Virus record (IMG/VR): IMGVR_UViG_3300047469_000247
Location: 1 to 49,034 of that record
Reading direction: 5' to 3' (one strand)
Source: a virus
Length of the DNA: 49,034 nt
In this document: piece after piece, positions 1-49,034 of the stretch
How the letters are laid out: every line of letters starts with the position of its first letter
Numbering within the stretch: position 1 is the stretch's first letter
Program-made: the position numbers and the translations under genes
The notes under the pieces: generated by a model
Database searches by the model: none
What the model was told of the DNA's origin: nothing
Seen by the model: the letters and a program-made list of their open reading frames with translations, nothing else

Positions 1-127
1 TCGACGGCCTCCAGAAGCCGTTCAAGGAAGCCGCCACCGAGACGATGCGCGAGACGGGGCTTCTGGCCAAGACCAAGCTGCGCGCACAGGCCAAGGCCCG
101 CTTCCGCAACAGGCCTGGCAAGGGCGC
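1..127. repeat. Left copy of 127-bp terminal identity
   Basis: Bases 1-127 are identical to 48908-49034. The break falls inside a coding gene, and 127 is a common assembler k-mer length, so this is best read as the overlap of a circular or circularly permuted contig rather than a physical terminal repeat. Confidence 0.9.
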
Positions 128-581
128 ATCCCGCTTCGAGAACGCGTTCGGCGCATGGGCCTATCCGAAGAAGGGCAAGCCCGCCTCCTTCGATCCGGCC
201 GCAACCATCCAGGCAAACGCCTCGTGGGCGCCGATCTTCGAAGAGGGTATGCCTAAGGAGATCCGCCCGGCCATGCGCCGCTTCCTCGCCATCCCGATGG
301 AAGACGCGGAGAACCTCGGACTGGCGAACCCCGTTGGAGCCGGCCGCTTTCCCAAACGCGCCTCGCAGACGGCAAGGGCGCGGACGGCCTACCACACGTT
401 CGTGACCGAGACCGACAAGGGTCTGTTCGTCACGGGCAAGCGCGGCGATGACACGCTGTGGCTCTTCAAGCTGGTTCCCATCGTCCGCGAGAACAGCCGC
501 ATCTCGCTCCGCCGGATTTCGGAGGAGGCGCTGGACAGCATGCCCGGCCTGTTCGCAAAGGCCATGGCGCAAGCGCAATAG
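1..581 (+). CDS. DUF6441-like tail protein, 5' end at the other end of the window
   Basis: The frame is open from base 3 and stops at 579-581 (TAG). The start lies at 48841, because the window ends repeat each other; the joined gene codes for 215 residues. The sequence has a basic, charged N-terminal half and a conserved-looking stretch WAPIFEEG followed by FLAIPM and WLFKLVP, which resembles the DUF6441 family of phage tail or neck proteins; this match is from memory and moderate. It sits between the tail assembly chaperones and the tape measure, where tail completion or minor tail proteins are usual. The last codons (MAQAQ) are already part of a dispersed repeat copy (572-626). Confidence 0.6.
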   Translation, partial: DGLQKPFKEAATETMRETGLLAKTKLRAQAKARFRNRPGKGASRFENAFGAWAYPKKGKPASFDPAATIQANASWAPIFEEGMPKEIRPAMRRFLAIPMEDAENLGLANPVGAGRFPKRASQTARARTAYHTFVTETDKGLFVTGKRGDDTLWLFKLVPIVRENSRISLRRISEEALDSMPGLFAKAMAQAQ

Positions 582-626
582 CAGGAAAGCGCAAAAGCGC
601 GCTTTCTGGCTTTCACACTAGAAAGG
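572..626. repeat. Dispersed palindromic repeat, copy A
   Basis: The stretch has the core AGCGCAAAAGCGCGCTTT flanked by GGAAAGC and CTGGCTTTC and ends near CTAGAAAGG. It supplies the stop region of the upstream tail gene and fills the gap before the tape measure gene. Eight other copies occur in the window (see findings). Confidence 0.7.
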
Positions 627-636
627 ATCCCCACCA

Positions 637-3600
637 ATGGCTCCCACGACCAAGCTGCGCGCACGTCTCGAAATGCTGGGCGGCAAGGAAGTCGTCGCTC
701 AGTTCGGTGAGATCAAGAAGGCCTCCAAGTCCGCATTCGACTCGATCGAGCGCGAAGCCAAGGAGGCGACGAGGGACGTAAAGGAACTCGAGCGCGAACT
801 CGCCAAGCTAGAAGCCGAGAGCCGCGCCATCCGCGCCTCGATCAAGGTGAAGAAGGGCCAGTCCCTCACCTCCGAGCAGCAGCAGGCGCTGGCGATCGCC
901 AAGAAGTTCGACACGCAGGCCGCCTCCATGCGCGAGGCCATCAAGGCCACCAAGCAGACGCTCTCGGCCGAGGGCGGCAGCGCGCTCCGCACATTCGCGG
1001 CCAATGCCGACAAGGATCTCCTGAAAGCCGCGCAGAGCGCCGACATCCTCGATTCGTCGCTGGCCGACATCCGCAATAATCCGGGGCTTCAGAGCCTCAT
1101 CTCGCCAGCGCAGATGGACCGCCTCGAGAAACTCTCGAAGGGCATCCGCACGGGCGGCGAAGATCATGCAGAGATGCTCCAGGTGCGGACGGACCGCGCC
1201 GACAGGGTGGAGTTCGAGAAGGAGCGCAAGAAGCAGCAGCGGCTCTCCGATCTGAAGAAGGAACGCCTCGAGCGCGACGCTTCTGCGGAGAAGGAAGCCG
1301 CCAAGGCCGAGTCCGTCCGCAACCAGCGGCGGATGGAGGAGGAGGCTCGGGTCGCAAGGATTGCACGCGCCTACAGACAGAAGGGTGTCCGCGGGGTCAG
1401 CCGGGGAGACCGCGCGGAGATCGAATCCTCCTTCCGTAGTCAGGCGGACGGCCGCGACCTCTCGCGTCTGCGCGACGAGATCGGCAGATCCATCCGCCCC
1501 GACCTGTTTTCGGGCAGCAAGGGTCTGGAGGACGAGGCCAAGCGCGCCGAGCGTGCCGGCGGCATCTTCGCCCGATCCGGCAAGCTGTTCACCAGCACCG
1601 CCAGCGAAATCGGCAAGGGGCTGAAAGGCTCCTCCGGTGACGTGGGCAAGTTCGTCTCCGCTCTCGGAGGACTGTCCTCTGCCGTTGGCTCCTCGGCACT
1701 GCGTACGGGCATCGCCGGACTTCTGGCGGCTCTCGCTGGCGGTCTGGCGGCTCTCGGTGGCGCAGCCGTTCTCGGCGGCATCGCGGCGATCTCGGCAATC
1801 GCCGGAATGGACGCGACGAAGATCGCCAACGCCGCCAAGTCGGTCGGCACCTCGCTCGAGAGCTTCTCGACCCTGCGCTATGCCGCCCAGGTCAGCGGCG
1901 TCGAAGGCCCGGATTTCGAGAAGTCCCTCGAGAAGCTGCGCGAGGCCATGGTCGGCTCCGTAACGATCGACCCCGAGACGGGCAAGAGTCCCAATGGTGT
2001 TCTGTGGCAGGGCGGTGGCCGTCTTGCCGGCATGCAGATCAACTCCCTCGACGAGAACGGCCAGTTGAAGGACACGGCCGCGGTTCTCAAGGAAATCTCG
2101 GACATCTACAACAAGTTCGGCACTCAGGATCTGAAGAACGCGTTTCTCGACACGTTCAGCGGCAAGGAGAATGAACTCCGCGCCCTGATCCCGCTCCTCG
2201 AAAGGGGCAGCGGGGAGATCACCGATCTGCAGAAGGAGGCGCGGAGACTCGGCGTCGAACTCGATCAGAAGCTGGTCGACGACATGAAGGTGCTGAACGC
2301 CGAAGTCTTCAAGCTGCTGAACGTGTTCCGCGGTCTGGCCTACTCCATCGGCCGCGAGGTGCTGCCGCAGCTCAAGCCCGTCATGGACGCGATCAACGAG
2401 TTCCTGATCGGCAACCGCGACGCGATCGCATCCGGCACGGTGGCGACGTTCAACTACCTGATCCAGACGATCAAGGACTTCTACACGCTCTGGCAGACGA
2501 CCGGACAGGGCATCGTGCAGCAGGACTGGACGAAGACGATCTACAACGGGGTTCAGTCGGTCATCAATGTCCTCACGCTGCTGTGGAATGCCATCGCGGC
2601 AGGATACGAGTTCGTCAAGCCTGCCCTGACGCAGATCAGTGACTTCTTCGGCCTTGGCGGGCCTCTCGAAGTCGCGCTCCTGCTCGCCGGCGGCTGGGTG
2701 CTGGGCTTCTTCAAGGTCTTCACCAGTGGCGGCAAGGTCGCCACTTCGGGCATCGCCCTGATCGCCAACGCGTTCAGAGGCCTGCTCGTCGGGCCTCTTG
2801 CGGCGGTTGTCGGAGCCATCGCTGGCATCGTCGGCTGGCCCGTGCTTCTCGGCGCTGGCGTAGCGACCGTCGCGGCCTACTGGGACGACATCGGCGGACT
2901 GTTCACCAAGGCGTGGGACAAGTTCAAGGAGACGTTTCCGAACACGGCGAAGTACCTCGAGGAGACCTTCGGCCCCGCGCTTGCGAGTGCCAAGGCGTTC
3001 ACCTCGGAGCTCGTCGCCAACTTCGAGCAGAGGTTTCCGCGGCTCACCGCCCTTCTCGCCACCGTAAGGGACGCTGTGAAGGATGCGTGGGGGTGGATAA
3101 CCAACCTCGACTGGTCCGGCATGTTCAAGGGCCTGACCAATGCCGGACTCGGCATGCTGGACTGGCTGGCATCCCTGCTCGACAAGCTGTCGCCACTGCT
3201 GCGGCTGATTGGCGAGACCATCGCGGGCATCGCCTCGAAGGCCGCGGAATACGCCACAGCAGCATACGATGTCGCGGCTCCGGTCGTGGGTGGCGTGATC
3301 CAGGCGAATGGCGAGGCGCTTCAGGCCGGAGCCGGGGTTGTCGGCGACTGGGCGCAGAAGAAGCTGGATTCCAGGGATGCTCTCCGGGCCGACCTGAGCG
3401 ATCTCAACATGGGATCCTTCTCGCCGCTTCCGCCTCCTCAGAGCGCTGCCTCCGCGCCACTGGGTCAGGCCATTCCCATCCCCGTCAACACGGGCGGCGG
3501 AGTGGAGGGCGGAACGCCGATCTTCCTGCAGATGAACGAAGGCCCAACGGTCATCGCCGTCACGCAGGATCCAGCCGCCGCGCAGAAGCTGTCCACGCCT

Positions 3601-3639
3601 ATGGCGGGGGCATCACGAGCATCCATCACAGGGAGGTAA
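637..3639 (+). CDS. Tail tape measure protein
   Basis: This is the longest gene of the window (1000 residues), placed after the tail assembly chaperones, as expected for the tape measure that sets tail length and is ejected with the DNA. Residues 1-270 are highly charged and predicted coiled coil (many KEL, EREL and KAES blocks). Residues about 350-395 and 700-760 are rich in Ala, Gly, Leu and Val and look membrane-active. The C-terminal 70 residues are Pro/Gly rich. The start has AAAGGA 10 bases upstream. Its 3003-bp length would suggest a tail of about 150 nm at the usual 1.5 angstrom per residue. Confidence 0.9.
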   Translation: MAPTTKLRARLEMLGGKEVVAQFGEIKKASKSAFDSIEREAKEATRDVKELERELAKLEAESRAIRASIKVKKGQSLTSEQQQALAIAKKFDTQAASMREAIKATKQTLSAEGGSALRTFAANADKDLLKAAQSADILDSSLADIRNNPGLQSLISPAQMDRLEKLSKGIRTGGEDHAEMLQVRTDRADRVEFEKERKKQQRLSDLKKERLERDASAEKEAAKAESVRNQRRMEEEARVARIARAYRQKGVRGVSRGDRAEIESSFRSQADGRDLSRLRDEIGRSIRPDLFSGSKGLEDEAKRAERAGGIFARSGKLFTSTASEIGKGLKGSSGDVGKFVSALGGLSSAVGSSALRTGIAGLLAALAGGLAALGGAAVLGGIAAISAIAGMDATKIANAAKSVGTSLESFSTLRYAAQVSGVEGPDFEKSLEKLREAMVGSVTIDPETGKSPNGVLWQGGGRLAGMQINSLDENGQLKDTAAVLKEISDIYNKFGTQDLKNAFLDTFSGKENELRALIPLLERGSGEITDLQKEARRLGVELDQKLVDDMKVLNAEVFKLLNVFRGLAYSIGREVLPQLKPVMDAINEFLIGNRDAIASGTVATFNYLIQTIKDFYTLWQTTGQGIVQQDWTKTIYNGVQSVINVLTLLWNAIAAGYEFVKPALTQISDFFGLGGPLEVALLLAGGWVLGFFKVFTSGGKVATSGIALIANAFRGLLVGPLAAVVGAIAGIVGWPVLLGAGVATVAAYWDDIGGLFTKAWDKFKETFPNTAKYLEETFGPALASAKAFTSELVANFEQRFPRLTALLATVRDAVKDAWGWITNLDWSGMFKGLTNAGLGMLDWLASLLDKLSPLLRLIGETIAGIASKAAEYATAAYDVAAPVVGGVIQANGEALQAGAGVVGDWAQKKLDSRDALRADLSDLNMGSFSPLPPPQSAASAPLGQAIPIPVNTGGGVEGGTPIFLQMNEGPTVIAVTQDPAAAQKLSTPMAGASRASITGR

Positions 3640-3642
3640 CCC

Positions 3643-4176
3643 ATGACCATCAAGCCAAACTCGGTCGTCGACTTCGGCGGCCCGATCCTGTCTCCCGGCT
3701 CCGGCCGGGGGATTTCCGAGAGCGTCGACTGGAAGGAGTTCGGCGAGCTCGGGCGCAACGTCAACAACGATGGGTTCGCAAAGCGCGTCCCCGGAGACGA
3801 CAAATGCACCGTCTCCTACTCCTGCTCCGACGACTGGACGACGCCCTCTTTCTTCGGCGCTAGGCGACTGACGGAGTTCGACGTGCGGCTCATCAAGCCG
3901 TGGGTCGAACACGCAGCCCCCGGTGTCACCTCCGTGACGCTTGAAAGGTCGCCTTGGGCGGACGACGATATGGTTGTCTACCTCTCCGACAAGACGATCC
4001 TTGCGAAGTCCGCTTGGTCGCGCGCCGGACGGGTGGTGACCATCCCGCTCGATCCCGTCCGGACGACCTTCATCGAATACCGCCCGAAGATCAGGGCGTT
4101 CCTGACCGGAAAGAACCACGACACCGACGAATGGAGCAAGAAGGTCTCCTGGTCGATGGCATTCGAGGAAAAGTGA
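3643..4176 (+). CDS. Tail protein of unknown function
   Basis: A 177-residue protein without Met-rich or membrane segments, lying three bases after the tape measure and with a strong GGGAGG ribosome site. The position directly after the tape measure is that of distal tail proteins in siphoviruses, but I recognise no family motif. The sequence is rich in Trp and charged residues (for example WADDDMVVYL and FLTGKNHDTDEW). A role at the tail tip is inferred from order only. Confidence 0.65.
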   Translation: MTIKPNSVVDFGGPILSPGSGRGISESVDWKEFGELGRNVNNDGFAKRVPGDDKCTVSYSCSDDWTTPSFFGARRLTEFDVRLIKPWVEHAAPGVTSVTLERSPWADDDMVVYLSDKTILAKSAWSRAGRVVTIPLDPVRTTFIEYRPKIRAFLTGKNHDTDEWSKKVSWSMAFEEK

Positions 4177-4177
4177 C

Positions 4178-6184
4178 ATGACGGTGCAGGCAAAGGCATA
4201 TTTCGCGTGGGTGAGCGGTCTGGACGTCGAATTCGACCCAGTCCTCCACAAGCGCCTCGATCTCGAGATCCAGTCCTTCGCGCTCAGCCAAGCCGAGGGA
4301 GAGGTGTGCCGCCTGTCCGTGACCGCGCTGAACCCGGGCATCGGGCTTCTGGCTCCCGGGCGTCCGCAATACGGCTATCTGTCGGTCTCCATCGACGGAT
4401 CCGCGCCGACCCTCATGTTCCGCGGCATCGTCAACTCGATGCCGACCGACCTCGAGGAAGCCCTCGTCACGATAGAGTTCTACGCCAAGCCCGATGGCAT
4501 GGACAGCACGCCCGACGTGGACGGCAAGCTGGAACTCTTCGCCAAGTCTCTGTCCTTCCGGCCATATGTTGAGCCGCTCATCTCGGGCGACACCTACCGC
4601 AGCCCCGAGACCGTGCTGAACGCGCGCAGCGCCACATACTACATCGACCCGATCACCCACGAACTCTCGCTCAACGACCTGCTCGACTGGCAGCGCCTGA
4701 TCGACCTCGGGCCGATGCACGACCGCGAACGCTTCTCGGTCACGATGGTGGCGCCGCCGCTCGGCTCCGTCACGGTCACGGGTGTTGCCGAATGGACGCA
4801 GGAGTCCCACGGCGTGGTGGACATCGCTGACGCGGTCAACTCCCCCGTGGAGGGCGTGGGTGGACTGAAATCGTTCTCGCAGCTTGATGCGCTGGCCGAA
4901 TCCTTCGACATCCGCGACGTGGAAGGACAGAGCGGCTGGTCGGTCGCCAACGTCGAGCATACGGGGCTTCAGGCAACACAGACGCAGCGGAAGTGGAAGA
5001 CGGGCAATTTCGAGCGCGTCCTGCTGCAGAAGCGCATCGGCTACAACTCCGGCGGCGAACCGATATACCACAATTGGATCGACACCCGCTGGGAGGTCAT
5101 CCCGATGTCCATGTACCAGTTCGAAGCCAAGAAGTTCGAAATGGCCTACCAGTACAGCCAGCCACGCCGAGAAGTCCTCAAGGTCAAGCTGAACGCCGAC
5201 ATCCAGGACATCAAGATGTTCGGGTGGAAAGAGGAAGAACTCCAGGACATAAACCTCGACTCTCTCGTTTCCGATCCTTCGGAGCCGTGGATGGAAAACA
5301 CGCAATACTACGTCGGCGACAGAGTGGTGAAGAAGGACAAGTCCTGGATCTGCCAGATCGACCACGACAGCGGATACGATCCGTTTCAGAAGGTTCTGCC
5401 CCAATACGAGAGCGTGCCGTCATGGCTCCGCAAGCAGGACATGTATCGCTGGAAATGGGTGCCTAAGGATGCTCCGATGCGCGACAAGCGCAGCGCCACA
5501 TTCTACGGCCTGCCCCGCGGCCGCGAGGTCGCCGCACACCTCGTCCTGCGCGCCCGCGCGTTGCTCAGGAAGCGCATGCGTTGTCTCGAGGCGACGATCA
5601 ACGGCAGGTGGGAGGATCTCGCTGACGTTACCCTGAAGGACGCGATCAGGATCGAACACGAGTATTTCCAGACCGAGGACAACCTCGCGACCGGAAAGGT
5701 GATCGCATTCACGAAGACCTGGGACGGCCCGAGCCAGACATACGCGGTTGACGTGACCATCGGCATCTCGGCGGCCAACGGCTACTCGGACCTTCCGCCC
5801 GTGGACAACGGCGTCGGATACTCTCCGGCGTTCGACGGCTACGCCTACCCCGATGACGCGGACATCACCACCGAGGTGACGGACGTGCAGTTCACGGTCG
5901 GCGGCGATGCGATCCGCCAGCCCGTCAACCCATACAAGCTGGGTGACAGCGCCTATTCGTGCATCCGCGTCGGCTACGACATGGCCTACGACAAGCAGCT
6001 AGCCATCGCCTCTAGGGCGGAGGCGATGGGCAGGGATCCGCGCAAGGCGGCCGAGGAAAACCCGACGACCTTCGAAATCGAGATGCGTGCGATCGACGGG
6101 CTGGATCTCATCACCCGCGTGATGAACATCACCTCGACGATCGTGCAGGGGCCGCAGGGCATTGATCTGAAGTGGAGTGGCTGA
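4178..6184 (+). CDS. Putative tail hub / tail tip protein
   Basis: A 668-residue protein that begins two bases after the preceding stop. Size and place (third after the tape measure) fit the baseplate hub or tail-associated protein that links tail tube and receptor-binding parts. The N-terminal 100 residues look like a beta-rich domain (LDLEIQSFALSQAEGEVCRL, MFRGIVNSMP), as in hub proteins built on the gp27 or Tal fold; this is inference from pattern. Residues about 370-400 (NTQYYVGDRVVKKDKSWICQ) resemble a small carbohydrate-binding module of the type seen in phage tails. No peptidase motif was seen. Confidence 0.6.
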   Translation: MTVQAKAYFAWVSGLDVEFDPVLHKRLDLEIQSFALSQAEGEVCRLSVTALNPGIGLLAPGRPQYGYLSVSIDGSAPTLMFRGIVNSMPTDLEEALVTIEFYAKPDGMDSTPDVDGKLELFAKSLSFRPYVEPLISGDTYRSPETVLNARSATYYIDPITHELSLNDLLDWQRLIDLGPMHDRERFSVTMVAPPLGSVTVTGVAEWTQESHGVVDIADAVNSPVEGVGGLKSFSQLDALAESFDIRDVEGQSGWSVANVEHTGLQATQTQRKWKTGNFERVLLQKRIGYNSGGEPIYHNWIDTRWEVIPMSMYQFEAKKFEMAYQYSQPRREVLKVKLNADIQDIKMFGWKEEELQDINLDSLVSDPSEPWMENTQYYVGDRVVKKDKSWICQIDHDSGYDPFQKVLPQYESVPSWLRKQDMYRWKWVPKDAPMRDKRSATFYGLPRGREVAAHLVLRARALLRKRMRCLEATINGRWEDLADVTLKDAIRIEHEYFQTEDNLATGKVIAFTKTWDGPSQTYAVDVTIGISAANGYSDLPPVDNGVGYSPAFDGYAYPDDADITTEVTDVQFTVGGDAIRQPVNPYKLGDSAYSCIRVGYDMAYDKQLAIASRAEAMGRDPRKAAEENPTTFEIEMRAIDGLDLITRVMNITSTIVQGPQGIDLKWSG

Positions 6185-6185
6185 C

Positions 6186-6986
6186 ATGGCGAAGAAACCG
6201 ATCCTGCTTGGCTATGACGAGAACGGCAATCCGATGTATGGCCTGCCGATGCAGGCTCCCCCCGCCGCGAACAACTACGACAAGGAGCGCAACGGCCGCA
6301 ACGCCGCCAGCGACTACGACCGTGAACGAAACGGCCAGAACATCGTCAGCAACTACGACAGGGAGCGCAACGGCCGGAACATCGAGGTCGGAAGACAGAA
6401 CTCTACCGAACCCGGGCGGCGGGCCATGGAAGGCCTCGTACCGTTCTCCACCTCCCGCGATCCGGATCCCGTCTCGGGCGGCAATCCCAAGCTGGCCGTG
6501 GACTACACCAAGGATCCCTACTCGACCACCGTTCCCGGACAGCCCGGCTACGACCAGAGCAAGGACCCGCTCCACAAGACTCCGGAGCAGAAAAAGGCCG
6601 AGCAGCAGAAAGCGGCCGAAGACGAGAAGCTCCGGAAGCTCTACGAGCGCAGCCCTTCGGGAGAATGGTGGCAGAAGTCCCGCGGCGAGAAGACAGGCGG
6701 CTCCGGTATCGACGCCGTGCATTCGGACGCGGCCGAGGCCAGACGGCTGCAGCGGCTCCTCGACGACGAGCGGAAATGGGCCGAGAGCATGTATCCGGGA
6801 GCCGGAGGCCGGCCGCACTCGACGGGCGGCACCAACCTCGGCGAACCCGCATGGTCGGGATCGGGCAGCGGAGCCAGTCACTTCGGCACCAACGAATGGG
6901 TGACGAGATCGGGAACGGTCGTCGGAGAAAACGGCGTCGAGCTGGTTTCAGTGATTGAACAGTGGAACATTTACAACGGACAATAG
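6186..6986 (+). CDS. Repeat-containing hydrophilic virion-region protein
   Basis: ATG at 6186 follows the upstream TGA by one base; GTG codons at 6172 and 6177 are less likely starts because they overlap the upstream gene. The 266-residue product is very polar, with no membrane segment. Near residues 25-62 it has three tandem copies of a 10- to 14-residue unit YD(K/R)ERNG(R/Q)N. Residues 135-165 are a charged helix (EQKKAEQQKAAEDEKLRKL). Its place between the hub and fibre genes suggests a linker, chaperone or fibre-associated role, but the function is unknown. Confidence 0.65.
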   Translation: MAKKPILLGYDENGNPMYGLPMQAPPAANNYDKERNGRNAASDYDRERNGQNIVSNYDRERNGRNIEVGRQNSTEPGRRAMEGLVPFSTSRDPDPVSGGNPKLAVDYTKDPYSTTVPGQPGYDQSKDPLHKTPEQKKAEQQKAAEDEKLRKLYERSPSGEWWQKSRGEKTGGSGIDAVHSDAAEARRLQRLLDDERKWAESMYPGAGGRPHSTGGTNLGEPAWSGSGSGASHFGTNEWVTRSGTVVGENGVELVSVIEQWNIYNGQ

Positions 6987-6992
6987 AACATC

Positions 6993-8201
6993 ATGATCGA
7001 ACTCGCCAAATATAACGAACTCGGCCGTCCGTTGACCACCACTGAAGTGGACGGCAACTGGTCGGCCATCGAAGATGCTGTCGCGGCTCTCGAGGCCGGC
7101 GGCCTGCCGATCGTCGGCATCAATCTCGTGGAAAGTGAATCCGGCGTTTTCATCCAGTTCGTGGATGCTGACGGCGGCACGGTCGCCCAGATCCCGTTCC
7201 CCGCAGGTCTGCAAAGCGCCGGAGAGTGGACATCCGGAGCGGCATACACCACCCGCGACATCGTCACCTTCGAGGGCGGCACATTCCTCTGTTCGCTCGG
7301 CCACACCGCCGCAGGCACGGACATCTGGACGGATCTCGATGCGGGACGCTGGCTGCAGCTTGGCTCCGCGGCCGCTGAATCCATCGAGTTCGTCCCCGGA
7401 TCCTCAGGCCTTACCTCCGACACTATCCAGGAGGCGATCCTCGAACTGCTCGGGCTGATCCAGGGCGACACGCTTGTTGCCTCCAACGTCGGCTACGACA
7501 ACACGGCATCCGGCCTTTCGGCCACGTTCGTGCAGGGCGCGCTCGATGAGATCGCAGGAAGGGTAGAGGATCTCGAATCCTCCTCGGGAGGCGGCGGCAC
7601 GGACGACCAGACGGCTGCAGAGGTTCCATTCACGCCTGTCACTGGCACCACGGCGACCAACGTTCAGGCGGCTCTGTCCGATGCATTCGCCGCCATCGGT
7701 GATCTGCAGGCCGACGGAGACACGGTCTACGGGGACGAGGTGGTGTTCACCCCGGGATCCTCTGGCATCACGGCCACCAACGTCGAAGACGCGATCAAGG
7801 AGGTCAAGGGTCTCATCGGATCCGGCGGCACGGACGACCAGACGGCTGCAGAGGTTCCATTCACGCCCGCATCCGGCCTTTCCTCGACGAACGTCCAGGC
7901 GGCGATCGTGGAGGTCAAGGGTCTGATCGGATCCGGCGGAGGCGGTGGTGTAATCGCGGAAGACGTGTCCTACGACCCCTCATTCGACACATATCTTTCC
8001 GGACAGACGACGGTTCAGGGCGCGCTCTCGCGGACGGATTCGGAACTGGTGCAGCTCCACTCCGACATTTCGGCGGTCGCGGACACCATCGACGGTCTCG
8101 ATGCCAACAGCATCTCGGCCTCGGGCATCGGCTCATACAGCAAAGTCTTTGACGCTCTCATCGACCTCCTCGCCCGCGTCGAAGCGCTGGAGGGTGCATA
8201 A
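6993..8201 (+). CDS. Tail fibre protein
   Basis: A 402-residue protein whose N-terminus (MIELAKYNELGRPLTTTE) is of the kind that anchors phage fibres. After residue 140 it carries repeated units with the pattern PFTPxxGxxxTNVQxA preceded by GGTDDQTAAEV, typical of trimeric fibre shafts, separated by Gly-rich linkers (SSGGGG, GSGGGGG). Its C-terminus is a short coiled coil (LIDLLARVEALEGA), which may start trimer formation. No collagen repeat is present, unlike the three spike genes at 41-46 kb. Its place just before lysis genes is usual for receptor-binding proteins. Confidence 0.8.
   Translation: MIELAKYNELGRPLTTTEVDGNWSAIEDAVAALEAGGLPIVGINLVESESGVFIQFVDADGGTVAQIPFPAGLQSAGEWTSGAAYTTRDIVTFEGGTFLCSLGHTAAGTDIWTDLDAGRWLQLGSAAAESIEFVPGSSGLTSDTIQEAILELLGLIQGDTLVASNVGYDNTASGLSATFVQGALDEIAGRVEDLESSSGGGGTDDQTAAEVPFTPVTGTTATNVQAALSDAFAAIGDLQADGDTVYGDEVVFTPGSSGITATNVEDAIKEVKGLIGSGGTDDQTAAEVPFTPASGLSSTNVQAAIVEVKGLIGSGGGGGVIAEDVSYDPSFDTYLSGQTTVQGALSRTDSELVQLHSDISAVADTIDGLDANSISASGIGSYSKVFDALIDLLARVEALEGA
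7593..7867 (+). repeat. Internal direct repeats in the fibre gene
   Basis: An exact 44-base repeat occurs at 7593-7636 and 7824-7867 and encodes GGTDDQTAAEVPFTP. A second pair, GAGGTCAAGGGTCTSATCGG, lies at about 7800 and 7911. They code for shaft units and could recombine to shorten or lengthen the fibre. Confidence 0.85.
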
Positions 8202-8497
8202 TGCCGGAAATGTCCCTCGAACATCTGCTGGACCTTGTGAAAGGCCAGGAACGCGTGGAAACCAAGCTGGACGGCTTTCTCGCCACGCAGAAGGCCCACG
8301 ACGACAGGATCACGAAGCTGGAGGGTCGCGTCGATACGGTCGAAGACAGCGTGACCGACATCAAGGCGCAGCGGAAGACCGATGCGAAGGTCGTGGCGGT
8401 CGTCACCTCCTTCGCCGTTACCGGAGGCGGCCTGGTCATGTGGATCCTCAACGGCATCGGCTGGGCGCATCTCAAGGATCTCATCGGCAAGATCTGA
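8201..8497 (+). CDS. XhlA-like coiled-coil membrane protein
   Basis: The ATG shares its A with the stop codon of the fibre gene. The 98-residue product has an amphipathic coiled coil (residues 5-58, DDRITKLEGRVDTVEDSVTD) followed by one membrane segment near residues 66-86 (VAVVTSFAVTGGGLVMWIL). This layout matches haemolysin XhlA-type proteins found next to holins and endolysins, and also some small holins. A role in lysis is inferred from layout and from the muramidase gene downstream. Confidence 0.7.
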   Translation: MPEMSLEHLLDLVKGQERVETKLDGFLATQKAHDDRITKLEGRVDTVEDSVTDIKAQRKTDAKVVAVVTSFAVTGGGLVMWILNGIGWAHLKDLIGKI

Positions 8498-8519
8498 CCG
8501 TTACGTAACGAAAACATTC

Positions 8520-8541
8520 CTCCGGCCGCGAAACGCCGGAG
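8520..8541 (+). other. Short stem-loop before the terminator
   Basis: CTCCGGC and GCCGGAG form a 7-bp stem with an 8-base loop. It has no T-run and stands 20 bases upstream of a stronger hairpin; it may protect the 3' end of the tail transcript. Confidence 0.5.
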
Positions 8542-8561
8542 ATCAGGCCATCATCAATCGA

Positions 8562-8608
8562 GGGGTGTCGCGTCCGGGAGAGAGTTCCACGGATGCGACA
8601 CCCCTTTT
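8562..8608 (+). terminator. Rho-independent terminator between tail and lysis genes
   Basis: GGGGTGTCGCGTCCG pairs with CGGATGCGACACCCC over 15 bp with one G-U pair, then TTTT. It would end or attenuate the tail transcript before the muramidase gene, whose start codon is only 20 bases further on. Confidence 0.85.
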
Positions 8609-8627
8609 CCGTTTTTGGAGAAACATC

Positions 8628-9341
8628 ATGCTCAATCTCTTCACCAAGGTCGCTGGTCTGTTCTGCACTCCCGCCTCCGTCAAAGCGCAGCCTGACTGGC
8701 TGGCATCGGTCAAGACCGTGGCCGACAGCGGCGTGTCGTCCGCCTGCGTGCCTGCCGAGTTCGTCTCGCTGAACCCGAAGAAGCTGTCCGACGCCGACTA
8801 CGCCAAGGTCGCATCGGATCTCGGATGCGAGGCTGCCGCTCTCAAGGCGGTCAAGACCGTGGAGGCGGCCGGCAATGGCTTCCTCTCCGACGGACGGCCG
8901 ACCATCCTCTTCGAGGCGCACATCTTCGGCAAGCGCACCGCCTACAAGTTCTCGAAGGCCCATCCGAAGATTTCGACGAACAAGTGGGATCGTTCGCTCT
9001 ACGGCGCTGGCGGATCCAACCAGTACAACAGGCTGGCCGAGGCGATCCTGCTCGACCGCAAGGCGGCGCTGGAGAGTGCATCGTGGGGTCTGTTCCAGAT
9101 CATGGGATTCAACTACGCCGCAGCAGGATTCACCGACGTCGAATCCTACGTGCGCGCCATGTGCCAGTCGGAACTCGAGCATCTCAGGGCGTTCGCCGGC
9201 TTCGTCAAGGCCAACAAGACCATGCACGCCGCCCTAAAGAAGAAGGACTGGACGACGTTCGCCCGGCTCTACAACGGGCCAGCGTTCGAAACCAACAAAT
9301 ACAACTCCAAGTTGGCTGATGCTTACAGGAGGTTCGCGTGA
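8628..9341 (+). CDS. Endolysin, N-acetylmuramidase
   Basis: A 237-residue enzyme of the N-acetylmuramidase family (PF11860), which cleaves the glycan chain of peptidoglycan. Seen in the sequence: the motif ILFEAHIF with the likely catalytic Glu96, SWGLFQIMGFNY near residues 147-158 and a C-terminal YNGPAFETNKYNSKLADAY block, all typical of the family. The start at 8628 has TTGGAG upstream; the frame is open further left but that part lies in the terminator. No signal peptide or SAR anchor is clear, so export should depend on the holin. Confidence 0.92.
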   Translation: MLNLFTKVAGLFCTPASVKAQPDWLASVKTVADSGVSSACVPAEFVSLNPKKLSDADYAKVASDLGCEAAALKAVKTVEAAGNGFLSDGRPTILFEAHIFGKRTAYKFSKAHPKISTNKWDRSLYGAGGSNQYNRLAEAILLDRKAALESASWGLFQIMGFNYAAAGFTDVESYVRAMCQSELEHLRAFAGFVKANKTMHAALKKKDWTTFARLYNGPAFETNKYNSKLADAYRRFA

Positions 9342-9718
9342 AACACGAAGACATCGAGCGGCTCCTGCCGCTCCCCAAGTCATCCAGACGGAAGACCTGG
9401 TACATCACCATCTCGACCCTGTTCATGGCATGGACGACGATCATCCTGATCATCCTGACCCAGCAGGTGTCGGGCGCGGGAATTCTTGCCGTCGGCATGG
9501 TTTCTCTGATTGCGACCTCGGTCGCTGCGTGGTCTGCTGGAGGGGCGTGGGACTACCGCGTGTTCAAGGAACTGTTCTCGGTGAGAGCCGATCTCCTTGC
9601 CGCCGCGGTCACTCCCGCTCCAGCAACATCCGCGCCGCCTCCGCCTCCGACACCGGAGCAGAAGAAAGCCGACGAGACCCTGCCGCCCGCAGGCCCCATC
9701 CAGGAGGAACCGAAATGA
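9338..9718 (+). CDS. Holin-like two-span membrane protein
   Basis: A 126-residue protein overlapping the endolysin gene by four bases (ATGA context). Two hydrophobic segments are visible, about residues 21-41 (YITISTLFMAWTTIILIIL) and 48-68 (ILAVGMVSLIATSVAAWSAG), with a charged N-terminus and a Pro-rich C-terminal tail (PPPPPTPEQKK). Size, topology and place between endolysin and spanins fit a class II holin or a related lysis membrane protein. No family name is claimed. Confidence 0.75.
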   Translation: MKHEDIERLLPLPKSSRRKTWYITISTLFMAWTTIILIILTQQVSGAGILAVGMVSLIATSVAAWSAGGAWDYRVFKELFSVRADLLAAAVTPAPATSAPPPPPTPEQKKADETLPPAGPIQEEPK

Positions 9719-10047
9719 CCCTCAAGGCCTACGCCATCCTCGCAGTCGTTTTGCTCGTGAGCGCGCTAGCGTGCTTTTGCGCTTTCCAGCAAGTGCGCTT
9801 GCAATCTGCAAGGGCCGACGTCGAGCGGCTCTCCCGGGAAGTCGCGGAGAAGGACACCCTGATCGCCTCGCAGAACGCGGCCGCATACCTTCTGGAGCAA
9901 GCCCTCGACCAGCGCGACGCCGATCTCGCGGCCGCGCGCACCGAGACCGAACGGCTGCGCGGCTCCTACTCGTCGCTGCGTGGCACGGATCAGGATCCAC
10001 TGATCTCCGGAACCACGAAATCCCTGCTCGAGGAGATGTCCCGATGA
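9715..10047 (+). CDS. Inner-membrane spanin (Rz-like)
   Basis: The ATG overlaps the upstream TGA and has a perfect AGGAGG ribosome site. The 110-residue product has one N-terminal membrane segment (residues 5-25) and a long periplasmic coiled coil (residues 30-85), the Rz design that bridges the envelope in the last step of lysis. Residues 15-30 (SALACFCAFQQVRLQSAR) are coded by a copy of the dispersed repeat, so the end of the membrane segment is repeat-derived. The o-spanin gene follows with an ATGA overlap. Confidence 0.8.
   Translation: MTLKAYAILAVVLLVSALACFCAFQQVRLQSARADVERLSREVAEKDTLIASQNAAAYLLEQALDQRDADLAAARTETERLRGSYSSLRGTDQDPLISGTTKSLLEEMSR
9760..9803. repeat. Dispersed palindromic repeat, copy B (inside i-spanin)
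   Basis: AGCGCGCTAGCGTGCTTTTG followed by CGCTTTCCAGC and GTGCGCTTGC carries the repeat words in reverse orientation. The reading frame of the i-spanin passes through it undisturbed. Confidence 0.65.
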
Positions 10048-10352
10048 AGAGTTCATCCGCCGCATCCGCCACCCGCATCGTCAGGCTGTGGATCATCGCC
10101 AGCTTCCTGCTGTTCGCCGCATTCGGCCTCTCCGGCTGCACGACGACGCAGACCGTCGTGTGGGAGCGCAGGATCCCGAAAGCGATCCGCTCCTGCCCCG
10201 ACACGCCAAAGCCCGATCCGAAGACGATCCGCCGCGACAGCGACCTGGCCGACTTCGTGATCCACAAGGCCGAGATCGACAACATCTGCCGCGTCAACCT
10301 GCGCGCCGTCGACAAGGCGCTCTCCGACCTGGAGACGGAGCAGGCCAAGTGA
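10044..10352 (+). CDS. Outer-membrane spanin lipoprotein (Rz1-like)
   Basis: A 102-residue protein with a basic N-terminus, a hydrophobic stretch and the lipobox FGLSGC at residues 29-34, so Cys34 should be lipidated and the protein exported to the outer membrane. Overlap of four bases with the i-spanin gene supports a two-component spanin of the separated type. The C-terminal part (residues 60-102) is charged and helical rather than Pro-rich as in lambda Rz1. It could also be a generic phage lipoprotein, but the context is strong. Confidence 0.75.
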   Translation: MKSSSAASATRIVRLWIIASFLLFAAFGLSGCTTTQTVVWERRIPKAIRSCPDTPKPDPKTIRRDSDLADFVIHKAEIDNICRVNLRAVDKALSDLETEQAK

Positions 10353-10420
10353 GTGTCCTCGAGCAGGTCGCTCTGCTCTTCCTCATGTCCATCTGTATCG
10401 CCATGGTGGTCATTCGCTAA
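10349..10420 (+). CDS. Possible 23-residue membrane peptide
   Basis: GTG at 10349 overlaps the o-spanin stop (GTGA) and opens a 23-residue frame with one hydrophobic span (VALLFLMSICIAMVVIR). Every gene in this cassette is joined by such an overlap, which supports translation by coupling. It is too short for certainty; no independent ribosome site is needed or seen. Confidence 0.4.
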   Translation: MSVLEQVALLFLMSICIAMVVIR

Positions 10421-10539
10421 AATCCGAGTGATCCCCTTAGCGGTCGGGACACCATCGAAAGTATCGGCAACCTGCAGATCGTGTCCTGCAACCTCATGTG
10501 TCGTGTAAGGACTGGATCCTTGAAACAGGGAGGCGAGAC

Positions 10540-10677
10540 ATGCTGGCACCAAAGGCCCGGAAGCGACTGATCGAACTCTGGCCTCTGTGGGTCGCCCCCG
10601 AGGAGACCGCGCAGGAGCAGCGCGAAAGACTCATCGCATATCAGCGCCTCCAGTGGCTGTCGAACTTAGGCCAGTAG
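10540..10677 (+). CDS. Small protein of unknown function
   Basis: A 45-residue frame with a good GGGAGG ribosome site seven bases before the ATG. The product is mostly helical and charged (KARKRLIELWPLWV, ETAQEQRERLIAYQRL), without a membrane segment. It is the last gene of the lysis transcript before a hairpin with T-run. Function unknown. Confidence 0.5.
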   Translation: MLAPKARKRLIELWPLWVAPEETAQEQRERLIAYQRLQWLSNLGQ

Positions 10678-10738
10678 TCGCGCGTCGTCGCGTAGACGCA
10701 CAAGCTGTCCCCCAACTGTCCCCCAGCACTTTTCACAA

Positions 10739-10778
10739 GGCCCGAAAACTGCGGTATTACGTGGTTTTCGGGGCTTTT
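10739..10778 (+). terminator. Terminator after the lysis cassette
   Basis: GGCCCGAAAAC and GTTTTCGGGGC form an 11-bp stem with one mismatch and a 14-base loop, followed by TTTT. It is the first strong hairpin after the last late gene. Confidence 0.7.
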
Positions 10779-11172
10779 AGTTACTTCATGAGGGATGAGA
10801 TAACTGTTTTCAGACGGTCCAAAATGCCGAGTCCTTCGGTTTTGAACCGAGACGGGATTAAATTCAGCACGAATCCTTGAAGATCGCTGTTGACGGCCAT
10901 GAATCCTTGGGCAATGCTGGATTTGTCAACGCGATTTCGGCCCATTCCCCCTCGTGAGACCGGGATCGTTTCGTGGGCGTCGTTCCAGCGGTACCGCCAT
11001 TCCGCTCCTCCGCGTCCGTTGACACATCCCTCCGGCTGGAACGCGGAGGGACGGCATTCGCAGACAGCGCCGCTCCAGGGTAACGCACTCCGCCCATTGA
11101 CCGCGCCGCCCAGCTCTCTTGCCGGGGAGTTAGGCACTGATCCGCCAGGGGAGCGAGGCGGATCCTCGACAT
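10779..11172. other. Structured non-coding stretch
   Basis: No convincing coding frame is seen in these 394 bases. Three AAGGANTC-type sites lie at 10829, 10871 and 10901. Perfect hairpins are present at 10836-10850 (TCGGTT/AACCGA), 11028-11050 (CCCTCCG/CGGAGGG) and 11139-11164 (GATCCGCC/GGCGGATC), the last directly before the tRNA-like element. The sequence may encode a structured RNA or a leader for the gene at 11295. Confidence 0.5.
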
Positions 11173-11266
11173 GCAGGGCGTAGCTCAAAAAGAGGCGACC
11201 CGGGTCGCTGGTAGAGCAGATGGCTAGAAAGCCTGAAAGGTGCGGGTTCGAATCCCGCCGCCCTGC
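11173..11266 (+). tRNA. Aberrant tRNA-like element with D-loop insertion
   Basis: The ends pair as an acceptor stem (GCAGGGCG with CGCCCTGC). A perfect T arm is present at 11242-11258 (GCGGG, TTCGAAT, CCCGC) and a D stem GCTC/GAGC. The D loop holds about 21 extra bases including the 14-base palindrome GCGACCCGGGTCGC. The anticodon arm is poor: reading CTAGAAA as the loop leaves three of five stem pairs mismatched, while GGC/GCC gives a 3-bp stem with a 6-base loop. No CCA follows. It is either a degraded tRNA gene or a tRNA mimic; a working tRNA is doubtful. Confidence 0.45.
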
Positions 11267-11294
11267 TCCCGCAAGAGCCAAGAAGCCGGAACAC

Positions 11295-11648
11295 ATGATC
11301 CATATAACCCAGAAAATGATCGAAGCCGCTCTCGCCGCGATCCCGACCGCGCCCATCGACGGGATGCCTCGCGAACACGCGATGATCGTCATCGTGAGGC
11401 ACGCCCTCGAAGCCGCGCTAACCGCCCATGACGAAGACCGTCCGCGGCCGACGAGGCGCGAGGCCGATCTCCTCGTATGGCTGCGCCAGACGCTTCCAGG
11501 CAGCCTCTGCCCTCCGACGCTCCGCGAGATGGGCGACGCCCTCGGTGTCACCGCGCAGCGCGCGCTGGGCCTCAGGGACGGGCTTGTGAAGAAGGGATAC
11601 CTCCGCATCCCCGGAGACGGCTACCGCCGCGTGGAGATCGTCCAATGA
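11295..11648 (+). CDS. Small winged-helix protein, LexA-like N-terminal fold
   Basis: A 117-residue protein. Residues 60-112 (TLREMGDALGVTAQRALGLR then DGLVKKGYLRI) read as a helix-turn-helix followed by a beta wing, as in the DNA-binding domain of LexA or MarR-like proteins. There is no protease domain, so it is not a full LexA. It is preceded by the tRNA-like element and followed by a coiled-coil gene with a four-base overlap. A regulatory role is inferred. Confidence 0.6.
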   Translation: MIHITQKMIEAALAAIPTAPIDGMPREHAMIVIVRHALEAALTAHDEDRPRPTRREADLLVWLRQTLPGSLCPPTLREMGDALGVTAQRALGLRDGLVKKGYLRIPGDGYRRVEIVQ

Positions 11649-11824
11649 CCAACGAGCAGATGCAGAGGCGCATCCTGCGCCTCGAGAGCCGCCTGAAGTT
11701 CCTCACCGAGGAATTCGCCCAGTGCGTCCAGGCCCTCGCCCTGAACACCGAGCAGACGAACAAGCTGGCTGACCTGCTCCGCTCCCGCTTCGAGCAGGAG
11801 ATGAAGAACACAACGTCTGCCTAG
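11645..11824 (+). CDS. Small coiled-coil protein
   Basis: A 59-residue, helical protein (MQRRILRLESRLKFLTEEF) with heptad-like spacing of Leu and Phe. It starts inside the stop codon region of the winged-helix gene (ATGA), so both are probably made together. Function unknown; such small coiled coils often act as partners or inhibitors of a neighbouring protein. Confidence 0.6.
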   Translation: MTNEQMQRRILRLESRLKFLTEEFAQCVQALALNTEQTNKLADLLRSRFEQEMKNTTSA

Positions 11825-12079
11825 TTAGTGAACTCCGGGGGCGCTGCCAGACGGCGCTCCCTCCCTCAGGGTCGTCCTCGCCCATTCGAAGATCGCCTCC
11901 CTCGCGCCGCCCTTCTCAGCGGCCGTCAGGAACGCCCTCTTGGCATCCTCCGCGGTCAGTCCGCAGGATTCCGCGAACTTTGCCAGTTCCCTGCACTGCT
12001 CCGCAAACGCGGAAAGAGAGGGCGGAATGCGAATCCCCCTCTCCATCAATTCAAATATCTTAATATAATCAATTACCAA
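11825..12079 (-). CDS. Small protein of unknown function
   Basis: An 84-residue frame on the minus strand, ending one base from the + strand gene before it (convergent). The product is helical and acidic-to-neutral (SLSAFAEQCRELAKFAESCG, LTAEDAKRAFLTAAEKGG). It is the last gene of the minus-strand block. The start region is A/T rich, unlike its neighbours. Function unknown. Confidence 0.55.
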   Translation of the reverse strand: MVIDYIKIFELMERGIRIPPSLSAFAEQCRELAKFAESCGLTAEDAKRAFLTAAEKGGAREAIFEWARTTLREGAPSGSAPGVH

Positions 12080-12163
12080 TGGATCGCCCTCCGGTTGAAT
12101 CCCGGTGTAGCGGCAGGCGATGCATGGGCCAAGGCCCCGGTTGCAAGAAAGGTCAGCTTCGCG

Positions 12164-12547
12164 TCAGATTTTCAACTTCCGCGTCAGAAAATCCGTCACA
12201 TCCCGCGCAGAGTGATCCAGCGGCAGCTTGCCGGAGACCTCCAGAACAGCCTCGTCGAGGAGCCTGCAAATCAGCGCCGTCAGTTCGTCGGGATCGAGAT
12301 CGTCCGTGGGGTGCTGCGCGATCAGTGGCGTGGGACTGATCCCGTAGATCTCGGCAATGCGGATCCGCAGGGTCATTTCGTCCACCGTCCTTAATCGTTC
12401 GGCTGTCATGTATCGGTCGAGGCTGTCGATGGTCTGCATGGCGCGGCCATACCATCCTCCGTCTCCGGAGTCGATCGGATTCGACTCCGGCAAGTGCGCT
12501 AGCGCGGAAGCGCAAAAGCGCGCTTGCGTGCTTTCTGGCTTGTTCAT
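12164..12547 (-). CDS. Unknown protein with repeat-derived N-terminus
   Basis: A 127-residue protein. Residues 6-17 (TQARFCASALAH) are coded by dispersed repeat copy C, showing an in-frame insertion directly after the start codon. The rest (residues 35-127) is helical and acidic with no recognised motif. The ATG overlaps the stop of the small frameshifted gene upstream (ATGA), indicating translational coupling. Confidence 0.6.
   Translation of the reverse strand: MNKPESTQARFCASALAHLPESNPIDSGDGGWYGRAMQTIDSLDRYMTAERLRTVDEMTLRIRIAEIYGISPTPLIAQHPTDDLDPDELTALICRLLDEAVLEVSGKLPLDHSARDVTDFLTRKLKI
12491..12541. repeat. Dispersed palindromic repeat, copy C (inside a gene)
   Basis: CAAGTGCGCTAGCGCGGAAG is followed by CGCAAAAGCGCGCTTGCGTG and CTTTCTGGCTT. 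It lies in the first codons of the minus-strand gene 12164-12547 and is read in frame. Confidence 0.7.
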
Positions 12548-12670
12548 TGCTTGTCCCCGGGACGCTTCACATCCGGAAGGAACGCCTTGAAGAGCATCTC
12601 CTTAGTCTTTTCGAAGTGTTCGCGAGCAGCTTGGGCATCGAACCATCTTCCGCTCGTTCTCAGTTTCCAT
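12544..12670 (-). pseudogene. Small gene interrupted by a frameshift
   Basis: From the ATG at 12670 the frame reads METENERK and then stops after 22 residues. Skipping one base after the eighth codon gives a continuous 41-residue product (METENERKWFDAQAAREHFE and onward to a TGA at 12544) with normal amphipathic character. The start overlaps the stop of the upstream gene by 11 bases and the stop overlaps the next ATG, so the arrangement is that of a coupled operon gene. It is either a +1 frameshifted gene, a sequencing indel or a programmed shift. Confidence 0.5.
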
Positions 12671-12905
12671 GCTGCACTTCATCGGCGAGTTCGAAGATCC
12701 TCGCGTAGACGTCGGGATGGACGGTCACCACGATCTTGTCGAGGGCGACCAGATGGCTCGGCACGATCTGCATCACGCCAGCCGCCCTGACGGCGGCGAG
12801 GACTGACCTCGCCGTGCTGTCGGTGGTGGCCTCGAGGGCGGCGTCGATAGCCGCCTTGCCCTCCATGACCCTGTCGAAGAGGTTCCTCGTTGTGCGCGCC
12901 GGCAT
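12660..12905 (-). CDS. Small protein of unknown function
   Basis: An 81-residue protein (MPARTTRNLFDRVMEGKAAI start). The ATG overlaps the stop codon of the large upstream gene (TGATG), so translation is coupled. The frame is open further upstream, but that would overlap the neighbour by 70 bases. The middle (TDSTARSVLAAVRAAGVMQI) is helical. No family recognised. Confidence 0.6.
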   Translation of the reverse strand: MPARTTRNLFDRVMEGKAAIDAALEATTDSTARSVLAAVRAAGVMQIVPSHLVALDKIVVTVHPDVYARIFELADEVQHGN

Positions 12906-14140
12906 CAGAAGGAGCCTTCCTGCACGGTCTTCGAGATCGCCACGATGCGGCCGACCAGATCGAGGTGCGGCCTCCATGCGTAGACCTGCGGCTTGAAGGA
13001 TCCGTCGACCTGGACGAGACGGTCGGACTGGTGGTTGCCGTCGTCATCGAGATAGGCGCCCTCGACGAGTTCCTCGCCGTAGATGACGATGGCCGTCTGG
13101 ATGGCGATCTCGCGAACGGACTTCTCAGCTTTCACGAACGGCTTCGGCTCGTCTCCGCGGTCGTCGTCGGCGTCGCGCAGCACGTCTCCGAACGGATCCG
13201 GGCCGAGGCCGTCGGCGGCCGATGCGAGTTCCTCAGGAGACATCTCCTGCAGCTTCTCATTGCTGGCACGGCCGCGCGCGATCTCGGCATCCATCGCCTC
13301 GCGGATCTCGTCCTCGGTCGGCCAGTGCGAGTAGACGGTCGGAGCGGACCTGCCGGAGACTCGGACAACTTCGTTCTTCGCCGGCATCGTGAAGGTGCCG
13401 CCCGGGACGTATCGCGGATTCAGGGCCAGCGCGAGGCTGACCGCTGCGTCGAAGACCTGGCTTGCGGTCGTGCCGCCGTTCCTGAGGTGCCTGGACCCCT
13501 TCTCGATCACATCCCTGCGGATGGCCTCGCGCTCCTCGTCAGAGGTCGTCAGGAACTCCTCCTCCATGCTTGCGATCTCTGCGGCGGTCGGCCAGTAGCG
13601 GTGGACGGAATCGCCGCAGAGATGCGTCAGCTTGGTGACCGCGTATGTCTTCGGCAGCTTGCCGTCGGCGACGACGAACGCACGTACGGCGGCGTGGACG
13701 GAGGCCCTGACGGAGGCGCGGGTGCGGCGGCTCTTCGGCGTGAAGTCGGCGGCCGGCATCTCGAATACCTCCTTGAGGCTTTCGTGGGTGATCTTCTCGG
13801 CCTTGGTGTTGTCTACGAAGTTGCGGAATGCGGCCATTCCCTCAGCCATGCCGCGGATCGTCTGGCTGTCGTTGTCGCGCAGATTGAAGCCGAGACGCTT
13901 GCAGGCGACCTTGACGGTGTTGACCTGGATGTCGAGTGCGGAGGCGACGCGGTGTTCGGTCAACTTGGCCTCGGCGGCGAGTTCGAGAAGCGGAAGCTGG
14001 ATGTCCGGGGCTTTCGAGCGGCCGGTGGCGAACATTGCGTCCTTCGCACGGCGGTAGGCTTCGGCTGCCTTGGAGAATCTGATGAATGCTGGAGTCTGCT
14101 CTACGACGGCAGACGGACGGAGCATGAGGGCTGCGTTCAT
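12905..14140 (-). CDS. Multi-HTH DNA-binding-like protein
   Basis: A 411-residue protein. At least three helix-turn-helix-like segments can be seen: residues 58-84 (LTEHRVASALDIQVNTVKVA), about 160-190 (KTYAVTKLTHLCGDSVHRYW followed by PTAAEI) and about 245-275 (VVRVSGRSAPTVYSHWPTED). The last two share the pattern S-x(2-3)-VY/VH-x-x-WPTxxEI, so they look like an internal duplication resembling TetR-type or Mor-type HTH ends. Residues 300-335 are very acidic. It is upstream in the minus-strand operon and could be its main regulator or a replication accessory factor; the function is unproven. Confidence 0.6.
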   Translation of the reverse strand: MNAALMLRPSAVVEQTPAFIRFSKAAEAYRRAKDAMFATGRSKAPDIQLPLLELAAEAKLTEHRVASALDIQVNTVKVACKRLGFNLRDNDSQTIRGMAEGMAAFRNFVDNTKAEKITHESLKEVFEMPAADFTPKSRRTRASVRASVHAAVRAFVVADGKLPKTYAVTKLTHLCGDSVHRYWPTAAEIASMEEEFLTTSDEEREAIRRDVIEKGSRHLRNGGTTASQVFDAAVSLALALNPRYVPGGTFTMPAKNEVVRVSGRSAPTVYSHWPTEDEIREAMDAEIARGRASNEKLQEMSPEELASAADGLGPDPFGDVLRDADDDRGDEPKPFVKAEKSVREIAIQTAIVIYGEELVEGAYLDDDGNHQSDRLVQVDGSFKPQVYAWRPHLDLVGRIVAISKTVQEGSF

Positions 14141-14197
14141 GGACTTAATCCTTGTTTTGAGTGGCGGTTCAATATGTTGACGGACACTTGTTTTTCC

Positions 14198-14240
14198 GAG
14201 TCCTTGATCTAGCGATAATGCCGTTTATGAATCCTTGCAA
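14198..14240 (-). promoter_or_regulatory. Candidate promoter of the multi-HTH gene
   Basis: On the minus strand TTGCAA and TTATCG are separated by 16 bases, and AAGGATTC directly follows the -35-like box. A second AAGGACTC lies just downstream. Both contain GANTC. The assignment rests on weak boxes. Confidence 0.35.
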
Positions 14241-14309
14241 GTGGCTTTCTGGAGAATTTCAGTCCTTGTCGCGATTTTCCGAAAGCCACACAGATTGTTG
14301 ACGGATCCT

Positions 14310-14963
14310 TCAGACCACCATGACGATCCGCTGGCCGCGCCTTGCGGCGATCCGCTGCGCGACCTCGAAGAGATCCGGTGTCGAGACGTTCATGCCGTCC
14401 AGCTTGAAGTGGCGCTCTCCGAGAACCCTGAGTTCGCGCCCGGCGTCGAGGACGATGTCCTTGACCTGCTCGAGAGTGACCGGGATCCCTCCGCGGCCGT
14501 GGCGCTCGGCGTCGGCGGCAAGCACCTGGTCGGCGTTGTAGAGGGGAGAGAGAGGCGACACCCAAGGCCTTGTCCTTGCGGCCTCGCGGATCTCCGCGCG
14601 CACGGCTGGCTCCCGCTTCGGCGGCATCAGGATCTCCGGGAGGCCGACCTCGATGGTGCCGTGGCGAGGAACGGCAGGAACCTCCGTGGGTTCGACCCTG
14701 ATTCCGCCCAACTGAACGGACAACGCGCCGAACTCGAAAGCGTGGACGGGCAGCTTGGCGTTTGGCTCCGGCAGTCTCACCTTGCCCTTCTCGGAGGCGC
14801 GCAGAAGCAGGCCGCTGTTCCAGCGGGTGATCAGCATCGGCGTTCCGACCACGAACCCCGCCGCCTGCGCTGTCTCCTCCGGAATCGTCAGACGGACAAG
14901 CCATCTGGCGTTTCCTTCGGTGCGCTTGGAGCGCTGGGTCATTGAGAAGAGGGCTTTGGTCAT
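14310..14963 (-). CDS. Protein of unknown function
   Basis: A 217-residue protein with ribosome site AAGGAT before the ATG at 14963. Residues 18-60 (ARWLVRLTIPEETAQAAGF, LLLRASEKGKVRL) are beta-rich and faintly resemble an AbrB-type swapped-hairpin domain. The C-terminal half (GIPVTLEQVKDIVLDAGREL) is helical. No active-site motif was recognised. It lies between the methyltransferase and the multi-HTH gene in the same orientation. Confidence 0.55.
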   Translation of the reverse strand: MTKALFSMTQRSKRTEGNARWLVRLTIPEETAQAAGFVVGTPMLITRWNSGLLLRASEKGKVRLPEPNAKLPVHAFEFGALSVQLGGIRVEPTEVPAVPRHGTIEVGLPEILMPPKREPAVRAEIREAARTRPWVSPLSPLYNADQVLAADAERHGRGGIPVTLEQVKDIVLDAGRELRVLGERHFKLDGMNVSTPDLFEVAQRIAARRGQRIVMVV

Positions 14964-15022
14964 GCGTTGGATCCTTGGAAAATGGTTTACAACACCAGCA
15001 TCGGCTGGATCTTTTCGTCAGG

Positions 15023-16492
15023 TCAAGCCATCGAGTCCTTGGAGGCGACCTGCAGCCGACGGCCAATCCAACGAAGCACGGGGACCGCGACGCTATTCCC
15101 AAGACCTCGATACCGCGGAGCGTCCGCGGCCGGCTTGCCCTTCACGATGATGTCGGTCCAAAAATCGGGGAATCCCTGGAGGCGCTCGCATTCGACGGGC
15201 ATCAGTCTGCGCGCCACGTAGCCCGTCTTCGACTTCATGACCGGAAGATGCTCGACGTCGATGTTCTTCGAGGCTCCCGCCGTCGTCATCAGCGTTCCGA
15301 TGGTATCGGGGTGGACGATGACGAATTCCGTCTCGTTGCCGCCCATGCCGCCCATGCGATCACATCCGACACCGGATGCAAGCAGTGTCGGGATGATTTC
15401 GGGATGGACGACGCCGTGCGGAGTCGTCGTATCCAGGGTGTACATCGGCCCCTCCTCCGTGTGGCCGAAGCCGTTGGCGTTCGGCTGCGCGCCTGGAGAC
15501 TGGAGGGCATAAATCACGCCGTGCTGGCGGGCGGATGACATCAGGGTGTACATCGGGTCGGATGGATCGCCGATACCGGAGCCGACACCAGGAACACCGC
15601 CGGAGCCACCCGACATCTGCCACGGATAGCACGGATAGACAACGGCCGGAGGATCCTTGTAATCCGTGGCGACGAGCGTGTGCGCCGTCCTGGGATCCAT
15701 CACCGGGTCATACTGGCGATTCAGGAGCGCCGTCAGCTCTCCAGCGCCAGCCGCAGCACTTCCGGAACCTTCTTGCCTCGCCTCGACGCGCGCTTCAGAA
15801 CGCCCTGCTTCGCCGTGTCGCTCAAAAAGTATCTCCCCGGGATCGACCGCAGGATCAAAACTGACGACAACGAACACACGGCGGCGTCGCTGGGCGACTC
15901 CGAAAAATTGGGCATCCAAGACGCGCCACGCGATGCGCGCTTCTTGTCCATCAACGTGACCTGCGTTCGTCCAGCGGTTCCCTGGTGCGACCAGCGGCAC
16001 GGACTCTCCGGCAAATCCTGCCAGGATGCATCCGAAGGGGTTTGATTTTTCGTTGAGCATTCCGACGACGTTTTCGAGGGTGACATACTTGATCCCGTTG
16101 ATGCGGCGCATACGCTGCGCGAGCTGGACATAGGTGAGAGAGAGGTTGCCGCGCTCGTCGTCGAGACCGCCGCGCAGTCCTGCGACCGAGAAAGCCTGGC
16201 ACGGCGGCGATCCCTCGAGAATGTCGACGGGCCCGAGTGCTTCCAGATCCGCATCCGTGATCTGCGAGATGTCACCGAAGTTGACGACGCCCTCCTCGGG
16301 GATGTCGGCGTACCCCTTCGGCTTGAAGTCGCTACCTTCGGGCAGATACCGCGGACGGCCGGCCCCGCATCGCTGGTTCAGGACGTGCGCCTGGAACGAG
16401 GCAGGCTCGGCGTAGGCGACGAACTCCCAGCCGAGGGGCTTCCATGCGACGGAGGCGGCGGAAATGCCGCTGAATGTTGACATGACTCTCAT
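15023..16492 (-). CDS. DNA cytosine-C5 methyltransferase
   Basis: A 489-residue enzyme with the ordered motifs of the Dcm family: motif I FSGISAASVAWKPLGW (residues 7-22), motif IV SPPCQAFS with catalytic Cys98, motif VI ENV (140-142), motif VIII QRRRR (201-205), a long target-recognition region, motif IX RRLMPVECERLQGFP and motif X RGLGNSVAVPV near the C-terminus. It transfers a methyl group from AdoMet to C5 of cytosine; the target sequence cannot be read from the protein. No restriction nuclease lies beside it, so protection of phage DNA or gene control is likely. The start at 16492 has AAGGAT upstream; an ATG nine bases later is an alternative. Confidence 0.93.
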   Translation of the reverse strand: MRVMSTFSGISAASVAWKPLGWEFVAYAEPASFQAHVLNQRCGAGRPRYLPEGSDFKPKGYADIPEEGVVNFGDISQITDADLEALGPVDILEGSPPCQAFSVAGLRGGLDDERGNLSLTYVQLAQRMRRINGIKYVTLENVVGMLNEKSNPFGCILAGFAGESVPLVAPGNRWTNAGHVDGQEARIAWRVLDAQFFGVAQRRRRVFVVVSFDPAVDPGEILFERHGEAGRSEARVEARQEGSGSAAAGAGELTALLNRQYDPVMDPRTAHTLVATDYKDPPAVVYPCYPWQMSGGSGGVPGVGSGIGDPSDPMYTLMSSARQHGVIYALQSPGAQPNANGFGHTEEGPMYTLDTTTPHGVVHPEIIPTLLASGVGCDRMGGMGGNETEFVIVHPDTIGTLMTTAGASKNIDVEHLPVMKSKTGYVARRLMPVECERLQGFPDFWTDIIVKGKPAADAPRYRGLGNSVAVPVLRWIGRRLQVASKDSMA

Positions 16493-16568
16493 ATGGATCC
16501 TTTCGGTATCCATCAAGTCTGTGTCCGCGAGTCCTTTGTGGCAATGCACTTTGCAGACGTAATTGAAG

Positions 16569-16616
16569 GACTTGTCAACGAAACCACTTGCGAATTCATG
16601 CGGCCCCGATATGCTA
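16569..16616. promoter_or_regulatory. Divergent promoter region, methyltransferase and HTH regulator
   Basis: On the + strand TTGCGA and TATGCT are spaced by 16 bases and lead to the regulator at 16652. On the minus strand a perfect TTGACA points to the methyltransferase gene, although a good -10 box is not clear. GANTC sites in AAGGANTC context lie at 16529 and 16640. Confidence 0.45.
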
Positions 16617-16651
16617 TGAAAACAAATCCAACAAAAACAAAGGACTCCGCC

Positions 16652-17038
16652 ATGAATTCTTCCGCATCAATGAACGCCGCCGAACTGCAGGGCATCATGC
16701 ATCGCCATGATCTCGGCCTCCGCCGCATGGCCGGAGTGCTGTATTCGACGACGAGGCACGTCAGGAACATGCTCTCCGGAGAGCGCGAGATCTCCCCCTA
16801 CATGGCGGAAATGGCCCGGGATTACGACGGCGATAACGCTCCCGTCCGCGTCCCCCGGGGATGCTGGAAGTCATCGGAGCTGGTGGAGTGGATGGCGCGC
16901 CACAGGCTGTCGAACAAGTCGGCGGCGATGATCCTGCTCCTGACACCGCAGGAGGTGCGCCGCTACCGCGACGGCCGCACGATCGTACCCTCGGAAGTCG
17001 TCACGTCCGCGCGGCGGTTCACGATGATGGTGTGGTGA
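16652..17038 (+). CDS. Tandem HTH regulator (candidate lysogeny switch protein)
   Basis: A 128-residue protein with ribosome site AAGGA. Two XRE-like helix-turn-helix segments are visible: residues 7-45 (LRRMAGVLYSTTRHVRNMLS) and 72-110 (SNKSAAMILLLTPQEVRRYR). It is the only + strand gene facing the large minus-strand block and is transcribed divergently from the methyltransferase, the usual arrangement for a phage switch. No cleavage or dimerisation domain of the CI type is present. Confidence 0.6.
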   Translation: MNSSASMNAAELQGIMHRHDLGLRRMAGVLYSTTRHVRNMLSGEREISPYMAEMARDYDGDNAPVRVPRGCWKSSELVEWMARHRLSNKSAAMILLLTPQEVRRYRDGRTIVPSEVVTSARRFTMMVW

Positions 17039-17474
17039 TTGGCACTAGAGTGAGCCTGTCGGCCACAAGCTCGATCGAGGCGGTGGCGGAGGTGAAGTTC
17101 TCGCGGACGAGCTGGCGAACCCTCTCGCGCGGCAGGCTCGACCAGTGGACGGCGTCGTGCTTGGCGGCATCCAGCTTCTGCTGGGCATCCTCTATCGGCA
17201 GGAGTCCGGCGTCGACCATTCCGACGATCCCCGACAGGACGTAGACGAACTCCTGCTCGAGATCCTTCAGCACCACCCACATCGCCTGGTCATCGCCGGA
17301 GACGCGGAAGAGCAGTTCGTACGGCCGCGGGGAATATCCCTCGTCGACGTAGCGGGAGTATCCGCGGCGCAGTGGCATCCGTCCGTACCCGGCCTCCCTT
17401 TCGGCCGTCGCGTATGCCTTCTGCGGGGTCTCGCCAGTGGCGATCAGTTCGGTGTCGCGATGGACGCGGTACAT
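17019..17474 (-). CDS. Protein of unknown function
   Basis: A 151-residue protein with AGGAGG before its ATG, overlapping the end of the HTH gene by 20 bases in convergent orientation. Residues 50-90 (YELLFRVSGDDQAMWVVLKD) look like a beta sheet and a helix; the rest is helical and charged. No family recognised. Confidence 0.6.
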   Translation of the reverse strand: MYRVHRDTELIATGETPQKAYATAEREAGYGRMPLRRGYSRYVDEGYSPRPYELLFRVSGDDQAMWVVLKDLEQEFVYVLSGIVGMVDAGLLPIEDAQQKLDAAKHDAVHWSSLPRERVRQLVRENFTSATASIELVADRLTLVPITTPSS

Positions 17475-17607
17475 ATCGGCCTCCTAATGTTCTGGGGATC
17501 AAACACAGAACATGGCGGCAAGGTTCCATCACGCATCGCGACGGCTTGTTACGCATCGCGCCGGCAGATATATTCGAAGTCAGCGGTTCGCAGGCGAACC
17601 TGCACGC

Positions 17608-17649
17608 AAACCCGCCGAGGTGGCCTCTCCAGCGCCTCGGCGGGTTTTT
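17608..17649. terminator. Terminator, both strands
   Basis: AAACCCGCCGAGG and CCTCGGCGGGTTT form a perfect 13-bp stem with a 14-base loop and TTTTT on the + strand. On the minus strand it lies six bases after the stop of the GcrA-like gene and would end that transcript. Confidence 0.85.
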
Positions 17650-17654
17650 GCGTT

Positions 17655-17957
17655 TCAGAGCATGGTCGCGGAGGCTCCGGCGCAGTGGACGCACATCCGG
17701 TTCCCCTTCCACTGCGAGAAGAACTCCTCCGAACACCGCATGCACGGCCGGATCGAGGCCGACGGATCAAGATCCTGCAAACCGTTGCCCTTGCGCCTTG
17801 CCGGCAGCCCGAAGCGATGCACCTTGGATGCGATGGCCGACCGTGACTTGCCAAGGGCGCTCTCCATCTCCCCTTCGGACTTCCCCGCGAACCACAGTTC
17901 CAGAAGCGTGGTGTGATCCTTCTTCGTCCAGTTTACGGCGGGCTGTGGCTGCGACAT
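17655..17957 (-). CDS. GcrA-like cell-cycle regulator homologue
   Basis: A 100-residue protein. Residues 9-55 match the GcrA DNA-binding domain pattern: WT-x(8)-LxxLW-x-AGKS, SALGKSRSAIASKVHRFGLP. The C-terminus holds two CxxC pairs (CMRC and CVHC), which should bind a metal and replaces the sigma-70-binding domain of host GcrA. In Alphaproteobacteria GcrA works with RNA polymerase sigma-70 at promoters carrying CcrM-methylated GANTC. The phage protein may copy or divert that control, in line with the many GANTC sites at its gene starts. Function is inferred by family resemblance. Confidence 0.75.
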   Translation of the reverse strand: MSQPQPAVNWTKKDHTTLLELWFAGKSEGEMESALGKSRSAIASKVHRFGLPARRKGNGLQDLDPSASIRPCMRCSEEFFSQWKGNRMCVHCAGASATML

Positions 17958-18040
17958 CTATTGCTCCGAAATTCAAATCATCTCCCTCCATGATTCCCAT
18001 GCGCGCGGCCGGCGCAATTCCGACAGAGATCCGCCGGCGG

Positions 18041-18081
18041 TTGACAAAGGCCATGAGTGTTTACATAGTGACATCACTAGC
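18041..18081 (+). promoter_or_regulatory. Promoter/operator P1 of the partition genes
   Basis: CCGCCGGCG precedes TTGACA (18041-18046), and ACATAG stands 17 bases further on. The half-site TTTACAT (18061-18067) followed by A and GTGACAT matches the shared operator TTTACAT-N-ATGTAAA found at three other promoters. Confidence 0.6.
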
Positions 18082-18140
18082 GCGCTAGCAGGAAAGCTGA
18101 TTCGCGCACTAGCACGAAAGCGCGCTTTTGCGCTTGCACT
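18077..18140. repeat. Dispersed palindromic repeat, copy D
   Basis: ACTAGCGCGCTAGCAGGAAA, GCGCACTAGCACGAAAGCGC and GCTTTTGCGCTTGCAC make up a 64-base copy in the leader of the parA gene, between promoter P1 and the ribosome site. Confidence 0.75.
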
Positions 18141-18156
18141 CTGGAGAGGGTAAGAC

Positions 18157-18807
18157 ATGACCAAGGTAATCGTTGCTGGAAGCAACAAGGGAGGGAGCGG
18201 CAAGACCACCACCGTTCTCGGCGTGGCCTGCAGGCTGCACGAACTCGGACACAGCGTGGCCGTCCTCGACGTCGATCCGATGGCCTCCGCGGCCGACTGG
18301 GCCGACACATGTGATCTGATCGACGGAGAGCGCTTCGCCGTCCAGTCCGTCGTCGGGGCGCGTCTTCAGAAGACCATCGACGCCGCGCGCGCCAGCAAGG
18401 TCAACTACGTCATCGTGGACACCGCGGCAAAGAGCGAGGCCGATACCCGCATCGCATTCGAGAACGCCGACCACATCCTCGTGCTGTCGCGCCCGTCGCC
18501 GCTCGACCTCCGCGGCATCAGCCAGACCGTCAACCTCATTGATCTAGCGCAAAAGCGCGCTAGCGCACATGTCGTCTTGAACGCTTGCGCGCATTCGGCC
18601 ATCGCCGCCGATGCAGAGGCCGCAGTCAGGAAGACTTACGGACTGCCAGTATGCCCGGTCAAGATCGGCCAGTACATCGCGTTCACCCACGCCGTCACCG
18701 CCGGAACCTCCATCACCGCATTCGACAAGCACGGAAGGGCCGGCGAACAGATCCGCATCCTGACCGACTGGGTCCTGGCTACTCTGAAGAAGGGAGCAAA
18801 ATCATGA
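18157..18807 (+). CDS. parA: ParA-family partition ATPase
   Basis: A 216-residue protein of the small ParA/MinD class. Residues 11-18 are the deviant Walker A box KGGSGKTT, residues 36-42 (VLDVDPM) the switch I region and residues 85-91 (VIVDTAA) Walker B. It binds the nucleoid and moves DNA when stimulated by a partner. The following gene for a ribbon-helix-helix protein overlaps by four bases and is the likely partner. Residues 129-138 (DLAQKRASAH) are coded by a dispersed repeat, placed in a surface loop between core strands. The leader has CTGGAGAG before the ATG. Confidence 0.88.
   Translation: MTKVIVAGSNKGGSGKTTTVLGVACRLHELGHSVAVLDVDPMASAADWADTCDLIDGERFAVQSVVGARLQKTIDAARASKVNYVIVDTAAKSEADTRIAFENADHILVLSRPSPLDLRGISQTVNLIDLAQKRASAHVVLNACAHSAIAADAEAAVRKTYGLPVCPVKIGQYIAFTHAVTAGTSITAFDKHGRAGEQIRILTDWVLATLKKGAKS
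18544..18569. repeat. Dispersed palindromic repeat, copy E (inside parA)
   Basis: CTAGCGCAAAAGCGCGCTAG plus CGCACA. The copy is in frame in parA and adds about nine residues. Confidence 0.75.
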
Positions 18808-19103
18808 AGAAGCCGTCTCTGTCATCCGCCCTGTCCGGTTCGGCAGGAAAAGCCACCTCGGGAGCCGCGGTCGCACCAGCACCCGCTCTAGCCTCGGCCG
18901 TTCTGAAGTCGCTTCCTGAAGCCCCTGCGAAGAAGAAGCAGGCATCCCGGGACGGCATGAAGAACCTCTCCGTCCACGTTCCTCCGTCCGTCCACAAGCA
19001 ACTGGCAAGGCTCAAGCTGGACACCGACCAATCGCAGGAGGAACTCATGAGGATGGCCCTCAACCTGCTGTTCGAGTTCCACAAGCTTCCGACCATCGCA
19101 TGA
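18804..19103 (+). CDS. Ribbon-helix-helix partner of ParA
   Basis: A 99-residue protein overlapping parA by ATGA. Residues 1-50 are Ala/Pro/Lys rich and flexible. Residues 54-96 (MKNLSVHVPPSVHKQLARLK, QEELMRMALNLLFEF) fit a ribbon-helix-helix DNA-binding domain, as in ParG- or CopG-type centromere-binding proteins. Together with ParA this would be a type Ib-like partition pair, suggesting a plasmid-like prophage state. The centromere is not identified; the repeats and operator P1 upstream are candidates. Confidence 0.75.
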   Translation: MKKPSLSSALSGSAGKATSGAAVAPAPALASAVLKSLPEAPAKKKQASRDGMKNLSVHVPPSVHKQLARLKLDTDQSQEELMRMALNLLFEFHKLPTIA

Positions 19104-19108
19104 CGCAG

Positions 19109-19130
19109 AGGCCTCTCCGGAGGCCTTTTT
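19109..19130 (+). terminator. Terminator of the partition operon
   Basis: AGGCCTC, loop TCCG, GAGGCCT, then TTTTT. It starts five bases after the stop codon. Confidence 0.88.
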
Positions 19131-19195
19131 CTTTGCCAGATTTGCGCCGGCGGAGTTCCCGGCACATCGTTCTCGAAACAACAGGAGGGAATGGC

Positions 19196-19510
19196 ATGCG
19201 GAATATCCTGGCAATGGCGACGATCGCAGCGGCACTCATGGCGGCTGGGACGGCTTCGGCCACGCTGCGCGGACAGGCAAGCGGCGCACCCGCCTGTCCG
19301 TCTCCGGCGACGCTTCGGCAAGTTGAGATCAACATGCGCGCTGGCAACTACGAAAAGGCGCAGGGGATCATGCAGCGCGGCGGATGCATCACGCTGCGCG
19401 GCCTCGTCAACGTGGACAGCCAGGGCGGCGGCATGGTGTGCGCGAGGCCGTTCGGCGGCGGGTCGGGATGCTACTGGACACCGTCCGGCTCCGTCAGCCT
19501 CGGCTACTGA
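19196..19510 (+). CDS. Small secreted protein
   Basis: A 104-residue protein with AGGAGG before the ATG at 19196. Residues 1-22 (MRNILAMATIAAALMAAGTA) form a classical signal peptide ending in ASA. The mature part has four Cys (PACPS, GGCIT, MVCAR, SGCYW), which could form two disulfide bonds in the periplasm. It lies alone between two terminators, a layout typical of lysogeny-expressed cargo genes. Function unknown; exclusion of other phages is one possibility. Confidence 0.65.
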   Translation: MRNILAMATIAAALMAAGTASATLRGQASGAPACPSPATLRQVEINMRAGNYEKAQGIMQRGGCITLRGLVNVDSQGGGMVCARPFGGGSGCYWTPSGSVSLGY

Positions 19511-19516
19511 ACGACC

Positions 19517-19548
19517 AAGGAAAAGGCCTCTCCGGAGGCCTTTTCCTT
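19517..19548. terminator. Bidirectional terminator
   Basis: AAGGAAAAGGCCTC, loop TCCG and GAGGCCTTTTCCTT make a perfect 14-bp stem with A-run and T-run on either side. It separates the + strand secreted protein from the minus-strand gene that ends at 19550. The central AGGCCTC-TCCG-GAGGCCT is identical to the terminator at 19109. Confidence 0.9.
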
Positions 19549-19549
19549 G

Positions 19550-19825
19550 TCAGTCGTCGAGGGCGATCTCAGGCTGGCCGATTCGGCGCAGATGCTCGTT
19601 GATAGCGGACTTGACGAAATATTCGAGGCTGACACCCTGGCGGATGGCGAGAATCCTCAGAGACATGTGTTCCTCAGGCTCCACGAAGATCTGCACGGCT
19701 TTCTTGCCGACCCGGCTCGGCGGACGCTCGGACGGAACGTGGTTGTCCTGGGCTTCGATGGCTTCCTGAAGAAGTCTGGTGGCGCTGACGACGGGAGCGC
19801 GGGCGACATTGCGGGATGATCTCAT
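19550..19825 (-). CDS. Second ribbon-helix-helix-like protein
   Basis: A 91-residue protein starting at the ATG with the CTGGAGAG leader (19834-19841); the longer frame from 19858 is less likely. Residues 41-82 (KKAVQIFVEPEEHMSLRILA, GVSLEYFVKSAINEHLRRIG) fit a ribbon-helix-helix domain preceded by a basic arm. It may be a repressor or antitoxin-like protein. It is not paired with a toxin in the same orientation. Confidence 0.6.
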   Translation of the reverse strand: MRSSRNVARAPVVSATRLLQEAIEAQDNHVPSERPPSRVGKKAVQIFVEPEEHMSLRILAIRQGVSLEYFVKSAINEHLRRIGQPEIALDD

Positions 19826-19935
19826 GAGGGTCTCTCTCCAGAGTTGACGGACTCCCATGTGATCATTCTAATGCGCCGACCGCAAGATGGCGGCTTTCCG
19901 ATTCGCAACGGGATCAAGACGGCATGACGTAGAAA

Positions 19936-19967
19936 TGAAAAAGCCCCTCGGGATTGCCGTCCCTGGG
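19936..19967 (-). terminator. Terminator-like hairpin in a minus-strand leader
   Basis: On the minus strand AGCCCC-AGGGA and TCCCG-AGGGGCT form the stem and are followed by TTTTTC. It lies between a candidate minus-strand promoter (20006-20033) and the gene 19550-19825, so it would end a short RNA or attenuate that gene. Confidence 0.6.
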
Positions 19968-20005
19968 GCTCTTCGTAAGGTGATTTCATCTCGTGACTGA
20001 GGCTG

Positions 20006-20033
20006 AAATTACCCCACATCACAGCAGAGTCAA
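20006..20033 (-). promoter_or_regulatory. Minus-strand promoter overlapping GANTC
   Basis: On the minus strand TTGACT and TAATTT are spaced by 16 bases. The sequence GAGTC (20027-20031) overlaps the -35 box, the arrangement seen at GcrA/CcrM-controlled promoters of Caulobacter. Confidence 0.5.
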
Positions 20034-20101
20034 GACCGTGGAATGCAAATTCTGCGACCGGATCTCTGTGCGCCGCCGATCCCCCACAACGGGGTGACGA
20101 A

Positions 20102-20596
20102 ATGAGGACGCATATAAGGACGGCCGACGAGATCGCGCAGCTTGTCAGCAAGCTGCGGAAGCACCTGGCGCACACTGCTCTGGCGCTGTTCAAGCTGGCG
20201 GCGAAGCACCCGGGGCGCGCCATTCCGGTTGCGTGGATCGCAAGAGTGACCGGACAGAGCCAGCGCACGGTCAAGCGGCACCTGGCGCAGATGAGGGAGG
20301 TCGGCCTGCTCGATGAGAGCGCGCCGAAGTGGAAGCGCGTGTCCGGAGGTCGGATCCACCAGCTACCGAAGCTGCGGCGGATCTGCCGCGTTCCGTTCCG
20401 CGTCTTCTCGCTGCTCCGCCAGAGTGACACCGACGGCACGGCACCAAAGAAGATAGAATATACCCTATACAAACAGAGGGATAGGAAGGCGTTCGACAAG
20501 ATGGTGAGGCTGGCGGCGTGCCTCGGGCATGGGATCGAGGACGTGGCGACTATCTGGCAGACGCACCTGAGAGCGATCATGAGTGGCACCGCGTGA
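20102..20596 (+). CDS. Winged-helix DNA-binding protein
   Basis: A 164-residue basic protein. Residues 38-72 (GRAIPVAWIARVTGQSQRTV then KRHLAQMREVGLL) form a clear helix-turn-helix with a following wing. Its C-terminal half holds a basic stretch and two helices. Directly upstream of the integrase gene, it could be a recombination directionality factor, a repressor or a replication initiator. The family cannot be decided from the sequence. Confidence 0.6.
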   Translation: MRTHIRTADEIAQLVSKLRKHLAHTALALFKLAAKHPGRAIPVAWIARVTGQSQRTVKRHLAQMREVGLLDESAPKWKRVSGGRIHQLPKLRRICRVPFRVFSLLRQSDTDGTAPKKIEYTLYKQRDRKAFDKMVRLAACLGHGIEDVATIWQTHLRAIMSGTA

Positions 20597-20646
20597 CGGA
20601 TTCCACGCCGGCATGTAGAATCTTCTGCAAATCAGGAGATATCGAC

Positions 20647-21837
20647 ATGGTCGAACGCGTGCGATTCACGGAAAAGACGGCGGGCAAGCTACCGATCCCG
20701 AAGACGGGCGAGAGCCTCGTCTACGACACCGAGGTGCCGAATCTGGCGCTGCGCATCCGCTCGTCCGGCTCGAAGTCGTGGCTGCTGAAGAAGGGGGCTG
20801 AAAAGTTCCGGCTGGGAGCGGTGAAGGACGTGACCATCGCGGAAGCGAGGGTGGCCTCGATGAAGATCCTGACCGACATCGCCACCGGAGACCGCCCAGA
20901 AAAGAAGCTGAAGCCGACCGTCAGGGATGTCCTGGAAGCCTACATGTCCGACCACGTGGCCTCGAGGTGCAAGCCGCGGACGGCGGAAAGCTACCGCATC
21001 CTGCTCGACCAGCACATCCTGCCGCGTATCGGAGACGTCCTCTCCAACGATCTGTCGCCGCGTCACGTCGACCTGATGCTGTCGGACATGGTGGCTATCA
21101 AGGCGACGGCCAACAAGAGCCTCGCGCTCCTCAACGCCGCGTTCAACAAGGCGCTCAGATGGGGACTTCGCGATCCGGCAAGGGGCAACCCGTGCATCGG
21201 GGCGGAACAGCACTACCTTCCGCCCCGGGAGACGTTCCTCACGGCCGGAGAGCTCGCGGGCCTCCTGGACGCGCTGGAGGACCTTTCCGAGCAGAAGGGG
21301 AAGTGGCATGCGGCCATGTGTCTGAAGATCCTTGGCGTGACAGGCTGCCGGCGCGACGAGATGCGGCTCCTCGAGGAGTCATGGATCGACTGGACGGGGA
21401 GGGAGGTCCACTGGCCCGATACGAAGACGGGTGCCGGCAACCTCATCCTCTCTGGTGTGGCGATCGACCTTCTGAAGCGTGTCGCCGGACACCGCGCCAT
21501 GCGCGACGGGATGCCGATCATGTTCCGCGGCAAGGACACCTCCATCGTGCTGCCGCACATGACCCTCTACCGTGTCTGGAAGCACGCCCTGAAGCGCGCC
21601 ATCAGCCATTACGGCGTCGATCCGCGCCGCCTCGCGGGGCTACGGCCGCACGATCTCAGGCACTCCTTCGCATCGCTGGGCCTGTCCTCCGGACTGACGC
21701 TCGATGACGTTCGCCGCCTCCTGCGCCACCGCGATGCATCCTCAACCGCAAGATACGCACGCCACCTCCCACAGCGTGAGCGCGAACTTGCGGATGCGTC
21801 GGAAGGCTTCCTGCAACTTACGGTGACTACTGCATAA
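20647..21837 (+). CDS. int: Tyrosine integrase
   Basis: A 396-residue site-specific recombinase. The N-terminal 60 residues (LVYDTEVPNLALRIRSSGSK, KFRLG) are the DUF4102-type arm-binding domain of P4-like integrases. A core-binding SAM-like domain follows (about 90-180). The catalytic set is visible: Arg235 in TGCRRDE, Lys260, His335 and Arg338 in HDLRHS, His361 in RHRDASS and nucleophile Tyr370 in ARYARH. The start has AGGAG. P4-type integrases commonly use tRNA genes; no attachment site could be identified here. Confidence 0.92.
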   Translation: MVERVRFTEKTAGKLPIPKTGESLVYDTEVPNLALRIRSSGSKSWLLKKGAEKFRLGAVKDVTIAEARVASMKILTDIATGDRPEKKLKPTVRDVLEAYMSDHVASRCKPRTAESYRILLDQHILPRIGDVLSNDLSPRHVDLMLSDMVAIKATANKSLALLNAAFNKALRWGLRDPARGNPCIGAEQHYLPPRETFLTAGELAGLLDALEDLSEQKGKWHAAMCLKILGVTGCRRDEMRLLEESWIDWTGREVHWPDTKTGAGNLILSGVAIDLLKRVAGHRAMRDGMPIMFRGKDTSIVLPHMTLYRVWKHALKRAISHYGVDPRRLAGLRPHDLRHSFASLGLSSGLTLDDVRRLLRHRDASSTARYARHLPQRERELADASEGFLQLTVTTA

Positions 21838-21931
21838 AATAATGCTCGTCGTGGTATAGTTCGACGCGTCGGGGCCGTGCCTGCTTGGGTTCTGGAGAGA
21901 TGACACCAACCATCTCAATGAGGAACTCAAG

Positions 21932-22240
21932 TTGGAACAGGCAAGATACGAGGCCATCGTGGACAGGATATTCAGTGCGGTGCCAAGCGCGGCCGTGCAG
22001 CGGCGGATCGACCCCCGGGGGTCCTGCGACACACTCCTGCTCCTCGCCGTCTTCACGGTCTACCCGGGACTGCATCCACAGTGGATGTCGCTGCCGGAGG
22101 AACACAAGAAGGAACTGGACCTGCTCATCAGCCGATGGATCCTCGGCGTGCGCGAAAAGGTCGGCAACTCGCCATGGCATCGGATGATGGTCGAGCGCGT
22201 CGTCGAGTGGGTGCTGGAGACAGAAGAAGAGAAGGACTGA
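21932..22240 (+). CDS. Small protein of unknown function
   Basis: A 102-residue frame beginning with TTG at 21932 behind TGAGGA. The frame is open back to 21860 and reads as plausible protein (RDDTNHLNEELK) without a standard start, so the true start may differ. The product is helical with Trp and acidic residues at the end (VVEWVLETEEEKD). A CTGGAGAG leader lies 33 bases upstream. Function unknown. Confidence 0.5.
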   Translation: MEQARYEAIVDRIFSAVPSAAVQRRIDPRGSCDTLLLLAVFTVYPGLHPQWMSLPEEHKKELDLLISRWILGVREKVGNSPWHRMMVERVVEWVLETEEEKD

Positions 22241-22246
22241 AAATCG

Positions 22247-22297
22247 AAGGATTCCCTGTTGACATGTGTTGACTGTGTTTACATCATGTTATACAAC
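22247..22297 (+). promoter_or_regulatory. Promoter/operator P2 of the AbiEi-like gene
   Basis: AAGGATTC (22247) precedes TTGACA (22259-22264), and CATCAT follows after 17 bases. A second TTGACT (22269) has TACAAC 17 bases later. The operator half-site GTGTTTACAT lies at 22275-22284, with ATGTTAT as a weaker second arm. Confidence 0.6.
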
Positions 22298-22322
22298 ACT
22301 GCCAACACAGAAGGTATCGAGC

Positions 22323-22964
22323 ATGAGTGCCTGGACAAAAGAAGACTTCGCCGCATGGATCGACCGCAACGGTCTGCAGATCCGCGGCGATGCCGAACGA
22401 ATCCTTTTCCTGAAGGCCACGTCCGTCTCGCGGATCAAGGCCGGCACCCAGACGCTCACGCCCCGCACCCAGGCGATCGCCGAGGCGTTCGAGGCCTCCC
22501 GCACGGTCGAGGACGACGGCCTGATCTCGTTCGAGGCCGCTGAACTCGGTCTGGCCGACATCTGCGAGAGCGTCCCCTGCAGCGTCGTGACCGCGCTGAC
22601 GGCCGCTTCCCTGAAGGGATGGGGATCCTCCATGCCGCGCGTCCTGTTCGTCGCCCGGCCGCCATACTACGCCACCCGCCGGACTGACAACGAGCGCATC
22701 GTCTCGCTGTCCTGCCCGGTCCTGCCGGACGAGGTGAAGATCATGCGCGACCGCGACGGCCGCCCGTTCCGCATCGCCTCCGACGAGCGTCTCGTCATCG
22801 ACTGCGTGCGCCACGAGACGCTCTGCGGTGCGTTCGAAGTCGAGGAAGTCGTCCGCGCGGCGGTGTCCGATGGCGTGTCTCCAGCCGCTCTCCGCAAGCT
22901 GGCTGCGCGCTACGGCGATGACGTCGTGGCGGCTCTGGACAGGCATCTGGCGAAGGTCGGCTGA
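22323..22964 (+). CDS. AbiEi-like antitoxin
   Basis: A 213-residue protein. The N-terminal 50 residues hold a helix-turn-helix (FLKATSVSRIKAGTQTLTPR), and residues 150-205 carry the C-terminal pattern of AbiEi antitoxins (FRIASDERLVIDCVRHETLC, then AALRKLAARYG). In type IV AbiE systems the antitoxin represses its own promoter and counters a nucleotidyltransferase toxin. The AbiEii-like gene is 320 bases downstream, with one gene between. Autoregulation through P2 is plausible. Confidence 0.65.
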   Translation: MSAWTKEDFAAWIDRNGLQIRGDAERILFLKATSVSRIKAGTQTLTPRTQAIAEAFEASRTVEDDGLISFEAAELGLADICESVPCSVVTALTAASLKGWGSSMPRVLFVARPPYYATRRTDNERIVSLSCPVLPDEVKIMRDRDGRPFRIASDERLVIDCVRHETLCGAFEVEEVVRAAVSDGVSPAALRKLAARYGDDVVAALDRHLAKVG

Positions 22965-22965
22965 C

Positions 22966-23217
22966 ATGGAGATCGTTCGTCTCTACGTCACCGACCTGGA
23001 GCCGTTCTTCGACGACTGCGAAAGGACGATCCGCGCATTCGAGCGCCGCGGAATCGAGATCGAGATCATCGAGGTCGCCAACGAGGACCTGCAGAAGCTG
23101 TCGGCCGAGGGCTTCTCCGAACTCCCCGTCGTCAAGCCCCCGGAGCGGCAGGGCAAGGGCTGGGAGGGCCACCGCCCCGACCTCATAGCCGCCTACGAGC
23201 CGCTCTGGATTCATTGA
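22966..23217 (+). CDS. NrdH/glutaredoxin-like protein lacking the first active Cys
   Basis: An 83-residue thioredoxin-fold protein that starts one base after the AbiEi stop codon. It keeps the cis-Pro motif LPVV and the closing GWEGHRPDLI (compare WSGFRPD in NrdH). The usual CxxC becomes FDDC (Phe15, Cys18), so the attacking Cys is lost and a normal dithiol reaction is not expected. No ribonucleotide reductase is encoded. A monothiol or binding role, perhaps linked to the toxin-antitoxin pair, is speculation. Confidence 0.6.
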   Translation: MEIVRLYVTDLEPFFDDCERTIRAFERRGIEIEIIEVANEDLQKLSAEGFSELPVVKPPERQGKGWEGHRPDLIAAYEPLWIH

Positions 23218-23236
23218 ACAATTTTCTGCCGGCGTG

Positions 23237-23271
23237 TTGATTCCTGCTAGGTGAATACATAATGTAAACAC
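23237..23271 (+). promoter_or_regulatory. Promoter/operator P3 of the AbiEii-like gene
   Basis: TGCCGGCG leads to TTGATT (23237-23242), with TAATGT 17 bases downstream. The operator GTGAATACAT-A-ATGTAAACAC (23251-23271) is the most symmetric member of the family. Confidence 0.6.
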
Positions 23272-23289
23272 ACTAGAGGGAGACACGCC

Positions 23290-24213
23290 ATGGCATACAA
23301 CGTCGGAGAAAGCCTGAACCAGATCGCAAAGAACAAGGGCGAGGAACCGCATGAGTTCTTCAAGCGCTTCGCGATGAGCCAGTACATGTTCCGCGTCACC
23401 GAAGCCGATCACGCCGGAGACGTGATGATGATCGGCGGCATGGCGTGGGTCTTCCTCCAGGAGCTCAAGGCCGACGCGCGCAACACCACCGACATGGACA
23501 TCCGCTTCACCCACGTGAAGACCGAGGCCGAAGTCCGCGACATCTTCGAGAACGCCGCGAAGATCGAGCGTGACGATGGAATGCGCTACGAGATCACCAA
23601 GTACGAGGATCTGAACCACAGCGGCGACCACAAGGGCATGCGCGTCCGCATGATCGCACGCTGCGGCGAGGGCAGGTCCGAGCGCCGGGCCGGAGTCCAC
23701 ATCGACGTCGGATTCGGCTATGGAGCCAAGCCGCGCCATGCAAAGGTCGCTGACTTCCCCTCGCTCCACCCGAAGCTGGAGAGCGGCAAGATTCAAATCG
23801 TGCCTGTGGAGTACATAGCGGCCGAGAAGATGTCCGCGATCCTCGTCCACGGCATGGATAACACCCGCCTGAAGGACTTCAACGATCTCTACGTCCTCGC
23901 CTCCAAGAGGCTGGATCCCGCACGCATGGCCGAGGCCGTCGCCCTGACCTTCTCCGAGCGCCGCCACGACATCCCCGCGGACACCTGCGACCTCGAGGGC
24001 CTGTCGATGGCGTTCGTGAAGAAGAACCAGGAGGCGTGGGAGCGCTGGCTCGTCAACTTCAGGCGCACGGAGAAGATGCCAGGGTCATTCGCCGAGGTCG
24101 TCGCCAGGGTCGATGAGTTCATGATGACCTCGTTCCGCGCAGCCGCCGGCTTCCGACACGACGTCGAACTCGAACTCGACGAGGTGGTCTACGCGCCGCG
24201 GAGGCCCGCATGA
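23290..24213 (+). CDS. AbiEii-like nucleotidyltransferase toxin
   Basis: A 307-residue protein with the AbiEii/AbiGii (PF08843) pattern: GGMAWVFLQ near residue 50, T-T-D-M-D-I near residue 67 with the paired acidic residues of the polymerase-beta fold, and AAEKMSAILVHGMDNTRLKD plus FNDLYVL near residues 178-205. Members transfer nucleotides to tRNA or other targets and stop growth, often aborting phage infection. It has its own promoter P3, unlike the usual bicistronic AbiE operon. The next gene overlaps by four bases and may be another control protein. Confidence 0.8.
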   Translation: MAYNVGESLNQIAKNKGEEPHEFFKRFAMSQYMFRVTEADHAGDVMMIGGMAWVFLQELKADARNTTDMDIRFTHVKTEAEVRDIFENAAKIERDDGMRYEITKYEDLNHSGDHKGMRVRMIARCGEGRSERRAGVHIDVGFGYGAKPRHAKVADFPSLHPKLESGKIQIVPVEYIAAEKMSAILVHGMDNTRLKDFNDLYVLASKRLDPARMAEAVALTFSERRHDIPADTCDLEGLSMAFVKKNQEAWERWLVNFRRTEKMPGSFAEVVARVDEFMMTSFRAAAGFRHDVELELDEVVYAPRRPA

Positions 24214-24548
24214 TCATCCGCGTTCCCGAAGAGGCCCTGAAGTCACCGACCCTGCGGCGCTATCCCGAACGCATGCGCCAGTTCGCGATCCTGTGCGATG
24301 TCGTGGCGGCGCGCCGCGGTGTCTACCATGCCGGGGAGGCGGTTGCGCTGCTGGAGAAGGGTCAGGCGGCTCTGTCCTACGCCGAACTCGGCGGCATGTG
24401 GGAGGTGACCGAGAGCATGGCACGCAGGGCGATCGAGGCTATGAAGAAGGATGGGCTTGTCCGCATCGAGCCTGGGGTGACCGCGGCCGTTCCCGGGGAA
24501 CCCAAGTCTCCGGCCTCGAACATCCTGACGGTCACAGGACTGGAATAA
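24210..24548 (+). CDS. Winged-helix protein coupled to the AbiEii-like gene
   Basis: A 112-residue protein starting in the stop region of the toxin gene (ATGA). Residues 55-88 (LSYAELGGMWEVTESMARRA, MKKDGLVRIE) look like a winged helix of the MarR or GntR type. Being co-translated with the toxin, it may regulate P3 or be a second antitoxin. No exact family assigned. Confidence 0.6.
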   Translation: MIIRVPEEALKSPTLRRYPERMRQFAILCDVVAARRGVYHAGEAVALLEKGQAALSYAELGGMWEVTESMARRAIEAMKKDGLVRIEPGVTAAVPGEPKSPASNILTVTGLE

Positions 24549-24588
24549 GAACCCCCCGGGGGATCGCTCTCTGGGGGGTTCTTATTTG
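24547..24588. terminator. Bidirectional terminator after the AbiE region
   Basis: AAGAACCCCCC and GGGGGGTTCTT form a perfect 11-bp stem with a 15-base loop and T-rich ends on both strands. It includes the stop codon of the + strand gene and ends one base from the minus-strand gene. Confidence 0.88.
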
Positions 24589-25107
24589 TCAGAGGGCCGC
24601 GTTGTCCCCAGTGTCTTCCGATCCACACTCCCTCCAGTTGGCAAAGGAGTAGTTTAGCGAGACATAATACGATCCATCGGCATTCGTCCTCAGCTTCAAC
24701 GTCATGGTGAAGATGTTATCGGGAAGAGGATCCTTCCACCATGTGACGGCCGCAACTTCCGAAAGCCCAAGGTCGACCAGCGGAGCATCAGGCTTCCCGT
24801 AACGGCTTCCAAGCTGCGTGCTGATGCTGTCGAAGACGGTGGCGATCTCATTGTATCGGCTGCGTGGAAGGTCGTTCGTGAACGCGACGACCGTGCATGC
24901 CCCGCCTGTCACGTTTGATGGCGCGACATAGTAGCTTGAGAAGCTGCTGTGGGGCTTCGGAACCCGGCGAAGCCTGAGGCCGTTCTCTGTTTTTTCAGCC
25001 TGCTTGCTGGTGTAGGTATCCCCCATCTCGATCCCGAACGGGGCTGCAGCGGCCGGAACCGCCATGACCGCGCAGAGCGCAATCGTCGTCATCAGTCTCT
25101 TCATCAT
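24589..25107 (-). CDS. Secreted protein of unknown function
   Basis: A 172-residue protein with a signal peptide (MMKRLMTTIALCAVMAVPAA ending in AAA, residues 1-22). The mature part has two Cys (GGACTV and RECGSE), which may form a disulfide, and the terms FGIEMG and TWWKDPLP. It has the CTGGAGAG leader at 25113-25120. Periplasmic location is likely. It could be a lysogenic conversion or exclusion factor; no family recognised. Confidence 0.65.
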   Translation of the reverse strand: MMKRLMTTIALCAVMAVPAAAAPFGIEMGDTYTSKQAEKTENGLRLRRVPKPHSSFSSYYVAPSNVTGGACTVVAFTNDLPRSRYNEIATVFDSISTQLGSRYGKPDAPLVDLGLSEVAAVTWWKDPLPDNIFTMTLKLRTNADGSYYVSLNYSFANWRECGSEDTGDNAAL

Positions 25108-25125
25108 CGTTTCTCTCCAGTTGAT

Positions 25126-25243
25126 GAGTCCTTACGATACCGCCGAATCCTGCCGGCCGATATTGCTCTGGAAGGATTCAAAATTTTTCGAGTCCTTCAG
25201 AAGCCCATTTGTGTAATCGAGGCTTGCATTACACAAAGGATTC
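25126..25243. promoter_or_regulatory. Divergent control region with five GANTC sites
   Basis: GANTC occurs at 25126, 25145, 25175, 25190 and 25239 within 118 bases, four times as AAGGANTC or its complement. It lies between two divergent genes, both with CTGGAGAG leaders. About 0.5 site would be expected by chance. Confidence 0.6.
25208..25237. promoter_or_regulatory. Inverted repeat, likely operator
   Basis: TTTGTGTAAT and ATTACACAAA are perfect 10-base inverted arms separated by 10 bases, giving centres about two helical turns apart. There is no T-run, so a protein-binding site is more likely than a terminator. Confidence 0.6.
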
Positions 25244-25289
25244 GATCAGGCTTGAGTAAGGATTTAAACGCTTACTGGAGAGATAGGCA

Positions 25290-25535
25290 GTGAAATTCAC
25301 CTACACAAAGCCGTCCGGCGAAAAGATCGACCTCAGCCCTAGGGATGTGATCGACATCGGCCGGACGATGGCTCTCATCGAGGGCTACCCATTCCCCATG
25401 ACATTCAGGAACGAGACTGGAGTCATTCAGTTCGTCCTGCACGAGAACGGCGAGTGGTCCCTCGCGGTGCCGGACGCAGACACCGCGGTCGAGCTGCGCG
25501 ACTATTTTCAGGGAGGCAAACATGCCAACGGGTAA
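25290..25535 (+). CDS. Small protein of unknown function
   Basis: An 81-residue protein starting with GTG, directed by the CTGGAGAG leader eight bases upstream. It reads as beta-rich (MKFTYTKPSGEKIDLSPRDV, GVIQFVLHENGEWSLAV). The end overlaps the next gene by 14 bases. Function unknown. Confidence 0.6.
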   Translation: MKFTYTKPSGEKIDLSPRDVIDIGRTMALIEGYPFPMTFRNETGVIQFVLHENGEWSLAVPDADTAVELRDYFQGGKHANG

Positions 25536-25881
25536 GTACGTCCGCAGCGACCGGAAGGACGCGTTCCGCCAACTCAAGAAGCGTCTGGGCATGTCCGCTT
25601 CGGAGATCGCTCTGTTGACTGGCAAGAGCCGGAAGTCGGTGGATGGCTATGCCGGCACCAACCGCCGCATGAACCCGCCAAAAGCCGTTATCGAGACGCT
25701 GAAGGAGGCTCTGCACCGCAAGATCGACGCCGATCTGCTGTTCCTCCGGGATGTCGACGATCTCGTCGTGCCTATGCCTCCGGCTCCCGAGCAGGACCCC
25801 TACGAGGCCGTGTTCCGGGAACTCGCGGATCCGGCGCCGGCGCGCAGACGGCTAGGCTTCCACCGGAGGGCCGCGGCATGA
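25522..25881 (+). CDS. HTH protein
   Basis: A 119-residue basic protein. Residues 15-50 (QLKKRLGMSASEIALLTGKS, RKSVDGYAG) form an XRE-like helix-turn-helix. The C-terminal part is Pro-rich and then basic. It sits in a three-gene string with short overlaps and is likely a regulator. Confidence 0.65.
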   Translation: MPTGKYVRSDRKDAFRQLKKRLGMSASEIALLTGKSRKSVDGYAGTNRRMNPPKAVIETLKEALHRKIDADLLFLRDVDDLVVPMPPAPEQDPYEAVFRELADPAPARRRLGFHRRAAA

Positions 25882-26150
25882 AGTCCTCATTGTCAACAAT
25901 GGACAGGCTGTCCCGATTGTCAACAATGGGCGCGGCCGGCCTGAGGCTGCCCTCCGGCTTCGTCGGCCGGATGGAGGCGTTCGACGCCGTCCGATCGCAT
26001 GCAGTTCGCAAGGGCTGGAACGCCGGCCACGTCCAGGGGGTGATCGCCGCCGTCAGGGGCGAGGCTTCGTCGGATCCGTCGAGGGATCTCGACTGGCAGC
26101 TTCAGGAGGTGCAGAAGCGCCTCCGAATCAGGCTTCCCAAGGGTTCCTGA
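25878..26150 (+). CDS. Small protein with operator-like start
   Basis: A 90-residue protein, ATGA-coupled to the HTH gene. The first 17 codons contain two exact copies of ATTGTCAACAAT (25889-25900 and 25916-25927), each a perfect 5-base inverted repeat around CA, so the N-terminus reads STM-SRLSTM. The rest (GRMEAFDAVRSHAVRKGWNA) is helical. Function unknown; the DNA repeats may be more important than the peptide they code for. Confidence 0.55.
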   Translation: MKSSLSTMDRLSRLSTMGAAGLRLPSGFVGRMEAFDAVRSHAVRKGWNAGHVQGVIAAVRGEASSDPSRDLDWQLQEVQKRLRIRLPKGS

Positions 26151-26395
26151 GGGTCTCTGCCCTCCGATTTCGGGGATTGGTGTCTCTCAGGCTCCGTCCC
26201 CTTGCTGGCAGGCATGGGGCCTGATGTCCTGTCTGATCGCTTCCGCCCATTACTCCGGTGTTCGGAATCAGTTTTCTAGCGCAAAAGCGCGCTTTCAGAC
26301 TTCCGTGCTTTTGGCCTCCAAGGATTCGATTTCGGGCCTTGCGTCTGTCGAAGCCGGCGCACATCATCCTTGGTAACCGAGGAAAGACTCCGAAT
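26151..26395 (+). other. Leader region of the replication gene
   Basis: No gene is seen. It holds dispersed repeat copy F (26276-26313), an AAGGATTC at 26320 and the GAGGA that may serve the ATG at 26396. It is a candidate place for an origin, but no iteron series was found. Confidence 0.4.
26276..26313. repeat. Dispersed palindromic repeat, copy F
   Basis: CTAGCGCAAAAGCGCGCTTT followed by CAGACTTCCGTGCTTTTG, upstream of the replication gene. Confidence 0.75.
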
Positions 26396-28351
26396 ATGGA
26401 GCGCCTCATAACAAGCCACGAACCACGCAGTAAGATTGAGATTATGCACGCCACCATTCCGAGAAAAAGTTATCGGGAAGACCCCGCAAGACACAAGCCG
26501 CTGTCCTATCACTGGCGCGTCAAGCACGAGGAACTCCACGACCTCATTCCACACGCTCCCGTCTACAAGGACGAGGGGCTTCAGGCGGCATCCGACTCGA
26601 TGCTGTGCGACCTTATCCAGGTTGCGCGTTCGAAGACACCTGACCGCCGCATCTCCTATTCCCGCCGCATGGCGTGGTATTCGAACGGTGATCGCTACCG
26701 AGGATCCGAATACACCTACCGCAACGTGCTGTCCTCCGTCGAAGGACTGAAGACCGCCGGCCTGATCGTCGACGAGGATCGCCGCCTCCCGGGAACCGTG
26801 AACAATCGCGACGCCAGCGGCCACGGCATCCAGTCGTCGTTCCGCGCCACGCCTGAACTGGTCGGCTTCAAGCCGCCGAAGATCTGGCGTGCGCGCAAGA
26901 ACGAGATCATCGTCCTCAAAGACGGAGACAAGAACCTCGTCGGCTACCGCGACACCGAGCGCACATCCCGGATGCGGAAGAAGCTGGCCGCATACAACGA
27001 GATCATCCTTGGAACCGACATCCGCTTCGACAAGCCGGGCGTTGAGATCGTGGACGGCATCGCGCATCTGACCGACCAGCACTCCGTCTATCTCGACATG
27101 AAGGAATCCTACCGCGTCTTCAATAACGAGGTCTGGACGGACGGCGGCCGCCTATACGGAACTTGCTGGCAGCAGATGGACTCCGAGGAGCGTTCATTCA
27201 TCCTCATCGACGGCGAGACGGTCACCGAGATCGACCATGACCAGATCCATCCGCGGTTCTGCTACGCGCACGCCGGAGCCGAATACGAGGGCGACGCCTA
27301 CAATATCCCCGGATGGAACCGCTCCAAGGCCGAGCGCGATCTCGTGAAGATCGGCTGGAACATCTTGCTCAACGCGTCCGGCTACGTCGAGGCGCTCAAG
27401 GCGTTCACGCACAAGATCGGATGCGAGGTGACGGCAAGGGAGTGCCTGAGGGACATCCGCGCGGCTCATCCGAAGATCGCGCACCTCTTCCACTCGGGCA
27501 TCGGTATCAAGCTGCAGAACCTCGATGCGGAGATGGCGATGGAAGTCGTCGAGCATTTCACGATCAAGCACGGTGTCCCGTGTCTCTCTGTCCACGACAG
27601 TTTCATCGTTGCTTCGAGCCACAAGGGAGACCTCGCTGTGTGCATGGCGGAGGTGATGAAGAAGGGTCTGGCTCGTGTCGGGAATTACGTAAAGAAATCA
27701 AAGGTAAGTCGTGTTTCCATTCCACATATGGAAGCCCTCTCCTCCTCTCCCCTGCCCGAGGGGGCCCTCGGCGGTTCCTCATGCTCTGAATCTGAATCCA
27801 GACTCGAGGCTCATAATGAATCTCTGAACCCCAAACCCAACACTCCAGCCTCTGTTGTGGAACTCCATACCCGGAACACGGTAGACTCAGACTCTACTCA
27901 TTCCAATACGGCAGGAGACCACACGGACATACCCCGCTTGTTCAACCGGAGACCTTCGAACCCGAACACGAAGACGGACGATACGGCAAACCCCGAAAAG
28001 AAGGCCATGGAGTGCAATGGAGACGATGATCTGGTGTTGGACGCGTCAGACCTTCCCGAAGACGCTCTACGGGTCGTTTCCACTGATCCTGCGATGGAGT
28101 CCGCATTCGTTGCGATGCTTGCCGATGAGACGAATGCCGAGGAACAGAGGCCACGCGATATGAAGATCCACTTCAAGAAGCTGGCGGACAGGCAGACGGC
28201 TGCAGCGGCACGATCCGAGCAGGAGACACCCGAAGAGAAACGCAAGAGACTATATCCGTGGCTCAGGAGCGGTGAAACGAAGACGGCAGACAGCATCCGT
28301 GACGAACAGTTCCGCCGCGAGAGATTGACGCAGGCACGCCGGCAGGGATGA
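26396..28351 (+). CDS. Replication protein with family A polymerase-like palm
   Basis: A protein of 651 residues from the ATG at 26396 (an alternative ATG is at 26444). Residues about 90-170 form a winged helix (RRMAWYSNGDRYRGSEYTYR, VEGLKTAGLIVDE), as in Rep initiators. The core carries motifs in the order of family A DNA polymerases: motif A EIDHDQIHPR with Asp280 (compare DYSQIELR), motif B RDLVKIGWNILLNASG with Arg314 and Lys318 (compare RDxxKxxxYxxxYG) and motif C VHDSF with His400 and Asp401 (compare VHDE). Residues after about 440 are low complexity. No helicase or primase is encoded, so this is the only replication gene. The polymerase reading is inference. Confidence 0.65.
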   Translation: MERLITSHEPRSKIEIMHATIPRKSYREDPARHKPLSYHWRVKHEELHDLIPHAPVYKDEGLQAASDSMLCDLIQVARSKTPDRRISYSRRMAWYSNGDRYRGSEYTYRNVLSSVEGLKTAGLIVDEDRRLPGTVNNRDASGHGIQSSFRATPELVGFKPPKIWRARKNEIIVLKDGDKNLVGYRDTERTSRMRKKLAAYNEIILGTDIRFDKPGVEIVDGIAHLTDQHSVYLDMKESYRVFNNEVWTDGGRLYGTCWQQMDSEERSFILIDGETVTEIDHDQIHPRFCYAHAGAEYEGDAYNIPGWNRSKAERDLVKIGWNILLNASGYVEALKAFTHKIGCEVTARECLRDIRAAHPKIAHLFHSGIGIKLQNLDAEMAMEVVEHFTIKHGVPCLSVHDSFIVASSHKGDLAVCMAEVMKKGLARVGNYVKKSKVSRVSIPHMEALSSSPLPEGALGGSSCSESESRLEAHNESLNPKPNTPASVVELHTRNTVDSDSTHSNTAGDHTDIPRLFNRRPSNPNTKTDDTANPEKKAMECNGDDDLVLDASDLPEDALRVVSTDPAMESAFVAMLADETNAEEQRPRDMKIHFKKLADRQTAAAARSEQETPEEKRKRLYPWLRSGETKTADSIRDEQFRRERLTQARRQG

Positions 28352-28383
28352 ATCATGGGTAACTCGGCAACTGGAGAGAACCG

Positions 28384-28746
28384 ATGACCCCCGCCCTTCA
28401 CCTCGATCGCTTCACCCTCGCACGTCCAACCCGTCTTCGTGACGGAGAGCCGCAATGGCTTGGCAACTGGCGGTACCAGAGCCAGTTGATGGAGATCCGC
28501 GGCGCGTTCGAAGACATGGACACGCTGAACCTCCTGATCGCCTCGACGGGCAGCTACGGCTACCTGACCTTCCCTGCGACAGCCGCGATCCTGAAGCGCG
28601 ACGAAACCAGCCCGCGGGTGCTGCAGGGCAAATGGGAGGCTCCAGACCGGAAGGAATGGATTATCACGGCCGCGCCCCGGAGCGTGGAGAAGGGCGATCC
28701 GGCATCGCTTTATTTCATCTGCGAACTAGCGCGCTTTCGCGCTTGA
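28384..28746 (+). CDS. Small protein of unknown function
   Basis: A 120-residue protein with the CGGCAACTGGAGAGAA leader (identical over 16 bases to that of the gene at 32046). Sequence is mixed, with MDTLNLLIASTGSYGYLTFP in the middle. The last residues (ELARFRA) and the stop codon come from dispersed repeat copy G. Function unknown. Confidence 0.6.
   Translation: MTPALHLDRFTLARPTRLRDGEPQWLGNWRYQSQLMEIRGAFEDMDTLNLLIASTGSYGYLTFPATAAILKRDETSPRVLQGKWEAPDRKEWIITAAPRSVEKGDPASLYFICELARFRA
28725..28746. repeat. Dispersed palindromic repeat, copy G (gene end)
   Basis: ACTAGCGCGCTTTCGCGCTT, a short copy forming the 3' end of the gene 28384-28746. Confidence 0.6.
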
Positions 28747-28848
28747 CCACTTGTGGCCGGCAGGCCGATGACATAAGGTTAAGTTGATCCTTAGGGCGGA
28801 GTTTCAATCCTCCAGCGTACCCTTGTGGCGGATCTCCAACTGACAGGG

Positions 28849-28878
28849 GCGCACGGGAAACCGGAGCGCTCTTTTTTT
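28849..28878 (+). terminator. Terminator after the replication genes
   Basis: GCGC and CGG pair with CCG and GCGC around a GAAA tetraloop, followed by TCTTTTTTT. The T-run is the longest in the window. Confidence 0.75.
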
Positions 28879-28946
28879 GTCCTTGCCGAACCCTGCAATT
28901 CCGATGACAATCGAAGGATACACGATGTATCCACGGCATGTCGGAC

Positions 28947-28992
28947 AGGGATTCGGACACGAATCCTTCGACAACAAGATTCGAAGGACGGC
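28947..28992. promoter_or_regulatory. GANTC palindrome cluster
   Basis: GGATTCG-GACA-CGAATCC is a perfect 7-bp inverted repeat holding two GANTC sites; a third follows at about 28979 (AAGATTCGAAGG). It lies directly before the gene at 28993. Confidence 0.5.
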
Positions 28993-29529
28993 ATGGCGAA
29001 GCGCAACAAGCGGAAGAACGGTGCTTCGGCTGCCGATGACAGGCTGGACCGCGGCACGTCCGAGACCCGCCGGCGGCTTTCACCCGATCCTCTCCTCTCC
29101 CCGACGCTCGACCCGCACCGTGCAGCGGCCGGCCTCCTGATCCGCCAGGCTCTCGAGGAGGGTGTCGGAGCCAAGGGTCTGGACGTGATCCGGATCGGCA
29201 TGACGGCTGGAGCGATGGGCTCCGGCGGCTACAACCAGCCCCTGCCGCTCGAACGCCTCATCCAGTCCCGCGAGTGGCTCGCCGCCTGGCGCAGGGCATG
29301 CGGCCGCAAGGGTATCCGGACGACATTCGCCGAGGACTTCTCCGGCGGCACGTCCATCCGTCAGATCGCCGTGGCGCACGTCCTGTCGCGACACCGTGTG
29401 ACGGAGCATGTGAACAACGCCCTGGACATCTACGCGGACCTGCGAGGTCTCCGGGCGAAGCAGAAGTCATCCGGCCGCATCCTGTCGGCCGTCATCGAAT
29501 CCTTCCCGGACGAATCCGGCGAAGAGTAG
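28993..29529 (+). CDS. Basic protein of unknown function
   Basis: A 178-residue protein starting with a strongly basic tail (MAKRNKRKNG) behind GAAGGA. Residues 130-165 (SIRQIAVAHVLSRHRVTEHV) may be a helix-turn-helix. GMTAGAMGSGGYNQPLPLER is the other distinctive stretch. The frame is open upstream but lacks a ribosome site there. It begins a four-gene string. DNA binding is likely from charge; the function is unknown. Confidence 0.6.
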   Translation: MAKRNKRKNGASAADDRLDRGTSETRRRLSPDPLLSPTLDPHRAAAGLLIRQALEEGVGAKGLDVIRIGMTAGAMGSGGYNQPLPLERLIQSREWLAAWRRACGRKGIRTTFAEDFSGGTSIRQIAVAHVLSRHRVTEHVNNALDIYADLRGLRAKQKSSGRILSAVIESFPDESGEE

Positions 29530-29570
29530 ACCACCCCATCATCAACTCTCACTGCGAAGGAGACGTCGCA

Positions 29571-29951
29571 ATGAACACTGAATCCCACATCCACACCGCC
29601 GAAGTGTCCACCCTTCCCCAGTCCGCCGCCGTGCAGCCCCTGCGCCTGACGGACAGCGAGGCCATCGCGTTCATCGTGGCGAACATGAACAAGCTGGATG
29701 GAGACCGCACGAAGCTGTCGCAGACGGCGATCAAGCGCTCCCGCGATCCGAAGGTGCGCCGCGCCAACATCCTCGTGAAGCGCTGGCTGACGGCCAACGG
29801 CTATTCGACCCTGAACGCCCCGCGTATCGACGGCGGCTTCTCCCAGGCGGCATCCGAGGCGGCATCCGAGGCGGAACTGTCGGCCTCGCTGGCGGTCGGT
29901 CTCGAGAATGAACTCACGGAGGCCGACTTCGATGCGGCCGCAGCGGCCTGA
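29571..29951 (+). CDS. Acidic Ala-rich protein of unknown function
   Basis: A 126-residue protein with AAGGAG upstream. Residues 1-90 contain RLTDSEAIAFIVANMNKLDG and a basic helix (AIKRSRDPKVRRANILVKRW). The C-terminal 30 residues are Ala/Glu rich, with the duplication AASEAASEAELSASLA. Function unknown. Confidence 0.6.
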   Translation: MNTESHIHTAEVSTLPQSAAVQPLRLTDSEAIAFIVANMNKLDGDRTKLSQTAIKRSRDPKVRRANILVKRWLTANGYSTLNAPRIDGGFSQAASEAASEAELSASLAVGLENELTEADFDAAAAA

Positions 29952-29961
29952 GGAAGCGCAC

Positions 29962-30165
29962 ATGTCGACTAGCGCAAAAGCGCAAAAGCGCGCTTCCACG
30001 CTGAAGTCCCGCGGCATCATCGAGGTGCCGCCCGACGTCCTTCAGCGCCCGAGGGTTCTCGATGAATGGAGGCTCCCGGGCAGGATCTACGTCCGGCCGG
30101 CCGGATCGCTCGAATGGATCGAGGTCGGCTCCGGCGAATACACCTTCACCAGGGAGACACCATGA
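29962..30165 (+). CDS. Small protein with repeat-derived N-terminus
   Basis: A 67-residue protein. Residues 2-16 (STSAKAQKRASTLKS) are coded by dispersed repeat copy H, so the gene starts inside the repeat. The remainder (GIIEVPPDVLQRP, GRIYVRPAGSLEWIEV) looks like a small beta domain. It overlaps the next gene by four bases. Function unknown. Confidence 0.6.
   Translation: MSTSAKAQKRASTLKSRGIIEVPPDVLQRPRVLDEWRLPGRIYVRPAGSLEWIEVGSGEYTFTRETP
29968..30006. repeat. Dispersed palindromic repeat, copy H (gene start)
   Basis: ACTAGCGCAAAAGCGCAAAA then GCGCGCTTCCACGCTGAAG. The word GCGCAAAA is doubled in tandem here. Confidence 0.75.
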
Positions 30166-30812
30166 CCGACACGCAGACGAGGCTGGCGAACTATGGCCAG
30201 AACATCAAGAACCTCAAGTCCGCGATCATTGCCGGCCTCACTAAGGCCATCATCGGCGACAGGCTCGTGACGTTCGACAACGCCAGCCACATGCGAGAGG
30301 TGCTTGGCAATCAGATCGTTCTGGAGCAGCGGCTCCTGAACTACGCGGCGCGCGAGGCGGTGGAGGGCAAGCGGGACGACATCGGCATCCCTTCGTACTG
30401 CCACGAGACAGCGCCCCCGTCATTCAGCGCCGAAGCCTCGAATCTGTCGAGCGACTTCAGGGCGTGGCTCGACGCCGCGGAGCCGCTTGCGGAGGTCTAT
30501 CCGTGGCAGCGATTCCTTGAGGAGGCGGTAGAGGATGAACTCGGCGTGGATACCCTGAAATGCCGCACCGAGGAAGCCCTCGGACAGCTTCTGCGATACG
30601 CCGACAGGCCGTTCAACGAGAGCATCGTGAACGCGTTGGAGACCCTTGCCGAACTCAACGACGACCTCTATCACCTCCGCAGCCGGAGCCTCATCGAATC
30701 CGACATCCGCAGGGTCGAAGCCGAGCTGTATGAGATCCGGGAGGAGTACGGGATCCGCGCATCCCAGCCGTTCGGGTTCCCGGGGTGGGTTGCCGGACGA
30801 TCCGGCGACTGA
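30162..30812 (+). CDS. Helical protein of unknown function
   Basis: A 216-residue, mostly helical acidic protein, ATGA-coupled to the preceding gene. Stretches such as IVLEQRLLNYAAREAVEG and SDIRRVEAELYEIREEYG suggest coiled coils. No catalytic motif or membrane segment was found. It ends the string that began at 28993. Confidence 0.6.
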   Translation: MTDTQTRLANYGQNIKNLKSAIIAGLTKAIIGDRLVTFDNASHMREVLGNQIVLEQRLLNYAAREAVEGKRDDIGIPSYCHETAPPSFSAEASNLSSDFRAWLDAAEPLAEVYPWQRFLEEAVEDELGVDTLKCRTEEALGQLLRYADRPFNESIVNALETLAELNDDLYHLRSRSLIESDIRRVEAELYEIREEYGIRASQPFGFPGWVAGRSGD

Positions 30813-30817
30813 AGCCG

Positions 30818-30893
30818 ACTAGCGCGGAAGACTGAAAGACTGAAAGATGGAAAGCACGGAAGCAGGAAAGCGCGCTTCCGTGCTTTTGCGCTT
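30818..30893. repeat. Dispersed palindromic repeat, copy I (longest)
   Basis: This 76-base copy starts ACTAGCGCGGAAG, has the tandem unit ACTGAAAG twice plus GATGGAAAGCACGGAAGC, and ends GCGCGCTTCCGTGCTTTTGC. GGAAGCAGGAAAGCGCGCTTCC can fold on itself. Confidence 0.75.
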
Positions 30894-31437
30894 ATCGCCC
30901 TCGGGCATTTCCAGGTGTATGTGTCGGAAGGGTGGGGTGCGCCGGCGGCTCAACGAGGGGAAAGGACACCCACGGAGCCGCCAGTCCCCCGCATCGTCGA
31001 GACTCTCACTTCTCGACATGGCCACCATATCCCGCCGGCGGCCTTAGGCCAAGCGGCGCCCGGATCGAGGGGCTTTCTTCAAAAAAGTCAGTTGACCAAC
31101 CCAGTCATATCGTTTGATCGAAAGGACTCGTCATCGAATCCTGCAAGAACATGACCGTGAGGGCCTTGTGTAGGTCAGATACACATCGCATTCTCTAGTC
31201 ATCGGAAGCGAACGAAGGACTCAATCCATCATCCCTTCCGGGAATGCAGGCCGCAGGGACTGAGTTGTTTGACAAGCCGGACGGAGCCTCCATCGCCTGA
31301 TCTCCACGCAGGACTGCGGCGGACGGGGATGCCAGAGAACGAGACAGGCGACTGTCTCCCTGAGTTCATCCACACGATGGCCTCAGGGGGCTAGCCGCCC
31401 TCGGGGAAGAACCCCGGAACAGTCTGGAGAGACACAA
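30894..31437. other. Structured non-coding region
   Basis: About 540 bases without a convincing gene. Hairpins: GGCGGCTC/GAGCCGCC (30944-30982), GTCGAG/CTCGAC (30996-31017), GAGACAG-GCGA-CTGTCTC (31341-31358, a GNRA-type loop) and CGGGG-AAGAA-CCCCG (31402-31416). AAGGACTC occurs at 31122 and 31215. A structured RNA or an origin is possible. Confidence 0.45.
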
Positions 31438-31701
31438 ATGAACGCACTGACCGACACCTTCCCGAACGGCTACGCCGTCGTCGAGACCCGCGAATGGTAC
31501 GGCCCGGAAACGACAAGGAGCCTTGTCTCGGATGGCCGAGGACGGCCGATGATCCTGATGTCCCGCGGAGGGGCGAAAGACCTCATTAGGGACTACGACA
31601 ACGATCGCTACCACCTCGCACACAACGAGAGCGACCGACCGAGCTACAAGGCCGTGAAGGTCGAAAGCCTGCCCCGATATCTTCGGGACATGATCTGGTG
31701 A
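31438..31701 (+). CDS. Small protein of unknown function
   Basis: An 87-residue protein with the CTGGAGAG leader seven bases before the ATG. It reads AVVETREWYGPETTRSLVSD and ends LPRYLRDMIW. Mixed alpha/beta composition, no known motif. The next gene starts 14 bases downstream. Confidence 0.6.
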   Translation: MNALTDTFPNGYAVVETREWYGPETTRSLVSDGRGRPMILMSRGGAKDLIRDYDNDRYHLAHNESDRPSYKAVKVESLPRYLRDMIW

Positions 31702-31715
31702 AAATAGGAGAGACA

Positions 31716-31949
31716 ATGAACGATCGCAAGCGGCGCTTTGCCCAACTCGCGGAACGCACCCGACTCGAAAACGGAGAGATCGCCTCGCGTGTCGGACGAT
31801 CTCTCCGGTCGGTTGCCGCATGGCGCGCCCCGTCGGATGTCCGGCAGCCGCCAGAGGAAGCACTCGAGAGGCTCGAAAGGGTCTACCTCGAGATCCTGCG
31901 GCAGGACGCGGCCGCAGCCGGGTTCGAACTGACCCGGATCCGCTCATGA
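31716..31949 (+). CDS. Small HTH protein
   Basis: A 77-residue protein; ATG at 31716 is chosen because AGGAGAG stands upstream, though a GTG at 31698 is in frame. Residues 8-40 (QLAERTRLENGEIASRVGRS, LRSVAAWRAP) form an XRE-like helix-turn-helix. It resembles in length and style the HTH gene at 25522. Likely a regulator. Confidence 0.65.
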   Translation: MNDRKRRFAQLAERTRLENGEIASRVGRSLRSVAAWRAPSDVRQPPEEALERLERVYLEILRQDAAAAGFELTRIRS

Positions 31950-32045
31950 AGCCCAGCCCTGACCCCTCCCGAACACCGTGGAGGGGTCATAGATCGGCTT
32001 CGACGATCCCGCCCCTGGACGGCATCCGGCAACTGGAGAGAAGAA

Positions 32046-32438
32046 ATGGGATTTCTGACAGATACCCCCGCCGAGCGCGCGCTGCGCGTTGCGGCACAGA
32101 GAGCGGTGATGAAGACCGAACTCATCGAGAAGCTGAGGCTCCTCGACGGTTTCATGGCGCGCGATCTTTGTGATGAGGCTCAGGACATCGTAGACTGGAT
32201 TCAGCAGCAAGCGCCGCAAATCTGGGGGTCACGGGACTACATCCGGGAATGCGCTCAGACGCTGATCGGCCGCGGCGTCCTTCCTCGCGGCCTGAGAGTG
32301 TGGCCACTCCGCGAGAGGACGCAGGACGGCGATGACATGTATGTCTACCGCGTCATGACCGAGCATCATTATGCCGCATATGCCATGGGAGTGGCTCAGA
32401 CGTGGCAGGCCCGAGCAAACGGCGAAGACCTGGACTGA
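32046..32438 (+). CDS. Small protein of unknown function
   Basis: A 130-residue protein with the strong leader CGGCAACTGGAGAGAA. Helical (ALRVAAQRAVMKTELIEKLR), with a C-terminal half YVYRVMTEHHYAAYAMGVAQ. No motif recognised. It precedes another small gene by ten bases. Confidence 0.6.
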   Translation: MGFLTDTPAERALRVAAQRAVMKTELIEKLRLLDGFMARDLCDEAQDIVDWIQQQAPQIWGSRDYIRECAQTLIGRGVLPRGLRVWPLRERTQDGDDMYVYRVMTEHHYAAYAMGVAQTWQARANGEDLD

Positions 32439-32448
32439 GGAGGATGAC

Positions 32449-32721
32449 ATGAGCCGAGAATTCAAAAGCGCCCTGCGCGACATCACGCTCTGGACGGGAT
32501 GCGAGATCAACGACCTCAGCGTCCTCCTTCACTTCGCCAAGGGCCGGATGACCGACCCGTCCGATGAAGTCCTGATTGCCAAGGCGGCACGGAAAGCGGC
32601 CGGCAACGGAGACTTCGAGACCGCTCCCGACTGGCCCAACCTGATCGCTCAGGATCGGCAGGGGCGAAGGATTGCATGGGGTGACCGCGACAACGGCCAG
32701 CCCTGGATCGTCTACCTCTGA
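32449..32721 (+). CDS. Small protein of unknown function
   Basis: A 90-residue protein with GAGGAGGA before its ATG. It starts MSREFKSALRDITLWTG and ends GDRDNGQPWIVYL. No motif recognised; a terminator follows directly, so it ends the transcript begun at 31438. Confidence 0.6.
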   Translation: MSREFKSALRDITLWTGCEINDLSVLLHFAKGRMTDPSDEVLIAKAARKAAGNGDFETAPDWPNLIAQDRQGRRIAWGDRDNGQPWIVYL

Positions 32722-32722
32722 C

Positions 32723-32757
32723 AAAAGCCCCGTGGCCTCACCGCCCGGGGCTTTTTC
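32723..32757 (+). terminator. Terminator
   Basis: AAAAGCCCC and GGGGCTTTT form the stem, followed by T-rich sequence, directly after the stop codon of the preceding gene. Confidence 0.88.
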
Positions 32758-32780
32758 TTTGCCGGAATTTCCGCCGGCGT

Positions 32781-32817
32781 TTGACTTTCTCCATGCAGAC
32801 TTACACTATGTAAACAC
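32781..32817 (+). promoter_or_regulatory. Promoter/operator P4
   Basis: CCGCCGGCG is followed by TTGACT (32781-32786), 17 bases and CACTAT. The right operator arm ATGTAAACAC (32808-32817) is perfect and the left arm (CTTACAC) is partial. Same module as P1 and P3. Confidence 0.6.
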
Positions 32818-32880
32818 ACCCAACAAAGAGGTGTCCGACCGGACGGCATCCGGAACCGCCATGACAGAAGGATTCGCATC

Positions 32881-33234
32881 ATGGAACTCTACACGCAAGC
32901 ATTCGTCCTCAAGGTCGGCTACGCTCTCCTGACCTCGATCTGCCCTCCTGGCGCACCGACCCCCGACCACCCGACCTGCATGGTCTCCACGACCTGGATC
33001 GACGACGCCGAACTGTCTGAGGAAGGACTGGCCACCTGTACCCGGATGGGTGAGGAGCGCTGGAAGCTGGCGAACAAGGGAACAACATACACATACGAGT
33101 GCAACCCCTACGCCGGCGGAAGCCGCTACGGCGATCCCTCCAAGATCGAGAAGCGGCCCGGGGAGGTTCCGATGGAGGAAGTCGGCGCACCGACCGACAT
33201 GCCCGAACTCGGCTTTCTAGGCCCGGTCAAGTAA
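32881..33234 (+). CDS. Protein of unknown function under P4
   Basis: A 117-residue protein with AAGGATTC as ribosome site and GANTC site at once. It holds four Cys (SICPP, PTCMV, ATCTR, YECNP) but no signal peptide. Being the only gene under P4 and closed by its own terminator, it belongs to the set controlled with parA and the AbiE genes, which suggests expression in the lysogen. Function unknown. Confidence 0.65.
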   Translation: MELYTQAFVLKVGYALLTSICPPGAPTPDHPTCMVSTTWIDDAELSEEGLATCTRMGEERWKLANKGTTYTYECNPYAGGSRYGDPSKIEKRPGEVPMEEVGAPTDMPELGFLGPVK

Positions 33235-33254
33235 CCGCACCACCCGCCCACACC

Positions 33255-33287
33255 AAAGCCCCTGAGGACCCCCTCAGGGGCTTTTTG
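33255..33287. terminator. Terminator, both strands
   Basis: AAAGCCCCTGAGG and CCTCAGGGGCTTT form a perfect 13-bp stem with a 4-base loop and TTTTT on the + strand. Confidence 0.92.
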
Positions 33288-33960
33288 CGTTTCAGGCCAC
33301 GCGCTCGCCGGCCGCACCGTGCCAGGCACCGATCGGGCGGCGCATGGCGCAGGACTGGCGCATCTTCGACATCGAAACCGACGCTGCGGACTCGAACCCC
33401 CGCCAAAGCCGGAGTGGAGGGCAGGGAACGCAAGGCCTGCTGGGAGGCACTCGGATATGCCCCGCCCCTTCAGACGCACTGTAGGGGCATGAATCCGTGG
33501 GGTATCCTGATACTCACCCTGCAGGATTCGGCAATTCCACAGGCCGACCGCATTTTCTCCTTGAACCGTTCGGCCACGAAGACCAGCCTTTGAGTACAAG
33601 CACGAATTGCGCCCCGGGTCACACGCCCGGGGCGTTTGCGTTCTGGCCCCTCCCCCTCGGGGTGGTGGCTGGATAGGCTGGCCGGCACGGCGTGCGCGAC
33701 GTCTCCTCGCCGCACCCTCGGCCAGTCGCCCCATCCCTTGCCACCCTGGCATCGTGGGCATCATGCGCGCAGTAGCGTCGAGCCTCGACGAACGCGACAA
33801 TTCGTGGACAAACACACGCAATTGCAAGGCTTTGTAAACGATAGGTTCTTCCCCGTCCGCAAAATGCTACACGGGTGGCTTTGCCCGGGCTTTCAGAATT
33901 TTTGGGAAAAATCGCATAGGGGGAGCCGCCGCCGCTTGCGGTTGCATTCGGAGGCTGGCG
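33288..33960. other. Non-coding region before the terminase genes
   Basis: About 670 bases without a supported gene. It contains an imperfect inverted repeat GTGGGGTATC-CT-GATACTCAC near 33500, a hairpin CGCCCCGGG/CCCGGGGCG (33610-33634) followed by TTT, and ATTTTT-GGG-AAAAAT (33898-33912) 50 bases before the small terminase gene. Its place next to the small terminase makes it the best candidate for the packaging site. Confidence 0.4.
33610..33637 (+). terminator. Hairpin with short T-run
   Basis: CGCCCCGGG, loop TCACACG, CCCGGGGCG, then TTT. It may insulate the late genes from upstream transcription. Confidence 0.6.
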
Positions 33961-34554
33961 ATGACCGATGAAAGTCGAGAAAAACCGACAAAATCGGCTT
34001 CAAGGCCGAAAAAAATCACCCAGGAGGCGCTGGCCAAGCATCTCTGCCTCGAACGCGGTTCTCGCTCTGTGCGCGAACTTTTCGAACGCGGTGTCCTTGC
34101 AGGCGACATCGACCGCGCCAACCTGACCACCGACGACCTCGACAAGTGCCGCGAGGCCTACATCCTGCACCTGCGCGCAGCCGCCGCCGGACGCTCCGAG
34201 AAGGAGGACGACGAGCCGCTGGACGAGAGCAAGGATCCCGACGTGCAACTGGCGCTTCTCCGGCAGGAGCAGATCCTTCTGGCGCGGATCAAGCGCCGCA
34301 AGACGCTCGGCCAGCTTGTCGAACGCGCCGTCATGAGGCTTGCCGTCTCCGCCGCGTTCATGCGCGTCCGGACGGTGCTGCTGAAGATCCCGAAGAAGCA
34401 CGCGCCCTCGCTGGCGAAGATCTCGGATCCGGTGAAGTCGAGGGAGTATCTCGATGACATCATCAACGAAGCCCTCAGCGAACTCGCATCGACCCCGGTC
34501 GAAAGCATCGGCAGGGAAGCGGACGCAGACGAAATCGAACTCGACGAAGCCTGA
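33961..34554 (+). CDS. Terminase small subunit
   Basis: A 197-residue protein directly before the large terminase. The N-terminal 70 residues (KKITQEALAKHLCLERGSRS) can form a helix-turn-helix of the Nu1 type; the middle (QEQILLARIKRRKTLGQLVE, VSAAFMRVRTVLLKIPKK) matches the pattern of small terminases that pair with GpA-type large subunits. It should bind the packaging site and recruit the motor. The end overlaps the next gene by 101 bases. Confidence 0.8.
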   Translation: MTDESREKPTKSASRPKKITQEALAKHLCLERGSRSVRELFERGVLAGDIDRANLTTDDLDKCREAYILHLRAAAAGRSEKEDDEPLDESKDPDVQLALLRQEQILLARIKRRKTLGQLVERAVMRLAVSAAFMRVRTVLLKIPKKHAPSLAKISDPVKSREYLDDIINEALSELASTPVESIGREADADEIELDEA

Positions 34555-36553
34555 TCCGGATCTGGAGCGGCTGTTCGTCGGATGCGACAAGGTGGCGATC
34601 GACCTCCGCAAGTCTTTCGCGATCATCAAGCCGCCGGAACGTCTCCGTATCAGCGAATGGGCGAGGGAACACGCCCGACTGAAGGACGGGTCAAGGTACT
34701 ACCCGTGGCCGTTCCAGATCGAGATGCTGGACATCCTCAACCATCCGCTGACCCGCAAGGTCACGGTGCAGAAGTCCACCCGCGTCGGCTACACGCAGAT
34801 CCTGCTCGCCTACATGGGCTACCGCCTCGCGCACGAGCCGGGCAACCTCATCATGGCGCGCCCGACCATCGAAGACTCCAAGGCGTTCATGAAGGAACAC
34901 GTCGCCGCAATGCTCGGCTGGGACGTGTTCAAGGAACTCGCCGCCGCGGAGGCTGCCTCATCGAGGAAGTCCGCGACCGACACGACGCTGGAGAAGTTCG
35001 TTCCGGGCGGTTCGCTCAAGGCCATCGGTGCCAACAGCCCTGGCGGCTTCCGCGACAAGGACGGCGACGCGATCATCTCGGACGAGGTTGACGGCTGGCC
35101 CGTATCCGCCGGAGACGAGGGCGACCAGCTCATGCTCTTCGCGGAACGCCTGATGCAGGCTTTCGACCCGAAGGACATCGCCGGATCGACGCCCACCGAC
35201 GAACTGATCTCGAAGATCCACCCGCGGTTCCTGGAAAGCGACCAGCGCTACTACCACGTCCCCTGCGAACACTGCGGGGCAAAGCAGAAGCTGGTGTGGG
35301 GCAGCGGCGAGGACGACAAGCCGGGTCTGCGGTGGTTCCCCTTCAAGGATCCGACAGAATACTGGTACCAGTGCGTCAACGGCTGCCGGATGCAGGAATC
35401 GTCCAAGCTGTGGGCGCTTCAGAACGGCCTCTGGATTCCCGAGAATCCCGACGCCTACACCAAGCACGGACACGCCGGCTTCCACGTCCATGCGCTCTAT
35501 TCGCTCCAGCCTGGTGCGGAATGGCCGCTGCTCGCCAGGAAGTTCCTCGAGACCTACAAGTCTCCGGTCAAGCACAAGACGTTCATCAACACGACGCTGG
35601 GCGACGTCTGGCGGGTCAAGGGGGACGTTCCCGACTGGCAGCGGCTCTCAGACCGCCGCGAGGAGTGGAAGAAGGGATGGGTTCCCTACGGCGGCTGCGT
35701 ACTCACCTGCGGCATCGACGTTCAGGGTGCCGGCATCGGCCGCATCGAGTGCTTCGTCATTGCCCACGGGCGCGGCGGTCAGCGCTGGCTGGTCGACCAT
35801 CACGAAGTCGAAGGGGATCCGTTCGTTCGCAAGACGTGGGACAAGATGGAGACGTTCGTTCGCTCCAAGTTCCCGCATGAGAACGGCACCTCGATGATGA
35901 CCATCGAGCGCGGCGCGGTCGACATGGGCTACGCCACCCGCGCAGCCTACCAGTTCTGCCTGAGGATGGGCCTTGACTGGATGATCCCGGTCAAGGGGTC
36001 GCCGAACCTCAACGCTCCGCCGATCTCGGCATCCCAGGCGATGGAACTGCAGCACCGCTCGAACAAGCAGACGAAGAACGAGAACGTCCGAGTCCATCTC
36101 ATCGGCGGTCACGGACTGAAGCTGGAACTCTACCACGACCTCGCCCTCGACAAGCCCGATCCGAACGCCGAGGAGCCGGAGCATCGCAGGTATCCCGACG
36201 GATACGTGCATCTGCCGACATGGCTCGATCTCGGGACGCTGAAGGAACTCGTTTCCGAGCAGTGGATCGCGGAGAAGAGCGAGTGGAAGCCGACCGGCCC
36301 GAACGAGTTCATGGACTGCATGAACTACGCCAAGGCCGCTCTCATCCACCGAGGCGCCGAACGCTGGACTGAAGACGAGTGGGACCGGCTCGAAGCCGTC
36401 TACGGACTGCCCGGCGCTGTCACTCTCGAAGAGGAAAGCCCGTCGGTCTCGCAGAAGCCCGACGAGGAGGACGCACTGGCCGAGGCTCCGGCCGCAACCA
36501 CGCAGAAGCGCAAGAAGCCGAAGTCCTCGTGGCTATACGGCGGCGAACGATAA
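34454..36553 (+). CDS. Terminase large subunit, GpA family
   Basis: A 699-residue packaging ATPase and nuclease. Visible: PPERLRISEWA (60-70), Walker A-like QKSTRVGYTQ (106-115), Walker B DAIISDEVD (205-213), a Cys-rich zinc-binding insert (CEHCGAK and CVNGCR) typical of GpA proteins, and the nuclease part starting CGIDVQGAGIGRIECF. The family is that of phage lambda GpA and usually cuts cohesive ends, so a cos-type genome end is likely. The start overlaps the small subunit gene; GAGGGAG stands before the ATG. Confidence 0.93.
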   Translation: MTSSTKPSANSHRPRSKASAGKRTQTKSNSTKPDPDLERLFVGCDKVAIDLRKSFAIIKPPERLRISEWAREHARLKDGSRYYPWPFQIEMLDILNHPLTRKVTVQKSTRVGYTQILLAYMGYRLAHEPGNLIMARPTIEDSKAFMKEHVAAMLGWDVFKELAAAEAASSRKSATDTTLEKFVPGGSLKAIGANSPGGFRDKDGDAIISDEVDGWPVSAGDEGDQLMLFAERLMQAFDPKDIAGSTPTDELISKIHPRFLESDQRYYHVPCEHCGAKQKLVWGSGEDDKPGLRWFPFKDPTEYWYQCVNGCRMQESSKLWALQNGLWIPENPDAYTKHGHAGFHVHALYSLQPGAEWPLLARKFLETYKSPVKHKTFINTTLGDVWRVKGDVPDWQRLSDRREEWKKGWVPYGGCVLTCGIDVQGAGIGRIECFVIAHGRGGQRWLVDHHEVEGDPFVRKTWDKMETFVRSKFPHENGTSMMTIERGAVDMGYATRAAYQFCLRMGLDWMIPVKGSPNLNAPPISASQAMELQHRSNKQTKNENVRVHLIGGHGLKLELYHDLALDKPDPNAEEPEHRRYPDGYVHLPTWLDLGTLKELVSEQWIAEKSEWKPTGPNEFMDCMNYAKAALIHRGAERWTEDEWDRLEAVYGLPGAVTLEEESPSVSQKPDEEDALAEAPAATTQKRKKPKSSWLYGGER

Positions 36554-36564
36554 GGAGCCTCACG

Positions 36565-36759
36565 ATGGCGATCACGCAAGCAGACGTCGACAACCTCGAG
36601 CGAGCCATGGCCTCCGGGGTCAAGCAGGTAATGGAGGGTGGTCGGATGATCACCTACGACACCTACGACTCCATGCGCGACCGTCTCGCGTGGTTGAAGG
36701 CCTCTCTGGCCAACAGGCCGACGTCCTACAACGTCAAAGTCCGGTTCCGGAACGAATAG
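36565..36759 (+). CDS. gpW-like head-tail joining protein
   Basis: A 64-residue protein between large terminase and portal, the usual place of gpW. The pattern (ITQADVDNLERAMASGVKQV, YDSMRDRLAWLKASL) fits that small alpha/beta fold. It should sit under the portal and complete the head before tail joining. Confidence 0.75.
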   Translation: MAITQADVDNLERAMASGVKQVMEGGRMITYDTYDSMRDRLAWLKASLANRPTSYNVKVRFRNE

Positions 36760-36769
36760 AGGTGACCAG

Positions 36770-38353
36770 ATGAACTTCATCGACAAGGCCATCGCGTTCG
36801 TCAACCCCGAGAGCGGCCTGAGACGGGCGGACGCACGCGCAGCGCTGACCTTCCGCAGGGCCGAGCAGAAGCGGTTCGCCGCCGGACAGCATTCGAGACA
36901 CCGCGACGAGCGCCAGGTCACATCGGCCGGCGGAAACGAACTGCTTCACCGCTACATGGTGCGCGCACGCAACCGCGCACGGCAGCAGGACCGTGACAAT
37001 GGCCTCGCCAAGCGCATCTCATCGCTGTGGACGCACCACCTCATCGGTGACGGCTTCACCACGACGTTCTTCCCGACCTCCGAGGGCGGCAAGGTCGCGG
37101 CCAAGCGCCAGAACGAACTGTTCAACGAGTGGTTCCACTCGACCCTGCTCGACTCGACGGGTGTGTCGGACGGCGACGGCTTCTTCACCCGTGCAAGCCG
37201 CTTCATGGTGCGCGACGGCGAGGCGCTGATCCGCAAGATCGTGGTTTCTCAGAACCATCCCGACTTCAAGAAGATGAAGCTGCCGCTGAAGCTGCAGCTT
37301 CTCGAAGCCGACTTCCTCGACGAGACGAAGAGCGAGACTTGGACGAACGGCAACCCGATCGTGATGGGCATCGAGTTCGACAAGGACTTCCCCGACGTCC
37401 GTGTCGCTTACTGGCTCTTCGACAACCACCCGGGCGAACGCTCCTTATGGAACCGCGCGGGCTTCCAGTCGAAGCGCGTTCCGGCCGACGAGATCATCCA
37501 TCTCTACGAGCCTGACCGCGGCAGCCGCGGGGTGACGTGGTTCCATGCCGTCCTCGACACCATGCAGGATCTGGCCGAGTATTTCGCCGCGCTCCGCATG
37601 AAAGCGAAGATCGAGGCCTGCTTCTCGGTCATCATCAACAGCGCAAATCCTTCGACGACGGCTGCACCCGATCCCACCGGATCCGGCGCGCAGACGGACG
37701 TGATCGAGGACGGCGAGGAACTCTCGCCCGGCATCATCCGCTACGGCCGCCCGGGCGACACCGTGACGGCTCTGAATCCTTCGAACTCGTCCGGCCACTC
37801 GGTGCTGACCCAGACCCTCATCCGTTTCATCGCTATCGGGTGCGGACTGACCTACGACCAGGCCTATAGCGACCTGACGGGCGCGAACTACTCGTCCCTC
37901 AGGGCTGGCAAGATCGAGTTCAACCGCGGCGTTAGGCAGAAGCAGTCGCAGATCCTCGATCCCGCTGCGATGAAGGTCGCCGCATGGTTCGCGGAGATCG
38001 GCTACCTCGCCGGACACTGGCGCAGCGCCACCCACAAGGCCGAGATCTCATTCGACCCTCCGGACACGGTCGACCCCCTCAAGGACGGTCAGGCCGAGAA
38101 GCAGGACATCGAAATGGGCATGGACACAATGTCCGAGAAGCTGACGGCACGCGGCAAGGATCCGGCGGAACACTGGGCGCGGCTGAAGGAGGAGGTCGAT
38201 CTGCTGAAGACGACCTTCGGTGACGAAGCCAAGCACCCGTTCCTGCAGACGCTCACCGCGCAGGCGGCCAAGGCCGCAACCGCAACCGCAACAGACGAAG
38301 AAGACGATCCCCCGCCGACCAAGCCGGGTGATCGCAGAAAGGCCACGGCATGA
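36770..38353 (+). CDS. Portal protein, lambda gpB family
   Basis: A 527-residue protein. Seen: GLAKRISSLWTHHLIGDGFT, FMVRDGEALIRKIV, EADFLDE, GIEFDKDFPDVRVAYWLFDN and YSDLTGANYSSLRAGKIEFN, the typical blocks of lambda-type portals (PF05136). It forms the dodecamer through which DNA enters and leaves. The stop overlaps the start of the protease-capsid gene. Confidence 0.93.
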   Translation: MNFIDKAIAFVNPESGLRRADARAALTFRRAEQKRFAAGQHSRHRDERQVTSAGGNELLHRYMVRARNRARQQDRDNGLAKRISSLWTHHLIGDGFTTTFFPTSEGGKVAAKRQNELFNEWFHSTLLDSTGVSDGDGFFTRASRFMVRDGEALIRKIVVSQNHPDFKKMKLPLKLQLLEADFLDETKSETWTNGNPIVMGIEFDKDFPDVRVAYWLFDNHPGERSLWNRAGFQSKRVPADEIIHLYEPDRGSRGVTWFHAVLDTMQDLAEYFAALRMKAKIEACFSVIINSANPSTTAAPDPTGSGAQTDVIEDGEELSPGIIRYGRPGDTVTALNPSNSSGHSVLTQTLIRFIAIGCGLTYDQAYSDLTGANYSSLRAGKIEFNRGVRQKQSQILDPAAMKVAAWFAEIGYLAGHWRSATHKAEISFDPPDTVDPLKDGQAEKQDIEMGMDTMSEKLTARGKDPAEHWARLKEEVDLLKTTFGDEAKHPFLQTLTAQAAKAATATATDEEDDPPPTKPGDRRKATA

Positions 38354-40302
38354 CGGACCTGCTCCGCAATCTGCATCTCTCCACCGTCCACCGCGAAGCT
38401 CCGGTCACCCCGGTCGCGGCGGCGGAAGGAGAGGAAAGCAACGTCTTCACGGCTTGCTACTCGACCGGAGCCAGCGTCCGCCGCTGGAACTGGGACTACG
38501 GGGACTTCAACGAGGTCCTCTCGGTCAAGAAGGAGCATATCCGCACGCAGCGTCTCGACTCAGGGACGATGCCCATCCTTCTCGACCACGAACGCGGTGT
38601 CAGGAACACCTTCGGCGTGATCGAGAAGCACTGGCTCGAGGGCGGCAACGCCTACGTCCAGTTCAGAATGGAGACCGGAACGCCCGAGGCGGACGCGATC
38701 CTCAACAAGCTTCGGCAGGGGATCATCGGATCGGTATCCGTCGGCTACCGGATCCACGCTCTCGAGGAGCGCAAGGAAGACGGGAAAATCCCCGTCCTCA
38801 CCGCCACCGACTGGGAACCCTTCGAGGTCTCCCTGGTCAGCATCCCCGCCGATGCTGCGGCAACCATCGTCCGCTCGGACGATGACGTATCGGCTTACCC
38901 CTGCCAACTCATCACCAACCGTTCAGAATCCACAGGAGTTGAACACATGACCATCAAGACCAACATCGACGGCGCTGTTGAAACCGCTCCTGTCGATCAG
39001 AACCGCGCGGCTCCGGCCGTCGCTCCTTCGCAGGCCGACATCGAGGCGCTCGTCGCCCGCAGGCTCGACGAAGACCGCAAGCGCGGCCTTGCAATCCGCA
39101 CCCTGGCCAACGGCCGCGTCGACGCCTCCGTGGCCGAAGACATGGTCGCCCGCGGCCTCTCCGAAGCCGAAGCCGGCCTCGAAGTGCTGCGCCTCATGGG
39201 CGAACGTTCTGCCGCAACGCAGACCAGCTCGCAGATCCAGGTCGGCCATTCCTACGACGCCCCGGACGTTCTCGTCCGCGCATTCGAAGACTCGCTGGCC
39301 GCCAAGGTCACCTCGGCCGTCCGCGCCGAAGGCAAGGCACTCGAATTCATGGGCCGCTCCATGCTCGACGGCTACCACGAGATCCTCGTCGCCCGTGGGG
39401 AGAAGCCGATCTTCGACAAGCTGAAGCTGGCCGAGCGCGCCCTGCACTCGACGTCGGATTTCGCGGTCATGCTGTCGAACGCCATGCACCGCACGCTGCA
39501 GGCCGACTACGCCGCCGCGGCTCCGACCTTCCGCCAGATCGGCCGTCAGATCTCGTTCTCGGACTTCCGCGATCACGAGTTCATGCGCGGTTCGGAGTTC
39601 CCGAGCCTGAAGCCGCTCGGTGAAGGCGGAGAGATCCAGTCCGGCACGATCGACGACGCGAAGCTGGAGACGGCCCGCGTGAAGACCGAAGGCCTGAAGA
39701 TTGCCTTCACCCGCAACCTGCTCGTCAACGACTCGACGGGCTACCTGACTCAGCACTTCTCGAAGCTGGGCCGCCGCATCGCCGCCAGCGAGAACAAGGC
39801 TGCGTACGACCTCATCAAGTCCAACCCGAAGATGAAGTACGACAACACCGCCGTCTTCCACGCGAACCATAAGAACCTTCACGGTTCGATCATCGCGTCT
39901 CCGGATGCGGCTGCCCTGTCGGTCATCCGCGCGGCTCTCGCAGCCCACGAGTCGGACGGCATCCCGCTGAACTTCCAGCTCCGCTACCTGCTCGTCTCCC
40001 CGGACCTGCAGACGGACGCTGAGAAGCTCCAGTCCGCGATCTACGCCGCCCAGACGGGCGATGTGAACGTCTTCGCTGGAAAGTTCAGCATCATCGCTGA
40101 CCAGAACCTCGCGTCGCACAACGCCTGGTACGCTGGCGTCGATGGTACCGAAGCGCTGGTCTACGGCTACTACGGTGGCGAAGGCCCGAAGGTCGACACG
40201 AAGGAAGGCTGGGACATTCTCGGCATGGAACTGCGTGTGGTCCATGACTTCGGCGTCGGCATCGTCGACGACAAGGGCCTGTACAAGGTTCCGCGCTCGT
40301 AA
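38350..40302 (+). CDS. Fused prohead protease and major capsid protein
   Basis: A 650-residue protein. Residues 50-175 are an S78-type prohead protease (His80 in LLDHERG, Ser128/Ser130 in IGSVSVGYR, then WEPFEVSLVSIPADA). A linker and scaffold-like helical part (about 195-310) follows, and residues 340-650 are the capsid (FAVMLSNAMHRTLQADYAAA, FTRNLLVNDSTGYL) of the Mu gpT-like HK97 type. The enzyme presumably cuts itself free during maturation. Such fusions are known in annotated phages; there is no separate capsid gene here. Confidence 0.9.
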   Translation: MTDLLRNLHLSTVHREAPVTPVAAAEGEESNVFTACYSTGASVRRWNWDYGDFNEVLSVKKEHIRTQRLDSGTMPILLDHERGVRNTFGVIEKHWLEGGNAYVQFRMETGTPEADAILNKLRQGIIGSVSVGYRIHALEERKEDGKIPVLTATDWEPFEVSLVSIPADAAATIVRSDDDVSAYPCQLITNRSESTGVEHMTIKTNIDGAVETAPVDQNRAAPAVAPSQADIEALVARRLDEDRKRGLAIRTLANGRVDASVAEDMVARGLSEAEAGLEVLRLMGERSAATQTSSQIQVGHSYDAPDVLVRAFEDSLAAKVTSAVRAEGKALEFMGRSMLDGYHEILVARGEKPIFDKLKLAERALHSTSDFAVMLSNAMHRTLQADYAAAAPTFRQIGRQISFSDFRDHEFMRGSEFPSLKPLGEGGEIQSGTIDDAKLETARVKTEGLKIAFTRNLLVNDSTGYLTQHFSKLGRRIAASENKAAYDLIKSNPKMKYDNTAVFHANHKNLHGSIIASPDAAALSVIRAALAAHESDGIPLNFQLRYLLVSPDLQTDAEKLQSAIYAAQTGDVNVFAGKFSIIADQNLASHNAWYAGVDGTEALVYGYYGGEGPKVDTKEGWDILGMELRVVHDFGVGIVDDKGLYKVPRS

Positions 40303-40311
40303 CGAGTCCTT

Positions 40312-40335
40312 GAGGAGGGTCTTCGGATCCTCCTC
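40312..40335 (+). other. UUCG-capped stem-loop after the capsid gene
   Basis: GAGGAGGGTC, TTCG, GATCCTCCTC: a 10-bp stem with one G-U pair and a C(UUCG)G loop. No T-run follows, so it may stabilise or process the mRNA between capsid and decoration genes. Confidence 0.7.
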
Positions 40336-40386
40336 CGACCGCCAGAAGCACCTCATCCAATCCTTCGTTTCCCAGGAGAAACACCC

Positions 40387-40725
40387 ATGAAGAACTTCAT
40401 TGCACCCGGCGAAGTCATCGCCGTTGTCACCCCGGCTGGCGGCTATGTCGCTGGAACGGGCTACGTCATCGGCGGCCTCTTCGGCATCGCCGTCCTGACG
40501 ACCGCCGAAGGCGAAGTCAACCAGCTCGCCGTCACCAAGGTATTCGAACTGCCTTCCACTGGCAGCGCGATCGCCGTCGGCGACATCGTCTACTTCAACA
40601 ACACGACCAAAGTCGTCACGAAGACCAAGGCCACGGGCCTCTTCGCCATCGGCTACGCAGTCTCCGCCTCCGTCAACGGCCTCGTCGAAGTCCGTCTCGG
40701 TCGTCCGGTCGTCGCAGAAGCCTAA
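40387..40725 (+). CDS. Capsid decoration protein, DUF2190 type
   Basis: A 112-residue protein with AGGAG upstream. The sequence (IAPGEVIAVVTPAGGYVAGT, GDIVYFNNTTKVVTK) matches the DUF2190 pattern of small beta-rich proteins next to capsid genes. It likely binds the outside of the head and stabilises it. Confidence 0.85.
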   Translation: MKNFIAPGEVIAVVTPAGGYVAGTGYVIGGLFGIAVLTTAEGEVNQLAVTKVFELPSTGSAIAVGDIVYFNNTTKVVTKTKATGLFAIGYAVSASVNGLVEVRLGRPVVAEA

Positions 40726-40730
40726 TGAGC

Positions 40731-40744
40731 GGGGCTTCGGCCCC
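40731..40744 (+). other. Second UUCG-capped stem-loop
   Basis: GGGGC-TTCG-GCCCC, five bases after the stop codon of the decoration gene; followed by a C/T-rich tract with no T-run. Confidence 0.7.
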
Positions 40745-40785
40745 TCTCTCCCCCTATCTTTCGAACACTTTCAGGAGGCCACACC

Positions 40786-41127
40786 ATGATTGGCAGGATC
40801 CGCACAGCCGAGGATCACAATGACGAGGGTCTCGGTCTCCCGCCCTTTCCCCGCAAGCACACGGGACTGTCCAGAGACTCCTTCGATGTCTCCGGTTCCG
40901 ACCTCGTGCTGACGCACACGCTGCTCCCCGAGACCAGCGCCATCAGAATTGCTTTCGTCCCGTCCGCGACGGTGGCCCGTCTATACGGCCCCGCGGATGT
41001 CGGCGTTAGCCGAATCCTTCCCAACGTCGTTGAGGGCTTCTCAGTCCTCGACGACCGCGACATTCCCCTCAAGGTCTCCGGACTCGAAGAAGACACGTCC
41101 TTCGAGATCGACATCTGGGAGTATTGA
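40786..41127 (+). CDS. Protein of unknown function in the head region
   Basis: A 113-residue protein with AGGAGG in front. Beta-rich composition (DSFDVSGSDLVLTHTLLPET, IRIAFVPSATVARLYG). It directly precedes the first collagen-like spike gene and may anchor it to the head or tail, which is inference from order only. Confidence 0.6.
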   Translation: MIGRIRTAEDHNDEGLGLPPFPRKHTGLSRDSFDVSGSDLVLTHTLLPETSAIRIAFVPSATVARLYGPADVGVSRILPNVVEGFSVLDDRDIPLKVSGLEEDTSFEIDIWEY

Positions 41128-41130
41128 TCC

Positions 41131-42678
41131 ATGAAATTCGTGCTTCCCACACCCATTGGCGGGATCGGCGGAGGCAGTGGCGGGGAGGGGCCTGCGGGTC
41201 CAGCCGGAAAATCCGCATACCAGCTTGCAGTGGATCGGGGCTTCACCGGGACGCTGGACGAGTGGCTGGCTTCGCTTCAGGGCGAGGACGGCGTCGACGG
41301 TGCTGACGGCCAGAATGGTGTCGATGGCATAGATGGAACGAACGGTGCTGACGGAGACGACGGCGCGACTGGTGCTGACGGCCTTTCGGCCTATCAGGTT
41401 GCTGTCGGCCTCGGGTTCGGCGGAAGCGCTTCGGACTGGCTGAACTCTCTCAAGGGCGCTGCTGGTGCCAAAGGCGACAAGGGCGACAAGGGTGATACTG
41501 GCGCAAGCGGCACCAGTGCATTCCTTCCGGCCTTGGTCAACGTCCCCGGGGACTACGCAACGGTTCAGGCCGCTCTGGACGCATATGATGCTGCTGGTGG
41601 CCTTGTCGTTGGCAATGCCATTTTCACGATCCAGCTCCCGGTTGCCGGCGCGTCTTCGCCACTGACAGAAAGGTTTTTCTGGGCTTCCAAGGACTACTCC
41701 CGCGTTAAGATCAAGGGGGCTGCTCCTGTCTCTGGAATCGTCACAAACCTTTCCAACATGGCCGGATCCGTTGGCACCGGGTACACGATCACCCTGACCG
41801 TGCCGTCGGATGTCGCCACGGCGGCTGCGGCGGCCGGATGGGCGCTCCTTGAGGCTGGTGTCATTTTGAACCACGCCGACAAGACTAAGCTCGTCGGCTA
41901 CTGGCCCGTGGTGTCCACCACTTCCACGACGGTGACGCTCAGGATCTGGGGTCAGGTGGCATTTATCGGGCAGCACGGCAATGACGCGAACACATGGCGT
42001 CTGACCGTGTTCACGACGACCTTCAAAATCCCAGCGACCATTAGCGGATCGCCGGCGAAATGGATCAATGCCAACCGGGTCAAGTGTCCAGATCTCGAAG
42101 ACCTTGGTGTCATCGGCGGGGCGCTCGATGGAGGATACACCGCGGTTGACGGCCACCTTGGAATCGACCTGTACGATTCGGAGATTAGAACTCCGATGTA
42201 CGATGGTCTGTCGACTACGAGATCGTGCTCTCTTGCCTTCGGCGCATGGTTCTGGGGCGTGTCTCTCAGGCATCACTCGTTCTTTACCGGAGGGGTGGCG
42301 GTATCGTGCAGCGCGTCGTTTGGCGTGATCCAGTTCAATGGATCGGAGTCGAACTTCATGCCCCTGTATTCTACAGGCAACGGCAAGAATCTTTCCTCGG
42401 GCGGTATCGGCCTGTTCGGATTCTCCATCTCGAGGGCTGGCAACGGCGGCTTTGCGAGGCCGTCGTTCATTTCAGGCAACGGCGGCTACGGAGTGCAGGT
42501 GTCCGAGCAGAGCAGATACTACCATCCCAACGGTGGCATCCTATCGAATGTATCCACTGACGTTCTCGCGGACAGCAATGCCCATGTGATGCTCTACGGA
42601 GTTTCCAACCTTGCTATAGGCACCTCCTCTCCGGCGATCAATACCCTCGGAAACTCGAACAGCTTCATCAGACGATGA
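41131..42678 (+). CDS. Collagen-like spike/fibre protein 1
   Basis: A 515-residue protein. The N-terminus (MKFVLPTPIGGIGGG) is shared with two later genes. Two copies of a 28-residue unit with the core KSAYQLAVDRGFTG and LSAYQVAVGLGFGG flank Gly-x-x repeats (GADGDDGATGADG, AGAKGDKGDKGDTG), as in trimeric phage collagen stalks. Residues 135 on (YATVQAALDAYDAAGG, many Ser/Gly-rich strands) look like a right-handed beta-helix. It differs fully in its C-terminal part from the other two, so it probably recognises another surface glycan. Confidence 0.75.
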   Translation: MKFVLPTPIGGIGGGSGGEGPAGPAGKSAYQLAVDRGFTGTLDEWLASLQGEDGVDGADGQNGVDGIDGTNGADGDDGATGADGLSAYQVAVGLGFGGSASDWLNSLKGAAGAKGDKGDKGDTGASGTSAFLPALVNVPGDYATVQAALDAYDAAGGLVVGNAIFTIQLPVAGASSPLTERFFWASKDYSRVKIKGAAPVSGIVTNLSNMAGSVGTGYTITLTVPSDVATAAAAAGWALLEAGVILNHADKTKLVGYWPVVSTTSTTVTLRIWGQVAFIGQHGNDANTWRLTVFTTTFKIPATISGSPAKWINANRVKCPDLEDLGVIGGALDGGYTAVDGHLGIDLYDSEIRTPMYDGLSTTRSCSLAFGAWFWGVSLRHHSFFTGGVAVSCSASFGVIQFNGSESNFMPLYSTGNGKNLSSGGIGLFGFSISRAGNGGFARPSFISGNGGYGVQVSEQSRYYHPNGGILSNVSTDVLADSNAHVMLYGVSNLAIGTSSPAINTLGNSNSFIRR

Positions 42679-42692
42679 TTGGAGGTGGTTAC

Positions 42693-42902
42693 ATGGCTCT
42701 GACGACGATCATCGTTATCCGCCGGAGCACCCCGGGAAAAGTCTGGGCCTATCACTCGGCTGACCAGTCGGAAACGGTGTCGGAGGCCTATCCCGCGGAC
42801 ACGTTCCGCGCATTCAGGATCGCCTCCGACACCGGGTTTCAACCGGGAGATCCGGTGGACACAACGACCGCCGAGGAACTGACCCTCTCTCCTCAGGAGT
42901 GA
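42693..42902 (+). CDS. Small protein between spike genes
   Basis: A 69-residue protein. The ATG at 42693 has GGAGG at the right distance; an ATG at 42675 is in frame. It reads VWAYHSADQSETVSEAYPAD and is probably a small beta protein. It may be a chaperone or cap of the spike before it. Confidence 0.55.
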   Translation: MALTTIIVIRRSTPGKVWAYHSADQSETVSEAYPADTFRAFRIASDTGFQPGDPVDTTTAEELTLSPQE

Positions 42903-42906
42903 ATTC

Positions 42907-44682
42907 ATGCCCCAGTTTGTATTACCGACGCCTATCGGCGGAACGGGAGGTGGTGGCGGTGGCGAGGGATCGCCCGGTCCCGCCGGAAAGAGTGCCTACC
43001 AGCTTGCAGTCCAGCAAGGATTCGCAGGGACGCTTGCGGAATGGCTGGAAAGCCTCCAAGGCTCCGATGGAGCTGACGGTGTTGACGGATCCGGCGGGGA
43101 CGCAGGACTCGATGGCAAGTCGGCATACCAGATCGCGGTTGACCAGGGATTCCTTGGTAGCGAGTCGGCTTGGATCCTTTCGCTGAAGGGCGATCCCGGC
43201 GCCAAGGGCGACAAGGGTGATACCGGAGCCAAAGGGGCCGACGGTCTCGACGGGTCGAACTACTACGTCCTCGGCATGGGGTCGGTGACGATCCCGGGAA
43301 CGATCAACGCCATTCGGGTAGGCGGATACTACGAGGCTGGAGATGGCGGATCCGCCCTCTACAAGCGCGTGGCGTCGCAGCCGTCCCACTCCGGCAAGTT
43401 CCAGTCCGCGGACGGGGCGTGGTGGGAGCTGACCTACACGATGTACGTCAACGCGGCGTCGTTCGGAGCCAAGCCCGACACCACATCGACCTTCGACAGC
43501 GCGCCGGCACTCAATGCCGCAACCGACTTCCTCGTCGCCAAGGGCGGCGGCTTCCTAGACCTCAATCCAGGCCAGTTCTGGATTGGAGCCGAGGTCACGC
43601 TGAAGAGCCGCGTCGTGATCCGCGGCGCGGGACGGCGTGTCTCCTGGATCAAGCGCAAGACGGGCTATCTGCTCGACATGCTCAAGACCCAGGACTACGA
43701 CACGCTTTCGCTGGGTGACAGCGCCGACGGTCCAAACCGCTTCGGCCTGATGAACCTGACCATCGACGGGCGGAAGGACTACAACACCAGCGCGACGGGC
43801 TGGAACATCTCGATCTACGGCCGAGCCTACCTCATCGACGATGTGGACAGCGAATACTGCCCGGCTGGAAGTTTCCGCTCGGCATGGGGTTCGGTCGCTC
43901 CCGCATGGGACAATGACAACACCGACAGCGCCGGCGAGTGCTTCATCGACAAGTTTTTCGTCCAGTTCTCGAAGGGGGCACCTGTTTTCGACGGTCCCCA
44001 CGATTCCCAAATCGGCAGGATGCTGGTGTCGATGTCGCGGCACAATCAGGCCGCTCTGGCAGGGTCGTCCACGTTCGTCATCGCGCAGCGCGCCTCGGGA
44101 ACGCAGTTCTCTCAGCTCCACTGCTGGGGCGACAGTCCCGAGTGGTGCGTCACCAACTACGCCCAGGCCATCTCCATCGCCGACCTCATCCTCGACGATG
44201 CGCGGCCGGGCGGCGGATTGCTGAAACAACTCGGGTCGGACTGCCTGATCACAGGCCGCGGCGTTCAGTACGGCGCGGACTCGATCAAGGGCATCCAGAT
44301 CGGCCAGAACGGCGGAACGCAAGCGGCTCGGAACAGGATCACCCTGCTCCTGACCTCGGTTCCGGCGGTCGTGGTGGACTTCTCGAACGACGGTGGCAAC
44401 GACGTCGCGGTGACCGTCACCGCCTATGCGGCGACCACCAACACGGCCGGCACGCGACATGCCTCGACGACCTTCACCTATACGGAGAGGGGAGCGGGTG
44501 CTGGTGCGAACGATTTCCTGTCGGTCTTCGGGGCGCTCACGGTCAACAAGCAAACGATCCAGGTGCAGCCGAGATCAGGCACGCCGACCGATGTCGCATG
44601 GGCCGAGGGCCTCGTCTACTACGACACCTCCACCCATAAGCTGCGCGTCTTTAACGGGACGGGCTGGGCGGACTGCAACTGA
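42907..44682 (+). CDS. Collagen-like spike/fibre protein 2
   Basis: A 591-residue protein. It shares the N-terminal VLPTPIGG tag, two KSAYQ(L/I)AV units and the collagen stretch GDPGAKGDKGDTGAKGADG with the others. The head domain (from YYVLGMGSVTIPGTINAIRV, residue 118) has beta-helix-like sequence and ends YYDTSTHKLRVFNGTGWADC, a C-terminal tag common in phage fibres. It is a close paralogue of the next gene over its whole length. Confidence 0.8.
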   Translation: MPQFVLPTPIGGTGGGGGGEGSPGPAGKSAYQLAVQQGFAGTLAEWLESLQGSDGADGVDGSGGDAGLDGKSAYQIAVDQGFLGSESAWILSLKGDPGAKGDKGDTGAKGADGLDGSNYYVLGMGSVTIPGTINAIRVGGYYEAGDGGSALYKRVASQPSHSGKFQSADGAWWELTYTMYVNAASFGAKPDTTSTFDSAPALNAATDFLVAKGGGFLDLNPGQFWIGAEVTLKSRVVIRGAGRRVSWIKRKTGYLLDMLKTQDYDTLSLGDSADGPNRFGLMNLTIDGRKDYNTSATGWNISIYGRAYLIDDVDSEYCPAGSFRSAWGSVAPAWDNDNTDSAGECFIDKFFVQFSKGAPVFDGPHDSQIGRMLVSMSRHNQAALAGSSTFVIAQRASGTQFSQLHCWGDSPEWCVTNYAQAISIADLILDDARPGGGLLKQLGSDCLITGRGVQYGADSIKGIQIGQNGGTQAARNRITLLLTSVPAVVVDFSNDGGNDVAVTVTAYAATTNTAGTRHASTTFTYTERGAGAGANDFLSVFGALTVNKQTIQVQPRSGTPTDVAWAEGLVYYDTSTHKLRVFNGTGWADCN

Positions 44683-44692
44683 TGGAGTGATC

Positions 44693-46465
44693 ATGCCAAG
44701 TTTTGTACTACCCACACCCATCGGAGGCACGGCTTCCGGTGGCGGAGGAGACGGTTCGCCCGGCCCTGCGGGGAAGAGTGCATACCAGCTCGCGGTCCAG
44801 CAAGGATTCGAGGGAACGCTTGCGGAATGGCTGGAAAGCCTCCACGGAGCTGACGGTACTCCTGGAGTTGACGGTACCGATGGATCTGACGGACTTGGCG
44901 GAAAATCGGCATACCAGCTTGCCGTTGACGGCGGTTTCCTTGGCACCGAGGTGCAATGGATCTCCTCGCTGAAGGGTGATCCCGGAGCCAAGGGCGACAA
45001 GGGTGATGCCGGAGCCAAGGGAGCAGACGGCCTGGACGGCTCGAATTACTACGTTCTCGGCATGGGGTCGGTCACGATTCCCGGGACGATCAACGCCATC
45101 AGGGTCGGCGGATACTACGCTCCCGGAGACGGCGGATCTGGTCTCTTCAAGCGAGTTGGCTCCCAGCCCTCGCACGCTGGCAAGTTCCAGGGCGCGGACG
45201 GGGCGTGGTGGGAGCTGTCGTTCACGGGAGAAGTCCACGTGGCGCAGTTCGGAGGCAAGCCGGAGGCCGCCTTCAACAACGCGACGGCCATCAACAACGC
45301 GACGACCTACCTCGTCGCCATGGGCGGCGGGGTCATCAACTACAGCGCCGGAACCTACTTTGTCGGTGCAGAAGTGACCGTCAAGAGTCGGATTGGACAC
45401 AAGGGCGTCGGACGACGCGTGACGTACGTCAAGCGCCTTGCCGCATACCTCGGCGACATGTTCAAGACGCAGGATTTTGACACGCTCAACGCCGGAGACA
45501 CGGCTGGCGGACCCAACCGCTTCTCCGTCGAGGACATGACGCTCCACGGCGACAAGGATAACGCCTCCAATGCTTCGGCTACAGGATGGTGCCTGAGGAT
45601 CTACGGCCGCGCCTATGTGATCCGAAACGTCGACATCGAATACTGCCCTGCCGGCGGCTTCTATTCGCGCTGGGGAACGACATCGGCTGCCTGGGACGAC
45701 GATACGACCGACTCGGTCATGGAGTCCTTGATCGACGGCCTGTTCGTCCAGTTCGTGAAGGGAACGCCCATCTTCGACGGCCCGCACGATTCGCAAGTCT
45801 CCAGGATGATCGTCGCCATGGCGAGGCACAACCAGTCGTTCCTGTCTGGAAGCAGCAGCTTCGAGATCGGGACGCGCAGCGGCGGAACCCAGTTCACGTC
45901 ACTGCACGTCTGGGGAGCCTTTCCGGAATGGTGTGTCACCAACCGAGGAAACGCCATCTCCATCACCGACCTCGTCCTCGATGACGCGGCTTCGGGCGGA
46001 GGACTGCTCAAGCAGATCGGATCCGAGTGCTTCATCCAGGGTCGCGGCATCCAATACGGAACCGAGTCCATCAAGGGTCTGCAGATCGGTGAGACGGGGA
46101 CGGTCTGCAAGGGAAACAAGATCAGCCTCGTGCTGACCTGCACCCCGGCCGCAGTCATCGCTTTCGGAAATGATGGTGGAAACGACCTCGACATCACGGT
46201 CAACGCTCCCGTGTCAACGACGAACTTCACCGGAACCCGCCACGCGGACACAACGCTGAAGTACGCCGAGCGCGGGGCGGGGGCGGGAGCCAACGACTAC
46301 GTGAACATCTTCGGCGCGCTGACGGTCAACAAGCAGACGGTCGCCATTCTGGCCCGCAGCGGCACTCCCACCGATGTCGCATGGGTCGAAGGCCTCGTCT
46401 ACTACGACACGTCCACCCACAAGCTGCGCGTCTTCAACGGCACGTCGTGGGCGGACTGCAACTGA
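44693..46465 (+). CDS. Collagen-like spike/fibre protein 3
   Basis: A 590-residue paralogue of the preceding protein, with the start chosen at VLPTPIGG as in the other two; TGGAG stands upstream. N-terminal 120 residues and the last 60 are nearly the same as in spike 2; the middle (residues 160-500) is diverged, for example GEVHVAQFGGKPEAAFNNAT against MYVNAASFGAKPDTTSTFDS. This pattern suggests tandem duplication followed by change of the binding region. Confidence 0.8.
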   Translation: MPSFVLPTPIGGTASGGGGDGSPGPAGKSAYQLAVQQGFEGTLAEWLESLHGADGTPGVDGTDGSDGLGGKSAYQLAVDGGFLGTEVQWISSLKGDPGAKGDKGDAGAKGADGLDGSNYYVLGMGSVTIPGTINAIRVGGYYAPGDGGSGLFKRVGSQPSHAGKFQGADGAWWELSFTGEVHVAQFGGKPEAAFNNATAINNATTYLVAMGGGVINYSAGTYFVGAEVTVKSRIGHKGVGRRVTYVKRLAAYLGDMFKTQDFDTLNAGDTAGGPNRFSVEDMTLHGDKDNASNASATGWCLRIYGRAYVIRNVDIEYCPAGGFYSRWGTTSAAWDDDTTDSVMESLIDGLFVQFVKGTPIFDGPHDSQVSRMIVAMARHNQSFLSGSSSFEIGTRSGGTQFTSLHVWGAFPEWCVTNRGNAISITDLVLDDAASGGGLLKQIGSECFIQGRGIQYGTESIKGLQIGETGTVCKGNKISLVLTCTPAAVIAFGNDGGNDLDITVNAPVSTTNFTGTRHADTTLKYAERGAGAGANDYVNIFGALTVNKQTVAILARSGTPTDVAWVEGLVYYDTSTHKLRVFNGTSWADCN

Positions 46466-46477
46466 TGGAGAGCTCTG

Positions 46478-46831
46478 ATGTTTGACATGGACGCTCTCCT
46501 GCTTGCGCCGACCTACGCGGCATGGGCAATCGCCGCCGAGTTCACTCTCAAGGACGGCTCGACCCGCACCGTCAGCATCCTCGATCACCGCGATGGAACC
46601 AACATCACGGCGGTCAGAGGATACAGCGGCGCCACCACCGTTCTCCCCCGCGCGATCAACGTCGAGGAGGCCGTCATCCTCATGCGCCAGTCGGAGGTTC
46701 CCGAAAAGCCCACGGGCTGGACGGTGACGCTGCCAGCAGACGGCGGCGACAGGACCTACCGCATCTCGTCCTCGGCCCAGAAGGGCCGGCCGGGATCGGG
46801 CGAGTGGGCCTGCGTGCTGAAGGAGGCCTGA
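46478..46831 (+). CDS. Putative head-tail connector protein
   Basis: A 117-residue protein with GGAG upstream. Its place after the spikes and before the tail terminator-like gene is that of head closure proteins. The sequence (LDHRDGTNITAVRGYSGATT) has no clear motif. Beta-rich. Confidence 0.5.
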   Translation: MFDMDALLLAPTYAAWAIAAEFTLKDGSTRTVSILDHRDGTNITAVRGYSGATTVLPRAINVEEAVILMRQSEVPEKPTGWTVTLPADGGDRTYRISSSAQKGRPGSGEWACVLKEA

Positions 46832-46832
46832 C

Positions 46833-47288
46833 ATGGATTCATTCCGTGAACGAGTCCTTAGCGCCGTCTTCGCCGCCCTGGAACGCGTCCCCGACGTCGA
46901 GCTGACCGAGAGGAACCGACAGGACGACGTGGACGACAGCGTGAGGACCTGCCTGCTCTTCTTCGACGGCGACGTCGTGGGGGAGACGGACAGGCCGCAG
47001 TCCTGGCAGCGCAACCCCGTGTTTCCGATGACGATGGTCATGGAGATCTGGGGCGGCATCCAGGGCGGCGCTGGAAACCCCGGAACGCTGATCAACGGCC
47101 TCTATGCGAGGACGCTGCAGACGCTCTGGACTGATCCGCAACTGCGGCAGCTTCTGGCGGAGAACTCGATCGGTCTCAGGATCGAGGAGTCATCCTTCCG
47201 AATCCCGAAAAACCCCGGCGCGGCCAAGGTCGCGGCGTTCCAGATGGTCATCGCGCTCCCCTTCGAGTTCGATCCGACCGATCCCTAA
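46833..47288 (+). CDS. Putative tail terminator / neck protein
   Basis: A 151-residue protein directly before the tail tube gene. The pattern SFRERVLSAVFAALERVP at the N-terminus and a beta-rich C-terminal part (KVAAFQMVIALPFEFD) is like tail completion proteins of the gpU/TrP group. Assignment is from position and general form. Confidence 0.6.
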   Translation: MDSFRERVLSAVFAALERVPDVELTERNRQDDVDDSVRTCLLFFDGDVVGETDRPQSWQRNPVFPMTMVMEIWGGIQGGAGNPGTLINGLYARTLQTLWTDPQLRQLLAENSIGLRIEESSFRIPKNPGAAKVAAFQMVIALPFEFDPTDP

Positions 47289-47315
47289 CCACTCCACAAC
47301 CCACAGGAGCATCTC

Positions 47316-48095
47316 ATGAACATCAACGCAATTCAGGGTCAGTACGTCATCCCGAAGGGCTTCATCTTCGCAAAGTTCGCCGGCAACGACTACTTCGAGG
47401 AACTCGGCGACTCCGACGCGTTCACGTTGAACGTCGAAGTCACGCGTGACGAGCGCAAGGACAACCGTTTCGGCGTTGCCCGCACGTCCGACAGCCAGGT
47501 GACGGAAATCAACGCCACCGTGTCGTTCACGCTGATGCAGCACACGAACCGCAACCGCGCTCTGGCGGTCATGGGTTCGAACGGCGTGCTGACGCAGGCG
47601 GCCGGAACCGCGGTCGTCCTCGAACTCACCGACGCGGTCGCCAACCAGGTGTACTCGCTCGGCCGCTTCGACGTGTCCAACGTCGTGGTGACGGATGGCG
47701 CAGCCTCCAGCCCCGAGACCTTCGTCCTCGGCACGGACTACCTCATCGACGCACGCTCCGGCATGTTCCAGCCGCTGAAGGATTTCGAGGCTCTCGAGAT
47801 CACCTTCGACGCTGCAGCGATCGCCGAGACCAGCAAGCGGCTCAAGACGGGCGTTGGCGGCAATCCCGACCTGCAGGCCGAGATCATCCACGTGTCGAAC
47901 TCGCTCAAGGGCGAGAAGGTCTACCTCCGCCTCTGGGCTGCGCGCCTGACCCCGACGGGTGGCCGCGGCTACATCGGAACCGAGCGTGCCGGCATCGAGA
48001 TCGAGGGGACCCTCCAGATCGACACCGTGCAGGCTCTGGCCATGGGCGACGTCGACGAATACGCGTTCGGCTACGAGACCACTCTCGCCGCCTGA
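47316..48095 (+). CDS. Major tail tube protein
   Basis: A 259-residue protein with GGAG upstream. Position before the tail assembly chaperones and a sequence rich in short beta strands (DAFTLNVEVTRDERKDNRFG, NATVSFTLMQHTNRNRALAV, GIEIEGTLQIDTVQA) fit a tail tube subunit. Confidence 0.8.
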   Translation: MNINAIQGQYVIPKGFIFAKFAGNDYFEELGDSDAFTLNVEVTRDERKDNRFGVARTSDSQVTEINATVSFTLMQHTNRNRALAVMGSNGVLTQAAGTAVVLELTDAVANQVYSLGRFDVSNVVVTDGAASSPETFVLGTDYLIDARSGMFQPLKDFEALEITFDAAAIAETSKRLKTGVGGNPDLQAEIIHVSNSLKGEKVYLRLWAARLTPTGGRGYIGTERAGIEIEGTLQIDTVQALAMGDVDEYAFGYETTLAA

Positions 48096-48104
48096 TGAAT
48101 CCTT

Positions 48105-48130
48105 GGGGAGGCTCTCAGGGCCTCCCCTTT
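48105..48130 (+). terminator. Stem-loop between tube and chaperone genes
   Basis: GGGGAGGC and GCCTCCCC form an 8-bp stem with a 7-base loop, followed by TTTCTT. It could lower the expression of genes after the abundant tail tube protein. Confidence 0.6.
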
Positions 48131-48162
48131 CTTCATATCCAAAGGACTCAAGGAGACACCCA

Positions 48163-48645
48163 ATGTCCACACTCAAGGCACTTTCCACGCCATCGACCCT
48201 CGTGACGCTCGGAGACAACGAGCCTGTCCGGGTCTACGGCTTCTCATCCAAGAGCATCGCCACGCTGCTCGAGAACTACCCCGAACTCATCGCGGTCTTC
48301 CGCGACGTCCGCATGCAGGCCGCGACCGCGCAGGCCAAAGGTGAGGGCTTCGCGATCGGAGAACTCATCACCATCGCCATCGAGTCCGCCATCACCGCCA
48401 TTGGCAAGGGTGCGCTGGGCGAGGCCGTCATCCACGCGCTGCGCGTCCGCCCGAAGACTGCCGCGGAATGGGACGAGGCGTTCGAGGACGCTGACAACCT
48501 GCCGACAGCGTGGCAGATCCAGCTTGTCGTCGCAGCTTTCTCGCTGACCATGCCGGAGATTGCCGAAAATTTTCGGAAGGCGATCAGCAGCCTGTCGCTT
48601 GGCCTAAAGAGCGAGACAGACTCGAGCACTGGCTCGGAAGGCTGA
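48163..48645 (+). CDS. Tail assembly chaperone, short form
   Basis: A 160-residue protein (MSTLKALSTPSTLVTLGDNE start), upstream of the tape measure, helical (ESAITAIGKGALGEAVIHAL), like the gpG-type chaperones that coat the tape measure during assembly. A -1 slippery site near its end gives a longer product (next entry). AGGAG is present upstream. Confidence 0.8.
   Translation: MSTLKALSTPSTLVTLGDNEPVRVYGFSSKSIATLLENYPELIAVFRDVRMQAATAQAKGEGFAIGELITIAIESAITAIGKGALGEAVIHALRVRPKTAAEWDEAFEDADNLPTAWQIQLVVAAFSLTMPEIAENFRKAISSLSLGLKSETDSSTGSEG
48567..48573 (+). promoter_or_regulatory. -1 ribosomal frameshift site
   Basis: A-AAT-TTT fits the X-XXY-YYZ heptamer with correct phase (codons GAA AAT TTT CGG of the short form). 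After a -1 slip translation continues with SEGDQQPVAWPK in the overlapping frame, to the stop at 48836. Confidence 0.75.
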
Positions 48646-48836
48646 TCGCCCAACTCGCTCCCGACCTCGGGCTTGAAGCCGTCTGGGACATGACCCCGCG
48701 GCAGCTTGCCGCCCACGCCCGCCTCCGTCACTGGCAGAAGGAGGAGGAGCTGGCGGCTCTGGCCGAGGTCATGCGTATGGCCGAACACGCCAAGCCCGAA
48801 GACTTCACCAAGATGATCAAGCGGCTCAGGGGGTAG
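48573..48836 (+). CDS. Tail assembly chaperone, frameshift extension (gpGT-like)
   Basis: An 87-residue extension in the -1 frame, with no good start of its own and a helical, charged sequence (HWLGRLIAQLAPDLGLEAVW, RHWQKEEELAALAEVMRMAE). Joined to residues 1-137 of the short form it makes a 224-residue protein. In lambda the equivalent gpGT binds the tape measure and tail tube. The gene order tube, chaperone, extension, tape measure supports this. Confidence 0.78.
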   Translation, partial: SEGDQQPVAWPKERDRLEHWLGRLIAQLAPDLGLEAVWDMTPRQLAAHARLRHWQKEEELAALAEVMRMAEHAKPEDFTKMIKRLRG

Positions 48837-48840
48837 GCTC

Positions 48841-49034
48841 ATGGCGCGTCCTTCGATGTGGGGCTTCCGCTTCAAGACGCTGGATCTCGGCACTCCGGAG
48901 GAATACTTCGACGGCCTCCAGAAGCCGTTCAAGGAAGCCGCCACCGAGACGATGCGCGAGACGGGGCTTCTGGCCAAGACCAAGCTGCGCGCACAGGCCA
49001 AGGCCCGCTTCCGCAACAGGCCTGGCAAGGGCGC
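48841..49034 (+). CDS. DUF6441-like tail protein, 5' part
   Basis: Starts with ATG at 48841 (MARPSMWGFRFKTLDLGTPE), four bases after the chaperone stop, and runs off the window; the remainder is at 1-581. See the first entry for the product. Confidence 0.8.
   Translation, partial: MARPSMWGFRFKTLDLGTPEEYFDGLQKPFKEAATETMRETGLLAKTKLRAQAKARFRNRPGKG
48908..49034. repeat. Right copy of 127-bp terminal identity
   Basis: Identical to bases 1-127. It shows that the contig closes to a circle. Confidence 0.9.

Follow-up and report, generated by a model that had tools for sequence, protein, structure and literature searches.

GcrA is one of the rare cases in which a transcription factor is linked both to DNA methylation and to the cell cycle, and a gene of a phage genome raises the question of what a protein does that begins like GcrA and ends in two CxxC pairs. 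A first-pass annotation had taken the gene for a phage-encoded GcrA-like regulator, in which a zinc-type end stands in for the sigma-interacting domain (SID) and through which phage transcription could be linked to the methylation state of GANTC in the host and to its cell cycle. As an observation on the gene as a whole this was confirmed, while the interpretation attached to it was partly supported. The protein is most likely a new combination of known parts, and not a demonstrated methylation sensor.

The source DNA, called the window here and analysed over its full length, is an entire virus record, 49,034 bases long and to all appearance complete. Its two ends share a 127-bp terminal direct repeat, and it carries hallmark genes for a terminase, a tape measure protein, a protease/capsid fusion and an integrase, so its phage origin, asserted beforehand, is correct. 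The phage also encodes a cytosine methyltransferase and ParA, the latter accompanied by a ribbon-helix-helix gene. The GcrA-like gene opens a leftward block and diverges from parA; its nearest neighbours are parA, one ORF without assignment and the cytosine methyltransferase. The features of the gene and its surroundings are as follows.

17655..17957, minus strand: coding sequence of 100 aa, with a GcrA-type helix-turn-helix (HTH), a linker and a C4 zinc-type module (ORF list, Pfam, structure model).
17787..17933, minus strand: GcrA-type three-helix DNA-binding domain, residues 9-57 (PF07750, AlphaFold2, matches to 5yiu, 5yiv and 7ye1).
17682..17744, minus strand: C4 zinc-type module CMRCSEEFFSQWKGNRMCVHC, residues 72-92 (pattern, phrog_13335 match, models).
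17964..17967, minus strand: GGAG, likely ribosome-binding site (sequence reading).
18157..18807, plus strand: parA-type ATPase gene, neighbour of the GcrA-like gene and divergent from it.
15023-16513, in the leftward block shared with the GcrA-like gene: cytosine-C5 methyltransferase (profile match).

The ORF is real: it starts with ATG, GGAG lies six bases before the start, its codon-usage score in a home-made gene caller is positive, and both halves fall in known protein families. A tblastn search of viral contigs returned no relative of the GcrA-like protein, the terminase or ParA, and a search of a phage collection gave none at E 0.01; with the threshold relaxed to E 10 it brought up 16 records, all with coverage below 80%. 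Elsewhere in the genome there is a gene for an AbiEii-like nucleotidyltransferase toxin (23290-24213, Pfam E 1.2e-21), and Rfam gives a tRNA match at 11174-11266 (34.6 bits) that is absent from ARAGORN output.

The GcrA pattern of the N-terminal half was borne out by sequence and by predicted structure. Residues 9-57 match the Pfam GcrA family (PF07750) at 29.3 bits (E 1.3e-6) against a cut-off of 26.9, which is not fully specific, since 2 of 14 named control genomes, Caulobacter and one archaeon, pass it. Among solved chains, a phmmer search by sequence found 5yiu (E 2.3e-4) and 7ye1 (3.0e-4), and GcrA chains only at E <=1. The AlphaFold2 model, built on 30 aligned sequences with a mean pLDDT of 84.8, has helices at residues 12-23, 28-35 and 39-49. 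The first-pass annotation had named a structural comparison with the GcrA DNA-binding domain as the place where its claim could fail; the comparison gave a match, the best solved structure by VIA-align being that domain (5yiu, Z 7.8, 1.9 A over 48 residues), with GcrA on methylated DNA (5yiv) aligning at Z 7.2 and 1.1 A over 44 residues with 41% identity, and GcrA 7ye1 at rank 1 in Foldseek (E 0.053). A Z of 7.8 nevertheless falls in the range of common HTH arrangements, those of Myb, homeodomain and Tc3 scoring 6-7, which counts against reading the protein as a regulator.

The residues themselves give a mixed picture. Of 20 positions kept in at least 11 of 12 canonical GcrA DNA-binding domains, 12 are retained (W10, T11, L18, W22, G25, S27, R39, A41, K45, H47, R48 and R54) and eight differ. 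The recognition helix accounts for four of these: of the canonical TRNAVIGKxHR, R, A, K, H and R are kept, and N, V, I and G have become S, I, A and S. In a blast search of a genome sample, the three best matches, with others among 12 loci, were SID-bearing GcrA proteins, and by identity the nearest HTHs are canonical GcrA domains (0.45 at best, versus 0.36 for the best paralogue that joins an HTH to the zinc module). A tree of the roughly 48 HTH residues places the protein weakly beside canonical GcrA (support 0.47). Given the homology and fold of the domain and the 12 conserved positions, DNA binding by the N-terminal half is very likely.

Beyond the DNA-binding domain the likeness ends. The canonical GcrA C-terminus is the SID, which spans residues 108-173 in Caulobacter according to PMC7403470, and 15 canonical sequences share the consensus CxWPxGDP..FxFCG..YCxxH..AYQ. 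The pattern CxWPxGDP/FxFC/YCxxH was not found in the 100-aa protein, the Pfam match runs from position 2 to position 51 of a 155-position profile, and the model for functional equivalogs of GcrA (NCBIfam NF050816) gives 23.7 bits, under its curated cut-off of 280. Since the protein has no SID, a GcrA-style sigma cofactor role through that domain does not apply. At the place of the SID, the C-terminal half reads RPCMRCSEEFFSQWKGNRMCVHC. Of the idea that the SID was replaced by two CxxC pairs, the loss of the SID and the C4 end both stood, but a replacement specific to GcrA did not, because the module is mobile on many heads. A common family for the SID and the zinc module, both of which contain paired Cys/His, was also considered and rejected (hhalign probability 0.2).

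The C4 module itself occupies residues 70-97 with the pattern RxC[LM]xC-x3-FxS-x3-GNR-x-CxxC. The two CxxC pairs noticed at the outset are real, in that a degenerate C4 pattern has a single occurrence in the window against none in 100 dinucleotide shuffles, and a C4 module is present in the model. Eight columns, comprising the four Cys and F, S, N and R, are invariant in 52 module sequences. A hairpin (68-71/78-81) followed by a helix (90-97), with the second CxxC at the helix start, is predicted, and from the invariant pairs and this predicted structure we infer that the four cysteines bind zinc. The modelled fold may be described as treble-clef-like, as both hairpin and helix are present, although solved structures resemble it only weakly (Foldseek E no better than 2.2, Z up to 2.5) and the Foldseek and VIA lists run through FmdE, p300 and PHD fingers, all of them weak. 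A search of solved structures with the zinc profile returned chance-like matches alone. Pfam has no model at cut-off on the module of this protein, and among the members scanned no curated Pfam or NCBIfam model was found, the weak matches being assorted zinc ribbons. The module is a strongly conserved stretch of 25 residues in phages and alphaproteobacterial genomes.

Its DNA pattern is found in at least 120 viral contigs, one of which apparently holds a chance frame, and in the viral ORFs the module either stands by itself or follows a RusA, XRE, Myb-like or other head. All 26 module proteins scanned, the window protein plus 25 picked by hand, match phrog_13335, and their heads comprise four RusA, two XRE-type HTH, two GcrA and further HTH matches. 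Judged by this distribution, the module is a widespread mobile piece that is not special to GcrA. Its presence on RusA and XRE heads means that it does not serve solely to contact sigma; its repeated position behind DNA-binding heads (RusA, XRE, GcrA and other HTHs among the 26) is one point in favour of a regulator. The exact GcrA-plus-zinc form is rare in the viral contig collection, as a combined pattern of WT, HRxGL and the zinc motif was found in 0 contigs.

The company that module genes keep in other phages raises a different possibility, that the protein is an accessory of replication or recombination whose HTH anchors it on DNA, with the zinc module attaching to recombination proteins or DNA junctions. 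Of 179 neighbours, 157 share the strand of the module gene; among 82 neighbours scanned there are matches to families of exonuclease, RusA, SSB, helicase, primosome and O-like proteins, with no head or tail family in the 25 most often matched of 109 families. Together with the RusA resolvase fusions (4 of 26), these families suggest that the module may contact DNA or the replication and recombination machinery, and since the neighbours are often genes of this kind, a non-regulatory role fits too. However, these neighbours come from a home-made gene caller and are given as raw matches, not weighed against an early-gene background, and in the present phage parA, the unassigned ORF and the cytosine methyltransferase surround the gene, with no recombination genes among them. 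We regard an accessory role as unlikely, and the small DNA-binding regulator as the better account.

Relatives of the protein occur in bacteria. A genome scan gave three among 37 candidate stretches, from Shinella, an alphaproteobacterial MAG and a Paracoccus MAG. The Shinella relative joins two HTHs to the zinc module and lies, by eye, beside recombinase-like ORFs, and in the Paracoccus MAG the module alone (5839-6105 of its stretch) lies directly upstream of an ORF that by eye is ParB-like. The cultured Thiobacimonas phage vB_ThpS-P1 likewise has a lone module, annotated as hypothetical, at 757-1038, directly upstream of an annotated ParB-like gene. A profile of eight HTH-plus-zinc proteins, scored on up to 10 candidates per genome, matched, as lower bounds, at least 56 of 385 alphaproteobacterial genomes (at least 14 of these over both halves) and at least 3 of 383 in a phylum sample, all three also in the class sample, so this distribution points to Alphaproteobacteria as a candidate host class. 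Large proteins with a GcrA-type HTH were also seen on Roseomonas and Kozakia plasmids, just before DotI/DotH/DotG-type conjugation genes in Kozakia and before unnamed genes in Roseomonas.

Of 15 genomes with HTH-plus-zinc proteins that were checked, 12 also carry an ordinary SID-bearing GcrA. Such pairing places the window protein in a side branch, a GcrA-type HTH with a zinc module, that lives beside GcrA and does not replace it. It also bears on the notion that the phage protein antagonizes host GcrA, with a DNA-binding domain that is closest to canonical GcrA and lacks the SID occupying GcrA sites, blocking activation as a dominant negative and shifting the host cell cycle. As bacterial genomes keep these proteins beside their own GcrA, they are not solely phage antagonists, and the substitutions in the recognition helix also count against the notion. 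An antagonist is, in our estimation, highly doubtful.

A further claim was that the protein could read GANTC methylation. In its fullest form, the protein would be a methylation-dependent activator, its HTH bound to m6A-GANTC and its zinc module taking over the contact of the SID with sigma or RNA polymerase; homology to the GcrA domain and the retention of R39, K45, H47 and R48 are in keeping with such a role. At face value, so is the distribution of GANTC. Its 155 sites in the genome compare with 324, 242 and 194 expected under Markov orders 1-3, and 44 of the 155 touch noncoding DNA where 20.7 are expected (p 7e-7), which puts GANTC first among 24 letter orders. Under one home-made gene caller, the phage has an intergenic ratio of 1.99; the values for five control phage records are 1.0 (MD8), 0.93 (RcKemmy), 0.93 (phiAP1), 1.32 (50 kb of phiCbK) and 0.58 (50 kb of Ssp-JY42). 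Yet phiCbK and Ssp-JY42 encode a SID-bearing GcrA and show no such excess. Furthermore, dinucleotide shuffles of each intergenic region still give 34.4 sites (sd 5.4) against the 43 observed, with 35 of 500 shuffles reaching 43, and coding GANTC is avoided (111 against 151.1, sd 8.0, in synonymous permutations, with 0 of 60 as low). The apparent intergenic excess is thus mostly composition and coding avoidance, and because the shuffles cut it to 43 versus 34.4, its use as proof of methylation reading was rejected.

A more specific signal was sought in YGAKTCG, the activating motif quoted in PMC7987155; over the whole genome it is not enriched outside genes, with 2 of 16 noncoding against 2.07 expected. 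With the recognition helix also altered at N, V, I and G, the methylation reading that had been proposed is not supported, and the GANTC pattern is compatible with a CcrM host and goes no further. Taking in the eight altered domain positions and the same zinc module on RusA and XRE heads, we find the methylation-dependent activator quite improbable, even with the coding avoidance, the slight intergenic excess and a site of the YGAKTCG type between the GcrA-like gene and parA on its side. That site lies in a region with several other candidate elements.

17958..18156, no strand: divergent intergenic region of 199 bp, with GANTC at 17992 and 18099.
18041..18069, plus strand: sigma-70-like promoter towards parA, TTGACA-17-CATAGT, 10/12 positions.
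18075..18121, plus strand: putative operator-like repeats GCGCTAGCAGGAAAGC (18082-18097) and GCACTAGCACGAAAGC (18106-18121).

The promoter comes from a scan that gave two sites in 3.2 kb against 0.6 expected in shuffles. Downstream of it, the YGAKTCG-type site TGATTCG (18098-18104), one of the two noncoding copies, sits between the two direct repeats, which are possibly the operator or centromere of a partition protein. A copy of the repeat with one mismatch lies at 575-590. In another divergent intergenic region, of 182 bp (25108-25289), there are five GANTC, and within it an inverted repeat, TTTGTGTAAT / ATTACACAAA, at 25208-25237.

We therefore return to a small phage DNA-binding regulator, to which we give about an even chance. 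The GcrA-type HTH would supply DNA recognition, and the C4 treble-clef-like module, at the place of the SID, would make a further contact, either with DNA or with a partner protein. Such a protein would most likely control its own promoter and neighbouring promoters, although no target site could be derived for it; zinc binding, DNA binding, regulation, target sites and expression timing are all features that we infer. A bolder extension holds that the module is an uncatalogued phage and alphaproteobacterial plug that connects many DNA-binding heads to one partner, RNA polymerase or a replication/recombination complex, and that the present protein and its genomic paralogues form a second, SID-independent GcrA-type class still reading GANTC methylation. 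This would be a very improbable outcome. A class with a GcrA head and a swapped polymerase contact would show how the head has been put to new use and whether phages draw on the methylation clock of the host, and the partner of the zinc module, once found, would explain many small phage proteins together.

Phage GcrA homologues are already known. Published reports describe them in five of six phiCbK-like phages (2012, PMC3556154) and in a coral-associated phage (PMC11309003), with a GcrA annotation in phiLM21-like prophages of S. meliloti (PMC12429752) and a GcrA-like protein in Brucella phage Y17 (PMC11836647). Literature searches on GcrA (phage, zinc, structure) and RusA (zinc, treble clef) found no GcrA-plus-zinc protein and no description of the module. 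What is new is that a GcrA DNA-binding domain is joined to a zinc module, and how widely this module occurs.

Compared with GcrA of Caulobacter (PF07750, NF050816), the N-terminal DNA-binding domain is common to both in sequence and predicted fold; GcrA continues through a linker and SID to about 170 aa, whereas the window protein is 100 aa without linker-plus-SID and is changed at 8 of the 20 conserved domain positions. Closer in setting are phiCbK gp222, Synechococcus phage Ssp-JY42 and Rhizobium phage RHph_X2_30, which also have a phage-borne GcrA-type HTH; the first two keep a SID-type C-terminus, the third has a degenerate one, and none of the three carries the zinc module. The 'GcrA family' protein of Streptococcus phage MissC has repeated HTHs and no SID, so annotation of a phage gene as GcrA does not prove GANTC biology. 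Proteins of phrog_13335 share the C-terminal C4 module but differ in their heads, with the GcrA model in 2 of 26. The architecture recurs in GcrA-like proteins of several alphaproteobacterial genomes, Shinella included, which join a GcrA-type or Myb-like HTH to the same module; they are mostly 130-175 aa, with a longer linker and a recognition helix less GcrA-like than that of the phage protein.

Follow-up and report, generated by a model that had tools for sequence, protein, structure and literature searches.

A compact divPolA2/TV-Pol-like family A polymerase in a temperate phage and in small tRNA-integrated elements

The window, that is, the whole stretch of DNA analysed here, comprises the 49,034 nucleotides of the IMG/VR virus record IMGVR_UViG_3300047469_000247. 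Its first 127 bp recur as a perfect direct repeat at its end (positions 1-127 and 48908-49034), and the presence of this repeat at both ends of the record indicates that the assembly, about 48.9 kb long, is circular and complete. Comparison of the open reading frames with Pfam and PHROGs identified the large and small subunits of a lambda-type terminase, portal, protease-capsid, tail, and lysis proteins, an integrase, and ParA, and from this set of structural, lysis, integrase, and ParA genes the window is read as a temperate tailed phage. The features on which the argument draws are the following:

18157..18807, + strand: ParA-like partition ATPase of the phage (phrog_164, E 1e-29; PF13614)
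20518..21837, + strand: tyrosine integrase of the phage (phrog_1, E 9e-52)
25883..25929, + strand: a 20-bp repeat with ATTGTCAACAATG in it, present in two copies about 470 bp upstream of the polymerase gene
26396..28351, + strand: divPolA2/TV-Pol-like polymerase gene, 651 aa (PHROG 4756, E 1.2e-40; 84-member alignment; AlphaFold2 model)
28384..28746, + strand: 120-aa open reading frame directly downstream of the polymerase gene, with no family; a possible partner protein that was not found near the relatives

The ParA-like gene is followed by a protein at about 18800-19103 (+) whose end resembles a ribbon-helix-helix partner. The two would form a partition pair, and the phage, which carries an integrase, may also persist as a plasmid. 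Positions 22266-22964 and 23290-24213 (+) hold an AbiEii nucleotidyltransferase toxin (PF08843, 1e-21) and, upstream of it, what may be the antitoxin, and AbiEi/AbiEii likewise adjoin the polymerase gene in a relative on a Thioclava plasmid (L001). A C5-cytosine DNA methyltransferase (PF00145) is encoded at 15023-16549 (-); one of the PHROGs that it matches (864) is labelled DNA primase, a label probably due to a domain fused in that group. The Rfam tRNA match at 11174-11266 (+), which scores 34.6 bits and is not called by ARAGORN, is possibly an unusual or decayed tRNA. The adjoining large proteins at 41131-42678 and 42907-44682 (+) share an identical collagen-like N-terminus and are probably duplicated tail fibre genes. 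Two distant relatives of the terminase were examined, and when viral contigs were scanned for peptide patterns of the polymerase or the terminase, no relatives turned up.

The initial annotation had described the polymerase as the sole replication gene of this DNA, with no helicase, primase, or clamp elsewhere. Within the reach of Pfam and PHROGs this holds for the complete genome, given that none of the other open reading frames scanned was identified as a helicase, primase, polymerase, or clamp. Nonetheless, many open reading frames match no family in either collection, and two small HTH proteins give weak matches, one replication-initiator-like (E 6e-4) and the other helicase-loader-like (E 5e-3).

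The polymerase gene runs from an ATG at 26396 to a stop at 28351, and its coordinates, its length of 651 aa, and the numbering of D280 and D401 had been given correctly. A longer reading frame from a GTG at 26258 is possible, although the homologues do not need the extension. The protein belongs to PHROG 4756, whose function label is unknown, matches no Pfam family at all (including PF00476, at the curated cut-off, and PF00940), and found nothing in a sequence search of the PDB. Homologues occur in 157 phage records, four plasmid records, and at least 80 bacterial-genome loci, mostly of Alphaproteobacteria. With tblastn, matches were obtained in 115 Rheinheimera phage records, among them Barba19A (E 3e-5) with all catalytic residues aligned, and in some lytic phages the homologue search matched two places per record.

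The immediate surroundings of the gene were searched for elements of a replication module. No replication origin was identified beside it, no conserved partner gene adjoining it was found by sequence across the neighbourhoods of the relatives, and clustering of open reading frames did not reveal a conserved small AlpA-like gene upstream. The 20-bp repeats upstream are nearly palindromic and have TTGACA on the opposite strand; with three matches of ATTGTCAACAATG versus 0.28 expected, they are a candidate operator or initiator-binding site on the basis of sequence. Within the polymerase, the following parts are distinguished, the counts referring to 84 aligned homologues with the window protein counted among them:

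26492..26890, + strand: N-terminal domain, residues 33-165, probable winged helix (folded alone, pLDDT 90)
27110..27172, + strand: beta-hairpin with the GGR(F)Y..WQ motif, residues 239-259 (strands 239-242 and 250-254 in the model)
27227..27256, + strand: motif A, EIDHDQIHPR, residues 278-287 (catalytic D280, 84/84)
27293..27295, + strand: fingers aspartate D300 (82/84)
27335..27382, + strand: motif B, RDLVKIGWNILLNASG, residues 314-329 (R314xxxK318, both 84/84)
27512..27529, + strand: LQNLDA segment, residues 373-378, consensus LQxxDS (L373 80/84, D377 80/84)
27590..27604, + strand: motif C, VHDSF, residues 399-403 (catalytic H400 and D401 84/84, S402 82/84)
27707..28348, + strand: C-terminal tail, residues 438-651 (mostly low model confidence; long helix 565-609)

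Eight residues are invariant in all 84 proteins (G251, R252, R266, D280, R314, K318, H400, and D401), while D300, N326, D377, and S402 vary in at most five. In the hairpin, Y254 (83/84) and Q259 (81/84) accompany the invariant G251 and R252, and R252 is the template-side arginine that belongs to the T/DxxGR motif of the superfamily. The family A polymerase-like palm that had been proposed from motifs A, B, and C is thus confirmed by this invariance, by the Foldseek match to Pol I, and by VIA-align. A chance match of the motifs was rejected, given their invariance in 84 homologues and the model.

The residues that select the sugar differ from those of Pol I. Alignment of motifs A and B maps E710, F762, and Y766 of Pol I to H285, N322, and N326. 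At the position of the sugar gate E710, histidine is found in 72 of the 84 proteins and glutamate in none; F762 corresponds to N322 in the window protein and to leucine (47) or asparagine (24) in the family; and N326 (79/84) occupies the position of Y766, which is that of Y639 in T7 RNA polymerase. Given that the sugar-gate residues of Pol I are replaced across the family, the divPolA2-like proteins should, judging from their sequences, discriminate less against ribonucleotides.

The AlphaFold2 model, built on a 64-sequence alignment, contains the predicted palm: its core (pLDDT >90) consists of a family A palm and minimal fingers. Foldseek placed Pol I first (best E 8.9e-5, probability 1.00), while in VIA-align mitochondrial RNA polymerase (Z 13.6) and Bst Pol I (Z 13.0) are tied. 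An ordinary Pol I or T7 RNA polymerase was rejected, given that there is no Pfam match and that profile-profile alignments are local only, in a test of low power in which the profiles of T7 RNA polymerase and T7 DNA polymerase fail to align with each other. The initial annotation had listed the exonuclease and most of the thumb and fingers as missing. The exonuclease is indeed absent from the model, in which the N-terminal domain matches winged-helix-like folds and not an exonuclease, and no Pol I-like thumb is evident; the fingers, in contrast, are present as a compact helical unit around motif B (helices 311-326, 330-341, 344-357, 359-364, and 369-391). The N-terminal domain is connected to the palm through only one long helix (188-206) in the model. 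From the model, the N-terminal domain is likely a winged helix, as had been supposed, given that its structural matches are almost only winged helices (Fur, ArsR, PadR, ScpA, ORC, RPA2), weak and suggestive at Z 5-6 (maximum 6.0). The C-terminal tail is long, with 216 residues beyond residue 435 compared with a family median of 48.

The distribution of the relatives follows mobile DNA. Polymerase matches were found in 22 of 289 sampled alphaproteobacterial genomes (about 8%), some of which have more than one, as is expected for mobile DNA. An integrase-like protein group lies within six genes of the polymerase at 44 of the 78 genome loci, most often directly upstream and on the same strand, whereas the integrase background across 58 alphaproteobacterial genomes is 261 matches in about 165 Mb, that is, about 1.6 per Mb or 0.03 per 21 kb. 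Among the immediate neighbours, 12 are confirmed integrases and nine carry the DUF6538 domain, which is also present in these integrases. Serine resolvases lie near the polymerase at 12 of the 78 loci, and restriction-type genes are recurrent. Several loci have the gene order tRNA, integrase, polymerase, and in eight of them polymerase-bearing elements of 7.3-13.4 kb are bounded by exact direct repeats of the tRNA region, for which a length of 17 bp was reached by random segments in 0.7% of trials:

L042 (Mesorhizobium): element of 7.98 kb, direct repeat of at least 60 bp
L085: element of 9.7 kb, direct repeat of at least 60 bp
L082: element of 7.3 kb, direct repeat of 37 bp
L022: element of 10.6 kb, direct repeat of 21 bp
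L058: element of 9.2 kb, direct repeat of 20 bp
L023: element of 8.1 kb, direct repeat of 19 bp
L066: element of 8.7 kb, direct repeat of 19 bp
L049: element of 13.4 kb, direct repeat of 17 bp

According to Pfam, these elements contain integrases, resolvases, and cargo, and a helicase, of the SF1 type, in L049 alone. In the other seven, no helicase, primase, or other polymerase was recognised, which leaves the polymerase as their only candidate DNA-synthesis gene. A COG3378/D5-type helicase partner was not found in any of the eight. PICMI satellites use a DUF3987/DUF5906 'prim' gene (PMC10803314), and since they have this gene instead of the polymerase, they were rejected as the identical element type and are analogous elements. 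At another locus, in a Mesorhizobium genome, a full-length ORC-CDC6-like protein (PF24389, E 5e-127) is encoded near the polymerase gene (L078:13458-15401).

Relatives also coexist with other replication genes. One contig (L105, G111:C14) has a period of 8,949 bp, with 84% matching positions over two copies, and carries RepA_C, ParA, a resolvase, and a divergent divPolA2-like copy; its sequence is probably that of a small plasmid of 8.95 kb assembled as a concatemer. Given the presence of RepA, the divPolA2-like protein is probably not the initiator there. Barba19A has its own DNA polymerase and primase besides the divPolA2-like gene, and KASIA has DNA polymerase I, primase, helicase, and RNA polymerase, indicating that the family is not generally a replicase. 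Belonging to the family is therefore not enough to mark a protein as an initiator or a replicase.

Taken together, the protein is best read as an active, compact, template-dependent polymerase of the family A/T7 RNA polymerase superfamily that acts as a primase or primase-polymerase and starts phage replication for the host replisome, a reading to which we give a probability of roughly 0.55. What the computation shows is the fold, the invariance of the catalytic residues, the absence of an exonuclease, the distribution on mobile elements, and the genomic context. The winged helix would bind DNA near the phage origin, or another replication protein of phage or host. The palm and compact fingers would then start a new strand on a locally single-stranded template with no existing primer, as CCPol and the apparently missing thumb suggest, the latter because its absence would leave room for the first nucleotide triphosphate. 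Ribonucleotides may be accepted, given the replaced sugar-gate residues, and the helicase and replicase of the host would extend the primer.

This priming role is favoured because all catalytic residues are invariant in 84 divergent homologues with a confidently modelled palm and fingers, because the polymerase follows mobile DNA far above the integrase background, and because it is the only candidate DNA-synthesis gene in seven of the eight elements. One relative shares a probable small plasmid with RepA, and others occur in lytic phages that have complete replisomes; for such company a primase is a more fitting role than an initiator or replicase, and priming would better fit all of these contexts, the host or phage replisome doing the remainder. 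In addition, CCPol, which has been assigned to the TV-Pols, primes de novo with MP (PMC7581432, PMC10061031). Within the cited studies, CCPol-MP is the only case of measured activity among the enzymes assigned to TV-Pols, and there is none for divPolA2 proteins. Counted against priming are the dependence of CCPol on an OB-fold partner, the retention of at least one copy by lytic phages that have their own primase, where the function may differ, the lack of an identified origin beside the gene, and the lack of a sequence match in Ma-LMM01. More tentatively, a single protein might start replication, its winged helix recognising the origin and its thumb-less palm laying a primer of RNA or of mixed RNA-DNA there. 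As their only DNA-synthesis gene, it would drive a whole class of 7-13 kb integrated elements and at least one temperate phage. If true, this would be a primase unrelated in fold to the DnaG and AEP primases.

The main rival, which we consider unlikely, makes the protein a compact single-subunit RNA polymerase for the genes of the phage or element, whose promoters the winged helix would recognise. Motif C reads HDSF, as in T7-like RNA polymerases, which share IHDS, and not HDE as in Pol I; the GGRFY arginine motif resembles their GR-Y, and motif B has their R...K pair. PF00940 (RNA_pol) is the polymerase model that relatives match, weakly and in six of 64 (best E 1.3e-3), so that the sequence hints lean slightly toward RNA polymerases. 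The top VIA-align match is mitochondrial RNA polymerase, tied with Pol I, the sugar gate is lost, and RNA synthesis is also allowed by Yutin et al. 2024 (PMC11348598). However, with about 430-500 aa versus 800-880 aa in the known phage enzymes, the family's polymerase is half their size and lacks the promoter-binding N-terminal domain; asparagine (N326) stands in place of the key Tyr639, and the window protein itself does not match PF00940. Moreover, KASIA carries a separate RNA polymerase alongside, and small integrated elements would have little need for a transcriptase of their own.

An improbable reading is the one that the initial annotation had put forward, an initiator and replicase in one chain, in which the winged helix would open the origin and the protein itself would copy the genome. 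The winged-helix-like N-terminus and the position of the gene as the only recognised DNA-synthesis gene of a complete 49-kb phage and of seven elements agree with it, but a polymerase with no evident thumb and no exonuclease is predicted to have poor processivity and fidelity over 49 kb. Temperate phages commonly rely on the host replicase. Given that relatives coexist with a RepA plasmid or with complete phage replisomes, including DNA polymerase and primase, it is not the best reading. Least probable of all is a polymerase for repair, translesion synthesis, or anti-defence that has no part in the start of phage replication. In favour of it, other superfamily members do repair, the neighbourhood is variable, and some lytic phages have two or three paralogues (PMC11348598). 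Against it, genes for repair do not recur next to the polymerase, and its recurrent pairing with an integrase in minimal elements points to element propagation.

Returning to priming, the phage and the small tRNA-integrated elements reduce the system to an integrase and a polymerase, which makes the role testable as primase, RNA polymerase, or replicase. The family itself is known. What is new is the polymerase as sole recognised DNA-synthesis gene and shared gene of small tRNA-integrated elements, with relatives often beside a tyrosine integrase, in such elements, and on a probable small plasmid beside RepA. In this way a phage family and an integrated-element family that were described separately are joined.

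The first of these is divPolA2, described in barbaviruses and related Caudoviricetes by Yutin et al. 2024, who suggested repair or RNA synthesis and noted the paralogues and variable neighbourhoods mentioned above (PMC11348598). The window protein shares with it the active palm, the lack of exonuclease, the N-terminal globular domain, and the similarity to both DNA polymerases and mitochondrial RNA polymerases, and its structure matches a Barba31A protein in BFVD (E 8e-19); the published proteins have no recognisable thumb, and none is evident in the model. Judging from its size and motifs, and from the presence of another polymerase in that genome, the Barba19A homologue is probably the divPolA2 of these authors. 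In contrast to the published proteins, which were described only in phages with a regular DNA polymerase, the window protein comes from a temperate phage in which no further polymerase was recognised, and its relatives lie in integrated elements. The N-terminal domain, with no known similarity according to PMC11348598, is winged-helix-like here, and the C-terminus of the window protein is extended by a tail of about 200 aa.

The protein also fits most features of the TV-Pols of alphaproteobacterial mobile elements, for which Iyer, Abhiman, and Aravind 2008 predicted primase-polymerase activity (PMC2579912). These have 400-600 aa, a conserved hairpin arginine, two palm aspartates, a fingers aspartate with RxxxK, and no nuclease, and a subset neighbours a lambda-type integrase, a gamma-delta resolvase, and restriction systems (PMC2579912). 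Here the corresponding residues are R252, D280, D401, R314, and K318 (each 84/84) and D300 (82/84), and the same types of neighbour recur (integrase-like at 44/78 loci, resolvase at 12/78, restriction-type genes), with an integrase also in the window. Unlike TV-Pols, there is no D5 helicase partner; their two-helix antiparallel thumb is not evident in the model, where one helix is seen. The shared features strongly suggest a single family comprising divPolA2 and the alphaproteobacterial TV-Pols, although a search of the whole Ma-LMM01 record with the family profile for the TV-Pol link gave no match.

CCPol, which Iyer et al. assigned to the TV-Pols (PMC2579912), synthesises primers de novo together with MP, its partner (PMC7581432, PMC10061031). 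It is close to Pol I, retains E710 and F762, and makes DNA primers from dNTPs (PMC7581432), whereas the window protein has H285 and N322 at these positions (H in 72/84; L in 47 and N in 24 of 84 in the family). PolA-SSB primases have an adjacent COG3378/DUF927 helicase, in contrast to the window, where no helicase family was recognised in the open reading frames scanned. Nonetheless, the CCPol-MP (PolA-SSB) primases found on SCC elements (Bebel 2020, PMC7581432; Rice 2023, PMC10061031) combine a family A core, an integrating element, and reduced accessory domains, as is the case here.
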